From positions 1 to 64,000 of IMG/VR virus record IMGVR_UViG_3300025712_000004: 64,000 bases of DNA; one strand, written 5' to 3'. Shown one piece after another: positions 1-64,000 of this stretch. The translations under genes and the position numbers were made by a program. Every line of letters starts with the position of its first letter. The stretch's first letter is position 1. Under the pieces are notes generated by a model. The model was not told where the DNA came from and did not search any database. It saw only the letters and a program-made list of their open reading frames with translations. This DNA is from a virus.

Positions 1-100
1 GATAGCAAAATTATGGCTTTTCATGGTCCGTATATTTGCGCCTATTCGATAGCAAAATTATGGCTTTTCATGGTCCGTATATTTGCGCCTATTCGATAGC
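1..100. repeat. 47-bp tandem repeat, truncated by window start
   Basis: A 47-bp unit occupies 1-47 and is repeated exactly at 48-94, followed by the first 6 bases of a third copy. No coding frame is convincing across it. The array probably continues left of the window. The role is unknown; a packaging, terminus or recombination site is possible but not shown. Confidence 0.85.
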
Positions 101-324
101 CGTTTTTATTGTTCTTAATATAAGGAAGAGTAGCCGAAAAACTACAATAAACCATAGTTTAAAACCGCGTTAAATGTTTGCGATTAAATCAGTATTTGGT
201 TGTTCACTTTTGGTTGTTTTTCAGACCTAAAAAAAGTTTTTTTTAAAAAAAAATTCAGACATATTTTTTATAAAATTTTGACGTAAAACGATTATAAAAT
301 CGATATGGGGCAATAAATGTACGG

Positions 325-378
325 CACCCCCATCCTGACCACACATCTAAACCCACACCCCCATCCTGACCACACATC
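325..378. repeat. 23-bp direct repeat pair, C/A-rich
   Basis: The 23 bases at 325-347 recur exactly at 356-378 (31-bp period). The repeat lies in the non-coding stretch 101-414, which is A/T-rich, contains long A/T runs near 225-260, and shows no gene. It may be a protein-binding site pair or a recombination remnant. Confidence 0.8.
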
Positions 379-414
379 AAAAATATAGTAGGCCCACCGA
401 GCAGCACTTAAACG

Positions 415-458
415 AAAAAATATCCAACACAAATTTTATTTTGTGTTGGATATTTTTT
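415..458. terminator. Bidirectional intrinsic terminator
   Basis: A perfect inverted repeat has 19-bp arms (415-433 and 440-458) around a 6-base loop. The outer arms are A6 and T6 tracts, so a U-run follows the hairpin on either strand. It sits immediately 3' of the minus-strand gene at 462-875 and would end that operon. Confidence 0.85.
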
Positions 459-461
459 TGT

Positions 462-875
462 TTATATCGTAAATAATCCGAGGCGAGAAACCTTAGCAGA
501 TTCTTTGCGGCCTCGTTCGACCTTAGCTGTTTTAGCGTTATGACATTGATGACATAATGACCGAAGATTTGAGAATGAATAAGATTTAGATTTATCGTCT
601 TGTATTTCAATTACGTGGTCGATTACATCAGCGGCCTTATCTATATCATTATCTAAACAGTCCTCACAAAATGGTTGGACCGCAAACTTCTTAGCAGATA
701 ATACTTTCCATCGTTTGGTTGAGTATATCAACTGCCCACGAATGTTTAGTTGGTGGGCTAGCTTTTTACGAGGGGGGGCATCTTTTTTATGCTTGTGTTT
801 TTCACAACGTACCCCCTCCACTTGCTTGTTGATTATGACACGACATCTTGGTGATGTGCACTGGATTTTAGACAT
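462..875 (-). CDS. HNH endonuclease, small
   Basis: The 137-residue protein has HNH nuclease architecture. A basic N-terminus with CTSPRC and a second Cys/His pair is followed by a CEDC pair near residue 70, the core DHVIEIQDD, then NLRSLCHQCHNAKT. The two CxxC pairs would hold structural zinc, and the DH pair and final His are the catalytic metal site. Such small HNH proteins in phages either help terminase-linked DNA cleavage or act as free-standing homing nucleases. It overlaps the end of the upstream minus-strand gene by 8 bases and starts 4 bases after an AAGGAAA site, so the two are co-transcribed. The role as packaging factor or mobile nuclease cannot be decided here. Confidence 0.8.
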   Translation of the reverse strand: MSKIQCTSPRCRVIINKQVEGVRCEKHKHKKDAPPRKKLAHQLNIRGQLIYSTKRWKVLSAKKFAVQPFCEDCLDNDIDKAADVIDHVIEIQDDKSKSYSFSNLRSLCHQCHNAKTAKVERGRKESAKVSRLGLFTI

Positions 876-1464
876 ATCGTTTCCTTAATGCTTCGGCAAT
901 TTTAGGTTCTTGTGTCATGGCCAAATGAATAGCATGTTCGTGTTTTTTTCTCTTCCATGCTGTATGTGCATCTAATGGATTATCGTATGCACCCAAATAC
1001 TCTGTGCGTCTAGTTGTTGGGTTTCTACATCTTGAGGTGTATTTACCTTTATCTATAGTAACACCCATAGGTAATATTGATGCTCTACTGGAACCACCAT
1101 CAGTCAGGAATAAATTTATATGTCGTTCTAAGAAAACGCAATTATCTGGGCTATATATTTTATTATCTAATACTAATATATCTTTATCTAATTCTTTATC
1201 TTGCCATTTTTGCAAAACCATCCAGCTTCTAAAATTAGAAAAATATTTCCATTCTTCACATACACCACAGCCAATATATGATGGTTTAGCTTTATGGTAT
1301 GTGACCGAATAACATCGTTCAATCATACTAACCCACTTAATATAAAATGGGCATTTCCATAGACTTTTAAATTTTCTAGTGTTTCCAACTTTGGGTAGTT
1401 CTTCTCTTATGTGTGTGACGTAATCTGCATCATTTATACCGAAGCCACAAACTAATTTAGACAT
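868..1464 (-). CDS. HNH-like/AP2 homing endonuclease (GVGINDADY family)
   Basis: The 198-residue protein belongs to a paralogous family found six times in this window. The N-terminus carries CGFGINDADY. The middle has the pattern W..M..RCY, C.VC.EW..F..F..W and LDKDIL....YSPDNC.F, typical of phage HNH-type homing nucleases. The C-terminus (about residues 130-180) looks like an AP2 DNA-binding domain: GV....GKY.SRC, EYLGAYDNPLDAHTAW. The start follows a clear GGAGG site. It probably cuts intron-less or allelic phage DNA to spread itself; the target is unknown. Free-standing, no intron seen. Confidence 0.72.
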   Translation of the reverse strand: MSKLVCGFGINDADYVTHIREELPKVGNTRKFKSLWKCPFYIKWVSMIERCYSVTYHKAKPSYIGCGVCEEWKYFSNFRSWMVLQKWQDKELDKDILVLDNKIYSPDNCVFLERHINLFLTDGGSSRASILPMGVTIDKGKYTSRCRNPTTRRTEYLGAYDNPLDAHTAWKRKKHEHAIHLAMTQEPKIAEALRKRYV

Positions 1465-1483
1465 ACATCATACCTCCATTCGA

Positions 1484-1519
1484 AAAAATATACTACCATT
1501 AAAGTGGGAGTATATTTTT
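1484..1519. terminator. Hairpin between minus-strand genes, possible terminator
   Basis: Arms 1485-1494 and 1509-1518 (10 bp) plus an inner CC/GG pair form an A/T-rich hairpin with T-runs on both sides. It lies between the minus-strand genes 1527-2114 and 868-1464 and may end or attenuate transcription of the former. Confidence 0.5.
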
Positions 1520-1526
1520 ATATCAT

Positions 1527-2114
1527 TTATTTAGTCTTTACGTATCTAACACATGATGTTCCGTGATTGTTTAAGTATGACTTTTTAGTGCGAGCTGTTG
1601 CATTACAGTGTGGACATTTTAAGTCTTCTGGAACTTCCGGCTCTTCAGCTTTAGGTTCAACGACTTTAGTTTCAACTGTTGGGTCAACGATTACTTTGGT
1701 TTCTAAATCAGGTTTCAATGATTTGTTTCCTTCTGTAGTTTCGACACTTGGTTCTTCACTAATCAAGTCGATAAAGTCTTCTTTCTTTGGTGCTGGTTCT
1801 TCCAACACTACCGGAGCAACTTCAGGTACAACATCGCCAGCAACTAATAGTTCAAGTGCTTTGATTTTGTTACTTAATGATTTACGGGTATGTATATCGT
1901 TCGGAATTTCCAAACTAAACAATTTAGCATATTTAACTACACCGATATGGCATAATGTACGAGCATATTCCATATTGAATTCATCAGTATGTTCAAACTT
2001 TTCTTCACCTAAAAACTGTACAGTTAGACCGTGTGTTCTTAAGTATTTTGCCGCACATTCAGCTCGACCTTCTTCAGTTAACCCTTCTGGGTTGACAATA
2101 ATATGTTGGTTCAT
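1527..2114 (-). CDS. Hypothetical acidic protein with C-terminal zinc-finger-like motif
   Basis: I do not recognise this 195-residue protein. Residues 1-90 look globular (an N-terminal LTEEGRAECAAKYL segment). Residues 95-160 are a low-complexity linker rich in Glu, Pro, Val and Lys. The last 30 residues carry CPHC and HGTSC, spaced like a C2HC zinc finger; a similar tail ends the GIY-YIG protein at 45508. The layout suggests a nucleic-acid-binding protein, but no function is claimed. It is the first gene of the left minus-strand group after the tRNA region. Confidence 0.7.
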   Translation of the reverse strand: MNQHIIVNPEGLTEEGRAECAAKYLRTHGLTVQFLGEEKFEHTDEFNMEYARTLCHIGVVKYAKLFSLEIPNDIHTRKSLSNKIKALELLVAGDVVPEVAPVVLEEPAPKKEDFIDLISEEPSVETTEGNKSLKPDLETKVIVDPTVETKVVEPKAEEPEVPEDLKCPHCNATARTKKSYLNNHGTSCVRYVKTK

Positions 2115-2143
2115 GATTGTATCCTATTCAATTAATTTAATAA

Positions 2144-2171
2144 AATACACTCTTGAATGTACTTTAGTAAA
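2144..2171 (-). promoter_or_regulatory. Possible sigma70-like promoter for 1527-2114
   Basis: On the minus strand TTTACT (2166-2171) is separated by 16 bases from TGTATT (2144-2149), the spacing used by the other promoters here. An 8-bp inverted repeat (2142-2149, 2158-2165) overlaps it. The -10 match is weak. Confidence 0.35.
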
Positions 2172-2602
2172 TAGAACTTAAAGGGAATGGGAAGATGTAC
2201 CATCATTGGTAGGAGAGGACCAATAACCGTACACCTTCCACGAAGGCAATCGTTCTCGATTAGCGAACCACCGTGTGGTGGAGCATGCTTTATCGTCAAT
2301 ATGACGGAATGTTACGAATGTTAACGTCCACTGGTAAACATACAAACTATCGGACGAGTACTAGGTTTTTATCGTGGTCTGCTTTGCCACTATCACACTC
2401 GCGCAGGGAGCTGTTCTTATGGGTAGCTGGGTCATGGTGTGCGGATATCGTCTACACAATTTGAGCATCAATGATAGGCTTGGTAGACATAAAATGTAAG
2501 TAGACCTCTTACAGCAGTATTCCTCCCTTACGGGGAATTGAATTCGGAACTACAGCATCACAGCTTTGTATATGACAGAGGCAATAGGCAAGTATTACAA
2601 TA

Positions 2603-2752
2603 TCATTTTGTCGCTTCTGTATGGTTTTGTGCTTGTTCCTGAAATGGTGGGAGCGTTGCAACCGTTACTGGTTTATCTGCGATTTCACACATATCGATAT
2701 GTTCCGCCTCCAAGCCAAGATAATGGCTATTATAATTTGTTACGTTAAACAC
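2603..2752 (-). CDS. Possible small protein or gene remnant (GTG start)
   Basis: A 49-codon minus-strand frame opens at a GTG and ends in TGA. The predicted peptide is soluble, with stretches such as HYLGLEAEHIDMCEIADK and VATLPPFQEQAQNH that look like real coding sequence. No good ribosome binding site precedes it. Just upstream another frame also reads like protein and then stops, so this may be the tail of a frameshifted gene. Treat as tentative. Confidence 0.22.
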   Translation of the reverse strand: MFNVTNYNSHYLGLEAEHIDMCEIADKPVTVATLPPFQEQAQNHTEATK

Positions 2753-2921
2753 AGACTTTTACTGCACCGTTTATTCCATAGCTAATGGATATTCCCCTTA
2801 ACGTCCGAGGTGGTGTTTACTTATATGTATTATGAACTTTGCTTAGTAGGTTGAGCACCTATCTTTAACATTCATTAGCATTTTCATACTTGAGAGTTCT
2901 CACACTCTTACACATTTAATT

Positions 2922-2999
2922 TGGTGAACCTAGGCGGACTCGAACCGCTCCTTCCTCCTGTTATGAGCAGGGAGCATTAACCAGTTATGCTATAGGTCC
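2922..2999 (-). tRNA. tRNA, anticodon CAT (Met or lysidine-type Ile)
   Basis: The cloverleaf reads well on the minus strand. The acceptor GGACCTA pairs with TAGGTTC, followed by discriminator A and an encoded CCA. The D-stem is GCAT/ATGC with GG in the loop. The anticodon loop CTCATAA sits on a four- to five-pair stem, and the T-arm has loop TTCGAGT. The anticodon CAT could be elongator Met or, after lysidine modification, Ile; sequence alone does not settle it. Confidence 0.85.
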
Positions 3000-3288
3000 A
3001 TATATTTTTGTTTGTATATTCAGGGAGTGCAAAGTGCCGTTACATAAACGCTACAATTCAAGTATGACTGTAACTGGTAATTCTACCGCATCTAGTCAAT
3101 TATACCATTACAATATAATCCGTAGAACATCTCTTTCCCATGTTAGCACCCGTATAGTGACTTAGTCACGAAGATACAAACAAAAATATTCCTTTACACA
3201 ACATATGAAAGGGGTAAATATGACCACTATTTACAAAGGGATTTATTAAACGTTTACAAGGCATAAACGGATACCATTCTTTCGAATT

Positions 3289-3428
3289 TGGCGGACTGTA
3301 TAGGATTCGAACCTTGACTGGGTTAGCATGACCCATCAGTAAACATATTAGGGACCAGTTCCCTACTTCAGATATAAACCTTTACGTTTTCGGCTTATTC
3401 GTTATATCGTTATGTTTTATTACAGTCC
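3289..3428 (-). tRNA. tRNA-like element of abnormal length (~140 nt)
   Basis: On the minus strand the 5' end GGACTGTA pairs perfectly with TACAGTCC, followed by G and an encoded CCA, as in a tRNA acceptor stem. A GGTTCGAATCC T-arm core is present, and a 5-bp stem with a 7-base loop containing TGC or GCT lies just before it. About 60 extra bases fill the D-side, and the T-stem has only three solid pairs. It may be a decaying tRNA or an interrupted one; function is uncertain. Confidence 0.4.
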
Positions 3429-3433
3429 ATATT

Positions 3434-3521
3434 TGGTTGAGATGGCTGGACTCGAACCAGCAAACCGTATACTCGGTGACAAACTCATTCGTCTGTTATG
3501 TTTCCGTTGCATCACATCTCT
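3434..3521 (-). tRNA. tRNA-like element, class II length, odd anticodon loop
   Basis: The 88-base minus-strand element ends in a perfect T-arm (GCTGG TTCGAGT CCAGC), acceptor CATCTCA, discriminator A and an encoded CCA. The 5' strand AGAGATG pairs except at the first position. A short D-arm with GG in the loop and a 4-bp variable arm fit a Ser/Leu/Tyr-type tRNA. The predicted anticodon loop lacks the usual U33, so it may be inactive. Confidence 0.45.
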
Positions 3522-3690
3522 TTAAAGTGTTGGGAGTCACCGTGCATAATGACTTTACGTGCTAACTCCTTCGTAGCACAACCTTTGTGACATTTGTTTA
3601 AACTTAGATACCCACGAAGCTCTTCCGTATCAGTATCCTCAATCGTTAAAGAGTGTCTTATCTCTTAAGCTGTCGGGCTTTATCCAACCA

Positions 3691-4233
3691 TTAGGTGAAT
3701 CTCTTTATTAGCGCAGAAGAAATTATATCACATGTTTCATGTTTCGCCAACATGTACGCATATTCTTTCTTTTTATTTGCCCATGATGCATGGGCGGCAT
3801 TTGCGTCATCGAATGTGCCTAAATGCACTCTATTTTTTGTTATTGGTTCTCGTATACTTGACTGGAATTTTTTACCTTTTTTCAATACGCCAACAGGTAG
3901 ATTATATTTATCTGTTGGTATAATTTGTATAAAATTATTTATTTGGCTAGTTATAAACACACAAGTATTCGGTCCATATATATTATTACCAATAACCAAC
4001 AAATCTTTATCTAGTTGTTTACCAATATAATCTTGGGTTATCATCCAATTTCTAAAATTCGAAAATAATTTCCAGTCATCGCACACCTCACAATCTAAAT
4101 ATGTTGGGTGCATTTTATGGTACAATACAGAATAACACCTACACATCATAGATTTCCATCTGTTATAAAATGGACATCCTCTAGTCTTGTAATCTGCGTC
4201 GTTTATTCCGACACCGTACATCATTCTAGCCAT
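3691..4233 (-). CDS. HNH-like/AP2 homing endonuclease (GVGINDADY family)
   Basis: The 180-residue protein is close to the one at 868-1464. It begins MARMMYGVGINDADY, continues with W..MM.RCYS, C.VC.DW..FSNFR.W and LDKDLLV..N.Y.P.TC.F, and ends in an AP2-like segment (LPVGVLKKGKKF.S, HLGTFDDANAAHASWA). I place the start at the internal ATG after a strong GGAGG site; an ATG 16 codons earlier overlaps the upstream HNH gene but lacks that site. It lies between the HNH gene and the tRNA region, and is probably a free-standing mobile nuclease. Confidence 0.72.
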   Translation of the reverse strand: MARMMYGVGINDADYKTRGCPFYNRWKSMMCRCYSVLYHKMHPTYLDCEVCDDWKLFSNFRNWMITQDYIGKQLDKDLLVIGNNIYGPNTCVFITSQINNFIQIIPTDKYNLPVGVLKKGKKFQSSIREPITKNRVHLGTFDDANAAHASWANKKKEYAYMLAKHETCDIISSALIKRFT

Positions 4234-4273
4234 ATATATTCCTCCGATGGTAGGAGGTCGCGCAATCACTGCG

Positions 4274-4852
4274 TTAACCAAATTCGTTCAGATACTTGCG
4301 GTAGCTATCTCTTCTAACGTCGCCATTATTGCATGGCAAATTGTGTGACGTCAAGAACTTTTTTTGTTTATCTACTTTGTTATTTTTCGGCTTAAGCCAA
4401 TCGATAACTTTAAGTTCGATTTTTGCATATTCGAGTGTTACGCCATATCGTTCGGTATAAGTTTTTTCTGCGTGACATTGCAGACATAATATCTGTAAGT
4501 CATCAACGGTTACATCTAAAACTGATGTGGCGTATGGTCCAATATCAGCAATCTTCAATAGCGAGTGTTCGCCTTTGATGTGGTCCGTTTGTACATCTGG
4601 TCCTTTGAAACGCTGTTTACAGCATACACACTCCCACAACCACTTAGTTCTGGTGTTTGGGTCCATGTCTGGTATACGTGTCAATTCCAGTTTAAGTAAG
4701 CGTACAGGATGCATCATCCACGTCTGTCTTATGTTTGACCGGACTATCGTACATAATGATTTTTCTGAAGCTAGTTCACCACCGATTGTTTTAATCAGCG
4801 ATTGTTTAAATTCATGTTTTTTCTCTAGGTCAGCTTTGCTAGGCTTAGCCAT
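4274..4852 (-). CDS. HNH endonuclease
   Basis: The 192-residue protein has a CVCC pair near residue 75, the HNH core QTDHIKGEHS, then DLQILCLQCHAEKT with the second zinc pair. The basic C-terminal third (residues 140-192) likely binds DNA. It is the first gene of the minus-strand group that diverges from the RNA polymerase gene and is preceded by AAATTATG with a GGAGAA site. It could be a homing nuclease or a phage HNH that nicks DNA during replication or packaging; the family is clear, the role is not. Confidence 0.8.
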   Translation of the reverse strand: MAKPSKADLEKKHEFKQSLIKTIGGELASEKSLCTIVRSNIRQTWMMHPVRLLKLELTRIPDMDPNTRTKWLWECVCCKQRFKGPDVQTDHIKGEHSLLKIADIGPYATSVLDVTVDDLQILCLQCHAEKTYTERYGVTLEYAKIELKVIDWLKPKNNKVDKQKKFLTSHNLPCNNGDVRRDSYRKYLNEFG

Positions 4853-4894
4853 AATTTTCTCCTTTGCTCAGTAAGTGACACAAACAAAGAATGA

Positions 4895-4932
4895 GTTGTT
4901 GGCTGGCTCACTGTCAAGAACCAACCAACAAC
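4895..4932. repeat. 12-bp inverted repeat upstream of HNH gene
   Basis: Arms 4895-4906 and 4921-4932 pair over 12 positions with one G-T pair; the 14-base loop contains TTGACA on the minus strand. It lies about 45 bases upstream of the gene at 4274-4852 and may regulate it. Confidence 0.6.
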
Positions 4933-5078
4933 ACAACAGTTCCCTAGCCTGTTTAACGTTTGCCACGCATAAGGGGCAACTCGCGACGCTTGTCATCCAC
5001 AGGTGTTATGTCGTAGGGTTACAGACAATTTATAATTATTTTTTAATTGACTGGGTCAAGCATGTTAATCGGTGCTCT

Positions 5079-5194
5079 TCCTAATAGTACGAACAATAGA
5101 TTTAGGATTGATGATGAGCCGATTAATGAATGCTCTTCCTAATAGTACGAACAATAGATTTTAGAGTGATATTTTATTGTTCGTACTATTAGGA
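5079..5194. repeat. 20-bp motif, two direct copies and one inverted copy
   Basis: TCCTAATAGTACGAACAATA occurs at 5079-5098 and 5137-5156, with about 31 bp of flank-sharing identity, and as its exact reverse complement at 5175-5194. The second and third copies form a perfect 20-bp hairpin with an 18-base loop. I did not find the motif elsewhere in the window. It may be an initiator-binding site, a promoter for the phage RNA polymerase, or a terminator. Confidence 0.85.
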
Positions 5195-5224
5195 CAACAC
5201 ACCGTAAAAAACTATCCCCTTCTC

Positions 5225-5274
5225 TATATACGTGTGCGCGTACACATACACGCACGTACACACGCATGCGCACA
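5225..5274. other. 50-bp perfect alternating pyrimidine-purine tract
   Basis: Every step from 5225 to 5274 alternates pyrimidine and purine, mixing TA, CG, TG and CA dinucleotides. Such tracts can flip to Z-DNA under negative supercoiling. The GC-rich tract stands out sharply from the AT-rich surroundings. Confidence 0.85.
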
Positions 5275-5534
5275 CCCGTTGTCTATTAAAAAATATACAA
5301 AAAGAATTCGTGCCTCATATTTTCGCACATTTTAACATTCAGATAAACTATCGTTCATCTTCATTAAACAAACATCAAAAACTAAACATGGTGGTCTTCG
5401 ACCACGCAGCTTCGCTGCAAAAACTTAATCTTAAATATTTTTATTGAAATAACATCATTAAATATTATAAAATCATTGCCAGTATCATTCTAGGCCGCAC
5501 ACGAGGCGGTGTTTGAAATAAAATAAAATAATCA

Positions 5535-5563
5535 TTTACAATTAAATCATTAAAATATAGAAT
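5535..5563 (+). promoter_or_regulatory. sigma70-like promoter for RNA polymerase gene
   Basis: TTTACA (5535-5540) and TAGAAT (5558-5563) are 17 bases apart, about 30 bases upstream of the RNA polymerase start. Unlike the later promoters it has no clear inverted repeat around the -10 box. It would let the host polymerase switch on the phage polymerase early. Confidence 0.6.
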
Positions 5564-5591
5564 ACGTTCATTGAGTTTGTAGGAGAAAATA

Positions 5592-7979
5592 ATGAATCAA
5601 TTTACACAGAGAGATTTCGAAGAATATACATCACAGTTGGGTACAGAAAAGATTATGTGTGCGGCAGACGATGCATCGAAAGATTTTGAGTCGAACCACT
5701 TAAAGAAAATCGTCAAAGAAATGATTGAGCCATTCGGTGATTACATCAACGAGAGAGCGAAATTAGAAGAGAAAAATTACACTAAGGGTCCGAAGCCATT
5801 AATATTAAAATTATTAAAATCTGACGCTCTGGTGAACTCTCGTAAGAACGATAAGACTATCACTCCGTTACAGTTGAGCTTTATCACGACTAAAATAGTA
5901 ATATCGTCGATTCGATGTAATGATGAGAACACCAAAGAGACCTATACCGCAAGCAAAATTGGTAAAGAAATCAATTTGAATTTGTGTCATGAATTTAGAT
6001 TATCTGAAGGTGAAGTAGTCAAGTATGGTGCGTTCATGGTGCGTTATTTTGCTGAAGCATTTCCACAATATGTTAGCGTGGATATGAGCTATGAAGATAG
6101 AAAATCTAAGTGGCAAGAGAAGCAACTAATACCGACCCAATTGTACCTCGATACGGTAGCAAACAACATTGAAACTTTAGCTGAATTATCTATCGTAACT
6201 TTTCCTATGGTTGAGAAGCCGATGGACTGGACAACCGATGGTAGCGATGGTGGTTATTACACAGAAATTTATAAACGTAACATCATTAAAAAGCGTCAGG
6301 TTGGCGAAGATGCTGGTATCAATACTAATATTTCTAGTGCCGTTAATTTAATCCAAAGCACACCATGGGAATTGAACTTGGATATTATTCATATCGTTGA
6401 TGATTTGAATAAAACTAAGCCAGAAAGTTTAAAGAAAGTTTTCCCGTTGGTTGTGGAAAAAACACCAGCTAAACCGTTCCCTGATGTTTTGTATCCTGAC
6501 ATGGATGAAGACCAACTCAAAATTCATCGTCAATGGTCATCTCTTGAGAAGAAACTCAAGAAGGATAGACAGGCTAAGATATCTGTCGATTTGGCGCGAG
6601 AGGGTGCATTAAGACAGGCTAAGTTCTTCATACATGATACTAAATTTCATAAAGGTAAACTATGGTTTCCACATGATTTAGATTACCGTATCAGAACATA
6701 TAACAAGTCGATGACCGGACTAAACACCCAAGGTGCAGACTTCCAAAAAGGTATGATTAAGTTTGCGAATAAGCATGCAGTAACTACCGATAATGGAATC
6801 AAATGGCTCAAGATAAATATGGCCAACTTGATTGGTTTCGATAAACTAAACTTAGCTGAGCGTATACAGAAATGTAATGAGCATGAAGGGTTAATTCGTG
6901 AAGTTGTTAAGAACCCGTACAAGTGCACTGAATGGCATAAGTGGGATAAACCAGTACAAGGTTTAGCTGCAGCGATTGAGTACGTTAAATGGCTCGATAA
7001 CGACCAAGCATTGCTACAAACCCATGTACAATTAGATGGATTATGTAACGGTGTGCAAAATTTGGCAGCGTTAACTCGTGACCATTTAGTTGCGCCACAT
7101 GTTGGTTTAATCTGGACACCAGAACGTGGTGATGTTTATGGTTATGTAAATAACTCAGTGATTGACCGTATAACGCCTCTAGGATGTCGTATGAGCGACG
7201 AATGGCTACGTTCCGAGCTAATGACTCGCGGACTAACTAAAACGCCAGTAATGACTCGCTCATACGGTGCAACGATATATGGCATCAAAGATGGTTGTAA
7301 AGAATATATCGAAGACCAAGGTAAGGCCGCACATTTTGAAGATTTGTTTAAGGCTGGTAATTGGATGGGGGAACGTATATGGGAATCGATGGAAGGTAGC
7401 TTAGCCGGACCTATGTCATTCATGGAGTGGGCGCAGAAATGTGCTGGTATATTGGCCAAAGCTAATTTACCTTTACCGTGGACTAATCCAGCGTTGGCTA
7501 AGTGTTTACAATCACCATTCGAGACTAAACGTAAAGAAATTAAAGTCAAGATTAATGGCCAAGCACAATCTTATTATATCATGAAGCATACTAATAAGAT
7601 TGCTCGTGCAAAATCAGAATCGAGTAGTTCACCAAACATGATTCATTCGTGTGATGGTAGCCATTTGATTGGCACAACTAATAGATGTGAAGTTAAAGGC
7701 ATTCGTGATTTTGCGATGGTACATGATAGCTTCGGTACTATACCGGACCACGCTGAAGGGCTATTAGATAGCACTAAAGATGCATGGGTAGACCAGTACA
7801 GTGAAGATTGGATTTTACGTTGGTATCATGAATGGGTAGACTTTGCGATTTCTAAAGGTAAGCCTGAAGTAGCTGCAGCAATACCACACCCATATAAAGA
7901 AGACGATGACGGTAAATTTGTTATCGTTGGTACACTTGATATTGAAGCTGTAAGAAAATCTGATTTTTTCTTTGCATAA
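5592..7979 (+). CDS. T7-like single-subunit DNA-directed RNA polymerase
   Basis: The 795-residue enzyme would transcribe phage DNA from its own promoters in the cytoplasm. It carries the hallmarks of the T7 family. Motif A is QLDGLCNGVQNLAAL, with the catalytic Asp at about 482. Motif B is VMTRSYGATIYG, with the key Tyr at about 558. Motif C is FAMVHDSFGTIPDHAEGL, with the second catalytic Asp at about 712. The conserved FPHDLDYR.R.Y segment lies near residue 360. T7 polymerase is 883 residues, so the N-terminal domain is shorter here. It starts at an ATG after GGAGAAAATA and is the first gene of the plus-strand block. The pairing with a T4-type replisome is unusual. No repeated T7-type promoter was obvious in the window; the motif at 5079-5194 is one candidate. 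Confidence 0.95.
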   Translation: MNQFTQRDFEEYTSQLGTEKIMCAADDASKDFESNHLKKIVKEMIEPFGDYINERAKLEEKNYTKGPKPLILKLLKSDALVNSRKNDKTITPLQLSFITTKIVISSIRCNDENTKETYTASKIGKEINLNLCHEFRLSEGEVVKYGAFMVRYFAEAFPQYVSVDMSYEDRKSKWQEKQLIPTQLYLDTVANNIETLAELSIVTFPMVEKPMDWTTDGSDGGYYTEIYKRNIIKKRQVGEDAGINTNISSAVNLIQSTPWELNLDIIHIVDDLNKTKPESLKKVFPLVVEKTPAKPFPDVLYPDMDEDQLKIHRQWSSLEKKLKKDRQAKISVDLAREGALRQAKFFIHDTKFHKGKLWFPHDLDYRIRTYNKSMTGLNTQGADFQKGMIKFANKHAVTTDNGIKWLKINMANLIGFDKLNLAERIQKCNEHEGLIREVVKNPYKCTEWHKWDKPVQGLAAAIEYVKWLDNDQALLQTHVQLDGLCNGVQNLAALTRDHLVAPHVGLIWTPERGDVYGYVNNSVIDRITPLGCRMSDEWLRSELMTRGLTKTPVMTRSYGATIYGIKDGCKEYIEDQGKAAHFEDLFKAGNWMGERIWESMEGSLAGPMSFMEWAQKCAGILAKANLPLPWTNPALAKCLQSPFETKRKEIKVKINGQAQSYYIMKHTNKIARAKSESSSSPNMIHSCDGSHLIGTTNRCEVKGIRDFAMVHDSFGTIPDHAEGLLDSTKDAWVDQYSEDWILRWYHEWVDFAISKGKPEVAAAIPHPYKEDDDGKFVIVGTLDIEAVRKSDFFFA

Positions 7980-7983
7980 AGTG

Positions 7984-8020
7984 TTGACATCATATTGGTG
8001 CCATGTATAATGGCTCCAAG
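7984..8020 (+). promoter_or_regulatory. Promoter-hairpin module
   Basis: TTGACA (7984-7989), 16-base spacer, TATAAT (8006-8011). Arms 7995-8004 and 8010-8019 form a 10-position inverted repeat with one mismatch; the -10 box starts in the loop and runs into the second arm. Confidence 0.85.
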
Positions 8021-8040
8021 ATAAACAAACGGAGAAAGTT

Positions 8041-8346
8041 ATGTATTCATCAAACACACAATTCACTAAAGAAGTTGGTATGGTTTTAGTTGAGCAGTAC
8101 GAATATATCGAGTCAGAAGGACCACCATGGGGTTCGGTTGAGTATACGTTTAAAGATTTCACAAAAAACGATTTGACAGAGTTTGTAGAACGATATAAAC
8201 TTATCGAAATCAAGTCGGGATTGTGTTGTGATTATGCTTACGCAATAAATGAACTACACTGCATCAAGGGCGATGAGGTTGCATCATACGACGAAGATGC
8301 ACAAACATTAACAATTTTTGGTTGGTCTATACAGGGGATAAAATAA
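8041..8346 (+). CDS. Hypothetical protein, 101 aa
   Basis: I do not recognise this protein. It is acidic and soluble, with an aromatic-rich middle (EYTFKDFTKNDLTEFVERY) and three Cys around residue 60. It is the first gene after its own promoter-hairpin module, starts at an ATG preceded by GGAGAAAG, and its stop touches the next start, so it is co-translated with the following gene. Position among early small genes suggests a host-takeover role, which is only a guess from context. Confidence 0.75.
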   Translation: MYSSNTQFTKEVGMVLVEQYEYIESEGPPWGSVEYTFKDFTKNDLTEFVERYKLIEIKSGLCCDYAYAINELHCIKGDEVASYDEDAQTLTIFGWSIQGIK

Positions 8347-8822
8347 TGATTACAGAAGAAGGTAAAACTAAAGAAGTTGAAACTACAGGCCGTGCGTTTT
8401 TTATGGAACACTTAGCCAACCGTGCACAATTACGTGGCTTCAATAAAATCGTTCGAACCAGAACCAGAACACATAATGATTGTGGTCAGAAGTTCTTATT
8501 CGAAAAACATTTTAACGGTGGCTCACAATATATGGGTCATGCGTACCAATGTAACCATGGTTTAGATTATTCGATTAATCGTGTTGGTGATTTGTTCCTT
8601 AATGCGTGTCAATTGGCATTAGAGGCAGATAGTAATAAATCTGTATATGTTAGGATATATGTTCGCTTCAACGCGAAAGAATGTAACTTAGCAAACACCA
8701 CAGTGGAAAAAGCCATGGCCGACCACTGGAAAGCAAGAACGGCTTTGATTGCAAAACAGGAACTATTCGATTGCATCAAGCCAGATAACTTAACATTTAA
8801 GCTATTTATCGTAACTGATTAA
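8346..8822 (+). CDS. Hypothetical protein, 158 aa
   Basis: Unrecognised soluble protein. I chose the ATG at 8346, which follows AGGGG at good spacing; a TTG 24 bases upstream is also in frame. It is rich in basic residues near the N-terminus (KIVRTRTRTHNDC) and has several Cys and His (CGQKF, YQCNHG) that could bind metal but do not match a zinc finger I know. It overlaps the end of the 101-aa gene by one base, pointing to translational coupling. Confidence 0.7.
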   Translation: MITEEGKTKEVETTGRAFFMEHLANRAQLRGFNKIVRTRTRTHNDCGQKFLFEKHFNGGSQYMGHAYQCNHGLDYSINRVGDLFLNACQLALEADSNKSVYVRIYVRFNAKECNLANTTVEKAMADHWKARTALIAKQELFDCIKPDNLTFKLFIVTD

Positions 8823-8832
8823 GGAAAATATT

Positions 8833-8934
8833 ATGTTTACTAATTTATTATATTGGTTTAGAATGAAACGACTTTGCTTCATACATAGAAAACAACGAGC
8901 AGAACGAAATAAAGAAATAAAACAAAATAAGTAG
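8833..8934 (+). CDS. Small basic protein, 33 aa
   Basis: A 33-codon gene lies between 8822 and the next promoter. It has a good AAGGAAAAT ribosome binding site. The peptide has a short hydrophobic start (MFTNLLYWF) followed by a strongly basic tail rich in Arg and Lys, like small membrane-surface or nucleic-acid-binding phage peptides. Its stop codon TAG directly precedes the TTGACA of the next promoter. Function unknown. Confidence 0.55.
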   Translation: MFTNLLYWFRMKRLCFIHRKQRAERNKEIKQNK

Positions 8935-8971
8935 TTGACATCATCTTGGGGTCATGTATAATGGCTCCAAG
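8935..8971 (+). promoter_or_regulatory. Promoter-hairpin module
   Basis: TTGACA (8935-8940), 16-base spacer, TATAAT (8957-8962). Arms 8945-8955 and 8961-8971 pair over 11 positions, two of them G-T, around the -10 box. The same module recurs at 38455 and 62795. Confidence 0.88.
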
Positions 8972-8991
8972 ATAAACAAACAGAGAAAATT

Positions 8992-9180
8992 ATGAAATTA
9001 CATGACCAAGTATTACACTTAAAGAAAATGGTAGCCGAGCAAGAAGACCAGAATAATGAGCTTCGTCGGTACTTAAACTCAAGTAAGTTTCATATCGATA
9101 AAACTGTGCAAGTATCAGATTTGTTCTTGCGTTTAGATGAAGGTAAGCGTACAATGGACGCATTAGCGGAGCATTTATAA
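8992..9180 (+). CDS. Hypothetical coiled-coil protein, 62 aa
   Basis: Short, highly charged, probably helical protein (QVLHLKKMVAEQEDQNNELR) with heptad-like spacing at its N-terminus. It follows a promoter-hairpin module and AGAGAAAAT. Its stop overlaps the next start in TAATG, so translation is coupled. No family recognised. Confidence 0.7.
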   Translation: MKLHDQVLHLKKMVAEQEDQNNELRRYLNSSKFHIDKTVQVSDLFLRLDEGKRTMDALAEHL

Positions 9181-9557
9181 TGTTTACAATTAAAGGCGCA
9201 CACAAAGATATAATCGACCGTATATTATTCCATAAAAAAGACCGAGTTTTTGGTTTGCGTGAGGTTACATTGGAATTGGCGAACTCAAGTAAAGAAGACA
9301 TTATCGCAGCACTAACCGCTACGAACAATTTTAAATTTGAAACATATAGTGGTGATTGTAATGACAGTATCGACGTCGACCTTGTAACTTATAGGGAAAT
9401 GACCGATAAAGAGAAGTCAGAAAAGGACGAAACGATAGAACGATGTCTTCGTTATAATATGCGAAAATTGCAAGAAGCTTGCGACCGAACTACCGAGAAT
9501 AACGAGCAAATAAAATCATATATTTCTAGACATAATCTAGATATTGTATTAAACTAG
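9180..9557 (+). CDS. Hypothetical protein, 125 aa
   Basis: Unrecognised protein with a mixed alpha/beta N-terminus (residues 1-80) and a charged helical C-terminus (KSEKDETIERCLRYNMRKLQ onward). It shares TAATG with the upstream 62-aa gene. The context is a run of small early phage genes; no catalytic motif is visible. Confidence 0.7.
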   Translation: MFTIKGAHKDIIDRILFHKKDRVFGLREVTLELANSSKEDIIAALTATNNFKFETYSGDCNDSIDVDLVTYREMTDKEKSEKDETIERCLRYNMRKLQEACDRTTENNEQIKSYISRHNLDIVLN

Positions 9558-9571
9558 CGGAGAAAAAAATA

Positions 9572-9808
9572 ATGGCAATAACTATATCACCATACCAAGT
9601 AATAAAGCTCGATGGCGTCACAATAAATGATGTAAAATACTGCGACGAGCTTGAACGTCATTATGTTGAACATCGTGGCACTAATTATATAGTAGATGAA
9701 TATACTTTACCACAAACCGACGCGTTTACATTTACTGTGGTGTTGGTGGAAAATCCAAAATGTGATTTTTCTGGTGTTGGCGTAGTTCGGAGTATAAAAT
9801 GTTATTAA
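9572..9808 (+). CDS. Hypothetical protein, 78 aa
   Basis: Unrecognised small, mainly beta-strand protein (ISPYQVIKLDGVTINDVKYC, HRGTNYIVDEYTL). Good GCGGAGAAAAAAATA ribosome binding site, 14 bases after the previous stop. It is the last gene before the structured non-coding region. No motif that indicates function. Confidence 0.7.
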   Translation: MAITISPYQVIKLDGVTINDVKYCDELERHYVEHRGTNYIVDEYTLPQTDAFTFTVVLVENPKCDFSGVGVVRSIKCY

Positions 9809-9868
9809 GACACCATATAATATCCAAATTACATCTTAAATTTGGTATATACATCAAGCCAGAGTTTA

Positions 9869-9884
9869 TGCTATAATTCACACA
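9869..9884 (+). promoter_or_regulatory. Extended -10 promoter for non-coding RNA
   Basis: TGCTATAAT (9869-9877) is an extended -10 element. No clear -35 is present. The flanks GAGTTTATG and CACACACTC pair at 7 of 9 positions around the -10, echoing the promoter-hairpin modules. Confidence 0.5.
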
Positions 9885-10250
9885 CTCGATGTTTGTTGGT
9901 GAATCTAGAAGTTTTAGAACTGGACTGCATAAGATTACAATAACTAGGTCTGAGATATGGCCGATGCATTATACGATAACCTAAAAGGTTGTTCGTTCAA
10001 ATCATATTCAAAGAGTATGATTTGAACGGGCTATCTAACTAATAGCTAGTCGGGTAGTGCCGATGATGGGAAGTGGGCTTGTTACCCACAAAACACTAGG
10101 TTGTCCTAACCGTGATAGGAACATGACGAGGCATGAAGTGTATGGCTGGAGCGAAACCAGAAATGGTGGTTTACTGTGAAGCATATGTGATATTGATATG
10201 TGGAGTATCGGGGGAGCTGGGAAGCGGTGCTCACAACCTCCCAAATAATT
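9884..10250 (+). ncRNA. Candidate structured non-coding RNA, about 360 nt
   Basis: The 9809-10331 interval has no gene but many strong stem-loops in a row. They include a 13-bp stem (about 9994-10028), GTGGG/CCCAC with a 7-base loop, TCCTA/TAGGA with a 7-base loop, CTGG/CCAG with loop AGCGAAA, and an outer GGGAG/CTCCC stem near 10211-10243. It is GC-richer than its neighbours and is preceded by an extended -10 promoter. It resembles no RNA I can name: no RNase P core, no tmRNA end, no complete tRNA. Strand is inferred from the promoter and gene direction. Confidence 0.5.
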
Positions 10251-10251
10251 C

Positions 10252-10289
10252 TTGACAGAGTTATTTGGTTAGTTTAGAATTAACCAAAT
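10252..10289 (+). promoter_or_regulatory. Promoter-hairpin module
   Basis: TTGACA (10252-10257), 17-base spacer, TAGAAT (10275-10280). Perfect 9-bp arms 10263-10271 and 10281-10289 enclose the -10 box as the loop. Confidence 0.85.
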
Positions 10290-10331
10290 CGCTTTGATTT
10301 AAACAACTTAACTATATTATTGGAGAAAAAT

Positions 10332-10703
10332 ATGAACTTATTATCATTGATTACTTTAGGCTTATTCGGCAACAAAAAACGTAGCATCAGCGACATCGTA
10401 GAAACTTTCACTACGGTCCGTACAGAACTACAAAGTGCAGTGGAAGAAGCTCAAGAAGCTATCGATACGGCAGCGTTAGATAAAGCCAAAGCAGACGCAG
10501 TAGCGGAAGAAGCAATCAAAACCGCAGAAGCTCGTGCATTTGCACTTATCGCTAAAGCTAAAGCCGACGCGAAAGTTAGCCAAGGTAAAGCATTAGAAAA
10601 ACAAGCCAAAGTAATTGAATCTGGTATTACCGAAATTAAGTCGGCCAAATCATCGATTAAATTAGCCAACCAATGGCTAGAAAAAATTCCATCTATCGAC
10701 TAA
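10332..10703 (+). CDS. Hypothetical Ala/Lys-rich coiled-coil protein, 123 aa
   Basis: The protein opens with MNLLSLITLGLFGNKK, nearly the same as the start of the protein at 47821 (MKLLTVLTLGLYKTK). This suggests a shared N-terminal tag or domain. Residues 30-110 are Ala, Glu and Lys rich (EEAQEAIDTAALDKAKADA) and predict a long helix. I chose the ATG after GGAGAAAAAT over an in-frame TTG 12 bases upstream. A UUCG hairpin follows the stop. Role unknown. Confidence 0.75.
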   Translation: MNLLSLITLGLFGNKKRSISDIVETFTTVRTELQSAVEEAQEAIDTAALDKAKADAVAEEAIKTAEARAFALIAKAKADAKVSQGKALEKQAKVIESGITEIKSAKSSIKLANQWLEKIPSID

Positions 10704-10729
10704 TAACGAAAACCAAATAATAATTAAAT

Positions 10730-10745
10730 GGACTCTTCGGAGTCC
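10730..10745 (+). terminator. UUCG tetraloop hairpin
   Basis: GGACTC TTCG GAGTCC is a perfect 6-bp stem with a stable UUCG loop. It has no long U-run after it, so it may act as an RNA 3'-end stabiliser or processing site rather than a full terminator. Confidence 0.5.
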
Positions 10746-10760
10746 TTACTGGAGATAAAA

Positions 10761-11414
10761 ATGGCAAGACCACCAAATAAAGACATGTTGGCTGGCAATA
10801 AGCACCAATCAACATTTGGTTGGTTTATTATTATAAAATATTCAACAAGTAAAAATATAGAAATTTTGTTCGACGGTTCGGATAAAACAATGATTACAAC
10901 CAATGAAAGAATTCGAAGTGGTAATCTAAAGAACCCATCACACAAGTCAGTGTATGGTGTCGGGTATTTTGGATATGGAGAACATCGAGCAAAAATAGGA
11001 AACAGAGATACCAAGGTATATAAAGTTTGGCATGGTATGTTCCAAAGATGTTACTCTGATGGATATAAAAATACGTCATATGATGGGTGTATCGTATGTC
11101 CAGAATGGCACAATTTCCAGACATTTGCTGTTTGGTTCCATGATAATTATATAGCGGGATTCGAATTAGATAAAGATTCAATTGTTGTCGGAAATAAGAT
11201 TTACTCACCAACAACATGTAAATTTTTAAGTAAAATGGATAATGCGGCTTTACAATCAGCGTGCAAATACACAGTCCAAATGACTAACGGTATCGAGAGT
11301 GTTACATTCACAAACCAAAGAAAATTCTGTATAGAACATAACCTTTGCCACAAGGCTATAAACGCAGTTATTAAAGGGCGAACAAAACAACATAAACAAT
11401 GGAGATTATTATAA
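10761..11414 (+). CDS. Homing endonuclease-like protein with extra N-terminal and HTH domains
   Basis: The 217-residue protein has three parts. Residues 1-70 form a small beta domain (GWFIIIKYSTSKNIEILFDG, then SVYGVGYFGYG) often fused to phage homing nucleases. Residues 75-155 have the HNH-like family core: W.GMFQRCYS, C.VCPEWHNF, ELDKDSIVVGNKIYSPTTC. The C-terminus (FCIEHNLCHKAINAVIKGR) is a helix-turn-helix like NUMOD or intron-encoded nuclease repeats. The start is the ATG after GGAGATAAAA. It sits directly before uvsX, with overlapping stop and start, a typical site for a mobile gene next to a conserved replication gene. Confidence 0.7.
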   Translation: MARPPNKDMLAGNKHQSTFGWFIIIKYSTSKNIEILFDGSDKTMITTNERIRSGNLKNPSHKSVYGVGYFGYGEHRAKIGNRDTKVYKVWHGMFQRCYSDGYKNTSYDGCIVCPEWHNFQTFAVWFHDNYIAGFELDKDSIVVGNKIYSPTTCKFLSKMDNAALQSACKYTVQMTNGIESVTFTNQRKFCIEHNLCHKAINAVIKGRTKQHKQWRLL

Positions 11415-12412
11415 TGGCAAGCGCATTAATGAAAAGAATGATGAAAAATAGCACAGTTAATGGTACAGATATATTGGGTGAGTCTAAATATTTTAAACGA
11501 AGCTCGATAATGACTTCTATACCTTTACTAAATGTTGCGTTTTCTGGGGATTTTAATGGTGGTTTAAGCGCAGGTATAACTATGCTCGCTGGCGAGTCAC
11601 GAAGCTTCAAGACTGGGTTTTTAATTCAATTAGCACTAGCGTTCCAAACTAAACATAAAGATGGAATTGTATTGTTTTATGATAGTGAATATAGCTCACT
11701 AGAATATTGGATTTCCGCTGGCATCGATATGAATCGAGTATTGCATGTTCCAATAGAAACAGTCGAAGAACTCAAAATCGACATCACCCAACAACTAAAC
11801 GACATAGAAGAATCTGAGCATGTTATGGTTGTTATCGATTCCATTGGTGGATTGGCTAGCGCAAAAGAAGCTCAAGACGCAGAAGATGGTAAGTCTACAG
11901 TGGATATGTCTAGAGCCAAGGCAATGGCTAGTTTGTTCCGTATTATTACCCCTAAGCTAAACAAGCGAGATATACCATTAGTACTCATCAATTCATTCTA
12001 CGAAACGATTGAGATGTACAGTAAGCGAGTTTATGGTGGTGGTAAGAAGATATTCTTAGCTTCCGATGACGTATGGTTTATTTCTAGAGCACAAGACAAA
12101 GAAGGTAAAGATTTGGTTGGTTACAACTTCACCCTAAATATCGATAAGTCTCGTACCATCAAAGAAGGTAGCAAATTCCCAATAAATGTCACATGGGTCG
12201 ATGGTATAGATAAATACTCAGGTTTATATGAATTGGCCAAAGAATTTGGTGCTCTTCAGGTTGCTGGTGCGTGGGTTAAAGTTATGGACTTATCGACAGG
12301 TGAACTGTCGGGCAACAAACGTGCAGCAGCCATCGGTAGTGAATTTTATGATGAGTTATTAAAGCACCAACCGTTCGTAGATTTCGTCAAAAATAAATAT
12401 TGTTTAAACTAG
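11414..12412 (+). CDS. uvsX: UvsX/RecA-type recombinase
   Basis: The 332-residue ATPase would form filaments on single-stranded DNA and drive strand exchange and recombination-dependent replication. Walker A is GESRSFKT (about residues 60-67), close to T4 UvsX. A Walker B strand ends VMVVIDSIGG, and the segment VLINSFYETIEMYSKRVYGG matches the T4 loop after motif 4. Length agrees with T4 UvsX (391) minus a shorter C-terminus. The start ATG overlaps the stop of the homing gene (ATAATG). Its partners UvsY (48532) and gp32 (41734) are in the window. Confidence 0.93.
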   Translation: MASALMKRMMKNSTVNGTDILGESKYFKRSSIMTSIPLLNVAFSGDFNGGLSAGITMLAGESRSFKTGFLIQLALAFQTKHKDGIVLFYDSEYSSLEYWISAGIDMNRVLHVPIETVEELKIDITQQLNDIEESEHVMVVIDSIGGLASAKEAQDAEDGKSTVDMSRAKAMASLFRIITPKLNKRDIPLVLINSFYETIEMYSKRVYGGGKKIFLASDDVWFISRAQDKEGKDLVGYNFTLNIDKSRTIKEGSKFPINVTWVDGIDKYSGLYELAKEFGALQVAGAWVKVMDLSTGELSGNKRAAAIGSEFYDELLKHQPFVDFVKNKYCLN

Positions 12413-12421
12413 GAGAAAATT

Positions 12422-12790
12422 ATGTCAAGTATGTATACTAAAATATATGTAATTATGATTGCAGCGTTCATTACTTTTGTATTATCAATCAAAGCGATTG
12501 TGTCTGTATCTACGTTAGATAGCGTAACTATAACACCAACTAGAGTATTCGAAAAATTTAGTGGTGGTGAGGATGGCTCCACAACTTATATGATGGACGC
12601 CAAAACACCTTATGGTGAATATGTTGAATATAAATTGGATGACAATATTATATTCTTACACTTCGACTCCGGTAGACTAAAGAACCAATTACATGATAAT
12701 ATAGGTAACGAAATTACATGCCGAACTACTGGTTGGCGAGTCCCTTTCTTGTCGATGTATGAAAATATACATAAATGTGAATTTAATTAA
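12422..12790 (+). CDS. Single-pass membrane protein, 122 aa
   Basis: Residues 8-32 form one transmembrane helix (IYVIMIAAFITFVLSIKAIV). The rest (residues 35-122) is a beta-rich domain with two Cys near the end that may form a disulfide, so the domain is probably periplasmic. No signal cleavage site is obvious. Good AGGAGAAAAT site. I do not recognise the family; similar small anchored proteins are common in large phages. Confidence 0.7.
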   Translation: MSSMYTKIYVIMIAAFITFVLSIKAIVSVSTLDSVTITPTRVFEKFSGGEDGSTTYMMDAKTPYGEYVEYKLDDNIIFLHFDSGRLKNQLHDNIGNEITCRTTGWRVPFLSMYENIHKCEFN

Positions 12791-12799
12791 ATCCTTTAG

Positions 12800-12834
12800 T
12801 TGACTTTACACTGGAACCTAGTAAAATAGGTTCC
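12800..12834 (+). promoter_or_regulatory. Promoter-hairpin module (prs-NAMPT operon)
   Basis: TTGACT (12800-12805), 16-base spacer, TAAAAT (12822-12827). Perfect 8-bp arms GGAACCTA/TAGGTTCC at 12813-12820 and 12827-12834. Confidence 0.85.
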
Positions 12835-12864
12835 AACATAAAGTTAATCAGACGGAGCAACCAC

Positions 12865-13710
12865 ATGAAAGGTTTCATTGAAGTAAGTTATAACGAATTA
12901 TTATATACATCGGCTATGGTAGATACTAAAGTATTTTCTGGTGGTGAAGTTAATATAAAAGTCCCAAATAGTAAAATCCCATATGTAACTAGCGCAAATA
13001 TTGTTGCGACAATCCATGATACAGAAATGCTAATGGCGTTATTACAAACAGTCGACGCATTACGCATCAAATATAACAAGCTGGAAAAAATTGAGCTTAT
13101 TATGCCTTATGCACCATACGCAAGACAGGACCGTGTTTGCAATGATGGTGAGAGTTTATCTTGTAAAGTGTTCGCCAACTTAATCAATAGTTGTGATTTT
13201 AATAGAGTGTCTATAGTAGACGCACACAGCGACGTTCTACCAGCACTAATCAACAACTGCACTAATCTGGACGTATTATCGGTTATTAATCGAATAGAGC
13301 CACTTAGACGAAGCCTACAGGCTAAAGAATATGTTATTTGTGCACCAGACTTCGGTTCTACCAAGAAAGTAGAAAAGGTAGCCAAAGCATTCAAGCATGA
13401 AACAATCATCCAAGGTACAAAGAAACGTGACTTAGCCACTGGTGAGTTATCCGGTTTTGGTGCATATGGCGATTGTACGGGTAAAGACATCTTAATCATA
13501 GATGACATATGTGATGGTGGTGGAACTTTCGTTGGTTTGGCGAAAGTACTCAAGACACTTGGCGCTAAATCTGTATCACTTTATATCAGCCATGGAATTT
13601 TTTCTCGTGGAATCGATAACTTAGTTGACAACGGTATTGACCATGTGTATACTACAAACTCAAACGAACAAGCAACACACGATAAATTAACCACATTAGC
13701 AATCATATAA
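12865..13710 (+). CDS. Ribose-phosphate pyrophosphokinase family (PRPP synthetase or NARP1 Adps-like)
   Basis: The 281-residue protein is a shortened Prs. It has MPYAPYARQDR (residues 80-90, ATP-binding flexible loop), IVDAHSD (118-123) and the PRPP loop ILIIDDICDGGGT (209-221), with KKRD near 187. Prs makes PRPP from ribose-5-phosphate and ATP. In the published phage NARP1 system the homologous enzyme instead pyrophosphorylates ADP-ribose. Sequence reading alone does not separate these. It is directly followed by the NAMPT-like gene behind one promoter, so its product is very likely the next enzyme's substrate. Confidence 0.88.
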   Translation: MKGFIEVSYNELLYTSAMVDTKVFSGGEVNIKVPNSKIPYVTSANIVATIHDTEMLMALLQTVDALRIKYNKLEKIELIMPYAPYARQDRVCNDGESLSCKVFANLINSCDFNRVSIVDAHSDVLPALINNCTNLDVLSVINRIEPLRRSLQAKEYVICAPDFGSTKKVEKVAKAFKHETIIQGTKKRDLATGELSGFGAYGDCTGKDILIIDDICDGGGTFVGLAKVLKTLGAKSVSLYISHGIFSRGIDNLVDNGIDHVYTTNSNEQATHDKLTTLAII

Positions 13711-13722
13711 TTGGAGAACATT

Positions 13723-15318
13723 ATGAATGCATTACAACAAGCAGTAGCACTTTCTTTAGCGACATCAGCAGTTCCAGCAAGCTTAGCGAAAGACGTTTAT
13801 AAAGAATTTCACCCATTCGCTTACCATCCTGAAGTTGTAGAAGTATATGCAAATTATATCAATCGTTCAGGCAAACTAACAAACATCCCACAAGAAATTA
13901 ATCTAGGCGGTGTCGTGAATCTAGGCTCACAACGTTTTTGTATGGACTTCTTGATTGGCGAATTCAACGCAACATTCTTTAACTTACCAGTAGATGTAGC
14001 AATCGAACAACATGCTCGTATTATTCGTGCAATGTTGGGTAAAGAGTTTGATGATACTCGTTTACGCCAGTTACATAATTTAGGTTATATGCCTTTACGT
14101 GTTAAAACTATTAAAGAAGGTACAATCGTCCCATATGGTGTTGCTACAGTGACTGTCGTTTCTACCAAAGTCGGCTTCCAATGGTTAACTAATTCAATTG
14201 AAACTGTTATGTCTTGTGAAATTTCTGGCATTTCTACCTCATGTACAACAGCAACAGCATACATGAAGGTGTTCTACGAGTTCGCAATCAAAACTGGCTT
14301 ACCGTTAGAAATGGTGCCATTCCAAGGCCATGACTTCTCAATGCGTGGTATGATATTTGGGCGTCAGGGAGCTTATATCAGCGGTCTTGGTCATTTAGCT
14401 AGTGGATTGGTTGGAACTGATACTATCGGTGCCGTGTGTCTCGCTGAGAGATTCTACAAAGCCAATATCGAGAAAGAATTGGTTGGCTGTTCGGTTGACG
14501 CCACAGAACATAGCGTAACATGTAGCTGGATAGAAGAAGGCGAAGAAGAATTTGTTAAATACTTAATGAATATCGCTTCACCTAAAGGTATCTTATCTAT
14601 CGTTGCCGATACATGGGACTTCGAGAACTTTGTAACTAAAATCCTTCCACGATTGAAAGATGCAATTATGGCTCGTGACGGTACGGTTGTCATTCGTCCA
14701 GATACTGGTTGTCCGGTTAAAGTATTGACTGGCTACACTAGCGACGAAATCGAAATCGATGATACGTTCGACCGTGTGTTCTGTAAAGAAACCAGAAAAG
14801 AATTATCAGCTTTTGAAGTTAAAGGTTTGATTGAAACGTTATGGGACATCTTTGGTGGCACCCATACTACTGGCACCGACGGTAAGCAATACAAATTACT
14901 TGATGAACATATCGGTGCAATCTACGGTGATAGCATAACTCTAGAACGTCAGCGTTTAATCCTTCAGCGTTTAATGGATAAAGGCTTCACTTCTAAAGTA
15001 GTGCTTGGTATTGGCTCTTACACGTACCAATACGTTACTCGCGACACTCATGGTTCTGCTGTTAAAGCAACAAGCATGGTTAAATGTGACCGTCGTGTAG
15101 CAATCTTCAAATCTCCGAAAGGTTTTGAGTTTAAGAAATCAGCGAAAGGTTTACTATATGTTGGCCGCGATGAAGATGGCAATATCTACCAAGAAGAAGA
15201 TGTCAGCGTAGAGCGGGAGCAAGAAGGTTTACTTGAAACGATTTTCCTTGATGGTGAAATGATGAACACTACATCACTACAAGAAATTCGTCAGCGTATA
15301 TTCGAGCAAATAACTTAA
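13723..15318 (+). CDS. nadV: Nicotinamide phosphoribosyltransferase family (NAMPT/NadV or NARP1 Namat-like)
   Basis: The 531-residue protein matches NAMPT over its length: FQGHDFSMRGM, GLGHLASGLVGTDT, VVIRPDTGCP, then AIYGDSITLERQ and GIGSYTYQYVTRDTHG near the C-terminus. NAMPT joins nicotinamide to PRPP to give NMN. The NARP1 homologue joins it to ADP-ribose-pyrophosphate and gives NAD in one step. No NMN adenylyltransferase is visible in the window, which favours a NARP1-like pathway or reliance on the host. The start is the ATG after TTGGAGAACATT, 12 bases after the prs-like stop. Confidence 0.9.
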   Translation: MNALQQAVALSLATSAVPASLAKDVYKEFHPFAYHPEVVEVYANYINRSGKLTNIPQEINLGGVVNLGSQRFCMDFLIGEFNATFFNLPVDVAIEQHARIIRAMLGKEFDDTRLRQLHNLGYMPLRVKTIKEGTIVPYGVATVTVVSTKVGFQWLTNSIETVMSCEISGISTSCTTATAYMKVFYEFAIKTGLPLEMVPFQGHDFSMRGMIFGRQGAYISGLGHLASGLVGTDTIGAVCLAERFYKANIEKELVGCSVDATEHSVTCSWIEEGEEEFVKYLMNIASPKGILSIVADTWDFENFVTKILPRLKDAIMARDGTVVIRPDTGCPVKVLTGYTSDEIEIDDTFDRVFCKETRKELSAFEVKGLIETLWDIFGGTHTTGTDGKQYKLLDEHIGAIYGDSITLERQRLILQRLMDKGFTSKVVLGIGSYTYQYVTRDTHGSAVKATSMVKCDRRVAIFKSPKGFEFKKSAKGLLYVGRDEDGNIYQEEDVSVEREQEGLLETIFLDGEMMNTTSLQEIRQRIFEQIT

Positions 15319-15326
15319 ATTGATAG

Positions 15327-15361
15327 TTGACTTTACACTGGGACTCTATATAATGAGTCCC
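15327..15361 (+). promoter_or_regulatory. Promoter-hairpin module
   Basis: TTGACT (15327-15332), 16-base spacer, TATAAT (15349-15354). Perfect 7-bp arms GGGACTC/GAGTCCC (15340-15346, 15355-15361) enclose the -10 box. Same sequence as the module at 25196. Confidence 0.88.
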
Positions 15362-15391
15362 AACATAAAGCTAACTTACTGGAGCAATCAC

Positions 15392-16428
<1,037 letters not shown>

Positions 16429-16437
16429 GAGAAAATA

Positions 16438-17859
16438 ATGGCACTATCAGATTCGGAAATGTCCGGTATCGTATTAGCCAACATTCTACATAACGAATGG
16501 TATGCAACAAAAGTATTGCCATATGTAGAACCAGACTACTTCGAAACGGACCAAACGGAAAGAGCGATTGCTGAAGTAGTACTGAGCCATTATAATAATT
16601 ATTCTGTCATTCCTAGTGTCCAAGAGGTTGTCGTAAACTTAAAGAAATTAGATTACGTCAACCAATTAGATATAAATACAGTAAATAATATACTTGGCGA
16701 CAAAAGCTATATAGTTAGTTCGAATGATTGGTTATTGAAGGAAACAGAAAACTTCGTTAAACGCAAGAAAGTTAGCTTGACTTTTGCCGACACATATAAA
16801 GACTTTGATAATGGTGAGCTTGGTGATGACTTTGCCCATAAATTTCAGTTGGCTTCAGCGTTTCAGTTCGACAATTCGGTTGGTCATGGTTTAGTTGCTG
16901 ATGCGCACACCCGTTGGGAAATGTACACTGCGGTGGAAGCTAAACATAAATTCTACATTGAAATGTTAGATAAAGTTACTAACGGTGGTATGGAGATGGG
17001 AACACTTAATGTGTTTCTTGCTGGTACTGGTGTTGGTAAATCTTTAGTTATGGGTGATATAGCCGCTAAGGCAGCAATGCATGGCTCTAAAGTATTGGTA
17101 ATATCGTTAGAAATGGCAGAAGTTAAATTAGCAGAACGTGTCGAAGCCAACCTAATGAATGTACCCGTATTGAGCATGAAGCATATGTCTAAGCCGGAGT
17201 TTACGGTTAAGCAAGATGTAATGATTAAGAAATTACAACAGTCTGGTGGTGAGGTATATTTTAAACAGTATCCAACCAAATCAGCACATTCTGGACATTT
17301 TCGTAATCTTCTGATTGAGTACAAAAATAAACTAGGTATTGATTTTGATTTGATTGTTATCGATTACCTTAACATTTGTGCCAGTCAAAATGCACCTAAA
17401 GGTAGTAACTCATACACTGAGGTTAAATCAGTAGCTGAAGAATTACGTGCACTTGCAATTGAGTTTCAGTTGCCTATACTATCAGCGACTCAGTCAAACA
17501 AGGCCGGACAAGACGCAACAGATTTAACATTAGATAATGTTTCGGAATCCCATGGTTTATCCGTGACAGTCGATTGTTTAATTGGTATCATCTCTCATGC
17601 TGATTGGGAGAAGGTGGGACAAATATTATTTGTTCAGCTTAAGAATCGATACGGTGCGTTGGATTATTATCGTAAATTTATGGTGGGTATAACTCGTGCC
17701 AAGATGCAGCTATTCGATTTGAAACAAGAAGCATCCGACCAATTAAATAAAGATAACAATGTACAAGCCACCGAGTCTAGCGTAAAATTAGATTTTGGTG
17801 TGGCGAATAAAGCCGAAAAAAACGAGAAACTTAAATTCTTAAATACAGGAGAAAAATAA
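16438..17859 (+). CDS. 41: Replicative DNA helicase, DnaB/T4 gp41-like
   Basis: The 473-residue protein should be the hexameric helicase that unwinds the fork 5' to 3'. The RecA-like core starts near residue 185. It has Walker A GTGVGKS (196-202), the LVISLEMA strand (motif H1a) and Walker B with LIVIDYLNIC, followed by LSATQSNKAG. A helical N-terminal domain of about 150 residues fits DnaB/gp41. Its loader gp59 is at 41103. The stop lies one base before the NrdA start, giving one operon. Confidence 0.9.
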   Translation: MALSDSEMSGIVLANILHNEWYATKVLPYVEPDYFETDQTERAIAEVVLSHYNNYSVIPSVQEVVVNLKKLDYVNQLDINTVNNILGDKSYIVSSNDWLLKETENFVKRKKVSLTFADTYKDFDNGELGDDFAHKFQLASAFQFDNSVGHGLVADAHTRWEMYTAVEAKHKFYIEMLDKVTNGGMEMGTLNVFLAGTGVGKSLVMGDIAAKAAMHGSKVLVISLEMAEVKLAERVEANLMNVPVLSMKHMSKPEFTVKQDVMIKKLQQSGGEVYFKQYPTKSAHSGHFRNLLIEYKNKLGIDFDLIVIDYLNICASQNAPKGSNSYTEVKSVAEELRALAIEFQLPILSATQSNKAGQDATDLTLDNVSESHGLSVTVDCLIGIISHADWEKVGQILFVQLKNRYGALDYYRKFMVGITRAKMQLFDLKQEASDQLNKDNNVQATESSVKLDFGVANKAEKNEKLKFLNTGEK

Positions 17860-17860
17860 T

Positions 17861-20800
17861 TTGAATATTAATAATGTAGAATTCCACATCGATGTGGATG
17901 TGGAAGCAGAGACCAAGCTCCAACAAATGATGGAGCACGTAATAAAACGCAATGGCGAAAAGGTAAAGTTCGTACCATCAAAATTGAATAAGTGGGCAGA
18001 GTGGGCTTGTAGTGGTCTATTTGGCGTTTCGTGGTCAGACATTGTCATGAAGGCCGTTAAGTCTGGTTATGATGGCATGCGCACAGAAGAGCTACAACGA
18101 TGTTTAATCGATGCATGTATCTCGATGGTAGAAGTCAACACCGATTACGAGAAAGTTGCTTCACGCCTCTATTTGGCAGACCTACGTAAGCGTGTATACG
18201 GTAAATACACACCACCAAACTTTATCGAGTTCTATAATAGTATGGTAACTCGTGGATTGTGGGAAGATATGGGATACACCACCAATGAACTTACTGATAT
18301 ATCAAAACATATTGACCATGACCGTGACGATAAATTCCCATATTCTGGCCTACGTCAAATGGGCGATAAATACCTGATGCGTAATAAAGTCACTGGGGAG
18401 CTATACGAGACGCCACAGTTCCTTTATATGGGTTTAGCTATGGCATCATTCCGTGGTGAGCCTTTGATTGATTTATTGGACTTCTATGACCGTTTAAGTA
18501 TGCATAAAGTTAATGTACCAACACCACCATTGGTTGGTTGCCGAACATCAGACAAAGGTTTTGCGTCTTGTTGCTTAATATCTGGTGGCGATACCGCGGA
18601 CTCCATTGAAGCCGCAGGGCATATCGTTTATCAAATGGTCAAGAACCGTTCAGGTATTGGTATCGAATTGGAAACTCGCGGACCAAATGAGCCAGTAAAA
18701 AATGGGCTTGTTCTGCATAATGGTAAAATGAATTATTACCGTATGATTGATGCATTAACTAAGGCAAACACTCAAGAGTGTTATGATGACCAAACTGATG
18801 TATTAACGAAACGTGGATTTGTTAAGTTTTCGGAATTAGTTGATGGTGATTTGGTTGCACAAGTACACAACGACCAAACGGTAGATTTTGTTAAACCGAC
18901 AAAAATGTTTTCTTATGACTATAAAGGGGATATGATATCGTTCAAAAAACGGGGCATCGATTTACTAGTAACACCGAATCACCGAATGGTTTCACGTAAA
19001 GTAAAATACGATGATGCGAGTCAACAAACATCTTTAGGTTATGATGAGTGTTCCGCTGAGTTTTGGAACCCGAAACGCACCGATTGTTTGGATTTTGGTG
19101 GGTCCGCAACTGGCAAATTGCAAACATTAAGCTGGATGCAACAGTTACAGATTGCATATCAGGCCGATGGTTATAAAATCAAAAATAAAGATTCATATTC
19201 TTATATATTTGGTTTTAAGAAATTAAGAAAGGTTGAGCGCCTGATTGAAATATTGAGCAACCTCGACGCCTGTTACACCACCAATGTACGACCAGATGGA
19301 GTAACCGAGATACGTATTCTTGCGAGCGATATGAATATGAAAAAATCACTATCTTGGGTGTATGATTTGGACATATCATCTGAATGGGGCGAAGAATTTA
19401 TCGAAGAATTGAGGTACTGGGATGGAGACTTAAAGAAACATGGTCGTGGTGGTATCGTATATAACACCTCAGATATAACATGTGCAGATGTTGTGCAGTA
19501 TGTAGCATCTTTAGTTCCAATGAAAAGTAGTGTCGGGTTATATGGTGGTGTATATAGAGTCACGTGCTTCACTGATGTTGGTTATATGACAGGGGAATCT
19601 ACACGAAAATCAACCATGGATTATGATGGTGTCGTTTATTGTGTGGAAGTACCAACGAATAATTTAATTGTCCGTCGTGGTGGTTATACGACCGTATGTG
19701 GAAACTCACGTGGTGGTAGTGCCACTATGCAATTTGCATTCTTCGACCCAGAAGTGACTACGTTATTAAAGTTGCGTAATCCAAAAACTGTTGATAAATC
19801 GCGTATCGATACAATGGATTATTCATTCGCAGTAAACAAATATTTCTGGTCACAGTATGTACAGGACGGACAAATTGCATTAATATCACCATATTATGGA
19901 CCGGACACACATAAGGCATTTTACGGTAAAGATATACATGCATTTATTGAAGCATATGAACGCGAAGTTAAGCAATGGAAAGATGCTAAAGTTATCCGAT
20001 TAGAAGATGGTAGCATGGTTAGTCCAATTAAATATATCAAAGCAAAAGAATTGCTAGAAGTATTTGCAGACCAACGAAGTGATACAGCCAGAATTTATAT
20101 GCATAATATCGATGAAACCAATCGACGTTCTACATATAAAGACCCTGTACGACAAAGCAACTTATGCCTTGAGATTGTAGAACCGACATCACCATATAGC
20201 CACATCACAGACCTATATTCGATTGATGGCAAAAACCCAATTTTCGGAAACGATGTAGATGGTGAATCAGCATTATGTAATTTGGGTGGTGTGGTTGTTA
20301 ACCGTATCGAAAATGATGCAGATTACGAACGAACTACATATTTGCTAGTGAAGTTTATCGATAACATTATCGAAATGCAAACATACCCGTTTCCTCATAT
20401 GGAATTTACATCGAAAAATCGACGTAATGTTGGTGTTGGTATTATAAACTTAGCACATGCCATGGCAGAGCGCGGTTTAAGTTATGCTAGTCGTGCTGGT
20501 AGAAATTATATGCACCACGAAGCCGAACGTATGAGCTTTTTCTTGCATAAAGCATCGATACGATTGGCAAAGGAAAAAGGACAATGTGATTGGTTCCATA
20601 AAACTACTTACAGTGATGGCGTATTACCAATAGATAACTTTAATAAGTTCGTTGACGAGTTCGTTGATGGTACGCTACGCTACGATTGGGAAGCCTTACG
20701 TATAGATATGGCAACATACGGTATGCGTAATAGCGTATTAGAAGCTTATATGCCAAGTGAATCGTCTTCGGTTACTATAGGCTGCACCAACGGTATTGAG

Positions 20801-21136
20801 CCAGCACGTCAGCACATGATAGTGAAGTCTAGTAGACAGGGGGATATTCCACAAATCGTGCCAGATTTCGACAAGTTACAGTTTGACTATGAATTGGCGT
20901 TTGATATTCCAGCAGAAGAATATTTGATTGCGATGGCAGTTTTGCAAAAATTCACTGGGCAATCAATATCAACTAATGTATACTACGACCTTAATAAGTT
21001 CGAAGACCGAATGGTGCCTTTATCATTAATCGTTCGACACTTATTATTATTCACTAAGTTGGGTGGTAAGACACTTTATTACCATAACAGTGATGTCAGT
21101 ATCAAGAAAGATGAATGCGAAAATTGTAGCATTTAG
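17861..21136 (+). CDS. nrdA: Ribonucleotide reductase class Ia alpha subunit with intein
   Basis: The 1091-residue product is NrdA interrupted by a 309-residue intein (residues 307-615). The exteins give about 780 residues, normal for phage NrdA. They include GCRTSDKGFASCCLISGGDT with an active-site Cys, KNRSGIGIELETRG, SRGGSATMQ right after the intein, NLCLEI and SSVTIGCTNGIEP. The N-terminal FVPSKLNKW.EWAC is ATP-cone-like, and the tail ECENCSI holds a redox-active Cys pair for glutaredoxin (24421). It starts at TTG with a good AGGAGAAAAATAA site. It makes deoxynucleotides with NrdB (21428). Confidence 0.95.
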   Translation: MNINNVEFHIDVDVEAETKLQQMMEHVIKRNGEKVKFVPSKLNKWAEWACSGLFGVSWSDIVMKAVKSGYDGMRTEELQRCLIDACISMVEVNTDYEKVASRLYLADLRKRVYGKYTPPNFIEFYNSMVTRGLWEDMGYTTNELTDISKHIDHDRDDKFPYSGLRQMGDKYLMRNKVTGELYETPQFLYMGLAMASFRGEPLIDLLDFYDRLSMHKVNVPTPPLVGCRTSDKGFASCCLISGGDTADSIEAAGHIVYQMVKNRSGIGIELETRGPNEPVKNGLVLHNGKMNYYRMIDALTKANTQECYDDQTDVLTKRGFVKFSELVDGDLVAQVHNDQTVDFVKPTKMFSYDYKGDMISFKKRGIDLLVTPNHRMVSRKVKYDDASQQTSLGYDECSAEFWNPKRTDCLDFGGSATGKLQTLSWMQQLQIAYQADGYKIKNKDSYSYIFGFKKLRKVERLIEILSNLDACYTTNVRPDGVTEIRILASDMNMKKSLSWVYDLDISSEWGEEFIEELRYWDGDLKKHGRGGIVYNTSDITCADVVQYVASLVPMKSSVGLYGGVYRVTCFTDVGYMTGESTRKSTMDYDGVVYCVEVPTNNLIVRRGGYTTVCGNSRGGSATMQFAFFDPEVTTLLKLRNPKTVDKSRIDTMDYSFAVNKYFWSQYVQDGQIALISPYYGPDTHKAFYGKDIHAFIEAYEREVKQWKDAKVIRLEDGSMVSPIKYIKAKELLEVFADQRSDTARIYMHNIDETNRRSTYKDPVRQSNLCLEIVEPTSPYSHITDLYSIDGKNPIFGNDVDGESALCNLGGVVVNRIENDADYERTTYLLVKFIDNIIEMQTYPFPHMEFTSKNRRNVGVGIINLAHAMAERGLSYASRAGRNYMHHEAERMSFFLHKASIRLAKEKGQCDWFHKTTYSDGVLPIDNFNKFVDEFVDGTLRYDWEALRIDMATYGMRNSVLEAYMPSESSSVTIGCTNGIEPARQHMIVKSSRQGDIPQIVPDFDKLQFDYELAFDIPAEEYLIAMAVLQKFTGQSISTNVYYDLNKFEDRMVPLSLIVRHLLLFTKLGGKTLYYHNSDVSIKKDECENCSI
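18779..19705 (+). other. Intein in NrdA, probable degenerate DOD endonuclease domain
   Basis: The 309-residue insert begins at Cys307 (CYDDQTDVLTKRGF, block A), has block B near LLVTPNHRMVSRK, and ends VYCVEVPTNNLIVRRGG...TVCGN, with terminal Asn615 and +1 Ser. The penultimate residue is Gly instead of the usual His. Middle segments QIAYQADGYKI and LRYWDGDLKK resemble the two LAGLIDADG helices but look diverged, so nuclease activity is doubtful. It sits just before SRGGSATM, a conserved active-site segment and a typical intein site. Confidence 0.88.
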
Positions 21137-21139
21137 TTG

Positions 21140-21174
21140 TTGCATTTACACTGGAACCTAGTAAATTAGGTTCC
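21140..21174 (+). promoter_or_regulatory. Promoter-hairpin module, weaker
   Basis: TTGCAT (21140-21145), 16-base spacer, TAAATT (21162-21167). Perfect 8-bp arms (21153-21160, 21167-21174), identical to those at 12813 and 37656. The hexamers are further from consensus than at sister sites. Confidence 0.7.
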
Positions 21175-21201
21175 AAAATAAATTTAACAATGGAGAAAAA
21201 T

Positions 21202-21419
21202 ATGGATTTGCCAAATTTTATAAGAATAAGAACCAGCCATATGAAGAAAAATGGATATGAATATGTCACTAGGGGGTGGTCGTTACCCATAACCCACATA
21301 AAAATGTCGACGGTAAACTTTTTGTTGATGGTTTTATGTCACATATAAACGGCTTAGAAATACTAGCAATAACAGAAGAAGCGTATAACGAAAACCAAAA
21401 CCCACAAAAACACATTTAG
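21202..21419 (+). pseudogene. Small frameshifted gene between nrdA and nrdB
   Basis: An ATG with a strong GGAGAAAAAT site opens a frame (MDLPNFIRIRTSHMKKNGYE...) that reaches a G5 run at 21272-21276. After it the coding-like reading continues in the -1 frame (VTHNPHKNVDGKLFVDGF, then INGLEILAITEEAYNEN) and stops at 21417-21419, just before nrdB. One missing G would explain it, as would -1 slippage. Intact it would be about 72 residues; function unknown. Confidence 0.55.
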
Positions 21420-21427
21420 GAGAAACT

Positions 21428-22591
21428 ATGACAATTTTCAATAAAGAACGAAAGTACACTGACGGTACAAAGCAACACTATCCGCTATTTTTGGGCGAAG
21501 ACTTATCATTAAAAGATGGTATCGACGTAACATACCCACAAATCGAAGAACTAATATTTAAGCAACGTGCAAATTTCTGGCATGAGCAGACCGTGGACAT
21601 GTCAAAGGACAGAACGCAGTTCCCAACACTACCAGTAAAGATGCAAGACATATCGGTATTAAATTTAGCATGGCAAAGCAATGCAGACTCGATTGCTGGC
21701 CGAGCACCTATAGCTGCGCTTATGCCGTTTGTAACGAACCCAGAATTGGAAGAGTTACTAAACTATTGGCAATTATTCGAACAAATCCATTCACGCACAT
21801 ATCAGCATATCATTAAAACGGTATTCCCTGACCCAGCAGTAATTCGAAATAAAGTGGCAAACTTAGAACAATCTATGGACCGACTCGAAATCATTACATC
21901 CGAATTTACTAAGTTGGAAGGTATGGGTGCTGTATATACATTATATAAAAGTGATGAGCGATATAATGTAGTATTCGATATGAGCCAGCCAGAAATAAAG
22001 AAAGAAATTTACACCCAAATCATTCGTGCTGTTGGTGCATTATATGCTATGGAGTCATTGCAGTTTATGGCGTCATTTGCATGCACATTTGCATTAGCTA
22101 ACCAAAAAGTTTTAACTGGTACTTGCGACCAAGTTAAGAAAATCGCCAAGGATGAGAAATTGCACGTCTCGTTTGGTAAGGCGATATTGGACATTCTGGC
22201 CAAAGACCCAACCACTGCGGAAATATATAAAGAAAATCTACCATACTTGAAGGAAGTTATGGACGCTACAGTCCAAGCTGAATACATGTGGGCTGATTAT
22301 TTATTCTCTGAAGGTCGGCAGGTTATTGGACTGAATGCAATTTTAACCAAAGAATATCTCGATTACTTATCAACAATTGCATACGCTGATGTTGGTTTAG
22401 TATACGGGAACCCACTACACGAACATCCAATCAATTGGGTGGAAACCTACTTCAATCCAGAAAAAGTTCAGGTAGCACCACAAGAGCGTGATAATACAAA
22501 TTACACAATCGGAAGTGTTCGGAACGATTTAGGTGAGTTGACGTTTGATAATGGTTGTATGGGGTTTTCATCGGGAGACTTCATTTATTAA
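21428..22591 (+). CDS. nrdB: Ribonucleotide reductase class Ia beta subunit
   Basis: The 387-residue protein houses the di-iron tyrosyl radical that starts nucleotide reduction in NrdA. Iron and radical residues can be seen in LFEQIHSRTYQHI (Glu, His and the radical Tyr) and DEKLHVSFGKAI (Glu, His), with an earlier carboxylate in the N-terminal helices. Length matches T4 NrdB (388). Good GGAGAAACT site. It forms one unit with nrdA and the small broken gene between them. Confidence 0.95.
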   Translation: MTIFNKERKYTDGTKQHYPLFLGEDLSLKDGIDVTYPQIEELIFKQRANFWHEQTVDMSKDRTQFPTLPVKMQDISVLNLAWQSNADSIAGRAPIAALMPFVTNPELEELLNYWQLFEQIHSRTYQHIIKTVFPDPAVIRNKVANLEQSMDRLEIITSEFTKLEGMGAVYTLYKSDERYNVVFDMSQPEIKKEIYTQIIRAVGALYAMESLQFMASFACTFALANQKVLTGTCDQVKKIAKDEKLHVSFGKAILDILAKDPTTAEIYKENLPYLKEVMDATVQAEYMWADYLFSEGRQVIGLNAILTKEYLDYLSTIAYADVGLVYGNPLHEHPINWVETYFNPEKVQVAPQERDNTNYTIGSVRNDLGELTFDNGCMGFSSGDFIY

Positions 22592-22604
22592 CTAAGAGAA
22601 AAAA

Positions 22605-24356
22605 ATGACAACAGACAACCAAATATTGCAAATCATCGAATTGAAGAAAAATGGAATGAATCATCGCCAAATTTCTAAAGAAGTATTCGGTAAATCTTCG
22701 TCGGCATCCACTGTACATAGTGTGCTCAATAAACATTTTTACAACCAGAAAGAGCAGGTTAATAAAATGAAGCAGCAAGCAGTACAAGTTGCCGACGAGC
22801 TTAATGAAATAATTAGGTTGTCCAAGGAAGGCTTAACTAATGCAGAGATATCCGAAGTCGTAGGGCGAAGTCCGACATCTATAGGTAAATTCCTTAACAG
22901 GAAAACACACGTAGAATTCTGGGAGTCTTACGACGAAAAGCCGATATCAGGTGGAACTAAAATATCACCTACCGACCGTAAAAAGTTGGTAGGTAAACGT
23001 TTTGTCTTCACTTCTGCGCAAAACAATACCAACATACATAAGGAATTCTTTGAAGCATTAAAATTATTTTGTGCAGATAAAGGTGCCGAACTTATCGTTG
23101 GTACATTCAATTATAATAAAACCGGATTCCAAAATGGCCCGAGCGAGGATACATGGTTTGACCCAGCAATCAGGAACTACATATTAAACGAATCCAGAAC
23201 GATATCAAACGATATGGTGTGGTGTGGTGAGCTTAGCATACTACCAACCGCAGCAAATCCGGTATCTGGCTTCCATAGCTATACACAAAGTTCTGGTGGT
23301 ATAATTCCACATGTTAAGGTACAACTAGAACCATTACCCAGAGCAAACGGTAAATGTGTTAGACAATTATTTACGACAGGTGCAATCACGCAACAAAACT
23401 ACGTACCACAAAAAGCCGGACAACAAGCTGGCTTTCATCATGTTTTTGGTGCAACATATGTAGAAGTTGATGATGATGGTCATTCTTTCGTTAGACAATT
23501 GATAGCAGAATCGGAAACGGGTTGCTTTTATGATTTGGATAAATATTACACACCGAAAGCAATAACCAACGGGCATGCCATAGAAGCAATCAACTATGGT
23601 GATGTGCATGGTAGTAAGGTTGATGAGGTTGTGGCTGAAATTAGTTGGGGCGATAATAAACATTCTATATTAAATACTTTGAAGCCAAAGCACCAATTCC
23701 TTCATGATGTATTTGATATGAGTTATCGCAACCACCACAACATCAAAGACCCTTATTTCATGTATAAGATGCATGTTAATGGTACAGAGTCGGTTAAGAG
23801 CGAAGTGACTAATACAGCCGCGCTAATGGCTAGTATGATTAGACCATTTTCTAAATTGGTGGTGGTAGAAAGTAACCATGACTTGGCACTGGAAAAATGG
23901 CTAAAAGAACAAGATTATCGTTACGACCCAGTGAATGCATTATTCTTCTTGGAGATGCAAACAGTCACATATCAGCACATGGCAAGAAATGAAGAGTTCC
24001 ATATATTTGAGCATGCATGTCGTTTGGTTAACCCTAAACTACACCAAGCACAATTTTTAAGAACTGATGAAAGTTTTGTTATATGTGGTGACATTGAGTG
24101 TGGTGCTCATGGTCATAACGGCAATAACGGTGCTCGTGGTTCAATTCGGGCTTTCCAAATGTTAGGTACAAGATACAACACTGGCCATACGCATTCTGCG
24201 GCTATTAAGGATGGTGTTTATATTGCTGGCGTTAGTGGTAAGCTTCAGATGGGTTACAATAAAGGTGGTAGCTCTTGGAGCCAATCACATATATTAACCT
24301 ACCCGAATGGCAAGAGAACTATAATTACAATAAAAAATGGAAAATGGCACGCTTAA
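22605..24356 (+). CDS. T5 A1-like metallophosphoesterase, candidate host-DNA degradation protein
   Basis: The 583-residue protein begins with two helix-turn-helix-like segments (residues 8-45 and 65-100; GLTNAEISEVVGRSPTSIGK). Then comes a large domain starting KRFVFTSAQNNTNIHKEF, which I associate with phage T5 A1-type proteins. Calcineurin-type metal motifs are spread along it: YGDVHGS, VVESNHD, DIECGAHG and TGHTHS. T5 A1 is needed for host DNA breakdown; whether this protein does the same is inference. The context among nucleotide-supply genes fits recycling of host DNA. Confidence 0.6.
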   Translation: MTTDNQILQIIELKKNGMNHRQISKEVFGKSSSASTVHSVLNKHFYNQKEQVNKMKQQAVQVADELNEIIRLSKEGLTNAEISEVVGRSPTSIGKFLNRKTHVEFWESYDEKPISGGTKISPTDRKKLVGKRFVFTSAQNNTNIHKEFFEALKLFCADKGAELIVGTFNYNKTGFQNGPSEDTWFDPAIRNYILNESRTISNDMVWCGELSILPTAANPVSGFHSYTQSSGGIIPHVKVQLEPLPRANGKCVRQLFTTGAITQQNYVPQKAGQQAGFHHVFGATYVEVDDDGHSFVRQLIAESETGCFYDLDKYYTPKAITNGHAIEAINYGDVHGSKVDEVVAEISWGDNKHSILNTLKPKHQFLHDVFDMSYRNHHNIKDPYFMYKMHVNGTESVKSEVTNTAALMASMIRPFSKLVVVESNHDLALEKWLKEQDYRYDPVNALFFLEMQTVTYQHMARNEEFHIFEHACRLVNPKLHQAQFLRTDESFVICGDIECGAHGHNGNNGARGSIRAFQMLGTRYNTGHTHSAAIKDGVYIAGVSGKLQMGYNKGGSSWSQSHILTYPNGKRTIITIKNGKWHA

Positions 24357-24359
24357 GTG

Positions 24360-24398
24360 TTGACACTATATCTGGGGTATGTATAATGTACCCCAGAT
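24360..24398 (+). promoter_or_regulatory. Promoter-hairpin module
   Basis: TTGACA (24360-24365), 16-base spacer, TATAAT (24382-24387). Perfect 10-bp arms ATCTGGGGTA/TACCCCAGAT (24370-24379, 24389-24398) with the -10 box wholly in the 9-base loop. Confidence 0.9.
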
Positions 24399-24420
24399 AA
24401 ACAAACAACTGGAGAAAATA

Positions 24421-24669
24421 ATGGTAGTAGATTCAGAAAAAGATGTAGTAATATTTGGTAAAGATAATTGCCCACACTGTGTAACTGCACAGAAATTATG
24501 TGTTGCAAATGACTTAACGTTCGAGTACAATAAGCTCGGTGAAGATTATGGCGACGATAAGTTGGCTGAATTAGTAAATGGCACTGGCCAAAGAACATTC
24601 CCGTTTGTGTTCTCGCATAAATTTATCGGTGGCGCACAAGAATTAAATAAACATATTAGAGGGATATAA
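24421..24669 (+). CDS. Glutaredoxin
   Basis: The 82-residue thioredoxin-fold protein has the active site CPHC (residues 17-20) after VVIFGKDN, a cis-Pro loop TFPFVF and GGAQEL near the C-terminus. It probably passes electrons to NrdA, as T4 NrdC does. The ATG follows CTGGAGAAAATA and lies right after its promoter; earlier in-frame starts overlap the promoter. Confidence 0.9.
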   Translation: MVVDSEKDVVIFGKDNCPHCVTAQKLCVANDLTFEYNKLGEDYGDDKLAELVNGTGQRTFPFVFSHKFIGGAQELNKHIRGI

Positions 24670-24670
24670 A

Positions 24671-25195
24671 ATGGCATTAACTAAACACGAAAAAATCGAA
24701 TGGGAAAAGCGCGTTCGACAAGGCGTATTCTGGCAAGTTGGTGTAGAAATCCGCACAGAACGTCGTGGCACATATATCAATATTCTGCGACACTTTGATG
24801 GTAACTTGAAGGGTGTACCTAAAATTACTCGCGGTTTGTGGGGTAAAGCTCAATTCGCTAAGGGCCAAGTCATTGATGAGTTTGTCAAGTCTGAGTTTGA
24901 TGCTGGTTGTATGTTGCGTGATGCACCGGAGCATATCATCGACGATATCGTTTTTGATACTGGTCATCTACACAAGTACATCAAAGATTTATTTGTTGAT
25001 GCATACTTCAAAAATAACTATGAAGAAATCGTTGCTGGTGTAAAACATTGGACCACGATGAAAAGTCTTCTTAATTCGGTTAACCCAGTACAGGCCGCTG
25101 AAGATTTAGCCAACGAGCTAAAGAAAGAAGATGCAGATGCTGAAGTCACCGAAGAAATGTTAGAAAAGGCGCAGGTAAAAATATTAAATAAATAG
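24671..25195 (+). CDS. Hypothetical protein, 174 aa
   Basis: Unrecognised soluble, mainly helical protein. It starts one base after the glutaredoxin stop, with a weak AGAGGGATATAAA site, and runs up to the next promoter. The C-terminus is acidic (DLANELKKEDADAEVTEE). No catalytic motif seen. Shared operon with glutaredoxin is the only functional hint. Confidence 0.72.
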   Translation: MALTKHEKIEWEKRVRQGVFWQVGVEIRTERRGTYINILRHFDGNLKGVPKITRGLWGKAQFAKGQVIDEFVKSEFDAGCMLRDAPEHIIDDIVFDTGHLHKYIKDLFVDAYFKNNYEEIVAGVKHWTTMKSLLNSVNPVQAAEDLANELKKEDADAEVTEEMLEKAQVKILNK

Positions 25196-25230
25196 TTGAC
25201 TTTACACTGGGACTCTATATAATGAGTCCC
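25196..25230 (+). promoter_or_regulatory. Promoter-hairpin module
   Basis: TTGACT (25196-25201), 16-base spacer, TATAAT (25218-25223), perfect 7-bp arms 25209-25215 and 25224-25230. A near-exact copy of the module at 15327. Confidence 0.88.
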
Positions 25231-25259
25231 AACATAAAGATAACTTACTGGAGAATTTT

Positions 25260-25769
25260 ATGACAACTGCATATATTAGTTTAGAACGAGAAATGCCACC
25301 ATACGACAAAATCAATACACTCGATGAGGTTAATGCCGCACTAAAAAAATATACAGAAACTATGTCCCGACATACACTAATGTATAAGAAGGCCGATGTT
25401 AATCCATTAAAGGGTAAGCGTGGTGGTGACTGTAATGTTACACAATGTCAGAAGCCAAACGCAATAATGTATAATAATGGTACGCATGCTTGGTATTGTA
25501 AATCGTGTGCAGAAGATATAAACTTCTCATGTCGCCACAGCGATTTTTTTCCACTTTGTATAGATGAAGAAACCAAAGACGAAAAAGACGAAGGCGATAG
25601 ACTTGCTGATAGTCTGCGTAAAATATCAACAGAAATCAAACGTAAAGGTATCGAAGGTTTTGTTAACATGAAAGTTGAGCAGGTAATTCGAACCGGAGCA
25701 AAAATTGGTCGAAATGAACGATGTGCTTGCGGTTCTGGTAAAAAATATAAAAACTGTCATGGAGCATAA
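25260..25769 (+). CDS. SEC-C motif zinc protein, 169 aa
   Basis: The last 20 residues are a SEC-C motif (RNERCACGSGKKYKNCHG), a zinc-binding tail found in SecA and many small proteins. A second zinc site is likely in the middle: CNVTQC near residue 62 and CKSCAEDINFSC about 20 residues later. The N-terminus is helical. This points to a metal-binding adaptor; no reaction is suggested. Good CTGGAGAATTT site after the promoter. Confidence 0.7.
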   Translation: MTTAYISLEREMPPYDKINTLDEVNAALKKYTETMSRHTLMYKKADVNPLKGKRGGDCNVTQCQKPNAIMYNNGTHAWYCKSCAEDINFSCRHSDFFPLCIDEETKDEKDEGDRLADSLRKISTEIKRKGIEGFVNMKVEQVIRTGAKIGRNERCACGSGKKYKNCHGA

Positions 25770-25772
25770 GTT

Positions 25773-26030
25773 ATGTTAGGTATGGAATTTAATAACCAAA
25801 ACCGTTGTTTCGGTATGTCTGGTGGGGTGGACCAAGAAGATTACACCAGAAAAGAAACGTTGGTGGCAGTTGCGCCAACACACGAACCCAGTCAGTTATA
25901 TGTCGGTGGTTCGGCCCAAGGTATTTATCCAACCAGAAAATCTTATGGTATGCGTACCGGAGAACTTAATGTTATCGTTTCTGGTACTGGTGGTAAATCT
26001 ATTTTCGTAGGAGAAGATAATGAAGGATAA
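25773..26030 (+). CDS. Hypothetical protein, 85 aa
   Basis: Unrecognised Gly-rich protein without helices or motifs of known function (RCFGMSGGVDQED, YVGGSAQGIYPTRKSYG). It begins 3 bases after the SEC-C protein and overlaps the following homing gene by 11 bases. The site before it (GGAGCATAAGTT) is acceptable. Confidence 0.6.
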   Translation: MLGMEFNNQNRCFGMSGGVDQEDYTRKETLVAVAPTHEPSQLYVGGSAQGIYPTRKSYGMRTGELNVIVSGTGGKSIFVGEDNEG

Positions 26031-26631
26031 ACCTCTTATTTGTGGGGTTGGTATCAACGATGCGGATTACACCATTCGTAGATTTGAGGAACTTAAATCT
26101 ACGAATGGTGAGAGGGTTCGTAAATTGGTATGGAGATGCCCATATTTCGCAAAATGGAAAGCTATGATTACTCGGTGCTACTCGCCTTCGCATATAGCAC
26201 GTCGTCCTACGTATAAAGACACATCGGTGTGTAATGACTGGCTCACATTTTCTATTTTTAAATCATGGATGATTAAACAACGATGGGAGGGTATGCAACT
26301 GGATAAAGATTTACTATCCGACGCAAATATATACTCTCCAGAAAATTGCATATTCATAAGTTCCAAATTAAATGTATTTGTGATAGAATCATATTCAAAT
26401 AGGAACTCATACGGGGTAAGGAAGGCTAAGCGTGGAGTGAAGTTTGAAGCAAGATGCAATGACCCGTTTGGTGGTTCTGATTATATCGGAAGTTTTTATT
26501 GCGAGGCTGAGGCGCAGAGAGCTGTTTTGGATAAAAAATACACATACGCACTAAAGTTTGCAGAAATATACAAACATGATGTTCGTATTGTGGATGCTTT
26601 AATAAATAGATATAAAGGAGTTTTGAAATGA
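26020..26631 (+). CDS. HNH-like/AP2 homing endonuclease (GVGINDADY family)
   Basis: The 203-residue protein has CGVGINDADY at its start, then RCPYFAKWKAMITRCYSPS, C.DW..F..FKSWM, LDKDLL..ANIYSPENCIF, and a C-terminal AP2-like segment (SYGVRKAKRGVKFEARC, YIGSF). Compared with the shorter paralog at 3691 it carries an extra loop after INDADY, where the DNA forms a 16-bp inverted repeat. It lies directly upstream of gp47, overlapping its start, as expected for a mobile gene placed beside a conserved recombination gene. Confidence 0.72.
   Translation: MKDKPLICGVGINDADYTIRRFEELKSTNGERVRKLVWRCPYFAKWKAMITRCYSPSHIARRPTYKDTSVCNDWLTFSIFKSWMIKQRWEGMQLDKDLLSDANIYSPENCIFISSKLNVFVIESYSNRNSYGVRKAKRGVKFEARCNDPFGGSDYIGSFYCEAEAQRAVLDKKYTYALKFAEIYKHDVRIVDALINRYKGVLK
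26070..26110. repeat. 16-bp perfect inverted repeat inside homing gene
   Basis: CACCATTCGTAGATTT at 26070-26085 is followed 9 bases later by its exact reverse complement (26095-26110). It lies in coding sequence near the 5' end of the homing gene and could form a strong RNA hairpin or a cruciform. Confidence 0.8.
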
Positions 26632-27701
26632 GTTTTGAAATGAGAAAGAAGATAGTTATACTAGGAGACTTACATTTTGGTACACATAATGGAACCGAAT
26701 TGTTTTTGAAATTCCAATCTAAGTACCTGAATGAGGTTATAGATTACTGTACAGAAAACGCAATAACAGAAATTTGGCTGACTGGTGATGTGTTTGAAGT
26801 ACGAAAGTCAACGCAAACATTTGTATTAAATTATGCAAAGAAACATTTTTTCGATAGACTATTGGATTTGGACATACAAGTGAAGACGATTGTAGGTAAT
26901 CACGATTCGGTATATCGGGACACATTATTCCCAAACTCGATAGATGTAAATCTATCTATATATAAAAATATAGAAATATTTAATACGGTCGCGGAGATGC
27001 AAATAAGCGATAAAAATTCTATTTTGATGGTGCCGTGGATATGCCGCGAAAACGAAGAAGAAATTATGGAATCCATACATACCACGGATTGTAATGTTGT
27101 TCTGGGACACTTTGAAGTTAAAGGTGCTCGTATGGAAGGTGCCGTATGTGAAGATGGTATGGAACTGTCAGTATTCGAAAAATTCGATTTATCGTTATCT
27201 GGACATTTTCATGTCCGTGGCACATACGGTAATATGGAATACGTCGGGACACCATATGAAATGAGTTGGGCCGATTATGGTGAAGTTAAAGGTTTTCATG
27301 TGCTCGATACAGAAAAGCTTACATTAGACTTCGTACCGAATCCTCATCGCCTATATTACAAGATTGTATATCAAGAAGGTAAAGATATGAATGAATATCT
27401 AACCAAAGAATATACAGACTGTTTTGTTCGTGTTATAGTTGAAGACCGTGAAGACTTCAAGAAGTATGAGAAATGGCTCATGAAGTTGGAACTTAAAGGT
27501 ATGCGCGACTTGAAGTGTATCGAACCGTTCGGTGAGCGTTCTGAAGAAGACTCGGATGTAGAATTTGATGGCCAAATTGAGGCCAAATCTACGTCTAAGT
27601 TGATAGAAGAATATATCGAAGACGTTTACCCAGAACGAAAAACTAAACTTAATGCCATGGCTCAGGGTATATTTGGAGAAGCAATGAGGTTGTTATCGTG
27701 A
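26628..27701 (+). CDS. 47: Recombination endonuclease subunit, Mre11/SbcD-type (T4 gp47)
   Basis: The 357-residue nuclease subunit has all metallophosphoesterase motifs: VILGDLHFG, WLTGDVFE, VGNHDSVY, VVLGHFEV and LSGHFHV. With gp46 (27895) it processes DNA ends for recombination-dependent replication and helps degrade host DNA in T4. Length matches T4 gp47 (339). Its ATG shares ATGA with the stop of the upstream homing gene; a second copy of TTTTGAAATG lies 12 bases later. Confidence 0.92.
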   Translation: MSFEMRKKIVILGDLHFGTHNGTELFLKFQSKYLNEVIDYCTENAITEIWLTGDVFEVRKSTQTFVLNYAKKHFFDRLLDLDIQVKTIVGNHDSVYRDTLFPNSIDVNLSIYKNIEIFNTVAEMQISDKNSILMVPWICRENEEEIMESIHTTDCNVVLGHFEVKGARMEGAVCEDGMELSVFEKFDLSLSGHFHVRGTYGNMEYVGTPYEMSWADYGEVKGFHVLDTEKLTLDFVPNPHRLYYKIVYQEGKDMNEYLTKEYTDCFVRVIVEDREDFKKYEKWLMKLELKGMRDLKCIEPFGERSEEDSDVEFDGQIEAKSTSKLIEEYIEDVYPERKTKLNAMAQGIFGEAMRLLS

Positions 27702-27898
27702 AGGTCGTTATAGGTTATAAATTTAAAAATAAAGAAGGTAGATGGTATATGGGATACGGTGATGGTAATACACAACACAAACAATTTGCATATATTTATC
27801 AAATTCACGAAATTAAGAAAAATTTTGAAGATGTTGTTGGTCTGTGGGGTTGTAAAGATATAGGAACATGGGTCGCGGTTTGGGGAGAAGTAACATGA
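27698..27898 (+). CDS. Hypothetical protein, 66 aa (between gp47 and gp46)
   Basis: A small GTG-started gene overlapping gp47 (GTGA) and gp46 (ATGA). The peptide is basic and aromatic at the N-terminus (MKVVIGYKFKNKEGRWYMGYG) and ends with GLWGCKDIGTWVAVWGEV. Small genes between gp47 and gp46 also occur in T4 (46.1/46.2), but I see no homology claim to make. Function unknown. Confidence 0.65.
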   Translation: MKVVIGYKFKNKEGRWYMGYGDGNTQHKQFAYIYQIHEIKKNFEDVVGLWGCKDIGTWVAVWGEVT

Positions 27899-29709
27899 TT
27901 AGATTTAAAAAACTAAGGTATAAGAATTTTTTATCACAGGGCGAACAGTTCGTTGAAATTCTACTAGACCAAGATGATACAACGATTATTACCGGAACTA
28001 ATGGTGCTGGTAAAACAACATTCGTTGATGCGTTAATGTATGGTTTATTCAACAAACCATTACGTGACGTGAAACTCGGCCAATTAATTAATACAATCAA
28101 TAAAAAGAAATCTGTTGCGGAAGTTGAGTTTTCAGTTAACGGTTCGGAATATAAAATTATCCGTGGCCAGAAACCAGCAATCTTTGAAATATATAAAGAT
28201 GGTGATTTAATAAACCAAGATGCATCTGCTCGTGATTTACAGAACAAACTCGAAAATGAGATTCTTCGTACCAATTACCGTACGTTTACTCAGGTGGTTA
28301 TTCTTGCATCTATGAAATTCAAAAACTTTATGGATTTGACGCCACCAGAACGTCGTGTGGTTGTCGAACAGATGCTAGACATAGAAGTTATAGGGCAAAT
28401 GTCAACGTTACTTAAAGACCGTGTTAAGGACGTTAAACGTCGTGCTGATACATCAGATTTAAACCATCGAGAGTTTGTAAGTAAATCTGCAAACATCCAG
28501 CGATTAATCGATGCAAACCAAGACACATCTGCGGACCAATTGTCCCAGTTTGATATTGTGTTGGGTAACTATGATGAAAGTATAGCCTCATTGCAAAGTA
28601 AATTCGAAAACGAGAAGTTGGCACTGGAGCAAGAACAAGACCTGAAGCCAAACATCGATGTCGAAGGTAATTCTGCTGCATACCAAAAACATCAGGCTGA
28701 GCTGACTCAGTTGGGTAATATACACCAACAACAATGCAGTCATGTTGCCATAAGTAGTAATGAGATATCAACAAGCAAGCGCGAAGCAAGCTTTTATATC
28801 GACAACACCGAGTGTGGTACATGTGGCCAACACATAGACGAAAACTTCAAGAAGCGTATCGTTGATGGTTACACGGATAAGATTAGTGCAGCAGAAACTA
28901 AGAAAATTCAACACCAACAATATGTGGATGAAGCCAATCGTCGAATCTCATCATGTAAAGAGAAATTAGATGAAATATCTAAAGTTGCCCAAGTGTTGCA
29001 AAAATGGCAATCACAATGTGATATGTATTTAAACAACATGAATAATATATCGCAACAAATTGCACGTGAGCAACACAATAAGCAAACAACAATGAACCAG
29101 AAATCTGATTTACTTGGTAAGTCTCAATGTAGCAATGATGGCTACTACGACGAGCTTGAAGTTATCAATGCCCGTATAAGCGAAGTGGCGGCACTTAGAG
29201 CAGAGATTACAGAAGAGATGGAACTATGTAAGCTTTGTGGTGAAATGCTAAAAGATAATGGCCTGAAGGCTAAAATTATAAAGCAATATTTACCATTGAT
29301 TAATGAAAGTATTAATTACTACTTAGATAAGCTAGGTGCACATTATTCGTTCGTGCTTGATGAGCAATTTAATGAGACCATTAAATCTCGTTACCGTGAC
29401 ACGTTTAGTTATGGTAGTTTCTCTAATGGTGAAAGTATGCGCATCAATCTTTCTATATTATTTATGTGGAGAACTTTAGCCGAATCTAAAAATACAGTTC
29501 ATACTAACCTTCTGATTATGGATGAAGTTTTGGATGGTAGTTTAGATAAAGAAGGTATCCAAGCGGTATTAGGTATGTTTGAAGAAGCTAAATCGAATGT
29601 GTTCGTGATATCACATCGCCATGAAATTATACCACAATTTGATAGACACATTCAGGTAAGTAAAATTGGCAATTTTGCAAACTATGAGGGTTTAACTGAT
29701 TTAGTTTAA
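27895..29709 (+). CDS. 46: Recombination endonuclease subunit, Rad50/SbcC-type (T4 gp46)
   Basis: The 604-residue SMC-like ATPase partners gp47. Walker A is GTNGAGKT (34-41). Long coiled coils flank a zinc hook CGTC (Cys307 and Cys310). The C-terminal lobe has the ABC signature FSNGESMRINLS and Walker B NLLIMDEVLD. Length is close to T4 gp46 (560). The ATG after GGGGAGAAGTAAC is preferred to an in-frame start 27 bases upstream. Confidence 0.93.
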   Translation: MIRFKKLRYKNFLSQGEQFVEILLDQDDTTIITGTNGAGKTTFVDALMYGLFNKPLRDVKLGQLINTINKKKSVAEVEFSVNGSEYKIIRGQKPAIFEIYKDGDLINQDASARDLQNKLENEILRTNYRTFTQVVILASMKFKNFMDLTPPERRVVVEQMLDIEVIGQMSTLLKDRVKDVKRRADTSDLNHREFVSKSANIQRLIDANQDTSADQLSQFDIVLGNYDESIASLQSKFENEKLALEQEQDLKPNIDVEGNSAAYQKHQAELTQLGNIHQQQCSHVAISSNEISTSKREASFYIDNTECGTCGQHIDENFKKRIVDGYTDKISAAETKKIQHQQYVDEANRRISSCKEKLDEISKVAQVLQKWQSQCDMYLNNMNNISQQIAREQHNKQTTMNQKSDLLGKSQCSNDGYYDELEVINARISEVAALRAEITEEMELCKLCGEMLKDNGLKAKIIKQYLPLINESINYYLDKLGAHYSFVLDEQFNETIKSRYRDTFSYGSFSNGESMRINLSILFMWRTLAESKNTVHTNLLIMDEVLDGSLDKEGIQAVLGMFEEAKSNVFVISHRHEIIPQFDRHIQVSKIGNFANYEGLTDLV

Positions 29710-29717
29710 TATAATAG

Positions 29718-29760
29718 TTGACTCGGTAATATATTCGTGTAGAATGTCCCTTATCGAGTC
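29718..29760 (+). promoter_or_regulatory. Promoter-hairpin module with long loop
   Basis: TTGACT (29718-29723), 16-base spacer, TAGAAT (29740-29745). The 10-bp arms are GACTCGGTAA and TTATCGAGTC (29720-29729, 29751-29760) with one G-T pair. The first arm overlaps the -35 box and the loop is 21 bases. Confidence 0.75.
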
Positions 29761-29787
29761 GGTGACTCACAATCTAGGAGAAAATAA

Positions 29788-31095
29788 ATGTCAAATTATA
29801 AATGTATCGTAGCCCAGATTTCTACAGTAATTCCAATTCCAAATGCGGACCGCATTCATACTGCAATCGTTTTAGGCGAACAGGTAATCGTAAGCAAAGA
29901 ATGGACAGTCGGAAAGATTGGTTTGTTTTTCCCAGCAGATACACAATTATCTGAAGAATTCTGTAGTGAGAATAATCTATTTCGCCATGCGCATTTAAAC
30001 AAAGACCCAAGTAAAGCCGGATTCTTTGATGATAATCGCAAGGTTCGTTGTCAGCCATTTCTTAAGGTGCGCAGTGAGGGTTTCTTTTGTGGCCTAGATG
30101 CTTTAGATTATACTGGCACCACTAAAGCAATGCCAATCGGTTATGCGTTTGACCATATCGGTGGTAAATTGTTATGTGAAAAATACATGTCAGAAAAGAT
30201 GTTAGCTAAACTATCATCAAACAAGACACAGGCCAAATCAAAGCGTCGAGACAATACACCAATTAAATCTACTCCGATGTTCGAAAAGCATGTGACTTCG
30301 CACCAGTACAGACAAAATACACACTTAATTGAAAAAGGTGATTTAGTTTCTTTTCATGCGAAAGTTCATGGTACATCGGCACGTGTGGGCTACACGAAAG
30401 TTAAATATAAACCAGTAAGCCTATTAGACCGTTTATTGGCTAAGGTCGGTCTATTTGATACAGAGCGATGGGAATATATAGTTGGTAGTCGTAACGTCAC
30501 AATTGATAGTAGCGGTGGCCACCACGGCAGCAACCAGTTCCGTCATGATGTAATGGATAAACTGAAGCCATTCCTCAAGAAAGGTATGACCGTGTATGGC
30601 GAAATTGCTGGATACGCAAACGGCAAATTGATTATGTCACCACATAAAACCAAAGGTTTAAAAGATAAAAAGTTTGCCAAAAAATATGGCAGCGAAGTTA
30701 AATATACCTACGGGTGTAATGAAGGTGAGTCTCGCTTTCATGTGTATCGTATCTCGTATACTAACGAATCTGGTATCGAGTTGGACTTTACCGACGCACA
30801 AATTAAGCAATGGTGTCTAGATGCCGGAGTTCATGCAACGTTTGACGTTCACCAGCCAATCATTTTCGATGGCGACGTTAAAGGTCTGAATGCGTTAGTT
30901 GAATACTTAACGGAGCGACCGGAATTATTAACTGAAGATTTTATCGACCCGACTCATTTATCTGAAGGTATTATTGTTCGTGTGGATAAAGGGACATTAG
31001 TTCCTAAGTTCCTTAAGTCTAAGTCATATGCATTTAAAGTCGCTGAAGGTATCCTAAAAGAAACTGGGGATTTAGATTTAGAAGAAACATCATAA
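29788..31095 (+). CDS. RNA ligase, Rnl5/DraRnl-like
   Basis: The 435-residue protein has an N-terminal OB-like domain (PIPNADRIHTAIVLGEQVIV, residues 15-45) and a nucleotidyltransferase domain with motif I AKVHGTSARVG, the adenylated Lys being about residue 192. Later come motifs SRNVTI, VYGEIAG and EGIIVRVDKG. This order fits RNA ligases related to Deinococcus DraRnl (Rnl5 family). It would seal breaks in RNA, probably repairing tRNA cut by host defence. It is alone behind its own promoter. Confidence 0.82.
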   Translation: MSNYKCIVAQISTVIPIPNADRIHTAIVLGEQVIVSKEWTVGKIGLFFPADTQLSEEFCSENNLFRHAHLNKDPSKAGFFDDNRKVRCQPFLKVRSEGFFCGLDALDYTGTTKAMPIGYAFDHIGGKLLCEKYMSEKMLAKLSSNKTQAKSKRRDNTPIKSTPMFEKHVTSHQYRQNTHLIEKGDLVSFHAKVHGTSARVGYTKVKYKPVSLLDRLLAKVGLFDTERWEYIVGSRNVTIDSSGGHHGSNQFRHDVMDKLKPFLKKGMTVYGEIAGYANGKLIMSPHKTKGLKDKKFAKKYGSEVKYTYGCNEGESRFHVYRISYTNESGIELDFTDAQIKQWCLDAGVHATFDVHQPIIFDGDVKGLNALVEYLTERPELLTEDFIDPTHLSEGIIVRVDKGTLVPKFLKSKSYAFKVAEGILKETGDLDLEETS

Positions 31096-31101
31096 TAACA
31101 G

Positions 31102-31136
31102 TTGACACCACCACGGAACCCTGTAAAATGGGTTCC
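31102..31136 (+). promoter_or_regulatory. Promoter-hairpin module (clamp loader operon)
   Basis: TTGACA (31102-31107), 16-base spacer, TAAAAT (31124-31129). Perfect 7-bp arms GGAACCC/GGGTTCC at 31115-31121 and 31130-31136. Confidence 0.87.
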
Positions 31137-31162
31137 AAGATAACAAACATTAAGGATACAAA

Positions 31163-32092
31163 ATGGCATTAGATAAATTTCTTTGGGTTGAGCAATATCG
31201 ACCAACAACAATAGACGAAATTATTTTACCCGAATCAATCAAGCAACAAGCTAAACATATGGTTGCGTCTGGTAACATAACTAACATGATGTTTGGTGGT
31301 GGTGCTGGAACGGGCAAAACTACATTGGCTAAAGCAATTGCAAACGAAATTGGCGCGGACTTAGTAGTTTACAACGGTTCGGACGGTAGCCTAAACTTGG
31401 AAGAGCTTAGACAAAAAATTGCAGACTTTGCACATACAACATCATTAAAAAATAACGGTGTACCTAAAATCGTTTTAATCGATGAAGCTGACGGTTTGGG
31501 TTGGCAGATACAACCAGCATTACGTAATGCCATGGAAAAGTATCATACAAATTGTCGCTTCATCATGACATGTAATTATCCAGAAAAAATAATTCCGGCT
31601 TTACATTCTCGTTGTGCTTATGTAGACTTCAACTTCAGCAAGACAGAGAAGGCCGATTTAGTTAGAAAGTTTGCGCATCGTATTGTTGAAATATTAGACA
31701 ACGAAAGTGTTACTTACGATACAGAAACACTAATTACAGTAATTGGTAAATATTACCCAGACAACCGTAAAATTTTAAATGAGCTGCAGCGTTATGCAAA
31801 CCAGCACGGTTCAATTGATGGTGGTATAATCGAACAACTTAAAATCGATATCACTGAATTGTTTAATGCCATAAAGGAAAAAAACTTTAATGGCGTGAAG
31901 CAGTGGCTTTCAGATTATAGTTCGCCAACAATATTCAATCAATTATATAGAGATTGTGAAGCGAATCTACCGAAAGCATTAATACCACTATTTATTATTA
32001 AACTTGGCGACTATCAAAAATACCATGGTGTTGTACCTAACCCAGAACTTAACGTACTGGCCGCATTAACCGAATATATGGCCGAGAGCTAA
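31163..32092 (+). CDS. 44: Sliding clamp loader ATPase (T4 gp44)
   Basis: The 309-residue AAA+ protein opens the sliding clamp (44211) and loads it at primer ends. It has WVEQYRP.TIDEIILP at the start, Walker A GGAGTGKTT (about 47-55), Walker B VLIDEADGLG (the acidic DEAD-like box), sensor 1 FIMTCNYPEKI and the arginine finger segment LHSRC. Length matches T4 gp44 (319). It starts behind its own promoter with AAGGATACAAA. Confidence 0.95.
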   Translation: MALDKFLWVEQYRPTTIDEIILPESIKQQAKHMVASGNITNMMFGGGAGTGKTTLAKAIANEIGADLVVYNGSDGSLNLEELRQKIADFAHTTSLKNNGVPKIVLIDEADGLGWQIQPALRNAMEKYHTNCRFIMTCNYPEKIIPALHSRCAYVDFNFSKTEKADLVRKFAHRIVEILDNESVTYDTETLITVIGKYYPDNRKILNELQRYANQHGSIDGGIIEQLKIDITELFNAIKEKNFNGVKQWLSDYSSPTIFNQLYRDCEANLPKALIPLFIIKLGDYQKYHGVVPNPELNVLAALTEYMAES

Positions 32093-32102
32093 AGGAGAAA
32101 TT

Positions 32103-32309
32103 ATGTCTTTGATTATTATTTATTTAGTTATTGCTATTGTGTTATATCTATTGTCTGTACTGAACGATTTTATTTTATATATGAAGGGTGTTGTCACGTC
32201 ATACCCTATTCAAAGTTATAAAACGCATCGACTATTGATTGTGTTATCGTTATTATGGTTACCAGTATTGTTAGGTATTTTGTATGCCGCTTGGTTCCAT
32301 AATGATTAA
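32103..32309 (+). CDS. Two-helix membrane protein, 68 aa
   Basis: Residues 2-24 and 42-64 are hydrophobic enough to span the membrane twice, joined by a short loop with Lys and Tyr. Good AAAGGAGAAATT site. It lies between the two clamp loader genes but no link to replication is implied. Family unknown. Confidence 0.65.
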   Translation: MSLIIIYLVIAIVLYLLSVLNDFILYMKGVVTSYPIQSYKTHRLLIVLSLLWLPVLLGILYAAWFHND

Positions 32310-32754
32310 TTTGTTAGGTAAGCAAATTCAGGTAAGTGAACCGGACAACGAAGAAGATACAAAAAAACCTGACGTACCTAAGCTATTTGATTGGTTGAAG
32401 GCAATCAATCAATCAAAAGATGATTTACGTAGAGTCGACCCATCGTTGGTTGGTTTCGAACCATTTATTATAACTAAAGGCTTAGGTCAAAGCGAAACCA
32501 CAATTGGTTTTGCAAATATAATGAATAAAATGCCACATATCCCAAAAGATATGGTATACTTATTTTATCTAAATGGTGTGCCTAAACATAGAGCATACGC
32601 CAAGTGGGCTAAAAACTCCCACGGTAAAGATTTAAAGCCATTCATGGAAATGACTGGTGTTAGTAGAGAAAAAGCATTAGAGGCACTTAGAGTGTTGACT
32701 AAGGCGCAAATTAAACGTATACTTCGCCCAATTGGCGGTAAAATTAAAAACTAG
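32284..32754 (+). CDS. 62: Clamp loader small subunit (T4 gp62)
   Basis: The 156-residue protein fits gp62 of T4-like phages. It has FIITKGLGQSETTIGFANIM, then a Tyr-rich YLFYLNGVPKHRAYAKWAK segment (a short basic patch before Trp, as in T4 gp62) and a helical C-terminus (KALEALRVLTKAQIKRI). It stands after gp44 with a small membrane gene between. The start is uncertain: the ATG at 32284 has a weak TTAGGT site; another in-frame ATG at 32302 has none. Confidence 0.75.
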   Translation: MPLGSIMINLLGKQIQVSEPDNEEDTKKPDVPKLFDWLKAINQSKDDLRRVDPSLVGFEPFIITKGLGQSETTIGFANIMNKMPHIPKDMVYLFYLNGVPKHRAYAKWAKNSHGKDLKPFMEMTGVSREKALEALRVLTKAQIKRILRPIGGKIKN

Positions 32755-32763
32755 GAGAAAATT

Positions 32764-33432
32764 ATGACTAAATCAACTTTCACACGTGTAGCAGAATGGA
32801 ATATTATTTGTGGTAAATCGGCACCAACTATCGGTACTATGGATTATTACACAGCATTATCAAACCAAGCGGCACGAATTAAAGAAGAGCTTCAAGAACT
32901 CGAAGATGCAATTACTTTATCACGAGCAATCACCGAAGCCATGGCTGAACCCGATTATGATGTTAATGATATTATTTCATTTGGTGGCGAAGTTATCGAA
33001 GTTAACCAAAAATCTTTAGACCACTGGAAACAAGAAATTTTGGATGCTGGGTGTGACTTGGATGTTGTTGTTGCCGGAACAAACTTTATTTCTGGCCACA
33101 ATTACCAAGGCGCTATCAATTCGGTCTTGGACAACAATGACGTGAAATATACGCACATCTTAGATGATGCAAGCGCAGCGTTAGCTTACTTGGGCGAAGA
33201 AGACCATAATATCGTGGCGACTAAAGTACTTATCGATTTCGATGATGAAAACCTAAGCCTTGCTGATGGTATCGAAAACTTAATCGAGCACGGCTACACT
33301 GCCCAAGAAATTGACGGTAACGCTGTCGTGTACCAATACAGTGTACATCGCAACTCGGATGATAAGATTTGTAAACTATTAAATCATCCTAAAGTAGACT
33401 TGTCTCCATTCATGGCAACTGACGATGAGTAA
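32764..33432 (+). CDS. MazG/PRA-PH-like nucleotide pyrophosphohydrolase
   Basis: The 222-residue protein has the all-helical NTP-pyrophosphohydrolase pattern. An acidic pair is seen in RIKEELQELEDAI (residues 38-50) and a second in GCDLDVVVAGTNF (about 96-108). These enzymes hydrolyse NTPs or related nucleotides to monophosphates. In phages they are thought to clean up modified nucleotides or lower alarmone levels. The C-terminal 90 residues are acidic and unrecognised. Good AGGAGAAAATT site. Confidence 0.6.
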   Translation: MTKSTFTRVAEWNIICGKSAPTIGTMDYYTALSNQAARIKEELQELEDAITLSRAITEAMAEPDYDVNDIISFGGEVIEVNQKSLDHWKQEILDAGCDLDVVVAGTNFISGHNYQGAINSVLDNNDVKYTHILDDASAALAYLGEEDHNIVATKVLIDFDDENLSLADGIENLIEHGYTAQEIDGNAVVYQYSVHRNSDDKICKLLNHPKVDLSPFMATDDE

Positions 33433-33601
33433 TAGCTGGACGGAAGAAGAGTTCGAAGAATTCGCACATATTTCGGACAATCTATCCTCACCGGACCAGT
33501 GTGACCGGATAGGTGCCAGAATGGACATGCCGAGGTTTGTAGAGAAGCACGGCAAAGAAAAGTGCGACTTGATGTTTGAAGAACTAACAAAAGATGAATA
33601 A
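33425..33601 (+). CDS. Small acidic protein, 58 aa
   Basis: A 58-codon gene overlaps the previous stop (ATGAGTAA) and ends just before the next promoter. It is acidic and helical (SWTEEEFEEFAHISDNL; ...EKCDLMFEELTKDE) with Cys residues at 22 and about 50. The overlap suggests translational coupling to the MazG-like protein. Function unknown. Confidence 0.65.
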   Translation: MSNSWTEEEFEEFAHISDNLSSPDQCDRIGARMDMPRFVEKHGKEKCDLMFEELTKDE

Positions 33602-33605
33602 TTAG

Positions 33606-33642
33606 TTGACTTTTATCTATGGGTCTATACAATGGACCCATA
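33606..33642 (+). promoter_or_regulatory. Promoter-hairpin module
   Basis: TTGACT (33606-33611), 16-base spacer, TACAAT (33628-33633). Perfect 8-bp arms TATGGGTC/GACCCATA (33618-33625, 33635-33642). Near copy at 55189. Confidence 0.87.
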
Positions 33643-33670
33643 TTCAAGAGAAACTAATAAGGACTATATT

Positions 33671-34126
33671 ATGAGAGCACCTAAATTTATCACACAAATT
33701 AAGCGTTTAGCAAGCAAGCACCACAAGCAACAAATGTATGGAGATAAACCGTACATGAGCCATATATTTGATGTGGTCAGAGAAACACACGCAATCGTAA
33801 TTGAGCGTGGTATAGTTGATGGCTCTGATGAATATTGGAAATACATCGCAGTCGCATTCGGTCATGATTTAATCGAAGACACTAGCGTAAAAATAGACAC
33901 ATTATTATGGTCTAATATTCCGGTTGATGCTGTTAATGGTATCGATATGATGACGAAGCGTAATGGTGAATCTCGTACAGAATATATTGAGCGAGTAAAA
34001 TCCGACAAGTACAGCCACTTAGTTAAACAGGCAGATTCGCTAAGCAATTTAACACATAGCATTCGTGCTGGTAACTCTAAGCGAATTGCTAAATACACAA
34101 CATACTTATCAATATTGGGAGAATAA
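33671..34126 (+). CDS. HD-domain phosphohydrolase, MESH1/SpoT-like
   Basis: The 151-residue protein has the HD pattern of small (p)ppGpp hydrolases: His in DKPYMSHIFDVV (about 33), the metal-binding HD and following ED in AFGHDLIEDTSV, and a distal Asp in SHLVKQADSLSNL. This arrangement matches the SpoT/MESH1 hydrolase domain, so it could remove the alarmone ppGpp during infection. No synthetase domain is present. The start is the ATG after AAGGACTATATT, downstream of the promoter. Confidence 0.75.
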   Translation: MRAPKFITQIKRLASKHHKQQMYGDKPYMSHIFDVVRETHAIVIERGIVDGSDEYWKYIAVAFGHDLIEDTSVKIDTLLWSNIPVDAVNGIDMMTKRNGESRTEYIERVKSDKYSHLVKQADSLSNLTHSIRAGNSKRIAKYTTYLSILGE

Positions 34127-34127
34127 A

Positions 34128-34355
34128 ATGAGCGTTGTAGATTTAACTAAACAGACAGCAGAGCGTGGATATTTCAGCCACAATCAAGAAATGCTGGAGA
34201 AAACTAAACCATTCCTTGATGCGATATTGGCGAAATATCCTACTGGTGTCCATATCCAAAGAGTAGGCGATTTTATATATAACGTCCATATAATGAATCA
34301 GGTTTGGCAATTTGAAAATGATGGTAACGTCGCACAGATGTTTCGAATTGGTTAG
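34128..34355 (+). CDS. Hypothetical protein, 75 aa
   Basis: Unrecognised small protein (MSVVDLTKQTAERGYFSHNQ; C-terminal beta strands around VGDFIYNVHIMNQVWQF). The ATG follows GGGAGAATAAA one base after the HD protein stop. It likely belongs to the same transcript. No functional motif. Confidence 0.7.
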   Translation: MSVVDLTKQTAERGYFSHNQEMLEKTKPFLDAILAKYPTGVHIQRVGDFIYNVHIMNQVWQFENDGNVAQMFRIG

Positions 34356-34364
34356 GGGGGATAT

Positions 34365-35024
34365 ATGTTTAACAAAGAAGAATTAGCAATTGCTCGCGTG
34401 AAATATGTCGGTAAGATGTATAGAGCTAAATACGCAGATATATCCTTCGATTTGTCTTTTGATGATTATTTAAATTTGATAACGAATGCTGGTATATCGG
34501 TCAGTGATATCGGTCGTGCTGGCAATCAGTTTTGCTTAGGTAGAAAATGTACAAAAACTGGAAAGGTTGATGGGGATTTGCCATATTCTATAGGTACATG
34601 TCGATTTATAACAAAAGCAGAAAACACTGCAGAGGCAGAGAAAGGTACAACATTTAGTGCCAAGATGTCTGCTATACATAAAGGTAAAGTTGTATCAGCA
34701 CCCCAACGAAAGGGGATGTCCGAACGTATGATAGGCAACACTAATCTTAAGGGCTTCAAGCAAACCGAATATAGTAAAAAAGTTACATCCGATAGAATGC
34801 TTGGCACTTTACCATGGGATGTATATAACACAAACGAAACCCAACTAAAAGCTTGGAAAATTATGCCAGAAATACATACAAAATGGATTGAGTTTGGTAG
34901 ACCTAAAACTGGATTCAGGTTAGCCAAGATATATGGCGGTCATCTAAATAAAATGGTACGTATATTTATGGACGAACCGAAGTATATTAAAATATTAAAA
35001 GAATGGAGGGTAAAATATGGATAA
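34365..35024 (+). CDS. Homing endonuclease-like protein with NUMOD3-type motifs
   Basis: The 219-residue protein shares a domain with the protein at 40516: LSFDDYLNLITNAG, SDIGRAGNQFCLGRKC, DGDLPYSIGTCRFIT. In phages this domain occurs in intron- and free-standing homing nucleases. It is followed by repeats resembling NUMOD3 (FSAKMSAIHKGKVV, MSERMIGN), which are DNA-binding modules of such nucleases. It overlaps the start of DNA polymerase by 8 bases. The position directly before gp43 suggests a mobile gene that entered next to a conserved target. Confidence 0.65.
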   Translation: MFNKEELAIARVKYVGKMYRAKYADISFDLSFDDYLNLITNAGISVSDIGRAGNQFCLGRKCTKTGKVDGDLPYSIGTCRFITKAENTAEAEKGTTFSAKMSAIHKGKVVSAPQRKGMSERMIGNTNLKGFKQTEYSKKVTSDRMLGTLPWDVYNTNETQLKAWKIMPEIHTKWIEFGRPKTGFRLAKIYGGHLNKMVRIFMDEPKYIKILKEWRVKYG

Positions 35025-37635
35025 AATATGGTATATGAATTGTGAAGCGAGAGGCAACAATATTTTGCTTACGTATTCGCACAACGGGGAAACTAAATAC
35101 CAGAAAATAAGCGACTATAAACCATCGTTATTTTCTGAGTCTGCGGGTCCAACCGAATATACAGAATTACTTTCGGGTAAACATCTGTTCAAGAAAACAT
35201 ATAAAAATATGTGGGAAGCGAACCAAGCCATACGTCAAGCGCACGATACTGAAGGTATGACTATTTACGGTAACCGTAATTTCAACTATACGTTTTTGCA
35301 TGAAAATTTCGACGACATGGAACTGAATTATGATGCGTCAAAAATACGAGGTTTTATAATCGATATCGAATGTCCGTCGGATTTTGGTTTCCCTGAAGCT
35401 TCAAAAGCTGAGTGGGCCATCAACTTGATGTGTATACGTGATTCTATTACTGGTATATACGATGTATATGGCCTTGAGAGCTTCGCAATTGAACGATACC
35501 TCGATAAGCTAATCGAAGGTGGTGTTACGATGGAAGAGGTCAGATACCATCAGTTTGATAGCGAAATTGACCTATTAGAAGCCATGGTAAGTTACTGGGA
35601 AAATAATTACCCACAATACATTACCGGATGGAACATAACAAACTTCGATATGCCTTATATATACAATCGACTTCAACGTTGCGGATTTAACGCAAACCGT
35701 CTGTCTCCATGGAACTCGGTACGAGTACGTGACTTTACTGATGGCTTTGGTAAAGATGCACAAAACATTATCATCTCTGGTGTTAGTGATTTGGATTATA
35801 TAGACCTATACAAAAAGAATAGGTTTATAACTCGTGCAAGCTATAAGTTGGATTTCATACTGGAAATTGAAGGCTTAGGTAATAAGGTAGATTTCTCTCA
35901 TATCGCACCGGACCTAAAAACTCTTTATCGAGTAGATTGGGATTTGTACACCGCATACAATATAATCGATGTTGCTGGTATTAAACGGTTAGACGATAAA
36001 TTGGGGTTCATTGGTATATCATTTGCCGTTGCTTATGCAGCAGGAATTAATTATAGTGATGTGAGTTCTCCGGTGGCGACATGGGAAAACATTTTTTATC
36101 GGGACTTAATTAGAAGTAATGTTATATTACCGCCTAAAAAGAACCATGATAAAATAGGTTTCGAGGGTGGGTATGTTAAAGACCCACAAACTGGTAAGCA
36201 TCGTTGGGTATGTAGTTTCGATTTGGCTTCTCTTTATCCGCATTTAATAATGCAATATAATATTAGCCCAGAAACAATTAGCCAATATATGGTAGCTGGC
36301 GTGAATGTAGATACAATGACTGAGGGTGATTATTATAAGCCACCACCATTAGATTTGTGTGTATGTCCAACAGGTAATACATTTAAGCGAGATAAAGCTG
36401 GTATTATACCTAAGCAAATGTTACGATTATATCTTGAACGTAAAGAAATTAAGCGGCAGATGTTACAACATGAGCAAGATGTAATCGATATAGAAAACGG
36501 TAATTTTGATGAACATGCAATGTTTGGCAAGTATGGACTAAATCTAGCAACCGACACATATGAAACACTATTATCGGCAGCAAAGAAACAAGTTAGCCTG
36601 AAGGACGGTGCGCAAATGGTTCGTAAGATTTTACTTAACTCTGCGTATGGTGCATTAGCGAATATACATTTTTGTTTGTTTGATTTACGTTTAGCTGAAA
36701 GCATAACTAAATCAGGTCAACTTAGTATTCGTTGGATAGGCCGTGTGGTTAATGAGAAGCTAAATGCTGCGTTCGGCACCAATAAAGACTATGTGGTGTA
36801 TACCGATACCGATTCTATCTATGTTAAGTTAGAAGAGGTCGTCGAGCGTATGGGTTATTCGGATAAACCAACCGATGAAATTGTTGCCATGCTTGATAAT
36901 TTCTGCTCCAGTAAAATGGAACCGATGATTAATGCAGGTTATGAAGAATTGGCGAAGTATACTAATGCATATGAGCAGAAGATGTTCATGGACCGTGAAG
37001 TTATTTCAGATAATTCTGTGTTCTGTGCCAAAAAGCGTTATGCTATGTCGGTGTGGAATTCTGAAGGTGTTGCGTTCACTGAGCCATACATTAAAGTTAT
37101 GGGATTGGATTTAGTTAAATCATCCACTCCGCAGGTCTGTAGGGACGCCATGAAGGAAACTGTACGTATGATATTAAATCATACCGAAAGTGAAGTTCAG
37201 GCATACTTCAGGGACTTTAGAGAACGGTATAATGGATTCACACCAGAACAGATTGCCAAACCGAGTGGTGTATCTGCGATGGAAGAAAAATATTGTAATG
37301 GTGATGGTAGTTTCCGTGATGGTACTGTATACTACATATCTAAAGCGTGTATCCATTACAACAGGCATATAGAAAAGTTGGGTTTAGATAAGGTTAAGGT
37401 GGTTGCTGGCGATAAGATTAAATATCTTGAATTGAAGCTCCCAAACAAACTAAAATCTAAAGATATTGGATTTCCTGATGAATTGCCTATTGAATTTGGT
37501 CTACATCATAAGGTAGACTATAAGACAATGTTTGAAAAGACGTTCAAGAAGCCGATGGAAGACATCGCGAGATTGATTGGTTGGTCCCTTGAGCCTAAAG
37601 CGACATTGAAAGGTTTATTATTTAAAAAGAAATAA
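35017..37635 (+). CDS. 43: DNA polymerase, family B (T4 gp43)
   Basis: The 872-residue replicase has a 3'-5' exonuclease domain (FIIDIECPSD, Exo I; ITGWNITNFDMPYIYNR, Exo II) and the polymerase motifs SFDLASLYPHLIMQYN (A), NSAYGALAN (B) and YTDTDSIYV (C, Asp597 and Asp599). The C-terminal tail (ATLKGLLFKKK) resembles a sliding-clamp binding peptide. Length fits T4 gp43 (898). It starts within the end of the upstream homing-like gene after GGAGGGTAAAAT. Confidence 0.96.
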   Translation: MDKIWYMNCEARGNNILLTYSHNGETKYQKISDYKPSLFSESAGPTEYTELLSGKHLFKKTYKNMWEANQAIRQAHDTEGMTIYGNRNFNYTFLHENFDDMELNYDASKIRGFIIDIECPSDFGFPEASKAEWAINLMCIRDSITGIYDVYGLESFAIERYLDKLIEGGVTMEEVRYHQFDSEIDLLEAMVSYWENNYPQYITGWNITNFDMPYIYNRLQRCGFNANRLSPWNSVRVRDFTDGFGKDAQNIIISGVSDLDYIDLYKKNRFITRASYKLDFILEIEGLGNKVDFSHIAPDLKTLYRVDWDLYTAYNIIDVAGIKRLDDKLGFIGISFAVAYAAGINYSDVSSPVATWENIFYRDLIRSNVILPPKKNHDKIGFEGGYVKDPQTGKHRWVCSFDLASLYPHLIMQYNISPETISQYMVAGVNVDTMTEGDYYKPPPLDLCVCPTGNTFKRDKAGIIPKQMLRLYLERKEIKRQMLQHEQDVIDIENGNFDEHAMFGKYGLNLATDTYETLLSAAKKQVSLKDGAQMVRKILLNSAYGALANIHFCLFDLRLAESITKSGQLSIRWIGRVVNEKLNAAFGTNKDYVVYTDTDSIYVKLEEVVERMGYSDKPTDEIVAMLDNFCSSKMEPMINAGYEELAKYTNAYEQKMFMDREVISDNSVFCAKKRYAMSVWNSEGVAFTEPYIKVMGLDLVKSSTPQVCRDAMKETVRMILNHTESEVQAYFRDFRERYNGFTPEQIAKPSGVSAMEEKYCNGDGSFRDGTVYYISKACIHYNRHIEKLGLDKVKVVAGDKIKYLELKLPNKLKSKDIGFPDELPIEFGLHHKVDYKTMFEKTFKKPMEDIARLIGWSLEPKATLKGLLFKKK

Positions 37636-37642
37636 ATATTAG

Positions 37643-37677
37643 TTGACTTTACACTGGAACCTAGTAACATAGGTTCC
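37643..37677 (+). promoter_or_regulatory. Promoter-hairpin module
   Basis: TTGACT (37643-37648), 16-base spacer, TAACAT (37665-37670), perfect 8-bp arms 37656-37663 and 37670-37677. Confidence 0.83.
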
Positions 37678-37710
37678 AAGATAAAGATAATTAATTAAAC
37701 GGAGAAAATT

Positions 37711-38454
37711 ATGAAAACTACAATCAATGCAAACGAACTTAAAGAACTTAGTGCCTGTACGTCAGGATATAAAACATTCGTTGAAGCTCATGAAGATAAA
37801 ACTGTTAAGCTGAGTGAAGCTTTAGAATCTAATGGTATTGATGACCTGTTTTGGTTGTTAGATGAAATACCCCTATCAACAGAGCAAGAAAATGATTTAC
37901 GGTTGTTGGCTTGTGATTATGCATCAGACGTTTTACATATTTTCGAAGAAAAATATCCTACTGATAAAAGACCAAGATTGGCCATTGAAGCAGCTAGAAA
38001 ATATATAAATGGTGAGATAAGTAAAGAGGAATTAGATGATGTTGTTGTTGCTGCTGCTGCTGCTCGTGCTGCTGCTCGCTCTGCTACTGTTGCTGCTCGT
38101 GCTGCTGCTCGCTCTGCTACTGTTGCTGCTGTTGCTGATTATGCTGCTAGTGCTGTTGCTGATTATGCTGCTAGTGCTACTACTTCTTCTCGTGCTGCTG
38201 CTCGCTCTGCTACTGTTGCTGCTGTTGCTGATTATGCTGATTATGCTGCTGCTGCTGCTCGTGCTGCTTCTCGCTCTGCTACTGTTGCTGCTGCTGCTGC
38301 TCGTGCTGATTATGCTGCTGCTGCTACTGTTGCTGCTGTTGCTGATTATGCTGCTAGTGCTGTTGCTGATTATGCTGCTAGTGCTACTACTTCTTCTCGT
38401 AAAACGCAATCAGAGCAATTAATGAAGGTTTTATTGAAATGGGAAAATAAATAG
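37711..38454 (+). CDS. Ala-rich repeat protein with acidic N-terminal domain, 247 aa
   Basis: Residues 1-105 form a helical domain (DDLFWLLDEIPLSTEQENDL; RPRLAIEAARKYINGE) like the start of Ala-rich putative immunity proteins known in phages and bacteria. Residues 110-235 are a low-complexity array of Ala with Arg, Ser, Thr, Asp and Tyr (ARAAARSATVAA; VADYAASA). The array is encoded almost only by GCT, CGT and GAT codons, forming a DNA microsatellite with long internal duplications (38041-38400). It is alone behind its own promoter. The repeats could vary in length between isolates. Confidence 0.75.
   Translation: MKTTINANELKELSACTSGYKTFVEAHEDKTVKLSEALESNGIDDLFWLLDEIPLSTEQENDLRLLACDYASDVLHIFEEKYPTDKRPRLAIEAARKYINGEISKEELDDVVVAAAAARAAARSATVAARAAARSATVAAVADYAASAVADYAASATTSSRAAARSATVAAVADYADYAAAAARAASRSATVAAAAARADYAAAATVAAVADYAASAVADYAASATTSSRKTQSEQLMKVLLKWENK
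38041..38400 (+). repeat. GCT-rich trinucleotide array with internal duplications
   Basis: Mostly GCT, with CGT, ACT, GTT and GAT codons interspersed. Longer blocks repeat, for example the stretch ending in ACTACTTCTTCTCGT near 38180-38190 and again at 38386-38400. The coding strand is T- and G-rich. Prone to slippage. Confidence 0.85.
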
Positions 38455-38491
38455 TTGACACGGTCTTGGGGTCATGTATAATGGCTCCAAG
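38455..38491 (+). promoter_or_regulatory. Promoter-hairpin module
   Basis: TTGACA (38455-38460), 16-base spacer, TATAAT (38477-38482); 11-position arms 38465-38475 and 38481-38491, two G-T pairs. Same arms as at 8945 and 62805. Confidence 0.88.
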
Positions 38492-38511
38492 ATGAACAAA
38501 CGGAGAAAAAT

Positions 38512-38871
38512 ATGAGTCAGTTATTTATAGATAGTGTTACTGAATTAGCAAAGTTAAACCATAACAAGTTTACTGCCATTGAGCAGTTGGCATTAAAGCA
38601 ATTAGAAAGTAAATGCCACGAATCATTATCTCATATTGATAGAGCTATCAGGATATCGAAAAATGCCGATACAGAAATAAAAAATAGCCCAGAAAAAATG
38701 GAAGATGTTCGTCGATATTATTCGTATATATTATCTTCGTGCGAAATGATGTCGTCTTCGTTTTTACTTAAGCCTGTTAAGGGTCATGTAATCCAACGAG
38801 ACCGTACATTTATTGCGAAATATATGGAAGCTGCAAAAATTTTATTAGAAAAACATAAAATTAGTAGTTGA
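38512..38871 (+). CDS. Hypothetical protein, 119 aa
   Basis: Unrecognised helical protein (LFIDSVTELAKLNHNKFTAI; AIRISKNADTEIKN). It lies alone between two promoter-hairpin modules, preceded by CGGAGAAAAAT. Its stop TAG abuts the TTGACA of the next promoter. No motif for function. Confidence 0.7.
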   Translation: MSQLFIDSVTELAKLNHNKFTAIEQLALKQLESKCHESLSHIDRAIRISKNADTEIKNSPEKMEDVRRYYSYILSSCEMMSSSFLLKPVKGHVIQRDRTFIAKYMEAAKILLEKHKISS

Positions 38872-38901
38872 CAATAGAATCGAGTCATATTATAATGGCT
38901 C
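38868..38901 (+). promoter_or_regulatory. Promoter-hairpin module, diverged
   Basis: TTGACA (38868-38873), 17-base spacer, TATAAT (38891-38896). The 7-position arms GAGTCAT/ATGGCTC (38882-38888, 38895-38901) hold one G-T pair. Confidence 0.8.
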
Positions 38902-38925
38902 CAAGATAAACAAACGGAGAAAGTT

Positions 38926-39072
38926 ATGTCATCATTCAAGCACCATTGGGCATTTAATGTTGTTTCGATAAGTAGAGAAACTATAAAAAGACCTTTACTT
39001 ACTCTTTGGAAACATGATAAACTAGTTCAGTACAAGGGACAAAGAATTATCCCTTGCAAATATATCGGTTAG
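38926..39072 (+). CDS. Small basic protein, 48 aa
   Basis: A 48-codon gene with a good CGGAGAAAGTT site directly follows its promoter. The peptide is basic (SRETIKRPLLTLWKHDKL; KGQRIIPCKYIG) with no recognised family. Its promoter and ribosome site are like those of the other genes, which supports its reality. Function unknown. Confidence 0.6.
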   Translation: MSSFKHHWAFNVVSISRETIKRPLLTLWKHDKLVQYKGQRIIPCKYIG

Positions 39073-39089
39073 ATATATTTATGTAAATG

Positions 39090-39238
39090 TTTAGTATCTG
39101 GTGACGTATGGGTGTCGATAGCCCAATATGAATAGAATATATGTTGTTTGTTCCTTCTGTATATTCATGGCATATTCATGGCCCGTATGGTGGGATTAAG
39201 ACTTAAGATTGGCAAGTTCGATTCTTGCACACTAAACA
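39090..39238 (+). tRNA. tRNA-like element of abnormal length (~145 nt)
   Basis: A perfect T-arm (GCAAG TTCGATT CTTGC) near 39215-39231 is followed by acceptor-like ACACTAA. Upstream near 39090 TTAGTAT can pair with it at 6 of 7 positions, or TGTTTAGT with ACTAAACA over 8. A D-arm-like GAC-GTATGGGT-GTC follows the 5' arm. Between lie about 70 extra bases with a duplicated ATATTCATGGC. No CCA is encoded and no standard anticodon arm is evident. It resembles the long element at 3289-3428. Confidence 0.35.
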
Positions 39239-39271
39239 ATTACATAAATGTATTTATTATAGGAGAAAAAT

Positions 39272-39535
39272 ATGCAAAACGTACAATTTATTTTGAACGA
39301 AGATGGCTTCGCGTTTGAAGTTAAATGTGAAATCGACCTAGAAAATTTAGAAGGTTGCGAGTTATTTGAAACTGAAGAAGAGTTATGCCAAGCACACCGA
39401 GAAATCCACAAAAATTCTGGATTTCGAGCGGAACTTATCACGATTGATGAAGCCGAAATTGTATCAAATTTTGATGGTGTTATTGGTGTAGTTGATTCTT
39501 GTGTTGCGGTGTATGTATCGGCCTTCTCGTATTAG
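39272..39535 (+). CDS. Hypothetical acidic protein, 87 aa
   Basis: Unrecognised acidic, beta-rich protein (VQFILNEDGFAFEVKCEIDL; ETEEELCQAHREIH). Good AGGAGAAAAAT site after the tRNA-like region. No functional motif. Confidence 0.7.
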   Translation: MQNVQFILNEDGFAFEVKCEIDLENLEGCELFETEEELCQAHREIHKNSGFRAELITIDEAEIVSNFDGVIGVVDSCVAVYVSAFSY

Positions 39536-39545
39536 GGGATTTTTT

Positions 39546-40241
39546 ATGAGTAAAGATAAATTTAGTATAGGGATAATAGATAAATCTAGATGTTCTAGAA
39601 TCTTAAACCAATGGCACTATTTAAAGACGTGAGCAAATCGTTTAAAAGTGGAATAAATTATGGACTATTCGATGATGGGAAGTTAGTTGGCGTATGTATA
39701 TATACAGGATTTCCTGTACCTGAATTAGTTTATGGTATGTTTGGTTTGGATAGAGACGACCAACAAGGGTTTTATGAACTTAGTCGGTTATGTATCAGCC
39801 CACAAACACAAGAATCTGAACATAATATAGCCAGTTGGTTTATAAGTAAAACCATCAAGGAACTTAGAAGAAATTTTAGTGTTCGTGCTATTCTAAGTTA
39901 TGCAGACGACGACCACCATAATGGTATAATTTATAAGGCTTCAAACTTCACTTATTATGGCAAAACAGCAAAAAAAAAGCGATTTTTGGATTCGCCACAA
40001 AAATGGGACATACACCAAACATTCACGGGGTAAGATTAGTGGATTGGATGGCGAATGGCGACCGCGCAGTATAAAACACCGATTTGTTATGGTCTATGAT
40101 GGAACTTTGGACATGAAATGGGAAGAACAATTATGGATTAGAACGCCAGATAGAATAAGACCAACAGTTGTGGCTGGTCCATCAAATGGTATACAAAAAA
40201 CACCATTCGTTAAATTGTTATTTGGTAACTCGCATGATTGA
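39546..40241 (+). pseudogene. Mom-like GNAT-fold DNA-modification protein, reading frame changes twice
   Basis: The gene opens at ATG 39546 (MSKDKFSIGIIDKSRC) and reads to NQWHYLK. It then needs a -1 shift at TTTAAAG (about 39623-39629) to continue as DVSKSFKSGINYGLFDDG, LSRLCISPQ, AILSYADDDHHNGIIYKASN. It returns to the first frame at a run of nine A (39970-39978) to finish as SDFWIRHKNGTYTKHSRGK and on to TGA at 40241. The pieces together match the intact paralog at 54315 and the Mom family (WHY, SYAD...G.IY.A.N). Mu Mom modifies adenine in DNA to evade restriction. The two shifts may be mutations, assembly errors or programmed slippage; the first site is a textbook slippery heptamer. Confidence 0.65.
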
Positions 40242-40506
40242 AATAAAAGAAATCGCAGGTTTCGATGAAGCCAAGCAACGAAAAGTTATGAACGTGTTAT
40301 TATATGGCACAAGTAAAGCAAAAACCGCTTTACAATTCGAAACGAGTCGTGGTACTATTATTCGCATCGAACAGCAGATGGCTCCAATATTAGAAGCCGA
40401 AGCCGATGTGTGTATTGGTCAAGATATACATGAAGCAATATCAACATTTGGCCACAATAAAAAAATTAAACGTACACCGTTTACAGTATTAGTGTTAAAC
40501 TATTAG
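40234..40506 (+). CDS. Helix-turn-helix protein, 90 aa
   Basis: The 90-residue protein contains a likely helix-turn-helix (KVMNVLLYGTSKAKTALQFE, then TSRGTIIRIEQQ). The start ATG overlaps the stop of the Mom-like gene (ATGATTGA), so translation is coupled to it. A regulator of the neighbouring gene is plausible by position. It does not resemble Mu Com, which has a zinc site. Confidence 0.6.
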   Translation: MIEIKEIAGFDEAKQRKVMNVLLYGTSKAKTALQFETSRGTIIRIEQQMAPILEAEADVCIGQDIHEAISTFGHNKKIKRTPFTVLVLNY

Positions 40507-40515
40507 GAACTAGAA

Positions 40516-41091
40516 ATGATACAAAATGAAATAGATATAGCTAAGCAATATTATATAAGTAAACAATATAGTAGTAAAAGGTTGGGTATACCATTCGTAT
40601 TGTCATTTGATGAATTAATAGATAAGATACATGAAGCTGGTATATTTCCTAGTGATATTGGCTGTAGGCGTGGACAATATGTTCTTGGTAGAAAGTGCCA
40701 AAATACATCAAAAACTGATGGCGATTTACCATATTATATAAATACTTGTAGATTTATTACTAAGCACGACAATGATATAGAGCGAGTTATGCCAGTGACA
40801 GATGAGCATAAATATAATTTATCGGTTGCTTTATTAAATGGAAACAACTTTAGTAGAGGTAATAAGGGTTCCGACTCCTTGAAGTTTAAAGGTTGGTACA
40901 TAACACCTAAAGGGAAGTTCGACGATATGAAACTGGCTGGTATAGCTAACGGTATATCACCTAGAACTATACATAGTTGGTGTGGAAAAGAAAATGAACG
41001 AGTGTTCAAGAAAAGTAGGAAAGGTTCTACTACGTTGGACATGTTGGGCAAAACGCCTAAGGATTTAGGATTTGGGTTTTTGTCTAAATAA
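40516..41091 (+). CDS. Homing endonuclease-like protein with NUMOD-type tail
   Basis: The 191-residue paralog of 34365-35024 has LSFDELIDKIHEAGIFPSDI, RRGQYVLGRKC and DGDLPYYINTCRFIT. Its C-terminus (FKGWYITPKGKFDDM, then IANGISPRTIHSWC) is a NUMOD-type DNA-binding motif. It lies directly before gp59 and gp32, again beside conserved replication genes. Start after a weak AGGAACTAGAA site. Confidence 0.65.
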   Translation: MIQNEIDIAKQYYISKQYSSKRLGIPFVLSFDELIDKIHEAGIFPSDIGCRRGQYVLGRKCQNTSKTDGDLPYYINTCRFITKHDNDIERVMPVTDEHKYNLSVALLNGNNFSRGNKGSDSLKFKGWYITPKGKFDDMKLAGIANGISPRTIHSWCGKENERVFKKSRKGSTTLDMLGKTPKDLGFGFLSK

Positions 41092-41102
41092 TAGGAGATA
41101 CC

Positions 41103-41708
41103 ATGATACAGAAACTATCACCTTATCAGGCTTGTAAGTTGTTTATGAACATCAGGACGCATTTTAGTAATGAGAAATTTGATATAACTGCGTCTAACGG
41201 TATCCGATACAGTGAAGCGAGTTTCGAAAAGCGCAAAGATAAAGGCTACTTCACGAAACTGGCACACGAATACGCTTCCGGTGATTTAGGTTACTACTTT
41301 ATGAGTAACTTAATAGATGGAAACGAACATCCGTCAGGGATGATGGATATAACATATCGGGAATGGAAGGCACGAATGCATAAGATTGAGCACATCTTCA
41401 ATGAAGATTGTATGTTGATTTATTCGCATATGATGCAACAGGAACTGACGTTTAATGATTTCTTCGTGTCCAACAATGGTGGACTCCCGATATCAATACA
41501 AATGCTAAACGGTAACATGATAAGCATAGAAACTATTTGCCTTATAGATGCACTCTTTGATGGGTTCATTATCCAACGAATGGACACGCAAATAACAGAT
41601 AGGTTTGTCTGGGACAAGATTAGAATTAGAATTGTTAAATATGCACCATGGATAAAACGATATTATAAAGCTGAAGAAATTAAAGCTATACTACGAAATT
41701 ACACTTAA
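41103..41708 (+). CDS. 59: Helicase loader (T4 gp59)
   Basis: The 201-residue protein aligns well with T4 gp59 (217). It opens YQACKLFMNIRTHF, has YSEASFEKRKDKGYFTKLA (T4: DAAYQKRRDKYFFQKL), YYFMSNLI, then MHKIEHIFNEDC and a C-terminal ETICLIDALFDGF. gp59 loads the gp41 helicase onto gp32-coated forks and recombination intermediates. It is followed by gp32 (41734), the same neighbour as in T4. Good GGAGATACC site. Confidence 0.85.
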   Translation: MIQKLSPYQACKLFMNIRTHFSNEKFDITASNGIRYSEASFEKRKDKGYFTKLAHEYASGDLGYYFMSNLIDGNEHPSGMMDITYREWKARMHKIEHIFNEDCMLIYSHMMQQELTFNDFFVSNNGGLPISIQMLNGNMISIETICLIDALFDGFIIQRMDTQITDRFVWDKIRIRIVKYAPWIKRYYKAEEIKAILRNYT

Positions 41709-41733
41709 ATTATAAAACTTAAAGGATAAAAAT

Positions 41734-42816
41734 ATGTCATTCGCAAATATGAAGAAAAACAACGCTAGCGCACTACAAGGTTTACAGGCACAAGTACAGC
41801 AGTCATTAGAAAACCAAAATGGTGGCGTAGCAAAAGACCCACGCTTCTGGAAACACACATACGACAAAACTACTAAAGTTGGTAGTGCTGTTATTCGCTT
41901 CTTACCGTTTGGTGATGGTGAGCGTCTACCTTGGGCATCATGGCAGGGTTACAACTTTAAAACGGCTGCAGGTAGCTATTGGAACCGTTCACGAGTAACT
42001 ATTGGCCAACCAGACCCAATGGCAGAAATCAACAAAACTGCATGGGCGCGTAATTTAGCTGGTGACCAAAATGGTTGTAAAGACCGCACAATTAAGAAAC
42101 GTTTTGTTGCGAACATTGTGGTCATTAGTGACCCAGCGAACCCACAAAACAACGGCCAGAACTTCTTATATGAATACGGTCCTTCTATCCAAGACTTGAT
42201 TTTGGCTAAGATGGCACCAAAATACGAAGACCAAGCAAAGGTTCCAGTATTTGATTGGTGGAAAGGTGCAAACTTTGAGCTTCGTTCATGTGAAGATAAA
42301 AAGTTCTTAAGCTATAAAGATAGTACTTTTGCTCCGGCAGGTCCATTACATCCAGATGATGCAGTGCTTGAGAAAATCTACAACGGTATGCATGATTTGG
42401 TTGAGTTCGAGAAAGAAGAAGGCAACTATAAGTCTTACGATGACTTGAAAGCTGATGCGATTAAAGTATTGGGTGCACGTTTCGTCGCTGGTATCTTCGG
42501 TGAAGAATTCTCGCCTGAAGCTGCAGCGCAAAGTGGTGGTAATCCTTTTGGTCAAGCCCAACAGCAAGCCCAAAAGCAAGCAGCACCTCAAGGTAATCCT
42601 TTTGGTCAACAGCAAGCAGCGGTAAGTAATGAGCCAGCGGCAGCAGGTAACCCGTTTGAACAGCAAGCAGCCAGTAATGAGCCAGCGGCAGCAGGTAACC
42701 CGTTTGAACAGCAAGCAGCCAGTAATGAGCCAGCGGCAGCAGGTAACCCGTTTGAACAGCAAGCAGCAAGCACTGAAAATGTAGCAGCCGACCCATTTGC
42801 AAATATTCCTTTGTAA
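41734..42816 (+). CDS. 32: Single-stranded DNA-binding protein (T4 gp32)
   Basis: The 360-residue protein covers single-stranded DNA at the fork. Recognisable parts are the basic N-terminus (SFANMKKNNASALQGLQAQV), IRFLPFGDGERLPWASW, FVANIVVISDPANPQNNGQN and FDWWKGANFELR. The classical T4 zinc knuckle is not evident. The C-terminal tail has three 16-residue repeats with NPFEQQAASNEPAAAG and ends acidic/hydrophobic (DPFANIPL), as in SSB tails that bind partners. Longer than T4 gp32 (301) mainly because of the repeats. Confidence 0.92.
   Translation: MSFANMKKNNASALQGLQAQVQQSLENQNGGVAKDPRFWKHTYDKTTKVGSAVIRFLPFGDGERLPWASWQGYNFKTAAGSYWNRSRVTIGQPDPMAEINKTAWARNLAGDQNGCKDRTIKKRFVANIVVISDPANPQNNGQNFLYEYGPSIQDLILAKMAPKYEDQAKVPVFDWWKGANFELRSCEDKKFLSYKDSTFAPAGPLHPDDAVLEKIYNGMHDLVEFEKEEGNYKSYDDLKADAIKVLGARFVAGIFGEEFSPEAAAQSGGNPFGQAQQQAQKQAAPQGNPFGQQQAAVSNEPAAAGNPFEQQAASNEPAAAGNPFEQQAASNEPAAAGNPFEQQAASTENVAADPFANIPL
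42610..42770 (+). repeat. 48-bp tandem repeat in gp32 C-terminus
   Basis: A unit of 48 bp containing CAGCAAGCAGCCAGTAATGA occurs about three times in frame, with a diverged leading copy. The last copies are identical, suggesting recent expansion. Confidence 0.85.
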
Positions 42817-42874
42817 TTTGGTTGAAGTGTAGTATAATGTAGTTATCTAAGGTGGCTGGAATGGTCTAGCCACC
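42811..42874 (+). promoter_or_regulatory. Promoter and downstream hairpin after gp32
   Basis: TTGTAA (42811-42816), 16-base spacer, TATAAT (42833-42838). A separate perfect 7-bp hairpin GGTGGCT/AGCCACC (42851-42857, 42868-42874) follows, just where transcription would start. It may stabilise the gp32 mRNA 3' end or the new 5' end. Confidence 0.6.
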
Positions 42875-42902
42875 GAATATTAAAATTTTTGGAGAATATT
42901 AA

Positions 42903-43103
42903 ATGTCAGTACAATTAAATGAGCGTAAATTAGAATTAGCAGCCGACGTAGTAAAATTTGTTGAACAGTACAACGATTGCATAAGCCAAACAGACGTATT
43001 ACGCAAATGTGAATCAGTTGATGACTTTGATGCATTAGAAGATGAAGTAACAATCGCTATCGATACAGGCAACATCGAAGCACTATCTGAAGCACTAATT
43101 TAA
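42903..43103 (+). CDS. Hypothetical acidic protein, 66 aa
   Basis: Unrecognised acidic helical protein (LAADVVKFVEQYNDCISQTD; DDFDALEDEVTIAIDTG). Preceded by TTTGGAGAATATTAA. It sits between gp32 and a small basic gene. No functional motif. Confidence 0.7.
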   Translation: MSVQLNERKLELAADVVKFVEQYNDCISQTDVLRKCESVDDFDALEDEVTIAIDTGNIEALSEALI

Positions 43104-43114
43104 TAGGTGATGTT

Positions 43115-43297
43115 ATGGCGAAGACAGTCAAGGTAAAAAAACATAAGCGCGACGGAGTGGTTGTCGAAGCACACGACAGAGAAATCACCCGTGGTAAAGA
43201 ATCACTATCAAACAAGATTAAAAGTAAGGCCATAGAAAAAGCTAAAGGCCAGAAATTAAAGAAACTATTTTTTGGAGAGAACAATGATACTACTTGA
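43115..43297 (+). CDS. Small basic protein, 60 aa
   Basis: A Lys-rich protein (MAKTVKVKKHKRDGVVVE; IKSKAIEKAKGQKLKKLF) that probably binds nucleic acid. It overlaps the start of RNase H by 14 bases. The ATG follows AGGTGATGTT. Family unknown. Confidence 0.65.
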   Translation: MAKTVKVKKHKRDGVVVEAHDREITRGKESLSNKIKSKAIEKAKGQKLKKLFFGENNDTT

Positions 43298-44201
43298 TTT
43301 TAGTGCGATTATATTTGCTGCGATTCATGTTGATATTAAAGGTGGAACTAAACCAAACTTTGAATACATTCGCCACTTAGCACTTAATACAATTCGTCAC
43401 CAGAACAACATGCATAAACGAGAATACGGTGAAATGTATTTGATATTTGATTCGAAGTCTTGGAGACAGTCAGCGTTCCCACTATATAAATGGGCAAGAC
43501 AACACGACCGAGAAATAAATCCAGACCAAGATTGGGAAGTTTTATTTGAAATGGTAGAGGAAATAAAGCGCACATTAATTGAGCATTTCCCATACCCATC
43601 GGTAGAAGTTAAGTTTGCCGAAGCAGATGATATTATCGGTGTCATGTGTAGAAACGCCAAAGAAAAGGTTTTGGTTAGTTCAAACGATAAAGATTTCGGT
43701 GGTTTGTTGAAGTATAAGCGAGTGTCACAATATAGACCGTCGCAGAAAAGCTTCCTTGAAATAGCAGACCCAGTACGGTTCGAATATGAATTGATAATGA
43801 AAGGCGATAAGTCTGATGGTGTTCCAAACATATTCAGTCCTGATGATTTTCTAAAGCAGCAGGTACTAGATAAAGAAGCCGGATTAAAGCCACAACGTGC
43901 TAAGCCAGTATCACAAAAATATATGGATAGTATGTGGGAAGTATACAGTTCGAATGATGAGGCATTAATCGAAAAAGAGTTTGGCCCATTATATAAAAAC
44001 TTTAGACGCAACCGTAGATTAGTATCATTAGACTGGATACCAGATATTTTAGTTGATTCGATAAATAAACAGTTGCAAAACTTAACAAGACAGCCTATCA
44101 TGAAGGCTATGGAATATATGACAACGAACAGAATGACTTTGATGGCGCACCACTTAGGTGACTTCGAACCAAACCGTACGTTAAAAACATCTTTAATTTA
44201 G
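43284..44201 (+). CDS. rnh: Ribonuclease H / 5'-3' FEN-type nuclease (T4 rnh)
   Basis: The 305-residue nuclease should remove RNA primers and flap ends on the lagging strand. Acidic metal ligands appear in ILLDFSAIIF, LIFDSKSWR, AEADDIIGVM and SSNDKDFGG, followed by the helix-hairpin-helix-like KGDKSDGVPNI. Length matches T4 RNase H (305). The ATG is after GGAGAGAACA; a TTG 12 bases upstream is also in frame. It precedes the sliding clamp. Confidence 0.9.
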   Translation: MILLDFSAIIFAAIHVDIKGGTKPNFEYIRHLALNTIRHQNNMHKREYGEMYLIFDSKSWRQSAFPLYKWARQHDREINPDQDWEVLFEMVEEIKRTLIEHFPYPSVEVKFAEADDIIGVMCRNAKEKVLVSSNDKDFGGLLKYKRVSQYRPSQKSFLEIADPVRFEYELIMKGDKSDGVPNIFSPDDFLKQQVLDKEAGLKPQRAKPVSQKYMDSMWEVYSSNDEALIEKEFGPLYKNFRRNRRLVSLDWIPDILVDSINKQLQNLTRQPIMKAMEYMTTNRMTLMAHHLGDFEPNRTLKTSLI

Positions 44202-44210
44202 GAGAAATTT

Positions 44211-44882
44211 ATGAAAATATCAGAAGAAACATTAATCGTATTAGGCAACATGGCCAAACTAAACCCACACTTAGTAATCGAAGCCGGAAGTAAAATCCGA
44301 AGCATCAATGAAATTGGTTCTTACATCATCGAAGTTGAATGTAATGAAACGTTCCCAGTGCAGGTTGCACTACACGACTTAGGTGGCTTCCTGAAGGTAT
44401 TAAGTATCTTCGAAGAGCCAGAGTTAACATTCACTGATAAGTATGTTGAAATCACTGATGAATTCGCCTCACAAAAATATTATTTTTCTGAGCCGGACGA
44501 GCTAATTTACGACAACGACGAAGCTACCCAATTAGATTTTGGTATAAACTTCAAGTTAGAATTCGCGAAGTTCGACCGAGCATTAAAAGCTGCTGGCGTT
44601 AATGGCGTAGAAGATATCATATTTGTTGGTACAGATGCTGGTATATTCTTGGAAGCATCAGATAAAGAAAACCCAACTCGTGCATTCACTATCCAAGTAA
44701 GTGAAGAAAACCATGGCGAATTTAGAGCATGTATGCGCCATGGCAAGAAAAACAAAATCGGTGTGTTGCCAATGGATTACGATGTTAGTATCTGTAAAGA
44801 TGGCGCTATCCGTTTCGCATCAGACATCGAAGAGTTTGATTTAGTGTACTTAATGGCTTTAGAAGCCGATTCTGAATTTTAA
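44211..44882 (+). CDS. 45: Sliding clamp (T4 gp45)
   Basis: The 223-residue protein forms the trimeric ring that tethers DNA polymerase. Length matches T4 gp45 (228). It begins MKISEETLIVLGNMAKLNP, has the repeated beta domain fold and ends with FDLVYLMALEADSEF, which fits the C-terminal strand. The context between RNase H and recombination genes and the presence of gp44/gp62 support this. Good GGAGAAATTT site. Confidence 0.87.
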   Translation: MKISEETLIVLGNMAKLNPHLVIEAGSKIRSINEIGSYIIEVECNETFPVQVALHDLGGFLKVLSIFEEPELTFTDKYVEITDEFASQKYYFSEPDELIYDNDEATQLDFGINFKLEFAKFDRALKAAGVNGVEDIIFVGTDAGIFLEASDKENPTRAFTIQVSEENHGEFRACMRHGKKNKIGVLPMDYDVSICKDGAIRFASDIEEFDLVYLMALEADSEF

Positions 44883-44892
44883 GGAGTAACAT

Positions 44893-45501
44893 ATGGCAGA
44901 TTACGACGAACAGCGAGAATTCCATGAAATGTTAGATGGAATTAAAAACGGTGATGTGTTTACTTGGCACGGTAACTCCGATAAAACATATGGCTTAGCT
45001 GATGGTGATGTTTATATTGCATTATCAGATAAACCAGACATTTTACACAGAGAAAAGGATACTGGCCGTTACATTATTATCCGTTCACCTAGTGGACATG
45101 TATGTTTATCTACTGGCGACATCAAGAAATGTGGATATATATTGCAAGGTAACGAACGTATAGTTACTAAGCCATTAAATCGCCCACCATTTTGGTTATC
45201 ATTAGAACCTAATGCACCTGTTGTATCAGATGGTAAATCATCATCATATTACAACCTGTTACTGAATGAGCGTTTAACTAAAAAGATAAAAGACCAGCTA
45301 GAAAAAGGTGAGCCGTTAAATCTTGAAACTGGCGACATTATCGAAATGATGTTTGGTAATGACTTCGACTTTGGTAATATCGAAAAGGCATTACGTCGAA
45401 TATTCGAAGCCAAGCATGGTCGCGGTAAAGCCGGAGTTGATATTAAATATGATATTAACAAGTGCCATTATTTTCTTGACCAGATAGAAGAAAAATGTTA
45501 A
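44893..45501 (+). CDS. Hypothetical protein, 202 aa
   Basis: Unrecognised protein with a beta-rich N-terminal half (DVFTWHGNSDKTYGLADGDV; GRYIIIRSPSGHVCL) and a helical C-terminal half (LTKKIKDQLEKGEPLNLETG). It follows gp45 with AAGGAGTAACAT and lies 6 bases before the GIY-YIG gene. T4 has regA-like regulators after gp62, but I see no clear match to RegA. Confidence 0.7.
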   Translation: MADYDEQREFHEMLDGIKNGDVFTWHGNSDKTYGLADGDVYIALSDKPDILHREKDTGRYIIIRSPSGHVCLSTGDIKKCGYILQGNERIVTKPLNRPPFWLSLEPNAPVVSDGKSSSYYNLLLNERLTKKIKDQLEKGEPLNLETGDIIEMMFGNDFDFGNIEKALRRIFEAKHGRGKAGVDIKYDINKCHYFLDQIEEKC

Positions 45502-45507
45502 TTTATA

Positions 45508-46089
45508 ATGATTATTTTTAGTGATGCTTTATATAATCAGGATAAAATCGCTGGAGTATACGTAATATACTCTGGTGATGGTGTCCCTCTGTATTGTGGT
45601 CAGTCTTGCAACATTATGGAAAGGTTGGGAGTTCATAGGAAATGGGTCAGCGATAGTTATTATGCCGAGATTATACTATTAGAACCAAACAAGCACCTAC
45701 GGATGGAATTTGAGGGTCTATACCATGATGTGTGTGGGTATACTTTATTATCCAAGAAATACAATGGGCGAGATACACCATGTAAATTTAATGGTATGGA
45801 GTTTGATAGTAAAACTGATATGTACAATCATGTTTCTGATATTGGTGGTATATCCACCACCACGGTAGAGAAATATATACGCAAATATAATTGTAAAACG
45901 TTATTAGATATATTAACATTGGGTAATAATGAGCAGCAATCTAGAATCGATGCCGTATCAGCATCAAATGCTCGTAGGGTCGGAAAAAAACTTAATATGA
46001 AACCTAAGATATGCCCACATTGTGGTGCTGAAGGTAAAGGAGGCAATATGACAAGATATCATTTCAACAATTGCAAAGATTCATCATGA
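45508..46089 (+). CDS. GIY-YIG endonuclease with zinc-finger tail
   Basis: The 193-residue protein starts with a GIY-YIG domain: GVYVIYSGDGVPLYCGQS with the catalytic Arg in MERLGVHRKW and Glu in LRMEFEGLYHD. A middle helix-turn-helix region (GGISTTTVEKYIRKYN) and a C-terminal C2HC finger (CPHCGAEGKGG, then HFNNC) would bind DNA. This fits the Seg-type free-standing homing nucleases of T4-like phages. It overlaps the start of uvsW. No strong ribosome site. Confidence 0.8.
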   Translation: MIIFSDALYNQDKIAGVYVIYSGDGVPLYCGQSCNIMERLGVHRKWVSDSYYAEIILLEPNKHLRMEFEGLYHDVCGYTLLSKKYNGRDTPCKFNGMEFDSKTDMYNHVSDIGGISTTTVEKYIRKYNCKTLLDILTLGNNEQQSRIDAVSASNARRVGKKLNMKPKICPHCGAEGKGGNMTRYHFNNCKDSS

Positions 46090-47630
46090 ATGTATATGAT
46101 ACTACTGTATACTTCATAAAGACTAGTGAAGTATATGGGACGATTCAATGCCAAGATTTTGATACCATTGTAGCATTAAGAGAATACTTTAGTTTCTTTG
46201 CCGATGGTTACCAGTTCCAACCTAGCTTCATCAATTTACAATGGGATGGCAAAATTCGTCTGATTGATGCTAGCAATCAAATTCGTCTGGGTCTATGGCA
46301 TGAGGTAAAATCGTTCTGTGAGCGATATAATTTACCATTCATGTTGGACCCAAAAATTCAACGGTTTAGTTTAGACAAGAAAAAGTTCGAAGGTTTTGTT
46401 GAAAACTTAGACGTTCATGCTGGTGGTGATTCGATTACTCCATACGACTATCAAGTTGACGCAGCACATCATGCATTAGAAAGTCAGCGTTGTTTATTGC
46501 TATCACCGACATCTTCGGGAAAGTCCCTGATACAGTATATGCTGATACGAATGTATGAAAAGATACTACCGGACCAGAAAATGCTAATAATCGTTCCTAC
46601 GGTCGGTTTGGTCACTCAAATGCAAGGTGACTTCAATGATTATAGTTCGAATATTGAATGGGATGCGGAATCTAGCATTCATGGTATAAAAGCTGGCGTA
46701 TGTAAGGATACAAATAAACATATTGTTGTCTCAACATACCAAAGTTTAATCCGTGTTGATGTGTCGTTCTTTCATCAGTTTAGTGCTATCATGTGCGACG
46801 AAGTTCATACCGCCACGGCTAAAAGTATTACTCGCATTTTAGATAACGGTGTTAATGCATCATGGAGAGTTGGACTTACTGGAACACTAGATGAGTGTAA
46901 AACCAATAAACTTATACTTACTGGTATGTTTGGTCCAGTGTATACAGTAATATCAACAAAAGAACTTATGGACTCTGGCCAAGTCGCTCAGTTGAAGGTT
47001 AATGTAGCACTACTGAAGCATAACGAAAAAGATTGTAAGTTTATGCGGTCAGCACCACGTGGCCCAATAGAAGAATCAACCGGAAAGAAGAAGCGAGTTA
47101 AGGCGACATATAAAGAAGAGATAGATTTTATTATATCTTCTGAAGCCAGAAATAAATTCATAATGAATTTTACCGCCAAACTTAAAGGTAATTCTATACT
47201 AATGATAAATATCGTAGAACATGGCGAGAATTTATTTAAGTGGATGAAGGCAGCATTCCCAGATAGAGAAATTTATTTATATACTGGGGCAACAAAAGCA
47301 GACGAACGAGAAGAGATTCGTCAATTAATGGAGAAGTCAGAAAATGCAATTATTATTGGTAGTTTGGGTGTGCTTAGCACTGGAATTAGTATTAAACGCT
47401 TACATAATCTTGTGTTCGCTCATCCTAGTAAATCCAGAGTCAAGGTGTTACAAAGCGTTGGTAGGTTGTTGCGCTTATCTAAGTTCGGCAATCTTGTCCA
47501 TATGTTTGATATGGTGGATGATTTCTTAATTGGTGCCTACGAAAATTATACGTATGGCCATGGCCAGAAGCGAGTTAGTTTCTACCACGACCAACAATTC
47601 GATACCGAAGTATTTAAAGTGACATTATAG
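46086..47630 (+). CDS. uvsW: DNA/RNA helicase (T4 UvsW)
   Basis: The 514-residue SF2 helicase has motif I SPTSSGKS (about 140-147), motif II MCDEVHTATA, motif III GLTGTL and motif VI QSVGRLLR. UvsW unwinds R-loops and Holliday-type structures and shifts T4 from origin- to recombination-driven replication. Length is close to T4 UvsW (503 plus). Its ATG shares ATGA with the GIY-YIG stop. UvsX and UvsY are also present. Confidence 0.92.
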   Translation: MNVYDTTVYFIKTSEVYGTIQCQDFDTIVALREYFSFFADGYQFQPSFINLQWDGKIRLIDASNQIRLGLWHEVKSFCERYNLPFMLDPKIQRFSLDKKKFEGFVENLDVHAGGDSITPYDYQVDAAHHALESQRCLLLSPTSSGKSLIQYMLIRMYEKILPDQKMLIIVPTVGLVTQMQGDFNDYSSNIEWDAESSIHGIKAGVCKDTNKHIVVSTYQSLIRVDVSFFHQFSAIMCDEVHTATAKSITRILDNGVNASWRVGLTGTLDECKTNKLILTGMFGPVYTVISTKELMDSGQVAQLKVNVALLKHNEKDCKFMRSAPRGPIEESTGKKKRVKATYKEEIDFIISSEARNKFIMNFTAKLKGNSILMINIVEHGENLFKWMKAAFPDREIYLYTGATKADEREEIRQLMEKSENAIIIGSLGVLSTGISIKRLHNLVFAHPSKSRVKVLQSVGRLLRLSKFGNLVHMFDMVDDFLIGAYENYTYGHGQKRVSFYHDQQFDTEVFKVTL

Positions 47631-47631
47631 C

Positions 47632-47670
47632 TTGACATTAGCTTGGGACTCTGTAAAATGGGTTCCAAGC
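47632..47670 (+). promoter_or_regulatory. Promoter-hairpin module
   Basis: TTGACA (47632-47637), 16-base spacer, TAAAAT (47654-47659). Arms 47641-47651 and 47660-47670 pair over 11 positions with two G-T pairs. Confidence 0.87.
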
Positions 47671-47690
47671 TAAGTTGTTTGGAGAAACAC

Positions 47691-47819
47691 ATGAAGAAAC
47701 CTAAATCTACATTAAAGCAATTAAAACATATAAAACTAGTTGCACCCGTTTGCCCTATATGTAATACTAGGGTTTATTCGTTAACAGACAACACACATAT
47801 TAAAGGTAAAGGACATTAA
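47691..47819 (+). CDS. Small CxxC protein, 42 aa
   Basis: A 42-codon gene with TTGGAGAAACAC in front, right after its promoter. The peptide has a basic N-terminus and a CPIC pair (APVCPICNTRVYSL) with later His residues, like a single zinc knuckle. It ends one base before the next gene. Function unknown. Confidence 0.65.
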   Translation: MKKPKSTLKQLKHIKLVAPVCPICNTRVYSLTDNTHIKGKGH

Positions 47820-47820
47820 C

Positions 47821-48237
47821 ATGAAGTTATTAACTGTATTAACATTAGGTTTATATAAAACTAAGCCAGCGATGACTGTAAAGAAATCATCAGTAAAGAA
47901 ACCATTGCGTCCATTTATCGAAGATGTGTGGCAGCTAAAAGACCATAGCGAATGGATAACACCATTACCAGAAACAATCACACGTATTGAAATTCTAAAC
48001 GTATCAAGAGATGGTGATAAGGTTCTGTGTCGTAAAATTATACAAGACGGTAAAGCTGTATCTGTAAAACTCAAACAAGAAATGTTGATGTGCACACTAC
48101 ATTCAATGTATCGATTATATGAGTCACCGTTAAGAACTCGGTCTAAACATGAGCGCGAGTTTATGAATAGGCATAATAAACCATTAAGTAAGGTTCCACC
48201 AATGCCACCATGCAAGCCACCATTAAGGAAGATATAA
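47821..48237 (+). CDS. Hypothetical protein, 138 aa
   Basis: The first 15 residues (MKLLTVLTLGLYKTK) mirror those of the coiled-coil protein at 10332, though the rest differs. The body is basic, with Pro-rich ends (PPMPPCKPPLRKI). Preceded by GGTAAAGGACATTAAC. The shared N-terminal tag may be a membrane-association or targeting segment; this is a guess. Confidence 0.7.
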   Translation: MKLLTVLTLGLYKTKPAMTVKKSSVKKPLRPFIEDVWQLKDHSEWITPLPETITRIEILNVSRDGDKVLCRKIIQDGKAVSVKLKQEMLMCTLHSMYRLYESPLRTRSKHEREFMNRHNKPLSKVPPMPPCKPPLRKI

Positions 48238-48239
48238 TT

Positions 48240-48542
48240 ATGCACGACCTACAAGAACGAGTAATGGACGCAAACCATGCTAGACAAATATCGGCCAAAT
48301 ATATTGCTACGATTGCGAACGTAAAGGACGCATTAGTTGCTGTTAGCTTCAAGGCGCATGAGGGTAAATACTCAGTCAGTTTTATGCATGACCGCGAATT
48401 GGAATATAAGGGCCGTAGTTTGGTTGCAGATTTCCTAAAACGGTTCCATGGTTTTGATGTTGTCGACAGTGAAGGTGTTGATAACAAACAGAACAATCAC
48501 AGAACAATTATTATTAACTGGAGAAAAGATAATGCTAAATAA
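48240..48542 (+). CDS. Hypothetical protein, 100 aa
   Basis: Unrecognised small protein with a helical N-terminus (LQERVMDANHARQISAKYIA) and beta C-terminus. The ATG follows AAGGAAGATATAAT. Its end overlaps UvsY by 11 bases, so it may be coupled to it. Confidence 0.7.
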   Translation: MHDLQERVMDANHARQISAKYIATIANVKDALVAVSFKAHEGKYSVSFMHDRELEYKGRSLVADFLKRFHGFDVVDSEGVDNKQNNHRTIIINWRKDNAK

Positions 48543-48966
48543 AGTCCAACTGTATGCTGAACTTGATACAGACGGTAAAATCGATTTTACCAACTTAGAA
48601 GATGAATTGGCCAGATGCCCATTACTATTTTCTAAATGGCTCAAGTATCACTTCGATTATAAGTCTGCAGAAATTCGTGGTGAATCTCTATTGGCCGAAA
48701 TGGTAGTAAAGAAACAATTGTTTTATTCTGGTGCAGCGGCAGCAGAAGATTATCGTGGGCATCCTATGTCACATATTAGTGCCAAAAACTCTACAGAGAT
48801 GGCTAGACTAATCGATGGAGATACTGAGTTGTGTGCTCTACGCGAAAAGGCCGACCTGAATAAAGCATTTAAGGAAGTTTGCGAGCACATGATTGAATCA
48901 ATCAAGTATAGACCGAACCACCTTAAAACAATTTTAGATGTCCGCAAATTCCAATCTGGAGAATAA
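48532..48966 (+). CDS. uvsY: Recombination mediator (T4 UvsY)
   Basis: The 144-residue protein matches T4 UvsY (137): LFSKWLKYHFDYKSAEI, FYSGAAAAEDY, MARLIDGDTELCALRE and an end segment HLKTILDVRKFQSG (T4: HIQDMRAFEAG). UvsY helps UvsX displace gp32 from single-stranded DNA. The ATG after GGAGAAAAGATA is chosen. It lies in a cluster with UvsW. Confidence 0.85.
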   Translation: MLNKVQLYAELDTDGKIDFTNLEDELARCPLLFSKWLKYHFDYKSAEIRGESLLAEMVVKKQLFYSGAAAAEDYRGHPMSHISAKNSTEMARLIDGDTELCALREKADLNKAFKEVCEHMIESIKYRPNHLKTILDVRKFQSGE

Positions 48967-48967
48967 T

Positions 48968-49447
48968 ATGTTTAGTAAAGATAAAAAGTATATGATTAAG
49001 AATTCACGAAATAAATCTGCATTAAGTTTTATTAGTTGTGATGGTGATTGCGTAAATCTAAAAGACACAGACGGTAACATATTACTATTTCTTCGAGAAG
49101 AAGTTGTGGAGTATGCAGAAGACGAGCCAATGTCTAGCGCAGAATACCACAAACAGATGCAAGAATTAATCGCTCAAGATAACCGTCTACGTAAAGAATT
49201 AAATATGCGTTACATTTCAGAGCGTCGAAGATTCGCTAATGGTGACATTATCGTAAATAAACAACGTCGGATAATTAAAGTAACCGGAGTTCGTTACAGT
49301 CGACCATTTTCTTTAGGTAACAGTAGTAATGTACCGATGTGTGTTTATGTTGGCGTCGAATGTACACAAAAATTAGTACCAAGAAAAGATGGTAGCAGTG
49401 GCTCGATGATTGATTCACCACATGAGCAGCTAACTAAATTAAAATAA
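48968..49447 (+). CDS. Hypothetical protein, 159 aa
   Basis: Unrecognised. A small beta domain (residues 1-45) is followed by a helical stretch (SAEYHKQMQELIAQDNRLRK) and a C-terminal beta domain with RRIIKVTGVRYSR. Preceded by CTGGAGAATAAT directly after UvsY. No functional motif. Confidence 0.7.
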   Translation: MFSKDKKYMIKNSRNKSALSFISCDGDCVNLKDTDGNILLFLREEVVEYAEDEPMSSAEYHKQMQELIAQDNRLRKELNMRYISERRRFANGDIIVNKQRRIIKVTGVRYSRPFSLGNSSNVPMCVYVGVECTQKLVPRKDGSSGSMIDSPHEQLTKLK

Positions 49448-49450
49448 GTG

Positions 49451-49485
49451 TTTACTTTACCGTAGGGTTATATATAATGACTCTA
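49451..49485 (+). promoter_or_regulatory. Promoter-hairpin module
   Basis: TTTACT (49451-49456), 16-base spacer, TATAAT (49473-49478). Arms TAGGGTTAT/ATGACTCTA (49463-49471, 49477-49485) pair over 9 positions, two of them G-T. Confidence 0.82.
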
Positions 49486-49513
49486 TCATAAAGAAATCAC
49501 ACCGGAGAAGGTC

Positions 49514-50017
49514 ATGTCGCGAAAAAATAAAAATTTATCTAAGAAGAAAAACAAGCAAAATAAACCAGTTTTTGCTTCGTGTTGGGATGAGAAAGACATC
49601 ATGTACCCTGCAGTATCTACCGCTAAATTTATAGAAGAAATTGAAGTGTTTGATATATTAACCGATGATAAAGTAGATGAACCCAAATACACCCATGTGG
49701 ATGAATTTATAGATTACGGTACTTCGGTCATTAGTAGTAAACGTGAAGCTGGCGAAGATTATGCTCGCTGGTTATTAAATCATTTTAGAATGTCTGCTAT
49801 GATGCGTATGGCATTTGATACATTTATGACCAATCATGAATTATACGCCCAATACGAAGGTAAAACTTATCGTGTTATTGGTGCTAGCCGTATGGGTGAT
49901 GTTTGGTTAACCGATAAATTTGAAAACACCCACGGATACCAACACCGTGTAGAAGTAACTACGCTAAGCAAGTGGTCAGACTCTTGTGATGCACCGTATG
50001 AAGGACCACAGTTATGA
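49514..50017 (+). CDS. Hypothetical protein, 167 aa
   Basis: The first 20 residues are very basic (SRKNKNLSKKKNKQNK), the rest acidic and helical with a Met-rich stretch (FRMSAMMRMAFDTFM). Preceded by CCGGAGAAGGTC and the promoter at 49451. Overlaps the next gene by 4 bases (ATGA). Family unknown. Confidence 0.7.
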   Translation: MSRKNKNLSKKKNKQNKPVFASCWDEKDIMYPAVSTAKFIEEIEVFDILTDDKVDEPKYTHVDEFIDYGTSVISSKREAGEDYARWLLNHFRMSAMMRMAFDTFMTNHELYAQYEGKTYRVIGASRMGDVWLTDKFENTHGYQHRVEVTTLSKWSDSCDAPYEGPQL

Positions 50018-50397
50018 TTATTAATGATATTCCTCGACACTACCGTGAACAAGTAGGTAGAGAACGAGCCACAGGCAAAACATTCCGTCGAGTATGTGAA
50101 TCATTTGAACAGGCATCTGCAGGGAATCATGTATATTATGTGGTTAATAATGAGCAGATGAAGCGATGGACTGGTAACTATATGCTTGATGCGCTACATG
50201 GATTCTTTGGCAATAGTGAAACGATGGTTGCTGGTGGCAGACAACATACTGGAATGCCACACGACAAATATTATTTCGAGTTCCCTACTGGTGGGTTTAT
50301 TAAAGTTGTAACCGAAAATGAGTGGAACCGTCGACCAATCCCAACCGATGTCAAGGCCACATACACCATCATTGAAATGTGGGATGTACACTCATGA
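50014..50397 (+). CDS. Hypothetical protein, 127 aa
   Basis: Unrecognised basic protein (IPRHYREQVGRERATGKTFRR at the start). Linked to neighbours by ATGA overlaps on both sides, so part of one translationally coupled set. No functional motif. Confidence 0.68.
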   Translation: MIINDIPRHYREQVGRERATGKTFRRVCESFEQASAGNHVYYVVNNEQMKRWTGNYMLDALHGFFGNSETMVAGGRQHTGMPHDKYYFEFPTGGFIKVVTENEWNRRPIPTDVKATYTIIEMWDVHS

Positions 50398-50636
50398 AGT
50401 TTAATAGCAGTGCCAGTTTATTAGATAAAATATTTGCGGCACATCGATACGACCCAGATATTTATTCGGTCGATTTAAGTCCGAACGACTATCACGAATG
50501 TCTTCGGTCCGTGACCTGCGCATATTATGACCATGGTTGTTTTAAAGACTTCTGCCATGCTGCTGATGATAGTACCAGTTTCGAAGCTGGCGGCATGACT
50601 TTTAATTTAGTAGAAGGCGAGCAAGATGAAGTTTAG
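50394..50636 (+). CDS. Hypothetical protein, 80 aa
   Basis: Unrecognised acidic protein with several Cys and His (YHECLRSVTCAYYDHGCFKD) that could bind metal. The ATG overlaps the previous stop, and its end overlaps the next gene by 11 bases. Confidence 0.65.
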   Translation: MKFNSSASLLDKIFAAHRYDPDIYSVDLSPNDYHECLRSVTCAYYDHGCFKDFCHAADDSTSFEAGGMTFNLVEGEQDEV

Positions 50637-50826
50637 GATGCAACATTTATTCTTTCCGTCGGACGTTAAAGAGTTCGACGAAACAAATGCCCCAAAATGG
50701 CTATCTAAAGGTGGCCCTGCTGGGTCGACCATGGATAACCGATGGTTTTGGGAAGGTTTTGCACTTAAATTGGAAGTAGGTAAAAGTATCAAGACAGACT
50801 TCCACGAAATTACAAGGATATCATAA
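50626..50826 (+). CDS. Hypothetical protein, 66 aa
   Basis: Unrecognised small protein (MQHLFFPSDVKEFDETNAPK; MDNRWFWEGFALKLEVGK). Coupled to its neighbours by overlaps. AGGCGAGCAAG precedes the start. No function proposed. Confidence 0.65.
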   Translation: MKFRMQHLFFPSDVKEFDETNAPKWLSKGGPAGSTMDNRWFWEGFALKLEVGKSIKTDFHEITRIS

Positions 50827-50828
50827 TT

Positions 50829-51035
50829 ATGCCAAAATATATTAAAGCTGTACGAAACGATAACGATTCGACGTTCTTTAAAGTTCAATCAGTCGACGGT
50901 GATGTTATGATTGTACGTTGCACTCATGGTGGCTGGGTTGGTTATCTTAAAGATAATGTAATATATGCTTGCAAGTTGATGCGTGTTACTGATATAGTAA
51001 TCAAAATCAAAAAAAGTCATATCATACGAAAGTGA
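50829..51035 (+). CDS. Hypothetical protein, 68 aa
   Basis: Unrecognised, basic, mainly beta protein (FFKVQSVDGDVMIVRCTHGG) that resembles small SH3- or KOW-like folds only in outline. Start 2 bases after the previous stop with AAGGATATCATAATT. A possible weak promoter (TTACAA and TATAAA near 51040-51060) follows it. Confidence 0.62.
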   Translation: MPKYIKAVRNDNDSTFFKVQSVDGDVMIVRCTHGGWVGYLKDNVIYACKLMRVTDIVIKIKKSHIIRK

Positions 51036-51087
51036 AAGTGCTTACAATAAAGCATATAAATCCGAGTACAGATTGTAGGAGTAAATT

Positions 51088-51669
51088 ATGAAGAAGACTA
51101 AACTTTTGGCTGGTGTTGGTGTTTGTGATGCCGATTATCCGGTGGTTCGATATCAGCAGTTGGGTTACGTGGATGGCAAACAAAAACAGAAGCGAGTTTG
51201 GGCTTGTAAATTATATGAATGTTGGTCAAACATGATTAGACGCTGTTATTCTGATAGTAATCCAAGCTACGATAACTGTATCGTAGTTGAAGAATGGCAC
51301 AAGTTTTCTAATTTTAGAAAATGGGCAATAGAGCAAGATTGGGTAGGTATGTGTTTAGATAAAGATATACTTTCGAATGGTCGTAAGATATACTCACCAT
51401 CAACATGCGTTTTTATTGATTCGAAAACAAACAATTTCATGACAGATAGTAAAAAGGTTAGGGGTGAGTTTCCGATAGGCGTATCAAAGCATAAATGTAC
51501 TGGTAAATATAAAGGTCGGTGTGGTGGCAAAGAATTGGGTCTATTCACAACACCGGAAGATGCTCATGATGCGTGGAAAATAGAAAAAGCAAAACAGGCT
51601 GAGTTGTTGGCATTATCACAAAACGATTATAGGGTGGCATACCACATAAGGAGGATATATGAGGTTTAG
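51088..51669 (+). CDS. HNH-like/AP2 homing endonuclease (GVGINDADY family)
   Basis: The 193-residue paralog has GVGVCDADY at the start, then LYECWSNMIRRCYSDSN, C.VVEEWHKFSNFRKW, LDKDILSNGRKIYSPSTCVF and an AP2-like C-terminus (FPIGVSKHKCTGKYKGRC, GLFTTPEDAHDAWK). It overlaps the start of the primase-like gene by 11 bases. AGGAGTAAATT precedes it. Another free-standing copy next to a replication gene. Confidence 0.72.
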   Translation: MKKTKLLAGVGVCDADYPVVRYQQLGYVDGKQKQKRVWACKLYECWSNMIRRCYSDSNPSYDNCIVVEEWHKFSNFRKWAIEQDWVGMCLDKDILSNGRKIYSPSTCVFIDSKTNNFMTDSKKVRGEFPIGVSKHKCTGKYKGRCGGKELGLFTTPEDAHDAWKIEKAKQAELLALSQNDYRVAYHIRRIYEV

Positions 51670-52576
51670 TTATTTTAATGGTTTTTACTCAAACACCGCA
51701 CAAAAATGTGAAGTTGTGGATTGGGACGAATTTGTTACAATTATGCGAGCTATGTCCAATGTTGAAGGGTATAAACCAGCCATGGGCGAATATAAGCGCG
51801 AACAGCCATTAATATCACCAGCAATTTACGAAGAAAATATACACCGAACTAACGAAGCAGTGGTTGGTTGGGATATGATTATGCTCGATATAGATGATGG
51901 TATAGATAGCTTAGAGCGAATTAAACAGCACTTTAAGCCGTTTAATTACATTATCTATTCAACTGCCAACTGTACGTTAGCAAAGCTCAAAATACGTGTG
52001 TGTATACCGTTAAATCAACATGCACCAAAGAAAGAACTTCATGGCCTATGGTACGCCTTAAATCTTTGGTGTTCTGGTATATTAGACGCACAAACTAAAG
52101 ATAAATCACGTATGCATTACATACCAGCGATGTATATAAATAAAGGTAGCGATTATAACCATACGTTTATTGTTAATGATGGTATAGATTTGGATTGGTC
52201 TGGGCTGATGGCGAAATATCCGGCACCACCAGAAAAAGATAAATTTAAGGTAGTAAATCCTTTACGTGATTTGAAACGTAAGGTATACTTGGGCGCTAAG
52301 GCTAAGCCGACCATCAATATAGCCGACAAGAATTGCCCGTTCGTCTACCAAAACATGATAGATGATTATCGGTTAACTCCGGCTGGTGGACATCATGGTG
52401 CCATATATAAATTTATGGTAATGTGTTGTTACAATGCAGCGAAGATTGACTACCCAATATCTACTGATGAATTGGTTGATATGGCAGAACAACTCGATGC
52501 GATAGATGGTGGTTTCTATGACCAGAAAAAATTATACGGTAATGCAGTTGATGCATTAAATTACACATGCGTTTAG
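51659..52576 (+). CDS. Candidate AEP-like DNA primase
   Basis: The 305-residue protein has IMLDIDDG near residue 78, like the hhhDhD metal motif of archaeo-eukaryotic primases. Then comes IIYSTANCTLAKLKIRVCIP, like the Ser/Arg nucleotide-binding segment of that fold. The C-terminal region (GGHHGAIYKFMVMCCYNAAK) is helical. No T4 gp61-type primase with zinc finger is seen in the window, so this could supply primers for the T4-like fork. The assignment rests on motif pattern only. Confidence 0.42.
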   Translation: MRFSYFNGFYSNTAQKCEVVDWDEFVTIMRAMSNVEGYKPAMGEYKREQPLISPAIYEENIHRTNEAVVGWDMIMLDIDDGIDSLERIKQHFKPFNYIIYSTANCTLAKLKIRVCIPLNQHAPKKELHGLWYALNLWCSGILDAQTKDKSRMHYIPAMYINKGSDYNHTFIVNDGIDLDWSGLMAKYPAPPEKDKFKVVNPLRDLKRKVYLGAKAKPTINIADKNCPFVYQNMIDDYRLTPAGGHHGAIYKFMVMCCYNAAKIDYPISTDELVDMAEQLDAIDGGFYDQKKLYGNAVDALNYTCV

Positions 52577-52583
52577 GGATAGT

Positions 52584-52949
52584 ATGATGATGAATTTAAT
52601 CAGTGGGAAAAAAATAGGAAGAATTCATATAGGTCGAGTTGGTACGTATATCATCGGAGCAAATAACATACGTATAGACCGAGGACATTCAATTCTATCA
52701 AATAAATTCAAGTTAAAAGATGAAATGTGGAGAGATGAATGTTGTGATTGGTATGATGATTGGTTAAGGGAACAATTTTTCGCATGTTCTGGTGGTGATT
52801 CTGCTAGTGTATCTGCTGAAATTATACGGATAGTTGGTATTATTGAAAGCGGCAAAGACGTAAATTTACAATGTTGGTGTGCTCCAAAACGATGCCACGG
52901 ACAAAGCATAAAAAAATTAGTATTACAATATATAAAGGAGAGAAAATAA
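52584..52949 (+). CDS. DUF4326 family protein
   Basis: The 121-residue protein has the signature of DUF4326: HIGRVGTYIIGANNI at the start, LSNKF in the middle, and the C-terminal CWCAPKRCHGQSIK with its Cys and His residues. The family is widespread in phages and bacteria but of unknown biochemical role. It overlaps the Dda-like helicase start (TAATG). Confidence 0.75.
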   Translation: MMMNLISGKKIGRIHIGRVGTYIIGANNIRIDRGHSILSNKFKLKDEMWRDECCDWYDDWLREQFFACSGGDSASVSAEIIRIVGIIESGKDVNLQCWCAPKRCHGQSIKKLVLQYIKERK

Positions 52950-54304
52950 TGCGATTGTTTCAATTAACAAAAGGGCAAGAAATTGCTAAAGGTGAGGTTT
53001 TGGCCACTTGTCGAAACCCATGCAGAAAAGATGAGAATAAATTTCATCTTATTTTTGGTCCAGCAGGTAGCGGAAAATCTACACTAATACAAGACATCAT
53101 CAAATCATTACCAACTGGTAGTAAAATTGGATTTACTGCACCAACACATAAAGCTGCAAAGGTTTTATATAAGATGGCATTTAAGCTTGGTATAACGCAC
53201 CTAGTGGACATTAAAACGATTCACTCTGCCTTGGGTCTAAAGCTAGAACGAAAGTACGGTGAAGAAGTTATCACGAAGCCTAAGTTCTCGGTTGAACATA
53301 TTTATGACTATCTTTTCATTGATGAAGGCAGTATGCTTGGCGATGAGATATTACAATTCATTATAGAATGTAAATCTGTCAAGGTCATATTCGTTGCGGA
53401 TAAAGCACAAATTGGGCCAATAAATTCAGCCAAAGATGAATATGGTAATACGTTAATTGATGCGACCATGGCAGACCAACTTAGTAAAATATTCACTGAG
53501 GTTACGCATACATCAGAACTGATGGAAATTATGCGACAGGCTGCAGATAGCCCAATTATTCGTTTAGCTACAAAGATGCGAGAAGCACAAGAAAATCTTC
53601 ACCTTGGCTTCCCACAAATCGTAAATGATTTAGATGCAGATGGTAATGGTATTGCCGTAATGCCGTTTGATGATTGGACTGCTGAGTTAGTTGGAAAGTT
53701 TCGTTCGCAGGAATTTAAAGATGACCCAGACTTCTGTCGTGTGGTATGTTACACAAATAGTGCAGTGGACCAAGTAAATGATTTTGTCCGTCAACAATTA
53801 CATGGTGTTGGTGTTGCTGAATTTGTAGATGGTGAAATAATCGTTGCACAAGAAAGTGGCGGTACACCGGACTCATATAAAAACGCTGAAGAGTTCATTG
53901 TAGTAACTAGCGAGAAGTTCTTCGATGATGAATATCACGTAGAGGTAATTGAGTTAGTGCTTAAGTCATTGGATGATGGTAGAATACATAATGTTCGAAC
54001 CGTTGCCAAAGATTACAAGCTCGAATTTGATAGACACATTCAGCAATTGGCCGACCGTGCAAACTCAGTAGATAAAATCTCAGCTAAAGCATTTTGGCGA
54101 GAGTTCTGGGCAGCAAAAGATAAGTTTAAGTCGTTTAAATATGTATATGCTCTAACGTCGCACAAGTCGCAAGGTAGCACGTTTACTTATACATACATAT
54201 ATTCGTCAGACTTTATCAATTTTGGCCCCACATTGGCCGTACTTAGGTTGTTATATACGGCAACAACACGAAGTGAATTAAAAACTTCATTTAGCTTAGA
54301 ATAG
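52949..54304 (+). CDS. dda: SF1B helicase, Dda/RecD-like
   Basis: The 451-residue helicase has motif I GPAGSGKST (about 37-45), motif Ia TAPTHKAAK, motif II FIDEGSMLG, motif III VADKAQIGP and motif VI near the end (YALTSHKSQGSTFTY; TATTR). It matches T4 Dda (439) in size and order. Dda moves 5' to 3' and helps early replication start and protein removal. Starts after GGAGAGAAAATA, overlapping the previous stop. Confidence 0.9.
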   Translation: MRLFQLTKGQEIAKGEVLATCRNPCRKDENKFHLIFGPAGSGKSTLIQDIIKSLPTGSKIGFTAPTHKAAKVLYKMAFKLGITHLVDIKTIHSALGLKLERKYGEEVITKPKFSVEHIYDYLFIDEGSMLGDEILQFIIECKSVKVIFVADKAQIGPINSAKDEYGNTLIDATMADQLSKIFTEVTHTSELMEIMRQAADSPIIRLATKMREAQENLHLGFPQIVNDLDADGNGIAVMPFDDWTAELVGKFRSQEFKDDPDFCRVVCYTNSAVDQVNDFVRQQLHGVGVAEFVDGEIIVAQESGGTPDSYKNAEEFIVVTSEKFFDDEYHVEVIELVLKSLDDGRIHNVRTVAKDYKLEFDRHIQQLADRANSVDKISAKAFWREFWAAKDKFKSFKYVYALTSHKSQGSTFTYTYIYSSDFINFGPTLAVLRLLYTATTRSELKTSFSLE

Positions 54305-54314
54305 GAGAATTATT

Positions 54315-54926
54315 ATGGCATTGGATGGATGGTATGTAAAAGAGGTGACAAGGAAAGATATAACAAATTTTATTGAAACTTGGCACTACTCAAAAAATAT
54401 AAACGGGTGTATATGTGATTACAACTTCGCATTATATTCCCCAGATGGTATAATGAAGGGGGCTATGTTCTACGGTCGGATGGCTATGGCAAACCAATGG
54501 AAGCGATTTTCATCTTCACCAGATGATGTAATCGAGTTGCGTCGATTGTGTTGCGTCGATGATACACCGAAAAATACAGAAAGTTACTTTATTGGACAAA
54601 CCTTCAAATTACTCAGAAAAAATTGGCGCAGAGATGGGGTTATTGTTAGTTATGCAGATAAAGAGTACGGTCACGAAGGGACGATATATAAAGCCACAAA
54701 TTTCGTAATGACTAGGGAAATTGCTGGCGCTAAGGTTATCATGCATGGTGATAAACGCTACCATGATAAGGCTATACGCACAAAATATAAGGGCGAACTA
54801 AAACCATTCGCTAAGAGGTTGGTCGAGGCATTAAAAAACGGGGACGCACAATATAAAAACACTGCAGGGAAATTTACATACGTATATAATTTATGTAAAA
54901 AGAAACATAAATTATTAAGCACATAG
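54315..54926 (+). CDS. Mom-like GNAT-fold protein
   Basis: The 203-residue protein matches the Mom-type pattern: IETWHYSKNINGC, LYSPDGIMKGAMFYG, IELRRLCCVDD, then IVSYADKEYGHEGTIYKATNF. It is an intact paralog of the broken gene at 39546. Mom of phage Mu adds a carbamoylmethyl-type group to adenine in DNA and protects it from restriction. Whether this protein does so, or is another GNAT transferase, is open. AGGAGAATTATT precedes the start. Confidence 0.65.
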   Translation: MALDGWYVKEVTRKDITNFIETWHYSKNINGCICDYNFALYSPDGIMKGAMFYGRMAMANQWKRFSSSPDDVIELRRLCCVDDTPKNTESYFIGQTFKLLRKNWRRDGVIVSYADKEYGHEGTIYKATNFVMTREIAGAKVIMHGDKRYHDKAIRTKYKGELKPFAKRLVEALKNGDAQYKNTAGKFTYVYNLCKKKHKLLST

Positions 54927-54936
54927 GAGAATTATT

Positions 54937-55179
54937 ATGATGAACGACACAGAACTAAAAACTTTCGTAGAAGACCTTAGTGGTTGGTACGATGGCAGAA
55001 AAGAAAACCTTCAAGAAGTACTAAAAAATATCGAAGGCAAAGAAAAATTAACTTTGGATTTTGGTGATGATTTACAAATTAAACTAAAAAACAAACAAGA
55101 AATTAATGCTTACCGTATGGGTATCATTAGTGCCATATCTGCCTTTGGCGATTTTCCAGTTAGTATTGAAAATAAATAA
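54937..55179 (+). CDS. Hypothetical protein, 80 aa
   Basis: Unrecognised acidic helical protein (MNDTELKTFVEDLSGWYDG; INAYRMGIISAISAFGD). AGGAGAATTATT is the same leader as for the Mom-like gene, so they may be co-expressed. No functional motif. Confidence 0.68.
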   Translation: MMNDTELKTFVEDLSGWYDGRKENLQEVLKNIEGKEKLTLDFGDDLQIKLKNKQEINAYRMGIISAISAFGDFPVSIENK

Positions 55180-55188
55180 AATAAACTG

Positions 55189-55225
55189 TTGACTTTTATC
55201 TATGGGTCTATATAATGGACCCATA
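55189..55225 (+). promoter_or_regulatory. Promoter-hairpin module
   Basis: TTGACT (55189-55194), 16-base spacer, TATAAT (55211-55216), perfect 8-bp arms 55201-55208 and 55218-55225. Near copy of the module at 33606. Confidence 0.88.
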
Positions 55226-55253
55226 TTCAAGAGAAACTAAACCGGAGTAACAT

Positions 55254-55751
55254 ATGGAATCATTTAAAATAGGCAGAGAAAACAGAGCAACATTAAATGT
55301 GGATTTAACGACTGCAATTGATGAGCATTTCCATTATATGGGTATGGGTGACCATACAATTAAGGTTCCATGTATATGTACCAATGAATATGTATGTGTA
55401 ATGTGTAATAAATCTAAAGACTTGTGGGTCGAACGTGGAGATAGAGGTTTGGCTATACATCATGCCAGAAGAACCACCACCACATTCACCGTGACCGTAA
55501 TCGATGACCCATCAGACCAAACCAATAATGGTAAGAAATTTAAGTTGGTTGTTGGACGGGGGTTATTGAAGAAGATTGCCGCAGTTAGCGCAAAATATAA
55601 TGACGTAGTTTTACATTTACTAAATACACCTAAAGGATTCGGGTCTAGAACTTTTCCAGATTATTCTAATAGTACAATATCAATACCAAAAGAAACAATC
55701 ACAAACCAATTAGCTATGGATTTATTCGAAGCAACAGAAGGCGAACTATAA
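55254..55751 (+). CDS. Hypothetical protein, 165 aa
   Basis: Unrecognised protein with four Cys in PCICTNEYVCVMCNKSKD (residues 40-57) that look like a zinc site, and a long beta-rich C-terminus. The first gene behind its promoter (CCGGAGTAACAT). Overlaps the next ATG by one base. No known family. Confidence 0.68.
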   Translation: MESFKIGRENRATLNVDLTTAIDEHFHYMGMGDHTIKVPCICTNEYVCVMCNKSKDLWVERGDRGLAIHHARRTTTTFTVTVIDDPSDQTNNGKKFKLVVGRGLLKKIAAVSAKYNDVVLHLLNTPKGFGSRTFPDYSNSTISIPKETITNQLAMDLFEATEGEL

Positions 55752-56485
55752 TGCAAGACTTAGACCGAGTTAAACGTAAAATAGCAAAGCTAATGAATTT
55801 GGCTGCAGGTACATCGAACGAACATGAAGCCGATAATGCCATGCGAAAAGCTGGTGGGCTTATGAACAAATTCCACGTTGAAGGTGCTGCTGATTGGGAC
55901 AAGAAAATTGTATTAATCGAAAAAGCATTTGGCACCCGTAAGATTGCCAAGGCCCACGAAAAGAAATTGTTCTGGGCGATATGCGAAAGTGTCGGTGTGT
56001 ATGGTTTACATACTTCATCGCAGAAAGCATATACATATTGGGATGGGTTCGCTTATGTGAATGCTGAAGGTGTGCCATGTAAATTTAGGTTGGTTGGTCA
56101 CCCGAGCGACATAGATATTGCTTGGTATATGTTTGAAGTGTGTCTATCACAGGTACAGAAACAAACTACCATCTATGGCCAAGGTAAGAAGCTTAAGCGT
56201 TCACAACTGAATGATTATGCAATGGGCCTAGTGTTTGGTTTATCTGCTAGATTTAAAGCTATGCAGTCCAAATGTAATGAGGTTGGTACTGGTTTAGTGC
56301 CAGTAGATACCAGAAAAGATGACGCTGAATCATTTTATGCATCCGAAGGTGGCAAAGTAAAATCGAGCAGTATGACTGTACGTAACAACGACTTTCTACA
56401 TTCTGGTGTGAAAGATGCTAAAGATATTCGTGTCAATGCTGGCGTAGAAGCAACCAAACCAAATAAAACTTTGAGATTGGGGTAG
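55751..56485 (+). CDS. DUF2786 domain protein
   Basis: The first 45 residues (KRKIAKLMNLAAGTSNEHEA, then MRKAGGLMNKFHVE) are the DUF2786 helical domain. The remainder (HEKKLFWAICESVGVYGLHT; AMGLVFGLSARFKAMQ) is like the DUF7168-type partner domain common in phages. The function of the family is not established. Starts within ATAATG overlapping the previous stop. Confidence 0.78.
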   Translation: MQDLDRVKRKIAKLMNLAAGTSNEHEADNAMRKAGGLMNKFHVEGAADWDKKIVLIEKAFGTRKIAKAHEKKLFWAICESVGVYGLHTSSQKAYTYWDGFAYVNAEGVPCKFRLVGHPSDIDIAWYMFEVCLSQVQKQTTIYGQGKKLKRSQLNDYAMGLVFGLSARFKAMQSKCNEVGTGLVPVDTRKDDAESFYASEGGKVKSSSMTVRNNDFLHSGVKDAKDIRVNAGVEATKPNKTLRLG

Positions 56486-56488
56486 TAT

Positions 56489-56794
56489 ATGGACGAGAAA
56501 GCTGTTATCATAATCCGGTACATTGGTCAGAACATAGAACAAGTAGTTCTTGATGAATTAGACGGAATGTATGATTTATCTGTGCGAGAGTTCCAATCCC
56601 ATCTTCACTGGCTAATTAAAAATAAATATGTCCGCGAAGAAAAAGCGACATTACGTAAATTTAGGTATTTACATTTAGAACCACTTGGTTTAGAATACTT
56701 TAAATCGGATATAACTGAAATTAAGGAGAAGTCAAAATGTGTAACCAAACCAACGAAACAAAAATCGGGTCTGATAACGGGAAGTTTCAGGTAG
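56489..56794 (+). CDS. Winged-helix-like protein, 101 aa
   Basis: Residues 15-75 look like a winged helix (VVLDELDGMYDLSVREFQSH, then LIKNKYVREEKATLRKFRYL), suggesting DNA binding. The basic tail follows. The end overlaps the dCMP deaminase start by 58 bases, an unusually long overlap. Start after TGGGGTAGTAT. Confidence 0.6.
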   Translation: MDEKAVIIIRYIGQNIEQVVLDELDGMYDLSVREFQSHLHWLIKNKYVREEKATLRKFRYLHLEPLGLEYFKSDITEIKEKSKCVTKPTKQKSGLITGSFR

Positions 56795-57396
56795 ATTTAG
56801 ATGTAATGCATATGTACCCACATGTACATACTATATATTGCCCACAAAAAGCAGCCAGAGAAAAGCAACACAAAATTGACCGTGTTCGATTAAAACAGGC
56901 TGAGAGCGAATCTGAGCTTACTAACTGCATAAAGCATGCAGTTGGGTGCATAATCACAGATAAGCATGGCAGAATCGTTTCTACTGGACGTAACGGTACG
57001 CCAGAAGGTATAGAAAATTGTTCTGAGCGTTTTAGTAGCAAAAGGATGCGAATCGAACGACTTAAGTTTAACATTAAGCATTCTATCGGTTCGGTTAATG
57101 CCACACAACGTGCGGAACTTGAAAAGATATACTTAGAGCATCATGAATGGTCTGCGGCAAATGAAATTCATGCTGAAATTAATGCCATCATTCATTCTAG
57201 CCCAGAAAAACGTGCTGGTGGTACATTGTATGTAAACTTGCAACCATGTCCTGTGTGTGCTAAAGTGATTGCGAATTCTGGCGTTAGTCGAGTAGTGTTC
57301 GGTAAAATGTACGAACGTTCAGATAGCGCAGCAACCCAAGCAATGTTCGATGCGAAAAATATCGAATATATTTTTATACCTAACTTACTGGATTGA
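56737..57396 (+). CDS. cd: Deoxycytidylate deaminase
   Basis: The 219-residue zinc enzyme turns dCMP into dUMP for thymidylate synthase. Catalytic zinc motifs are EIHAEINAI (His145, Glu147) and LQPCPVCAKVI (Cys171, Cys174). An extra Cys/His-rich part near residues 95-135 fits the second zinc site of T4-type dCMP deaminase. Strong AAGGAGAAGTCAAA site. The first 20 residues overlap the upstream gene. Confidence 0.9.
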   Translation: MCNQTNETKIGSDNGKFQVDLDVMHMYPHVHTIYCPQKAAREKQHKIDRVRLKQAESESELTNCIKHAVGCIITDKHGRIVSTGRNGTPEGIENCSERFSSKRMRIERLKFNIKHSIGSVNATQRAELEKIYLEHHEWSAANEIHAEINAIIHSSPEKRAGGTLYVNLQPCPVCAKVIANSGVSRVVFGKMYERSDSAATQAMFDAKNIEYIFIPNLLD

Positions 57397-57400
57397 TATT

Positions 57401-57964
57401 ATGTTATACCAAAAAGACTGCCCAAGATGTGGCGACCCAATGATACGAACGTCTAAAGATACACATTATTGCGATTGGTGTGATATTAGAGTAGATGAAA
57501 ACGCAAACCAGTTCTTCTTGATATGGGTATTGATGGCCATACTTATTATGTTTGGTGTTGCGTCGAAGCCAGCAGAAGCAAACGACGAAGTTAAATATAT
57601 GGCAGAAGCTATTTATTTTGAAGCTCGGAACCAAGCGTTGGTTGGACAGGTTGCTGTTGGATGTGTAATTAAAAATAGAGTTGAGCATAGGCGATGGGCG
57701 AATAATGTCCGCGACGTAGTGCATCAACCAAAACATTTTAGTTACTATTCTGATGGTAAGCCTGAAGTGTATAATGACACAAAAGCCCATTATATTGCTG
57801 TACAAATGGCATTGCATGTATTAAACTCTGATGCATGTGATATGTACGACAAGATTGACCATTACATCAATCATGATATTGCAAACCCAAAGGCCACTTG
57901 GTATAAACAAATGAAGTTTATTATGAAAGTTGGCGAACACTCATTTTACAAAAGTATTAAATAG
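57401..57964 (+). CDS. Membrane-anchored cell-wall hydrolase (SleB family) with zinc ribbon
   Basis: The 187-residue protein has three parts. Residues 7-27 are a CPRCG...CDWC zinc ribbon, 43-62 a transmembrane helix (FFLIWVLMAILIMFG), and from 75 a Hydrolase_2/SleB-type domain (MAEAIYFEARNQALVGQ, VGCVIKNRVE, VVHQPKHFSYYSD). Such domains cut peptidoglycan. The anchor and cytoplasmic zinc ribbon are unusual for a lysis enzyme. The position among nucleotide genes suggests a modulating rather than main lysis role; this is inference. Start ATG 4 bases after the previous stop. Confidence 0.7.
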   Translation: MLYQKDCPRCGDPMIRTSKDTHYCDWCDIRVDENANQFFLIWVLMAILIMFGVASKPAEANDEVKYMAEAIYFEARNQALVGQVAVGCVIKNRVEHRRWANNVRDVVHQPKHFSYYSDGKPEVYNDTKAHYIAVQMALHVLNSDACDMYDKIDHYINHDIANPKATWYKQMKFIMKVGEHSFYKSIK

Positions 57965-57973
57965 GAGAAATTT

Positions 57974-58228
57974 ATGAATAAGAAATTCAAAAGCAAGAAA
58001 TTTGTAAGAAGATTACCAGTACGTGTGGTACGATATAGCCCAGTGTCAAATGCGTTTTTATTTGAAGGTAAAGTGTTTGGTTTCGAGTTTGACCAAGCGC
58101 CATCAACGACTAGAATGATTGCGCAATCATTGGTACAAACTAAAGGCCGTGCATATTATGGCCACAACGCAAGAGCCGAAGAATTACCAAACTTCTTTAA
58201 GCCTTCGGTAATTAAATTTACATATTAA
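57974..58228 (+). CDS. Hypothetical basic protein, 84 aa
   Basis: Unrecognised, with a basic N-terminus (MNKKFKSKKFVRRLPVRVV) and beta-rich body (FEGKVFGFEFDQAP). AGGAGAAATTT precedes it. Small nucleic-acid-binding or structural protein possible; no evidence either way. Confidence 0.68.
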   Translation: MNKKFKSKKFVRRLPVRVVRYSPVSNAFLFEGKVFGFEFDQAPSTTRMIAQSLVQTKGRAYYGHNARAEELPNFFKPSVIKFTY

Positions 58229-58244
58229 ATAAATAAATAAAAAC

Positions 58245-58278
58245 TTTACTTTAAACTTTAAGGGTGTATACTACACCC
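58245..58278 (+). promoter_or_regulatory. Promoter-hairpin module
   Basis: TTTACT (58245-58250), 16-base spacer, TATACT (58267-58272). Perfect 7-bp arms GGGTGTA/TACACCC (58262-58268, 58272-58278) with a 3-base loop covering the -10 box. Confidence 0.8.
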
Positions 58279-58319
58279 AACTTAGAAAATACTTATTATT
58301 AACCAAAAGGAAACATATT

Positions 58320-58820
58320 ATGTCAAACACAGATATCAAACACACTGGTCTTAAAGCACGTTTAGAAGCATTACCAAAAGAACAAGCAGCTACAGTTGGT
58401 GACTTGTTAGAATTAGCGAACATCGTTAATCACAACATCTATAAAGCTAGCGATGGTGCCAAAAAATTACAGGCAAAATTAGACCATCAAATGACCATCA
58501 ATAAAGGCTTAATTGAAACTATGTCTATTATGTCTAAAAACATAACTAACATGGGTGGACGTATTGAAAGTGTATGGGACACCGTAAATGTAATCGATAA
58601 AGATTTAGATGGTGCGTATGATGACATCAATCTATTAAATAGCGAAGCCGACATCAAGTATGTGCGCCCTAGCGATTTAATAGACGAAGACGAAGTCGTA
58701 TGTTATGTTGATAAAGGTCGTGGTGATTGTACTGGCGTATGCACATTACAATTCACCGACAACGATGGTAAAGCGTACGACTTCGATATCGGTAACTTAA
58801 GCAACTATATCGTCGAGTAA
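58320..58820 (+). CDS. Hypothetical protein, 166 aa
   Basis: Unrecognised. Residues 1-105 are helical (LELANIVNHNIYKASDGAKK; ETMSIMSKNITNMGGRIESV), likely an oligomerising stalk. Residues 115-166 form a small acidic beta domain (DEVVCYVDKGRGDCTGVCTL). Single gene between its own promoter and a strong terminator, so it may be made in quantity. Confidence 0.72.
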   Translation: MSNTDIKHTGLKARLEALPKEQAATVGDLLELANIVNHNIYKASDGAKKLQAKLDHQMTINKGLIETMSIMSKNITNMGGRIESVWDTVNVIDKDLDGAYDDINLLNSEADIKYVRPSDLIDEDEVVCYVDKGRGDCTGVCTLQFTDNDGKAYDFDIGNLSNYIVE

Positions 58821-58830
58821 TACTGTCTTT

Positions 58831-58862
58831 TGGTGGGGATTTATTCTCCACCATTTTTTTTT
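58831..58862 (+). terminator. Strong intrinsic terminator
   Basis: TGGTGGGGA (58831-58839), loop of 5, TCTCCACCA (58845-58853), then nine T. Nine base pairs including one G-T. It ends the 58320 gene transcript. Confidence 0.92.
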
Positions 58863-58882
58863 CTTTATAATGTGAGGTTGTT

Positions 58883-59422
58883 ATGGCTATTCCAGTTGAG
58901 GTAATTGAAATTAAGCGCAAAACAATGGGACTATGTCACCAAGAAAGAGATATAGATTTCATGACTATGAATCGAGACATGCTACGAACAACCAATGGTA
59001 TGTTTTTATCTGGCGAAGCTGCATACGATGAAGTTGTGGCCGAGCGACAAAGTAGACGAGCTGTCCACATCAGAGATAATCGAGGCCAAGATAAATTTAT
59101 TGTATGGTCTCCAGAGTTTGAAGAGTTTGTTGGAGTTGGGTTAAATATAATCGAAGAGCTTCAAGCAGAAATCAAGCAGAAAAGTCTTGACAATCACTTC
59201 TTGAAGTCGGAGCTAAACAATAGTAAAATATTAGTAGCCAGCGAAAAGAAGGCCCACGATAAAACTAAAAATTTATTGGATGGATGGCAGTCGATTGCTG
59301 AACGATTCAAGTGTAGATTACACCGAGCAAGAAAGGTATCATTTACACTGAAGGTTGGTAGCCTTTTCGCTATATATGTTTACGGTTGTATCGTATATGT
59401 CGGCACCGTGGGGTTATCTTGA
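58883..59422 (+). CDS. Hypothetical coiled-coil membrane protein, 179 aa
   Basis: Residues 90-135 form a coiled coil (IIEELQAEIKQKSLDNHFLK) and 153-178 a C-terminal transmembrane helix (VGSLFAIYVYGCIVYVGTV), giving a tail-anchored topology. The N-terminus is globular. Start after GTGAGGTTGTT. Family unknown. Its stop overlaps the region of the next start. Confidence 0.7.
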   Translation: MAIPVEVIEIKRKTMGLCHQERDIDFMTMNRDMLRTTNGMFLSGEAAYDEVVAERQSRRAVHIRDNRGQDKFIVWSPEFEEFVGVGLNIIEELQAEIKQKSLDNHFLKSELNNSKILVASEKKAHDKTKNLLDGWQSIAERFKCRLHRARKVSFTLKVGSLFAIYVYGCIVYVGTVGLS

Positions 59423-59451
59423 GCGTACATTTTGAGCCAATAATTGAAGTG

Positions 59452-59670
59452 ATGCGAGTATACACCGATGGTGGTAGTTACGAGCAGAAATCCTCATTTG
59501 TTGCAGTGGCTACAATTGTATGGGACAGCGAAACCCAAGTAACTCTAAAGGGGTTGCATGGTGATGTTAATAAGAGTATACTACTTACGGTTAAAGAAGC
59601 TTTACGTAATCGTGGCGTTACTCATTACAGACAATACCGCAATAACAGATGGCAAACCAAACCTTGTTAG
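59452..59670 (+). CDS. Hypothetical protein, about 72 aa
   Basis: A short protein beginning MRVYTDGGSYEQKSSFVAVA, which recalls the first strand of RNase H-fold domains but is too short to be one. The start is uncertain: a TTG at 59419 overlapping the previous TGA would add 11 residues. The C-terminus is basic (RNRGVTHYRQYRNNRWQ). Confidence 0.5.
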   Translation: MRVYTDGGSYEQKSSFVAVATIVWDSETQVTLKGLHGDVNKSILLTVKEALRNRGVTHYRQYRNNRWQTKPC

Positions 59671-59679
59671 GAGTGTGTG

Positions 59680-59757
59680 ATGCGAAAACGAAAAACGAAG
59701 AGCTACGCTGCATGCATTAAAGCAATCCAACCCAACATTAGGAAAACCGAACCATGA
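59680..59757 (+). CDS. Very small basic protein, 25 aa
   Basis: A 25-codon gene with TTAGGAGTGTG in front, ending in ATGA shared with the next start. The peptide is basic (MRKRKTKSYAACIKAIQ). It may serve to couple translation to the following gene rather than as a functional protein. Confidence 0.45.
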   Translation: MRKRKTKSYAACIKAIQPNIRKTEP

Positions 59758-60749
59758 AATTGATAATAGCCGGAGGTAGACATTTCGATGATTATCAGCT
59801 ATTATTAGAGTCGTTCGATTTTGGTGTATGTTGGGAGTTCGGTGAAGTGGATTGTATATTTAGCGGTTGTGCTAAAGGTGCAGACTCATTAGGCGAACGT
59901 CTAGCGAAAGAACGTGGTATACGAGTAAGTAGATTCCCAGCAAATTGGGATTACCATGGCAAGAAGGCTGGTATATTACGAAACGAAGAAATGGCAGAAT
60001 GGGCCGATGGTCTGTTAGCGTTTTGGGACGGGGAATCTACCGGAACTAAGCATATGATTGATTATGCTAAATCTATGGGCTTAATCGTCCACGTTGTAAT
60101 GTATGATAAGGAGAAGAAAGTGGATGTACCATTAAATGTAATTATAGATTTCGAAACGGTAGATAAAATACCGACTGCGGCAGTTGCGTCTATGGCGGTT
60201 ATTGTATTCGACCCTAGCGTAGTGCAAGATTTCGACAATCTAGTAAAAAACTCGTTCCGTATAAAATTTAATTTGGCCGAGCAATATAGTATGGGTCGAA
60301 CGTGGGAACAGTCGACTGTGGATTGGTGGATGGCCCCAGAACAGGCAGACGCGTTTCAGCGAGTGATTGTACCAAGCACTGACGATGTTTCTATTAATGA
60401 GCTGCCTATTAAGCTTAAACAATATCTAGACCGTATGGGATACAAACCAAACGTTGGCGAAAAGATATATGCTCGTGGTAATGCTTTCGATATGCCATTA
60501 ATGGAAAATATTTTTACTTCCCTTGGAGCTGAAGCTGTGTTACCTTGGTGGGGTTATCGAGATGTTCGTACAGAAATTGACGCTATTGCGCCATACTGGA
60601 ACCCAGAACATAAAGCATGGGGAAACATGAATTGCTTTGTACCGCCAGCTAGTTTTGTGAAGCATATAGATACACATGATTGTGCTATTGATGTTATAAA
60701 GATGCAATACGCACACCTTAAACTAATGAAACATTTTGGGATGATATAA
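59754..60749 (+). CDS. dexA: SLOG (DUF2493/YspA-like)-DexA fusion exonuclease
   Basis: The 331-residue protein fuses two domains. Residues 1-118 are a SLOG/YspA-type Rossmann domain (MKLIIAGGRHFDDYQLL, FSGCAKGADSLGER, GILRNEEMAEWADGLLAFWD, GTKHMIDYAKS). Residues 130-331 match T4 DexA 3'-5' exonuclease: VIIDFETVDKIPTAAV, TWEQSTVDWW, YARGNAFDMPLMENIF, HDCAIDVIKMQYA, with the DEDD-type acids Asp/Glu, Asp and final Asp. T4 DexA (227) has no SLOG part. SLOG domains bind nucleotide derivatives in signalling and defence, so the nuclease may be ligand-controlled; that is inference. Confidence 0.85.
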   Translation: MKLIIAGGRHFDDYQLLLESFDFGVCWEFGEVDCIFSGCAKGADSLGERLAKERGIRVSRFPANWDYHGKKAGILRNEEMAEWADGLLAFWDGESTGTKHMIDYAKSMGLIVHVVMYDKEKKVDVPLNVIIDFETVDKIPTAAVASMAVIVFDPSVVQDFDNLVKNSFRIKFNLAEQYSMGRTWEQSTVDWWMAPEQADAFQRVIVPSTDDVSINELPIKLKQYLDRMGYKPNVGEKIYARGNAFDMPLMENIFTSLGAEAVLPWWGYRDVRTEIDAIAPYWNPEHKAWGNMNCFVPPASFVKHIDTHDCAIDVIKMQYAHLKLMKHFGMI

Positions 60750-61153
60750 TGATTGAAGTTAAAATAGGTGATGTGGTTAAAGTAACCGTATCCGATACAT
60801 TACCATACGCCAACCCATACCGTAAAGGTACAACTGGCGTAGTCAAAGCTATATCTTTGTCTGGTAGAGTTGTATTGCTTAAAGTACGCGGACAGCATAA
60901 TAAAGTTACTGTTCCGTTGTATCATTTAAAATTTCACCAAATACCAAAATTTGTTGTTGACATGAGAGACAGTCATGGTAATATTGTTCAAGCAAAAGTC
61001 GGTGACCTATTTGCTGCTTATAGTTTCTCGAAGAAACGTGTTATGGTGGTTCGCATAGAATCAATCAAGAAGCGGTTTAGTTTGGATGGGTGGAAGAACT
61101 CACCGAAAGCAAGCCAATGTATATTTATAGGAGAATATCATGCAAGAGATTAA
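60749..61153 (+). CDS. Hypothetical KOW/SH3-like protein, 134 aa
   Basis: Two beta-rich halves (VKIGDVVKVTVSD, TGVVKAISLSGRVVLLKVRG; then VVDMRDSHGNIVQAKVGDLF) suggest tandem SH3/KOW-like folds that often bind nucleic acid. It is coupled to its neighbours: its start overlaps the DexA stop and its end overlaps the thymidylate synthase start by 14 bases. Confidence 0.62.
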   Translation: MIEVKIGDVVKVTVSDTLPYANPYRKGTTGVVKAISLSGRVVLLKVRGQHNKVTVPLYHLKFHQIPKFVVDMRDSHGNIVQAKVGDLFAAYSFSKKRVMVVRIESIKKRFSLDGWKNSPKASQCIFIGEYHARD

Positions 61154-62561
61154 AAAAATTATTAATAATGTTATGTTACTTGGTACATCAAGAAATACTC
61201 GTGCCGGAGTAACCACCAGTAAGTTTTTCGAAACTGTATCGTTTAACCTACAAGATGGGTTCCCTGCAGTTACTTGTAAACAATTGGCGTTTAAGTCTAT
61301 GATGGGTGAATTGTTACTATTTTGTGGTGGTGTGGCAGACCGTCGATTGATGAGCGAAAACTTCAATGATTCCAATTGGGATATATGGAAGCAAGATTGT
61401 GAGAGAAAATCGAAAGAAGACCCATCAAGGTTTAATGGTTATAATATGGGCGAAATGTATCCAGAAATGTGGAGAATGCGTAGAATATCTCCCAGCGGAA
61501 CAATAGAACTAAAACCACGAACAGATTTAGATTCCAACGAAACGGTAAAAGGTATACCCAGTGTTTGTGGTTTTGGTATTAATGATTATCCTGATGGTCG
61601 AAGAGAAAATCCAAAAATATATAGAATATGGATGGATATGATTATTCGATGTTATGGTTCCAGACCGCACCATAAAAAATATAGAGAAAATGGTTGTTCG
61701 GTGAGTCCTAGATGGCAATCGTTTAGAAACTTCTACAATGATGTGTTTTCGATTTCGGGTTTTCAAAGTTGGGTGGATGATAGTGGAAATTTCTCTTTAG
61801 ATAAAGATTATTTTGGGTCTAATGTATATTCTAGAAATACTTGCATATTTTTAGAATCGAACATAAACAGAAAATTAAATGGGGGTGGGCAAGGTCTTCG
61901 AATATTTAAGGTAGGTGATGATATACTATTCGGCCTACAGGAATTAGCCGATAGATTTGATACGTATAGACAACATGATTTGGTTGGTCGATTACTTAAG
62001 AGTGGGTGTGATTTTATTGAGATATATGACAGTGTGGATGTAATTTATAGACCGAAAATATTTGTAGACCAATTACAAGATGCAATTGATAAATTAATAA
62101 ACGACCCAACTGGTCGATACGCCTTAATCGATAATTGGAACATCGATTATAAGAAAAAGGCAGTGTTGGGTGCTTGCCATAATATGTTACAGTTTTATGT
62201 TAGAGATGCCGGAGGTAAGAAATATTTAGATATGGCTTGGCACCAACGCTCTGTGGATGTATTTCTGGGCCTTCCTTTTAATATTGCTAGCTATGCAGCA
62301 CTAGTACACATATTAGCTCAAATTTGTGGGTATGAAGTTGGTATGCTGCATGGTACATTGGGCGATGTACATATTTATGAGCAACATGTAGATGGATGCA
62401 CAGAATATCTAAGCCGTGATTGTTTAGAACTGCCACAGCTATTTATTATGCCTGATGTTAATTCTCTTAGCGATTTGGAGAAATTAACCGCCAAGGATTT
62501 TTCTTTGGTTAATTATAAACATCATGGTAAAATTGCTGGTAAACTTAGTGTAGGTAACTAA
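61140..62561 (+). CDS. td: Thymidylate synthase with in-frame homing-endonuclease-like insertion
   Basis: The 473-residue frame holds a ThyA-type thymidylate synthase split by about 190 residues. Residues 1-116 (MLLGTSRNTRAG, VSFNLQDGFPAVTCKQL, YNMGEMYPEMW) and 306-473 (GACHNMLQFYV with catalytic Cys346, WHQRSVDVFLGLPFNIASY, LGDVHIYEQHVD) together give about 285 residues, a normal enzyme. It converts dUMP to dTMP with methylene-folate, working with the DHFR and dCMP deaminase here. The insert lies in the variable small-domain region where Lactobacillus casei enzyme also has extra residues. No stop, intein motif or intron boundary is apparent. Good GGAGAATATC site. Confidence 0.9.
   Translation: MQEIKKIINNVMLLGTSRNTRAGVTTSKFFETVSFNLQDGFPAVTCKQLAFKSMMGELLLFCGGVADRRLMSENFNDSNWDIWKQDCERKSKEDPSRFNGYNMGEMYPEMWRMRRISPSGTIELKPRTDLDSNETVKGIPSVCGFGINDYPDGRRENPKIYRIWMDMIIRCYGSRPHHKKYRENGCSVSPRWQSFRNFYNDVFSISGFQSWVDDSGNFSLDKDYFGSNVYSRNTCIFLESNINRKLNGGGQGLRIFKVGDDILFGLQELADRFDTYRQHDLVGRLLKSGCDFIEIYDSVDVIYRPKIFVDQLQDAIDKLINDPTGRYALIDNWNIDYKKKAVLGACHNMLQFYVRDAGGKKYLDMAWHQRSVDVFLGLPFNIASYAALVHILAQICGYEVGMLHGTLGDVHIYEQHVDGCTEYLSRDCLELPQLFIMPDVNSLSDLEKLTAKDFSLVNYKHHGKIAGKLSVGN
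61488..62054 (+). other. Homing-endonuclease-like domain inside thymidylate synthase
   Basis: Residues about 117-305 contain SVCGFGINDYPDG, the family start seen in five free-standing paralogs. Then follow YRIWMDMIIRCYGS, CSVSPRWQSFRNFYNDVF, LDKDYFGSNVYSRNTCIF and a helix-turn-helix-like end (LFGLQELADRFDTYRQHD, VGRLLKSGCDFIEIYD). Ends are placed by comparison with standard ThyA and are approximate. It lacks N- and C-terminal splicing residues, so it is not an intein. Confidence 0.8.
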
Positions 62562-62576
62562 ATATTTGGAGGTATA

Positions 62577-62780
62577 ATGTTAAAAATTTATATAGCTAAA
62601 GGGTTATCTACAATACAAAATTCTAATATAACAACTAAAGATATATTAATCGAAGATGTTGTGGTTACTCCAACTGGTGTATGTACTTGTAATTTTTATT
62701 ATGAATCGAATCAATACAGTTTCAGGTTTGATGTTGGTCATGAAGGTGAAGGTTTATGTATTTATGGATTTACATACTAA
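62577..62780 (+). CDS. Hypothetical protein, 67 aa
   Basis: Unrecognised beta-rich small protein (MLKIYIAKGLSTIQNS; VTPTGVCTCNFYYESNQ). TTTGGAGGTATA precedes the start. Last gene before the next promoter. No functional motif. Confidence 0.65.
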   Translation: MLKIYIAKGLSTIQNSNITTKDILIEDVVVTPTGVCTCNFYYESNQYSFRFDVGHEGEGLCIYGFTY

Positions 62781-62794
62781 ATAAAAATAAGTAG

Positions 62795-62831
62795 TTGACA
62801 GTATCTTGGGGTCATGTATAATGGCTCCAAG
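62795..62831 (+). promoter_or_regulatory. Promoter-hairpin module
   Basis: TTGACA (62795-62800), 16-base spacer, TATAAT (62817-62822). Arms 62805-62815 and 62821-62831 pair over 11 positions with two G-T pairs, as at 8945 and 38465. Confidence 0.88.
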
Positions 62832-62853
62832 ATAAACAAACGGAGAAAAGAAT

Positions 62854-63072
62854 ATGGTTACAACAATAGAAAAAGTTATGGTTGGTGTAGTTCTAGTATT
62901 AAGCGTTGTTATGGTGACATCATGTAATTTCGCAATCTCTGGCTTCAAGGAAATTGAAGACAGAGAACAGGCTAAGTTTGATGCGTGTATGGTTAAGAAT
63001 CATAAAGAAGGCATGGACGTGAAGGCACAGTTAGAAGCTGTTAATCTATGCGACAAAATTAAAGAGCATTAA
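62854..63072 (+). CDS. Small membrane or lipoprotein, 72 aa
   Basis: Residues 7-24 are hydrophobic (VMVGVVLVLSVVMVTSC) and end in a Cys that could be a lipobox, though VTSC is not ideal. The rest is helical and charged, with two more Cys. CGGAGAAAAGAAT precedes the ATG. It starts a right-hand operon of envelope-type genes. Confidence 0.62.
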   Translation: MVTTIEKVMVGVVLVLSVVMVTSCNFAISGFKEIEDREQAKFDACMVKNHKEGMDVKAQLEAVNLCDKIKEH

Positions 63073-63084
63073 ACGGAGAACGTT

Positions 63085-63429
63085 ATGAAAGAACTATCAA
63101 AGAAAGAACAACTCGAAGTAATCTTAAAGCGTAAACTTGCTACTGGTGAGAAATTACACTCACAAGATGTAATTGATATTATGGCGGTATTTAACAAGCC
63201 AGCAGACCTTAAAGGTACCGTTATGGGTATATCTATTAAGCATGGTTTACACTCGATAGAAAATATCGGATACCACGAGCCACAATTGAGAGTTCGTGGT
63301 GTACCAGCCATATCGTATGAGGTTGAGGTTAAATTATATAACCCAACATCAGAACAATTACTTGAGGCACATAATATGATGCGCAATTCTAGAGGCCCAC
63401 AAGTAGTCTCAATCAATCTGGAGGAATAG
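63085..63429 (+). CDS. Hypothetical protein, 114 aa
   Basis: Unrecognised soluble protein: charged N-terminal helix (KELSKKEQLEVILKRKLATG) followed by alpha/beta sequence (VPAISYEVEVKLYNPTSEQL). ACGGAGAACGTT precedes it. It is in one operon with membrane proteins on both sides. Confidence 0.7.
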   Translation: MKELSKKEQLEVILKRKLATGEKLHSQDVIDIMAVFNKPADLKGTVMGISIKHGLHSIENIGYHEPQLRVRGVPAISYEVEVKLYNPTSEQLLEAHNMMRNSRGPQVVSINLEE

Positions 63430-63431
63430 TA

Positions 63432-63812
63432 ATGACCGGATTTGAATTTGAAGTATTAAATACGATTACTTATTTCGTATATGTAATTATCTCAATCGTG
63501 CTGTTCTTCTTGGCAAAGAAACAATGGGACGAACTAAAATGGTCTTGGTTATTTTCAGCGATTGTTATATCAACATTAGTTTCTTATAAAATGTTCTTTA
63601 CTTTATCAGAACGAACAGATATAATTAAGCAACAGTCGATAATGATGGGGCAAAGCAACCAAATAATAAATGATAAAGTACTTGACAGTTACTTAAAAGT
63701 AGCTACAATACAACCAATCGACGAAGTAGCTCAACGTGAAGCTGAGTTACTGAAGCAAAAACAGAAAAACGAAGAACTAATTAAACAATCATTCTCAAAA
63801 GGAGAAAAGTAA
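63432..63812 (+). CDS. Membrane protein with cytoplasmic coiled coil, 126 aa
   Basis: Two transmembrane helices (residues about 11-28, TYFVYVIISIVLFFLA, and 37-57, WLFSAIVISTLVSYKMFF) precede a polar region ending in a charged coiled coil (EAELLKQKQKNEELIKQ). TGGAGGAATAGTA precedes the start. It could assist the adjoining lipoprotein. Family unknown. Confidence 0.7.
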   Translation: MTGFEFEVLNTITYFVYVIISIVLFFLAKKQWDELKWSWLFSAIVISTLVSYKMFFTLSERTDIIKQQSIMMGQSNQIINDKVLDSYLKVATIQPIDEVAQREAELLKQKQKNEELIKQSFSKGEK

Positions 63813-63813
63813 T

Positions 63814-64000
63814 ATGAAGTCACGTAATATTTTTAGAGCAATCGCAATGAGCGCAATCGTACTATTCGCATCAGCATGTTCAGACTACCGCACAATTCCG
63901 GTATCGACAGTTGGTAAAGTTGTAAGTAACTCTGGCGTATCAAAAGAAACGTACCAAGCAGGTACTCGTGACATCGGTTGGAACATGAAGTATACAAGCA
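63814..64000 (+). CDS. Lipoprotein, partial, possibly SPFH/band-7-type
   Basis: The frame starts at ATG 63814 after GGAGAAAAGTAAT and runs off the window. The first 27 residues are a lipoprotein signal (AIAMSAIVLFASAC with lipobox Cys). The mature part (PVSTVGKVVSNSGVSKETYQ, AGTRDIGW) resembles the opening of phage band-7 (SPFH) proteins. That reading is uncertain because the C-terminus is missing. Confidence 0.6.
   Translation, partial: MKSRNIFRAIAMSAIVLFASACSDYRTIPVSTVGKVVSNSGVSKETYQAGTRDIGWNMKYTS

Follow-up and report, generated by a model that had tools for sequence, protein, structure and literature searches.

A gene-free, hairpin-rich element between the RNA polymerase and UvsX genes of an unclassified phage: a possible early non-coding RNA

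To our knowledge, functions have been assigned to few of the RNAs that phages encode. GOLLD, ROOL and similar RNAs are large, ornate phage RNAs represented in Rfam. Small phage-encoded RNAs in general are reviewed in PMC12197685. In T4-like phages, PeSL promoter/stem-loop cassettes are described in PMC4503421 (with reference to Arbiol 2010 and Comeau 2014) as bordering shuffled gene modules.

The element described here shares its phage setting, a promoter-like site of its own, the lack of an ORF and short hairpins with phage-encoded small RNAs; it differs in being a putative RNA with neither a sequence family nor an assigned target. Like GOLLD and ROOL it is a large non-coding element in a phage, but it matches none of them, whether at gathering score or up to E 10, is shorter, and lies away from tRNAs. 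PeSLs join an early promoter and a stem-loop where modules meet, as is seen at 10241-10296; however, they are borders and not a 400-nt RNA, and the dyad here spans the -10 itself. RNAs from early phage regions are candidates for roles in host takeover or counter-defence, and the locus is defined and testable.

Genomic setting, borders and searches for relatives

The window (the whole stretch of DNA that was analysed, 64,000 nt) makes up the opening 64 kb of a virus record 97,805 bases long. The phage is unclassified. Among its genes are a T7-type RNA polymerase (5592-7979) and a UvsX/RecA protein (11399-12412); it also encodes NAMPT, ribonucleotide reductase and other replication genes. The searches found no close relative of the phage. 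The nearest is IMG/VR contig L014, which has the best UvsX match (about 56%); Vibrio phages V6Aob, 2.058.O and henriette 12B8 come next (about 49-51%). In L014 two unrelated ORFs, with no gap, separate the RNA polymerase and UvsX genes, and the element is absent. On sequence comparison, the early region between these two genes appears plastic.

No plausible gene is present in 9809-10331. The longest ORF there is at most 69 aa, ORFs of 31-40 aa exist on the + strand, and PHROGs and Pfam searches gave no convincing match for the short ORFs. The GC content of the element is 0.431 (43%), compared with 0.374 (37%) for the genome and 35% for other intergenic DNA; this is in the top 3.6% of windows. 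The lack of genes and the raised GC had both been claimed in an earlier note made from the sequence, and both claims hold.

At the 5' edge, the extended -10 reported in that note is indeed found (TGCTATAAT, 9869-9877), but its -35, TATACA, is weak and promoter-type matches are near chance by count (4 found, 3.0 expected). Transcription from this site is predicted to start at about 9884. The inverted repeat just upstream is one of only two of the CCAAAT...ATTTGG type in the window, where 0.34 would be expected; the second copy is at 10241-10268. A new promoter does follow directly after the region, as had been proposed; it is near-consensus, and the promoter proper spans 10252-10280. The outer stem proposed near the 3' end is predicted, but weakly. 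Two 3' hairpins (10241-10268 and 10255-10296) share an ATTTGG arm and are mutually exclusive. The 3' border has the PeSL-type combination of a promoter (10252) and a long dyad, with a putative role as terminator.

Table 1. Features of the element, its surroundings and the loci compared with it
Feature	Position	Strand	Remarks
tRNA-Met	2922-2999	-	
tRNA-like 3' half	3286-3313	-	acceptor partner unusually far upstream
Degenerate/weaker tRNA-like element	3437-3521	-	28.7 bits
Upstream ORF, 78 aa	ends 9808		
Inverted repeat CCAAAT...ATTTGG	9824-9845		just 5' of promoter
Sigma70-type promoter	9848-9877	+	-35 TATACA, 18-nt spacer, extended -10 TGCTATAAT; consensus match only
Putative non-coding RNA body	9884-10240	+	both strands lack a convincing ORF; G 27.5%, C 15.7%
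Possible multibranched domain	9959-10147	+	closed by a helix in which 9959-9970 pairs with 10137-10147 over about 11 bp, at a probability of about 0.6; single-sequence prediction
8-bp hairpin	9975-9993	+	abuts next hairpin; pair probability 0.79
Dominant 16-bp hairpin	9994-10028	+	13 bp perfect, one G-U; AAA loop; probability 0.99
5-bp stem, 7-base loop	10030-10046	+	loop CUAACUA
5-bp stem, 7-base loop	10073-10089	+	loop CUUGUUA
5-bp stem, 7-base loop	10104-10120	+	loop ACCGUGA
6-bp stem, 7-base loop	10154-10172	+	loop GAAAUGG; competes with 10145-10159
12-bp hairpin at 3' end, terminator-like	10241-10268	+	poor U tract; includes -35 of next promoter; z -4.9
Next promoter, composite promoter/stem-loop	10252-10296	+	TTGACA-17-TAGAAT; 19-nt-arm dyad around -10; z -7.0
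Downstream gene, 123-aa coil-rich protein	10332-10703	+	own promoter and Shine-Dalgarno sequence; weak matches only
Vibrio-phage non-coding stretch	L012:3640-3860	+	
Vibrio-phage non-coding stretch	L010:6348-6576	-	
Vibrio-phage non-coding stretch	L013:29142-29372	-	

No Rfam family matches at gathering score, and matches up to E 10 in 9700-10400 are at chance level; riboswitch and leader families in Rfam likewise have no match in the stretch. Neither ARAGORN nor the tRNA model detects a tRNA or tmRNA, despite the four 7-base loops. No homologues were found by blastn in phages and plasmids, by nhmmer in an initial set of collected loci, or in 38 related records, where the best match (23 nt, E 0.005) was judged to be chance. 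Four exact sub-patterns gave few matches in IMG/VR or the genome collection, and these were attributed to chance from their sequence context or expected number. A resemblance to a CRISPR repeat at 10272-10304 is at chance level (E 3.1). The longest perfect complement to other phage genes is 14 nt, slightly longer than in shuffles and unconvincing as a sign of antisense action.

The three Vibrio phages named above share a conserved stretch of non-coding DNA, about 220 nt long, which is absent from Rfam. These phages have a similar UvsX, and their stretch, like the element, is non-coding and downstream of the phage RNA polymerase gene. It differs in preceding tRNAs and in showing sequence similarity to the element no higher than shuffles (alignment scores of 24 and 23, shuffles 23.6 and 24.3); kinship was rejected, and the two are separate elements. 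As these phages have an unrelated non-coding stretch after RNA polymerase, the neighbourhood does harbour non-coding elements.

Local hairpins and folding energy

Local hairpins are truly enriched above chance. The element contains 29 perfect hairpins with stems of 4 bp or more, where shuffles give 11.4 +/- 4.1. Four stems of 5-6 bp enclose 7-base loops (shuffle mean 0.39), a count reached by none of 1000 shuffles; about 1% of genome windows contain at least four such hairpins, and these include the tRNA region. The anatomy given in the earlier note was largely right. Its 13-bp perfect stem is present at 9994-10028 and extends to 16 bp when one G-T is counted; this sole non-standard pair is G-U on the + strand, so it would still be paired in the putative RNA. 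Two 5-bp stems with 7-base loops had been counted; such stems exist, but there are four, of 5-6 bp (at 10030, 10073, 10104 and 10154).

The description of the region as strongly structured has to be qualified. The folding-energy excess ranges from z -2.5 to -3.7 across tests, the latter for the likely transcript (9884-10268). For the whole region, z is -2.9 on the + strand and -3.4 on the - strand; because both are unusual, the signal is not strand-specific. The excess traces to two places, the hairpin at 9994-10028 and the dyad at 10241-10268. Once the hairpin is removed z is -0.55, and two sub-regions taken alone, 10029-10240 (z -0.06) and 9884-9990 (z +0.18), fold no better than shuffles. 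The whole region therefore does fold better than shuffled sequence, but most of its length does not, and minimum free energy, with its excess confined to two places, gives no support for a globally stable fold.

Possible roles of the element

With a promoter-like site of its own, a lack of genes and small hairpins in an unusual series, the element is probably an early phage RNA. The best explanation is a more specific one and is held tentatively: a lineage-specific early non-coding RNA, situated in a plastic module between promoter/stem-loop cassettes and perhaps serving host takeover. Early promoters with PeSL-like dyads are present, and the stretch therefore looks like a module with RNA cargo instead of an ORF. 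Such an RNA would be about 360-410 nt long (about 9884 to 10240-10296) and would be transcribed early by host RNA polymerase, as a self-contained module lying after the phage RNA polymerase gene and before UvsX. Its start would be set by the extended -10 promoter; the end, or a processing site, would most likely be at the composite stem-loop/promoter 10241-10296, where the next unit begins. The RNA is predicted to fold as a run of short hairpins and may act in trans on a host protein or RNA, to which it would bind in the course of takeover or counter-defence. Counting against an RNA are the equally unusual folding of the minus strand, the poor U tract of the 3' hairpin and the near-chance promoter count. 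The earlier proposal, a dedicated phage RNA whose class is unknown, is in line with the promoter-like site, the absence of a gene, the serial hairpins, the raised GC and the 3' dyad, but no homologue was found and most of the length is shuffled-like; the Rfam scan agrees as to class, while the dedicated RNA itself is putative.

It is also conceivable, although somewhat unlikely, that this is a decayed or filler module, in which what is left of an ORF or RNA gene was swapped between promoter/stem-loop cassettes and is now functionless. The plastic interval between RNA polymerase and UvsX, filled in L014 by two unrelated ORFs and no such stretch, would agree with this, as would the shuffled-like folding of most of the element and the lack of visible conservation in the relatives searched. 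However, the ORFs tested contain no protein remnant, GC is above that of other intergenic DNA, and the hairpins are ordered; phages seldom retain 400 nt of dead DNA within a compact early region. An unlikely reading is that of a long 5' leader (an attenuator or regulator) of gene 10332, with read-through from 9884 and the exclusive hairpins 10241-10268 or 10255-10296 deciding whether the gene is transcribed. The shared arm of these hairpins, the weak U tract of the terminator-like site and the common strand of stretch and gene are consistent with a leader. Yet gene 10332 has a near-consensus promoter (10252-10280) after the stretch and its own Shine-Dalgarno sequence, similar promoter dyads occur elsewhere in the genome without such leaders, and riboswitch and leader families are unmatched.

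It is very unlikely that the element works at the level of DNA, for example as a replication origin primed by transcription. Such a role would account for a promoter and strong hairpin beside UvsX and for a folding excess that is equal on both strands, but the cumulative GC-skew minimum is at about 5.2-5.6 kb, with three 20-nt repeats at 5079, 5137 and 5175, and the stretch lacks iterons. The + strand ORFs might encode one or more very short peptides; they have no family match and typical Shine-Dalgarno spacing is not seen by eye, which makes this reading extremely unlikely. As for the preferred reading of an early RNA, a bolder form of it is highly improbable: that the string of anticodon-arm-sized hairpins is a new early phage RNA class, a decoy or inhibitor of host RNA-targeting defence (e.g. 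anticodon nuclease), in a phage that also has an abiF-RNA-like motif. The element is one orphan among many, and its value therefore hinges on relatives or a transcript.

The tRNA region and other features of the genome

An abiF RNA motif (RF03085) is located at 2450-2487 on the - strand. It scores 33.3 bits against a gathering score of 37 (E 1.3e-5 in its own genome), and its conserved core is intact. No Abi_2/AbiF protein was found in the phage record. The exact abiF core pattern occurs in 36 IMG/VR contigs, 34 of which lack an Abi_2 match over their whole length, a missing match being weak evidence of absence in contig fragments. By our own count, 14 of the 36 have a tRNA gene no more than about 200 nt from the motif. 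In C. difficile, the motif belongs to an RNA which regulates a phage-encoded AbiF system (PMC12373285), and an abiF RNA is annotated in cyanophage S-CREM1 (PMC9964418). Orphan abiF motifs in phages could be decoys against AbiF, possibly widespread ones. The side findings, above all the abiF motif without an AbiF gene, may outweigh the main element. The region 2115-3690 (- strand) comprises about 1.6 kb of non-coding DNA; besides the tRNA and tRNA-like features in Table 1, it holds an 800-nt structured-looking stretch.

Strong sigma70-type promoters whose -10 lies within a long dyad, at its centre or in its loop, are found at 7984, 8935, 10252, 12800, 15327, 24360, 25196, 31102, 33606, 47632, 55189 and 62795, and at L093 753 (record 64753). 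The dyad arms vary from promoter to promoter with complementarity kept, and some + strand stems have G-T pairs. These dyads are PeSL-like, or may represent a hairpin/cruciform promoter design.

Three copies of TCCTAATAGTACGAACAATA (5079-5098, 5137-5156 and 5175-5194), two direct and one inverted, precede a GT/AC-rich tract of alternating purines and pyrimidines (about 5226-5275). Lying at the GC-skew minimum and upstream of the RNA polymerase gene, the repeats are a candidate origin or operator. The record starts with two tandem copies of a 47-nt unit (1-94). The thymidylate synthase ORF (61140-62561) has an in-frame HNH-endonuclease-like insert (GVGINDADY family), and the ribonucleotide reductase large subunit (17861-21136) has an intein-like insertion which starts with CYDDQTDVLTKRGFVKFSE and ends near TTVCGNS.
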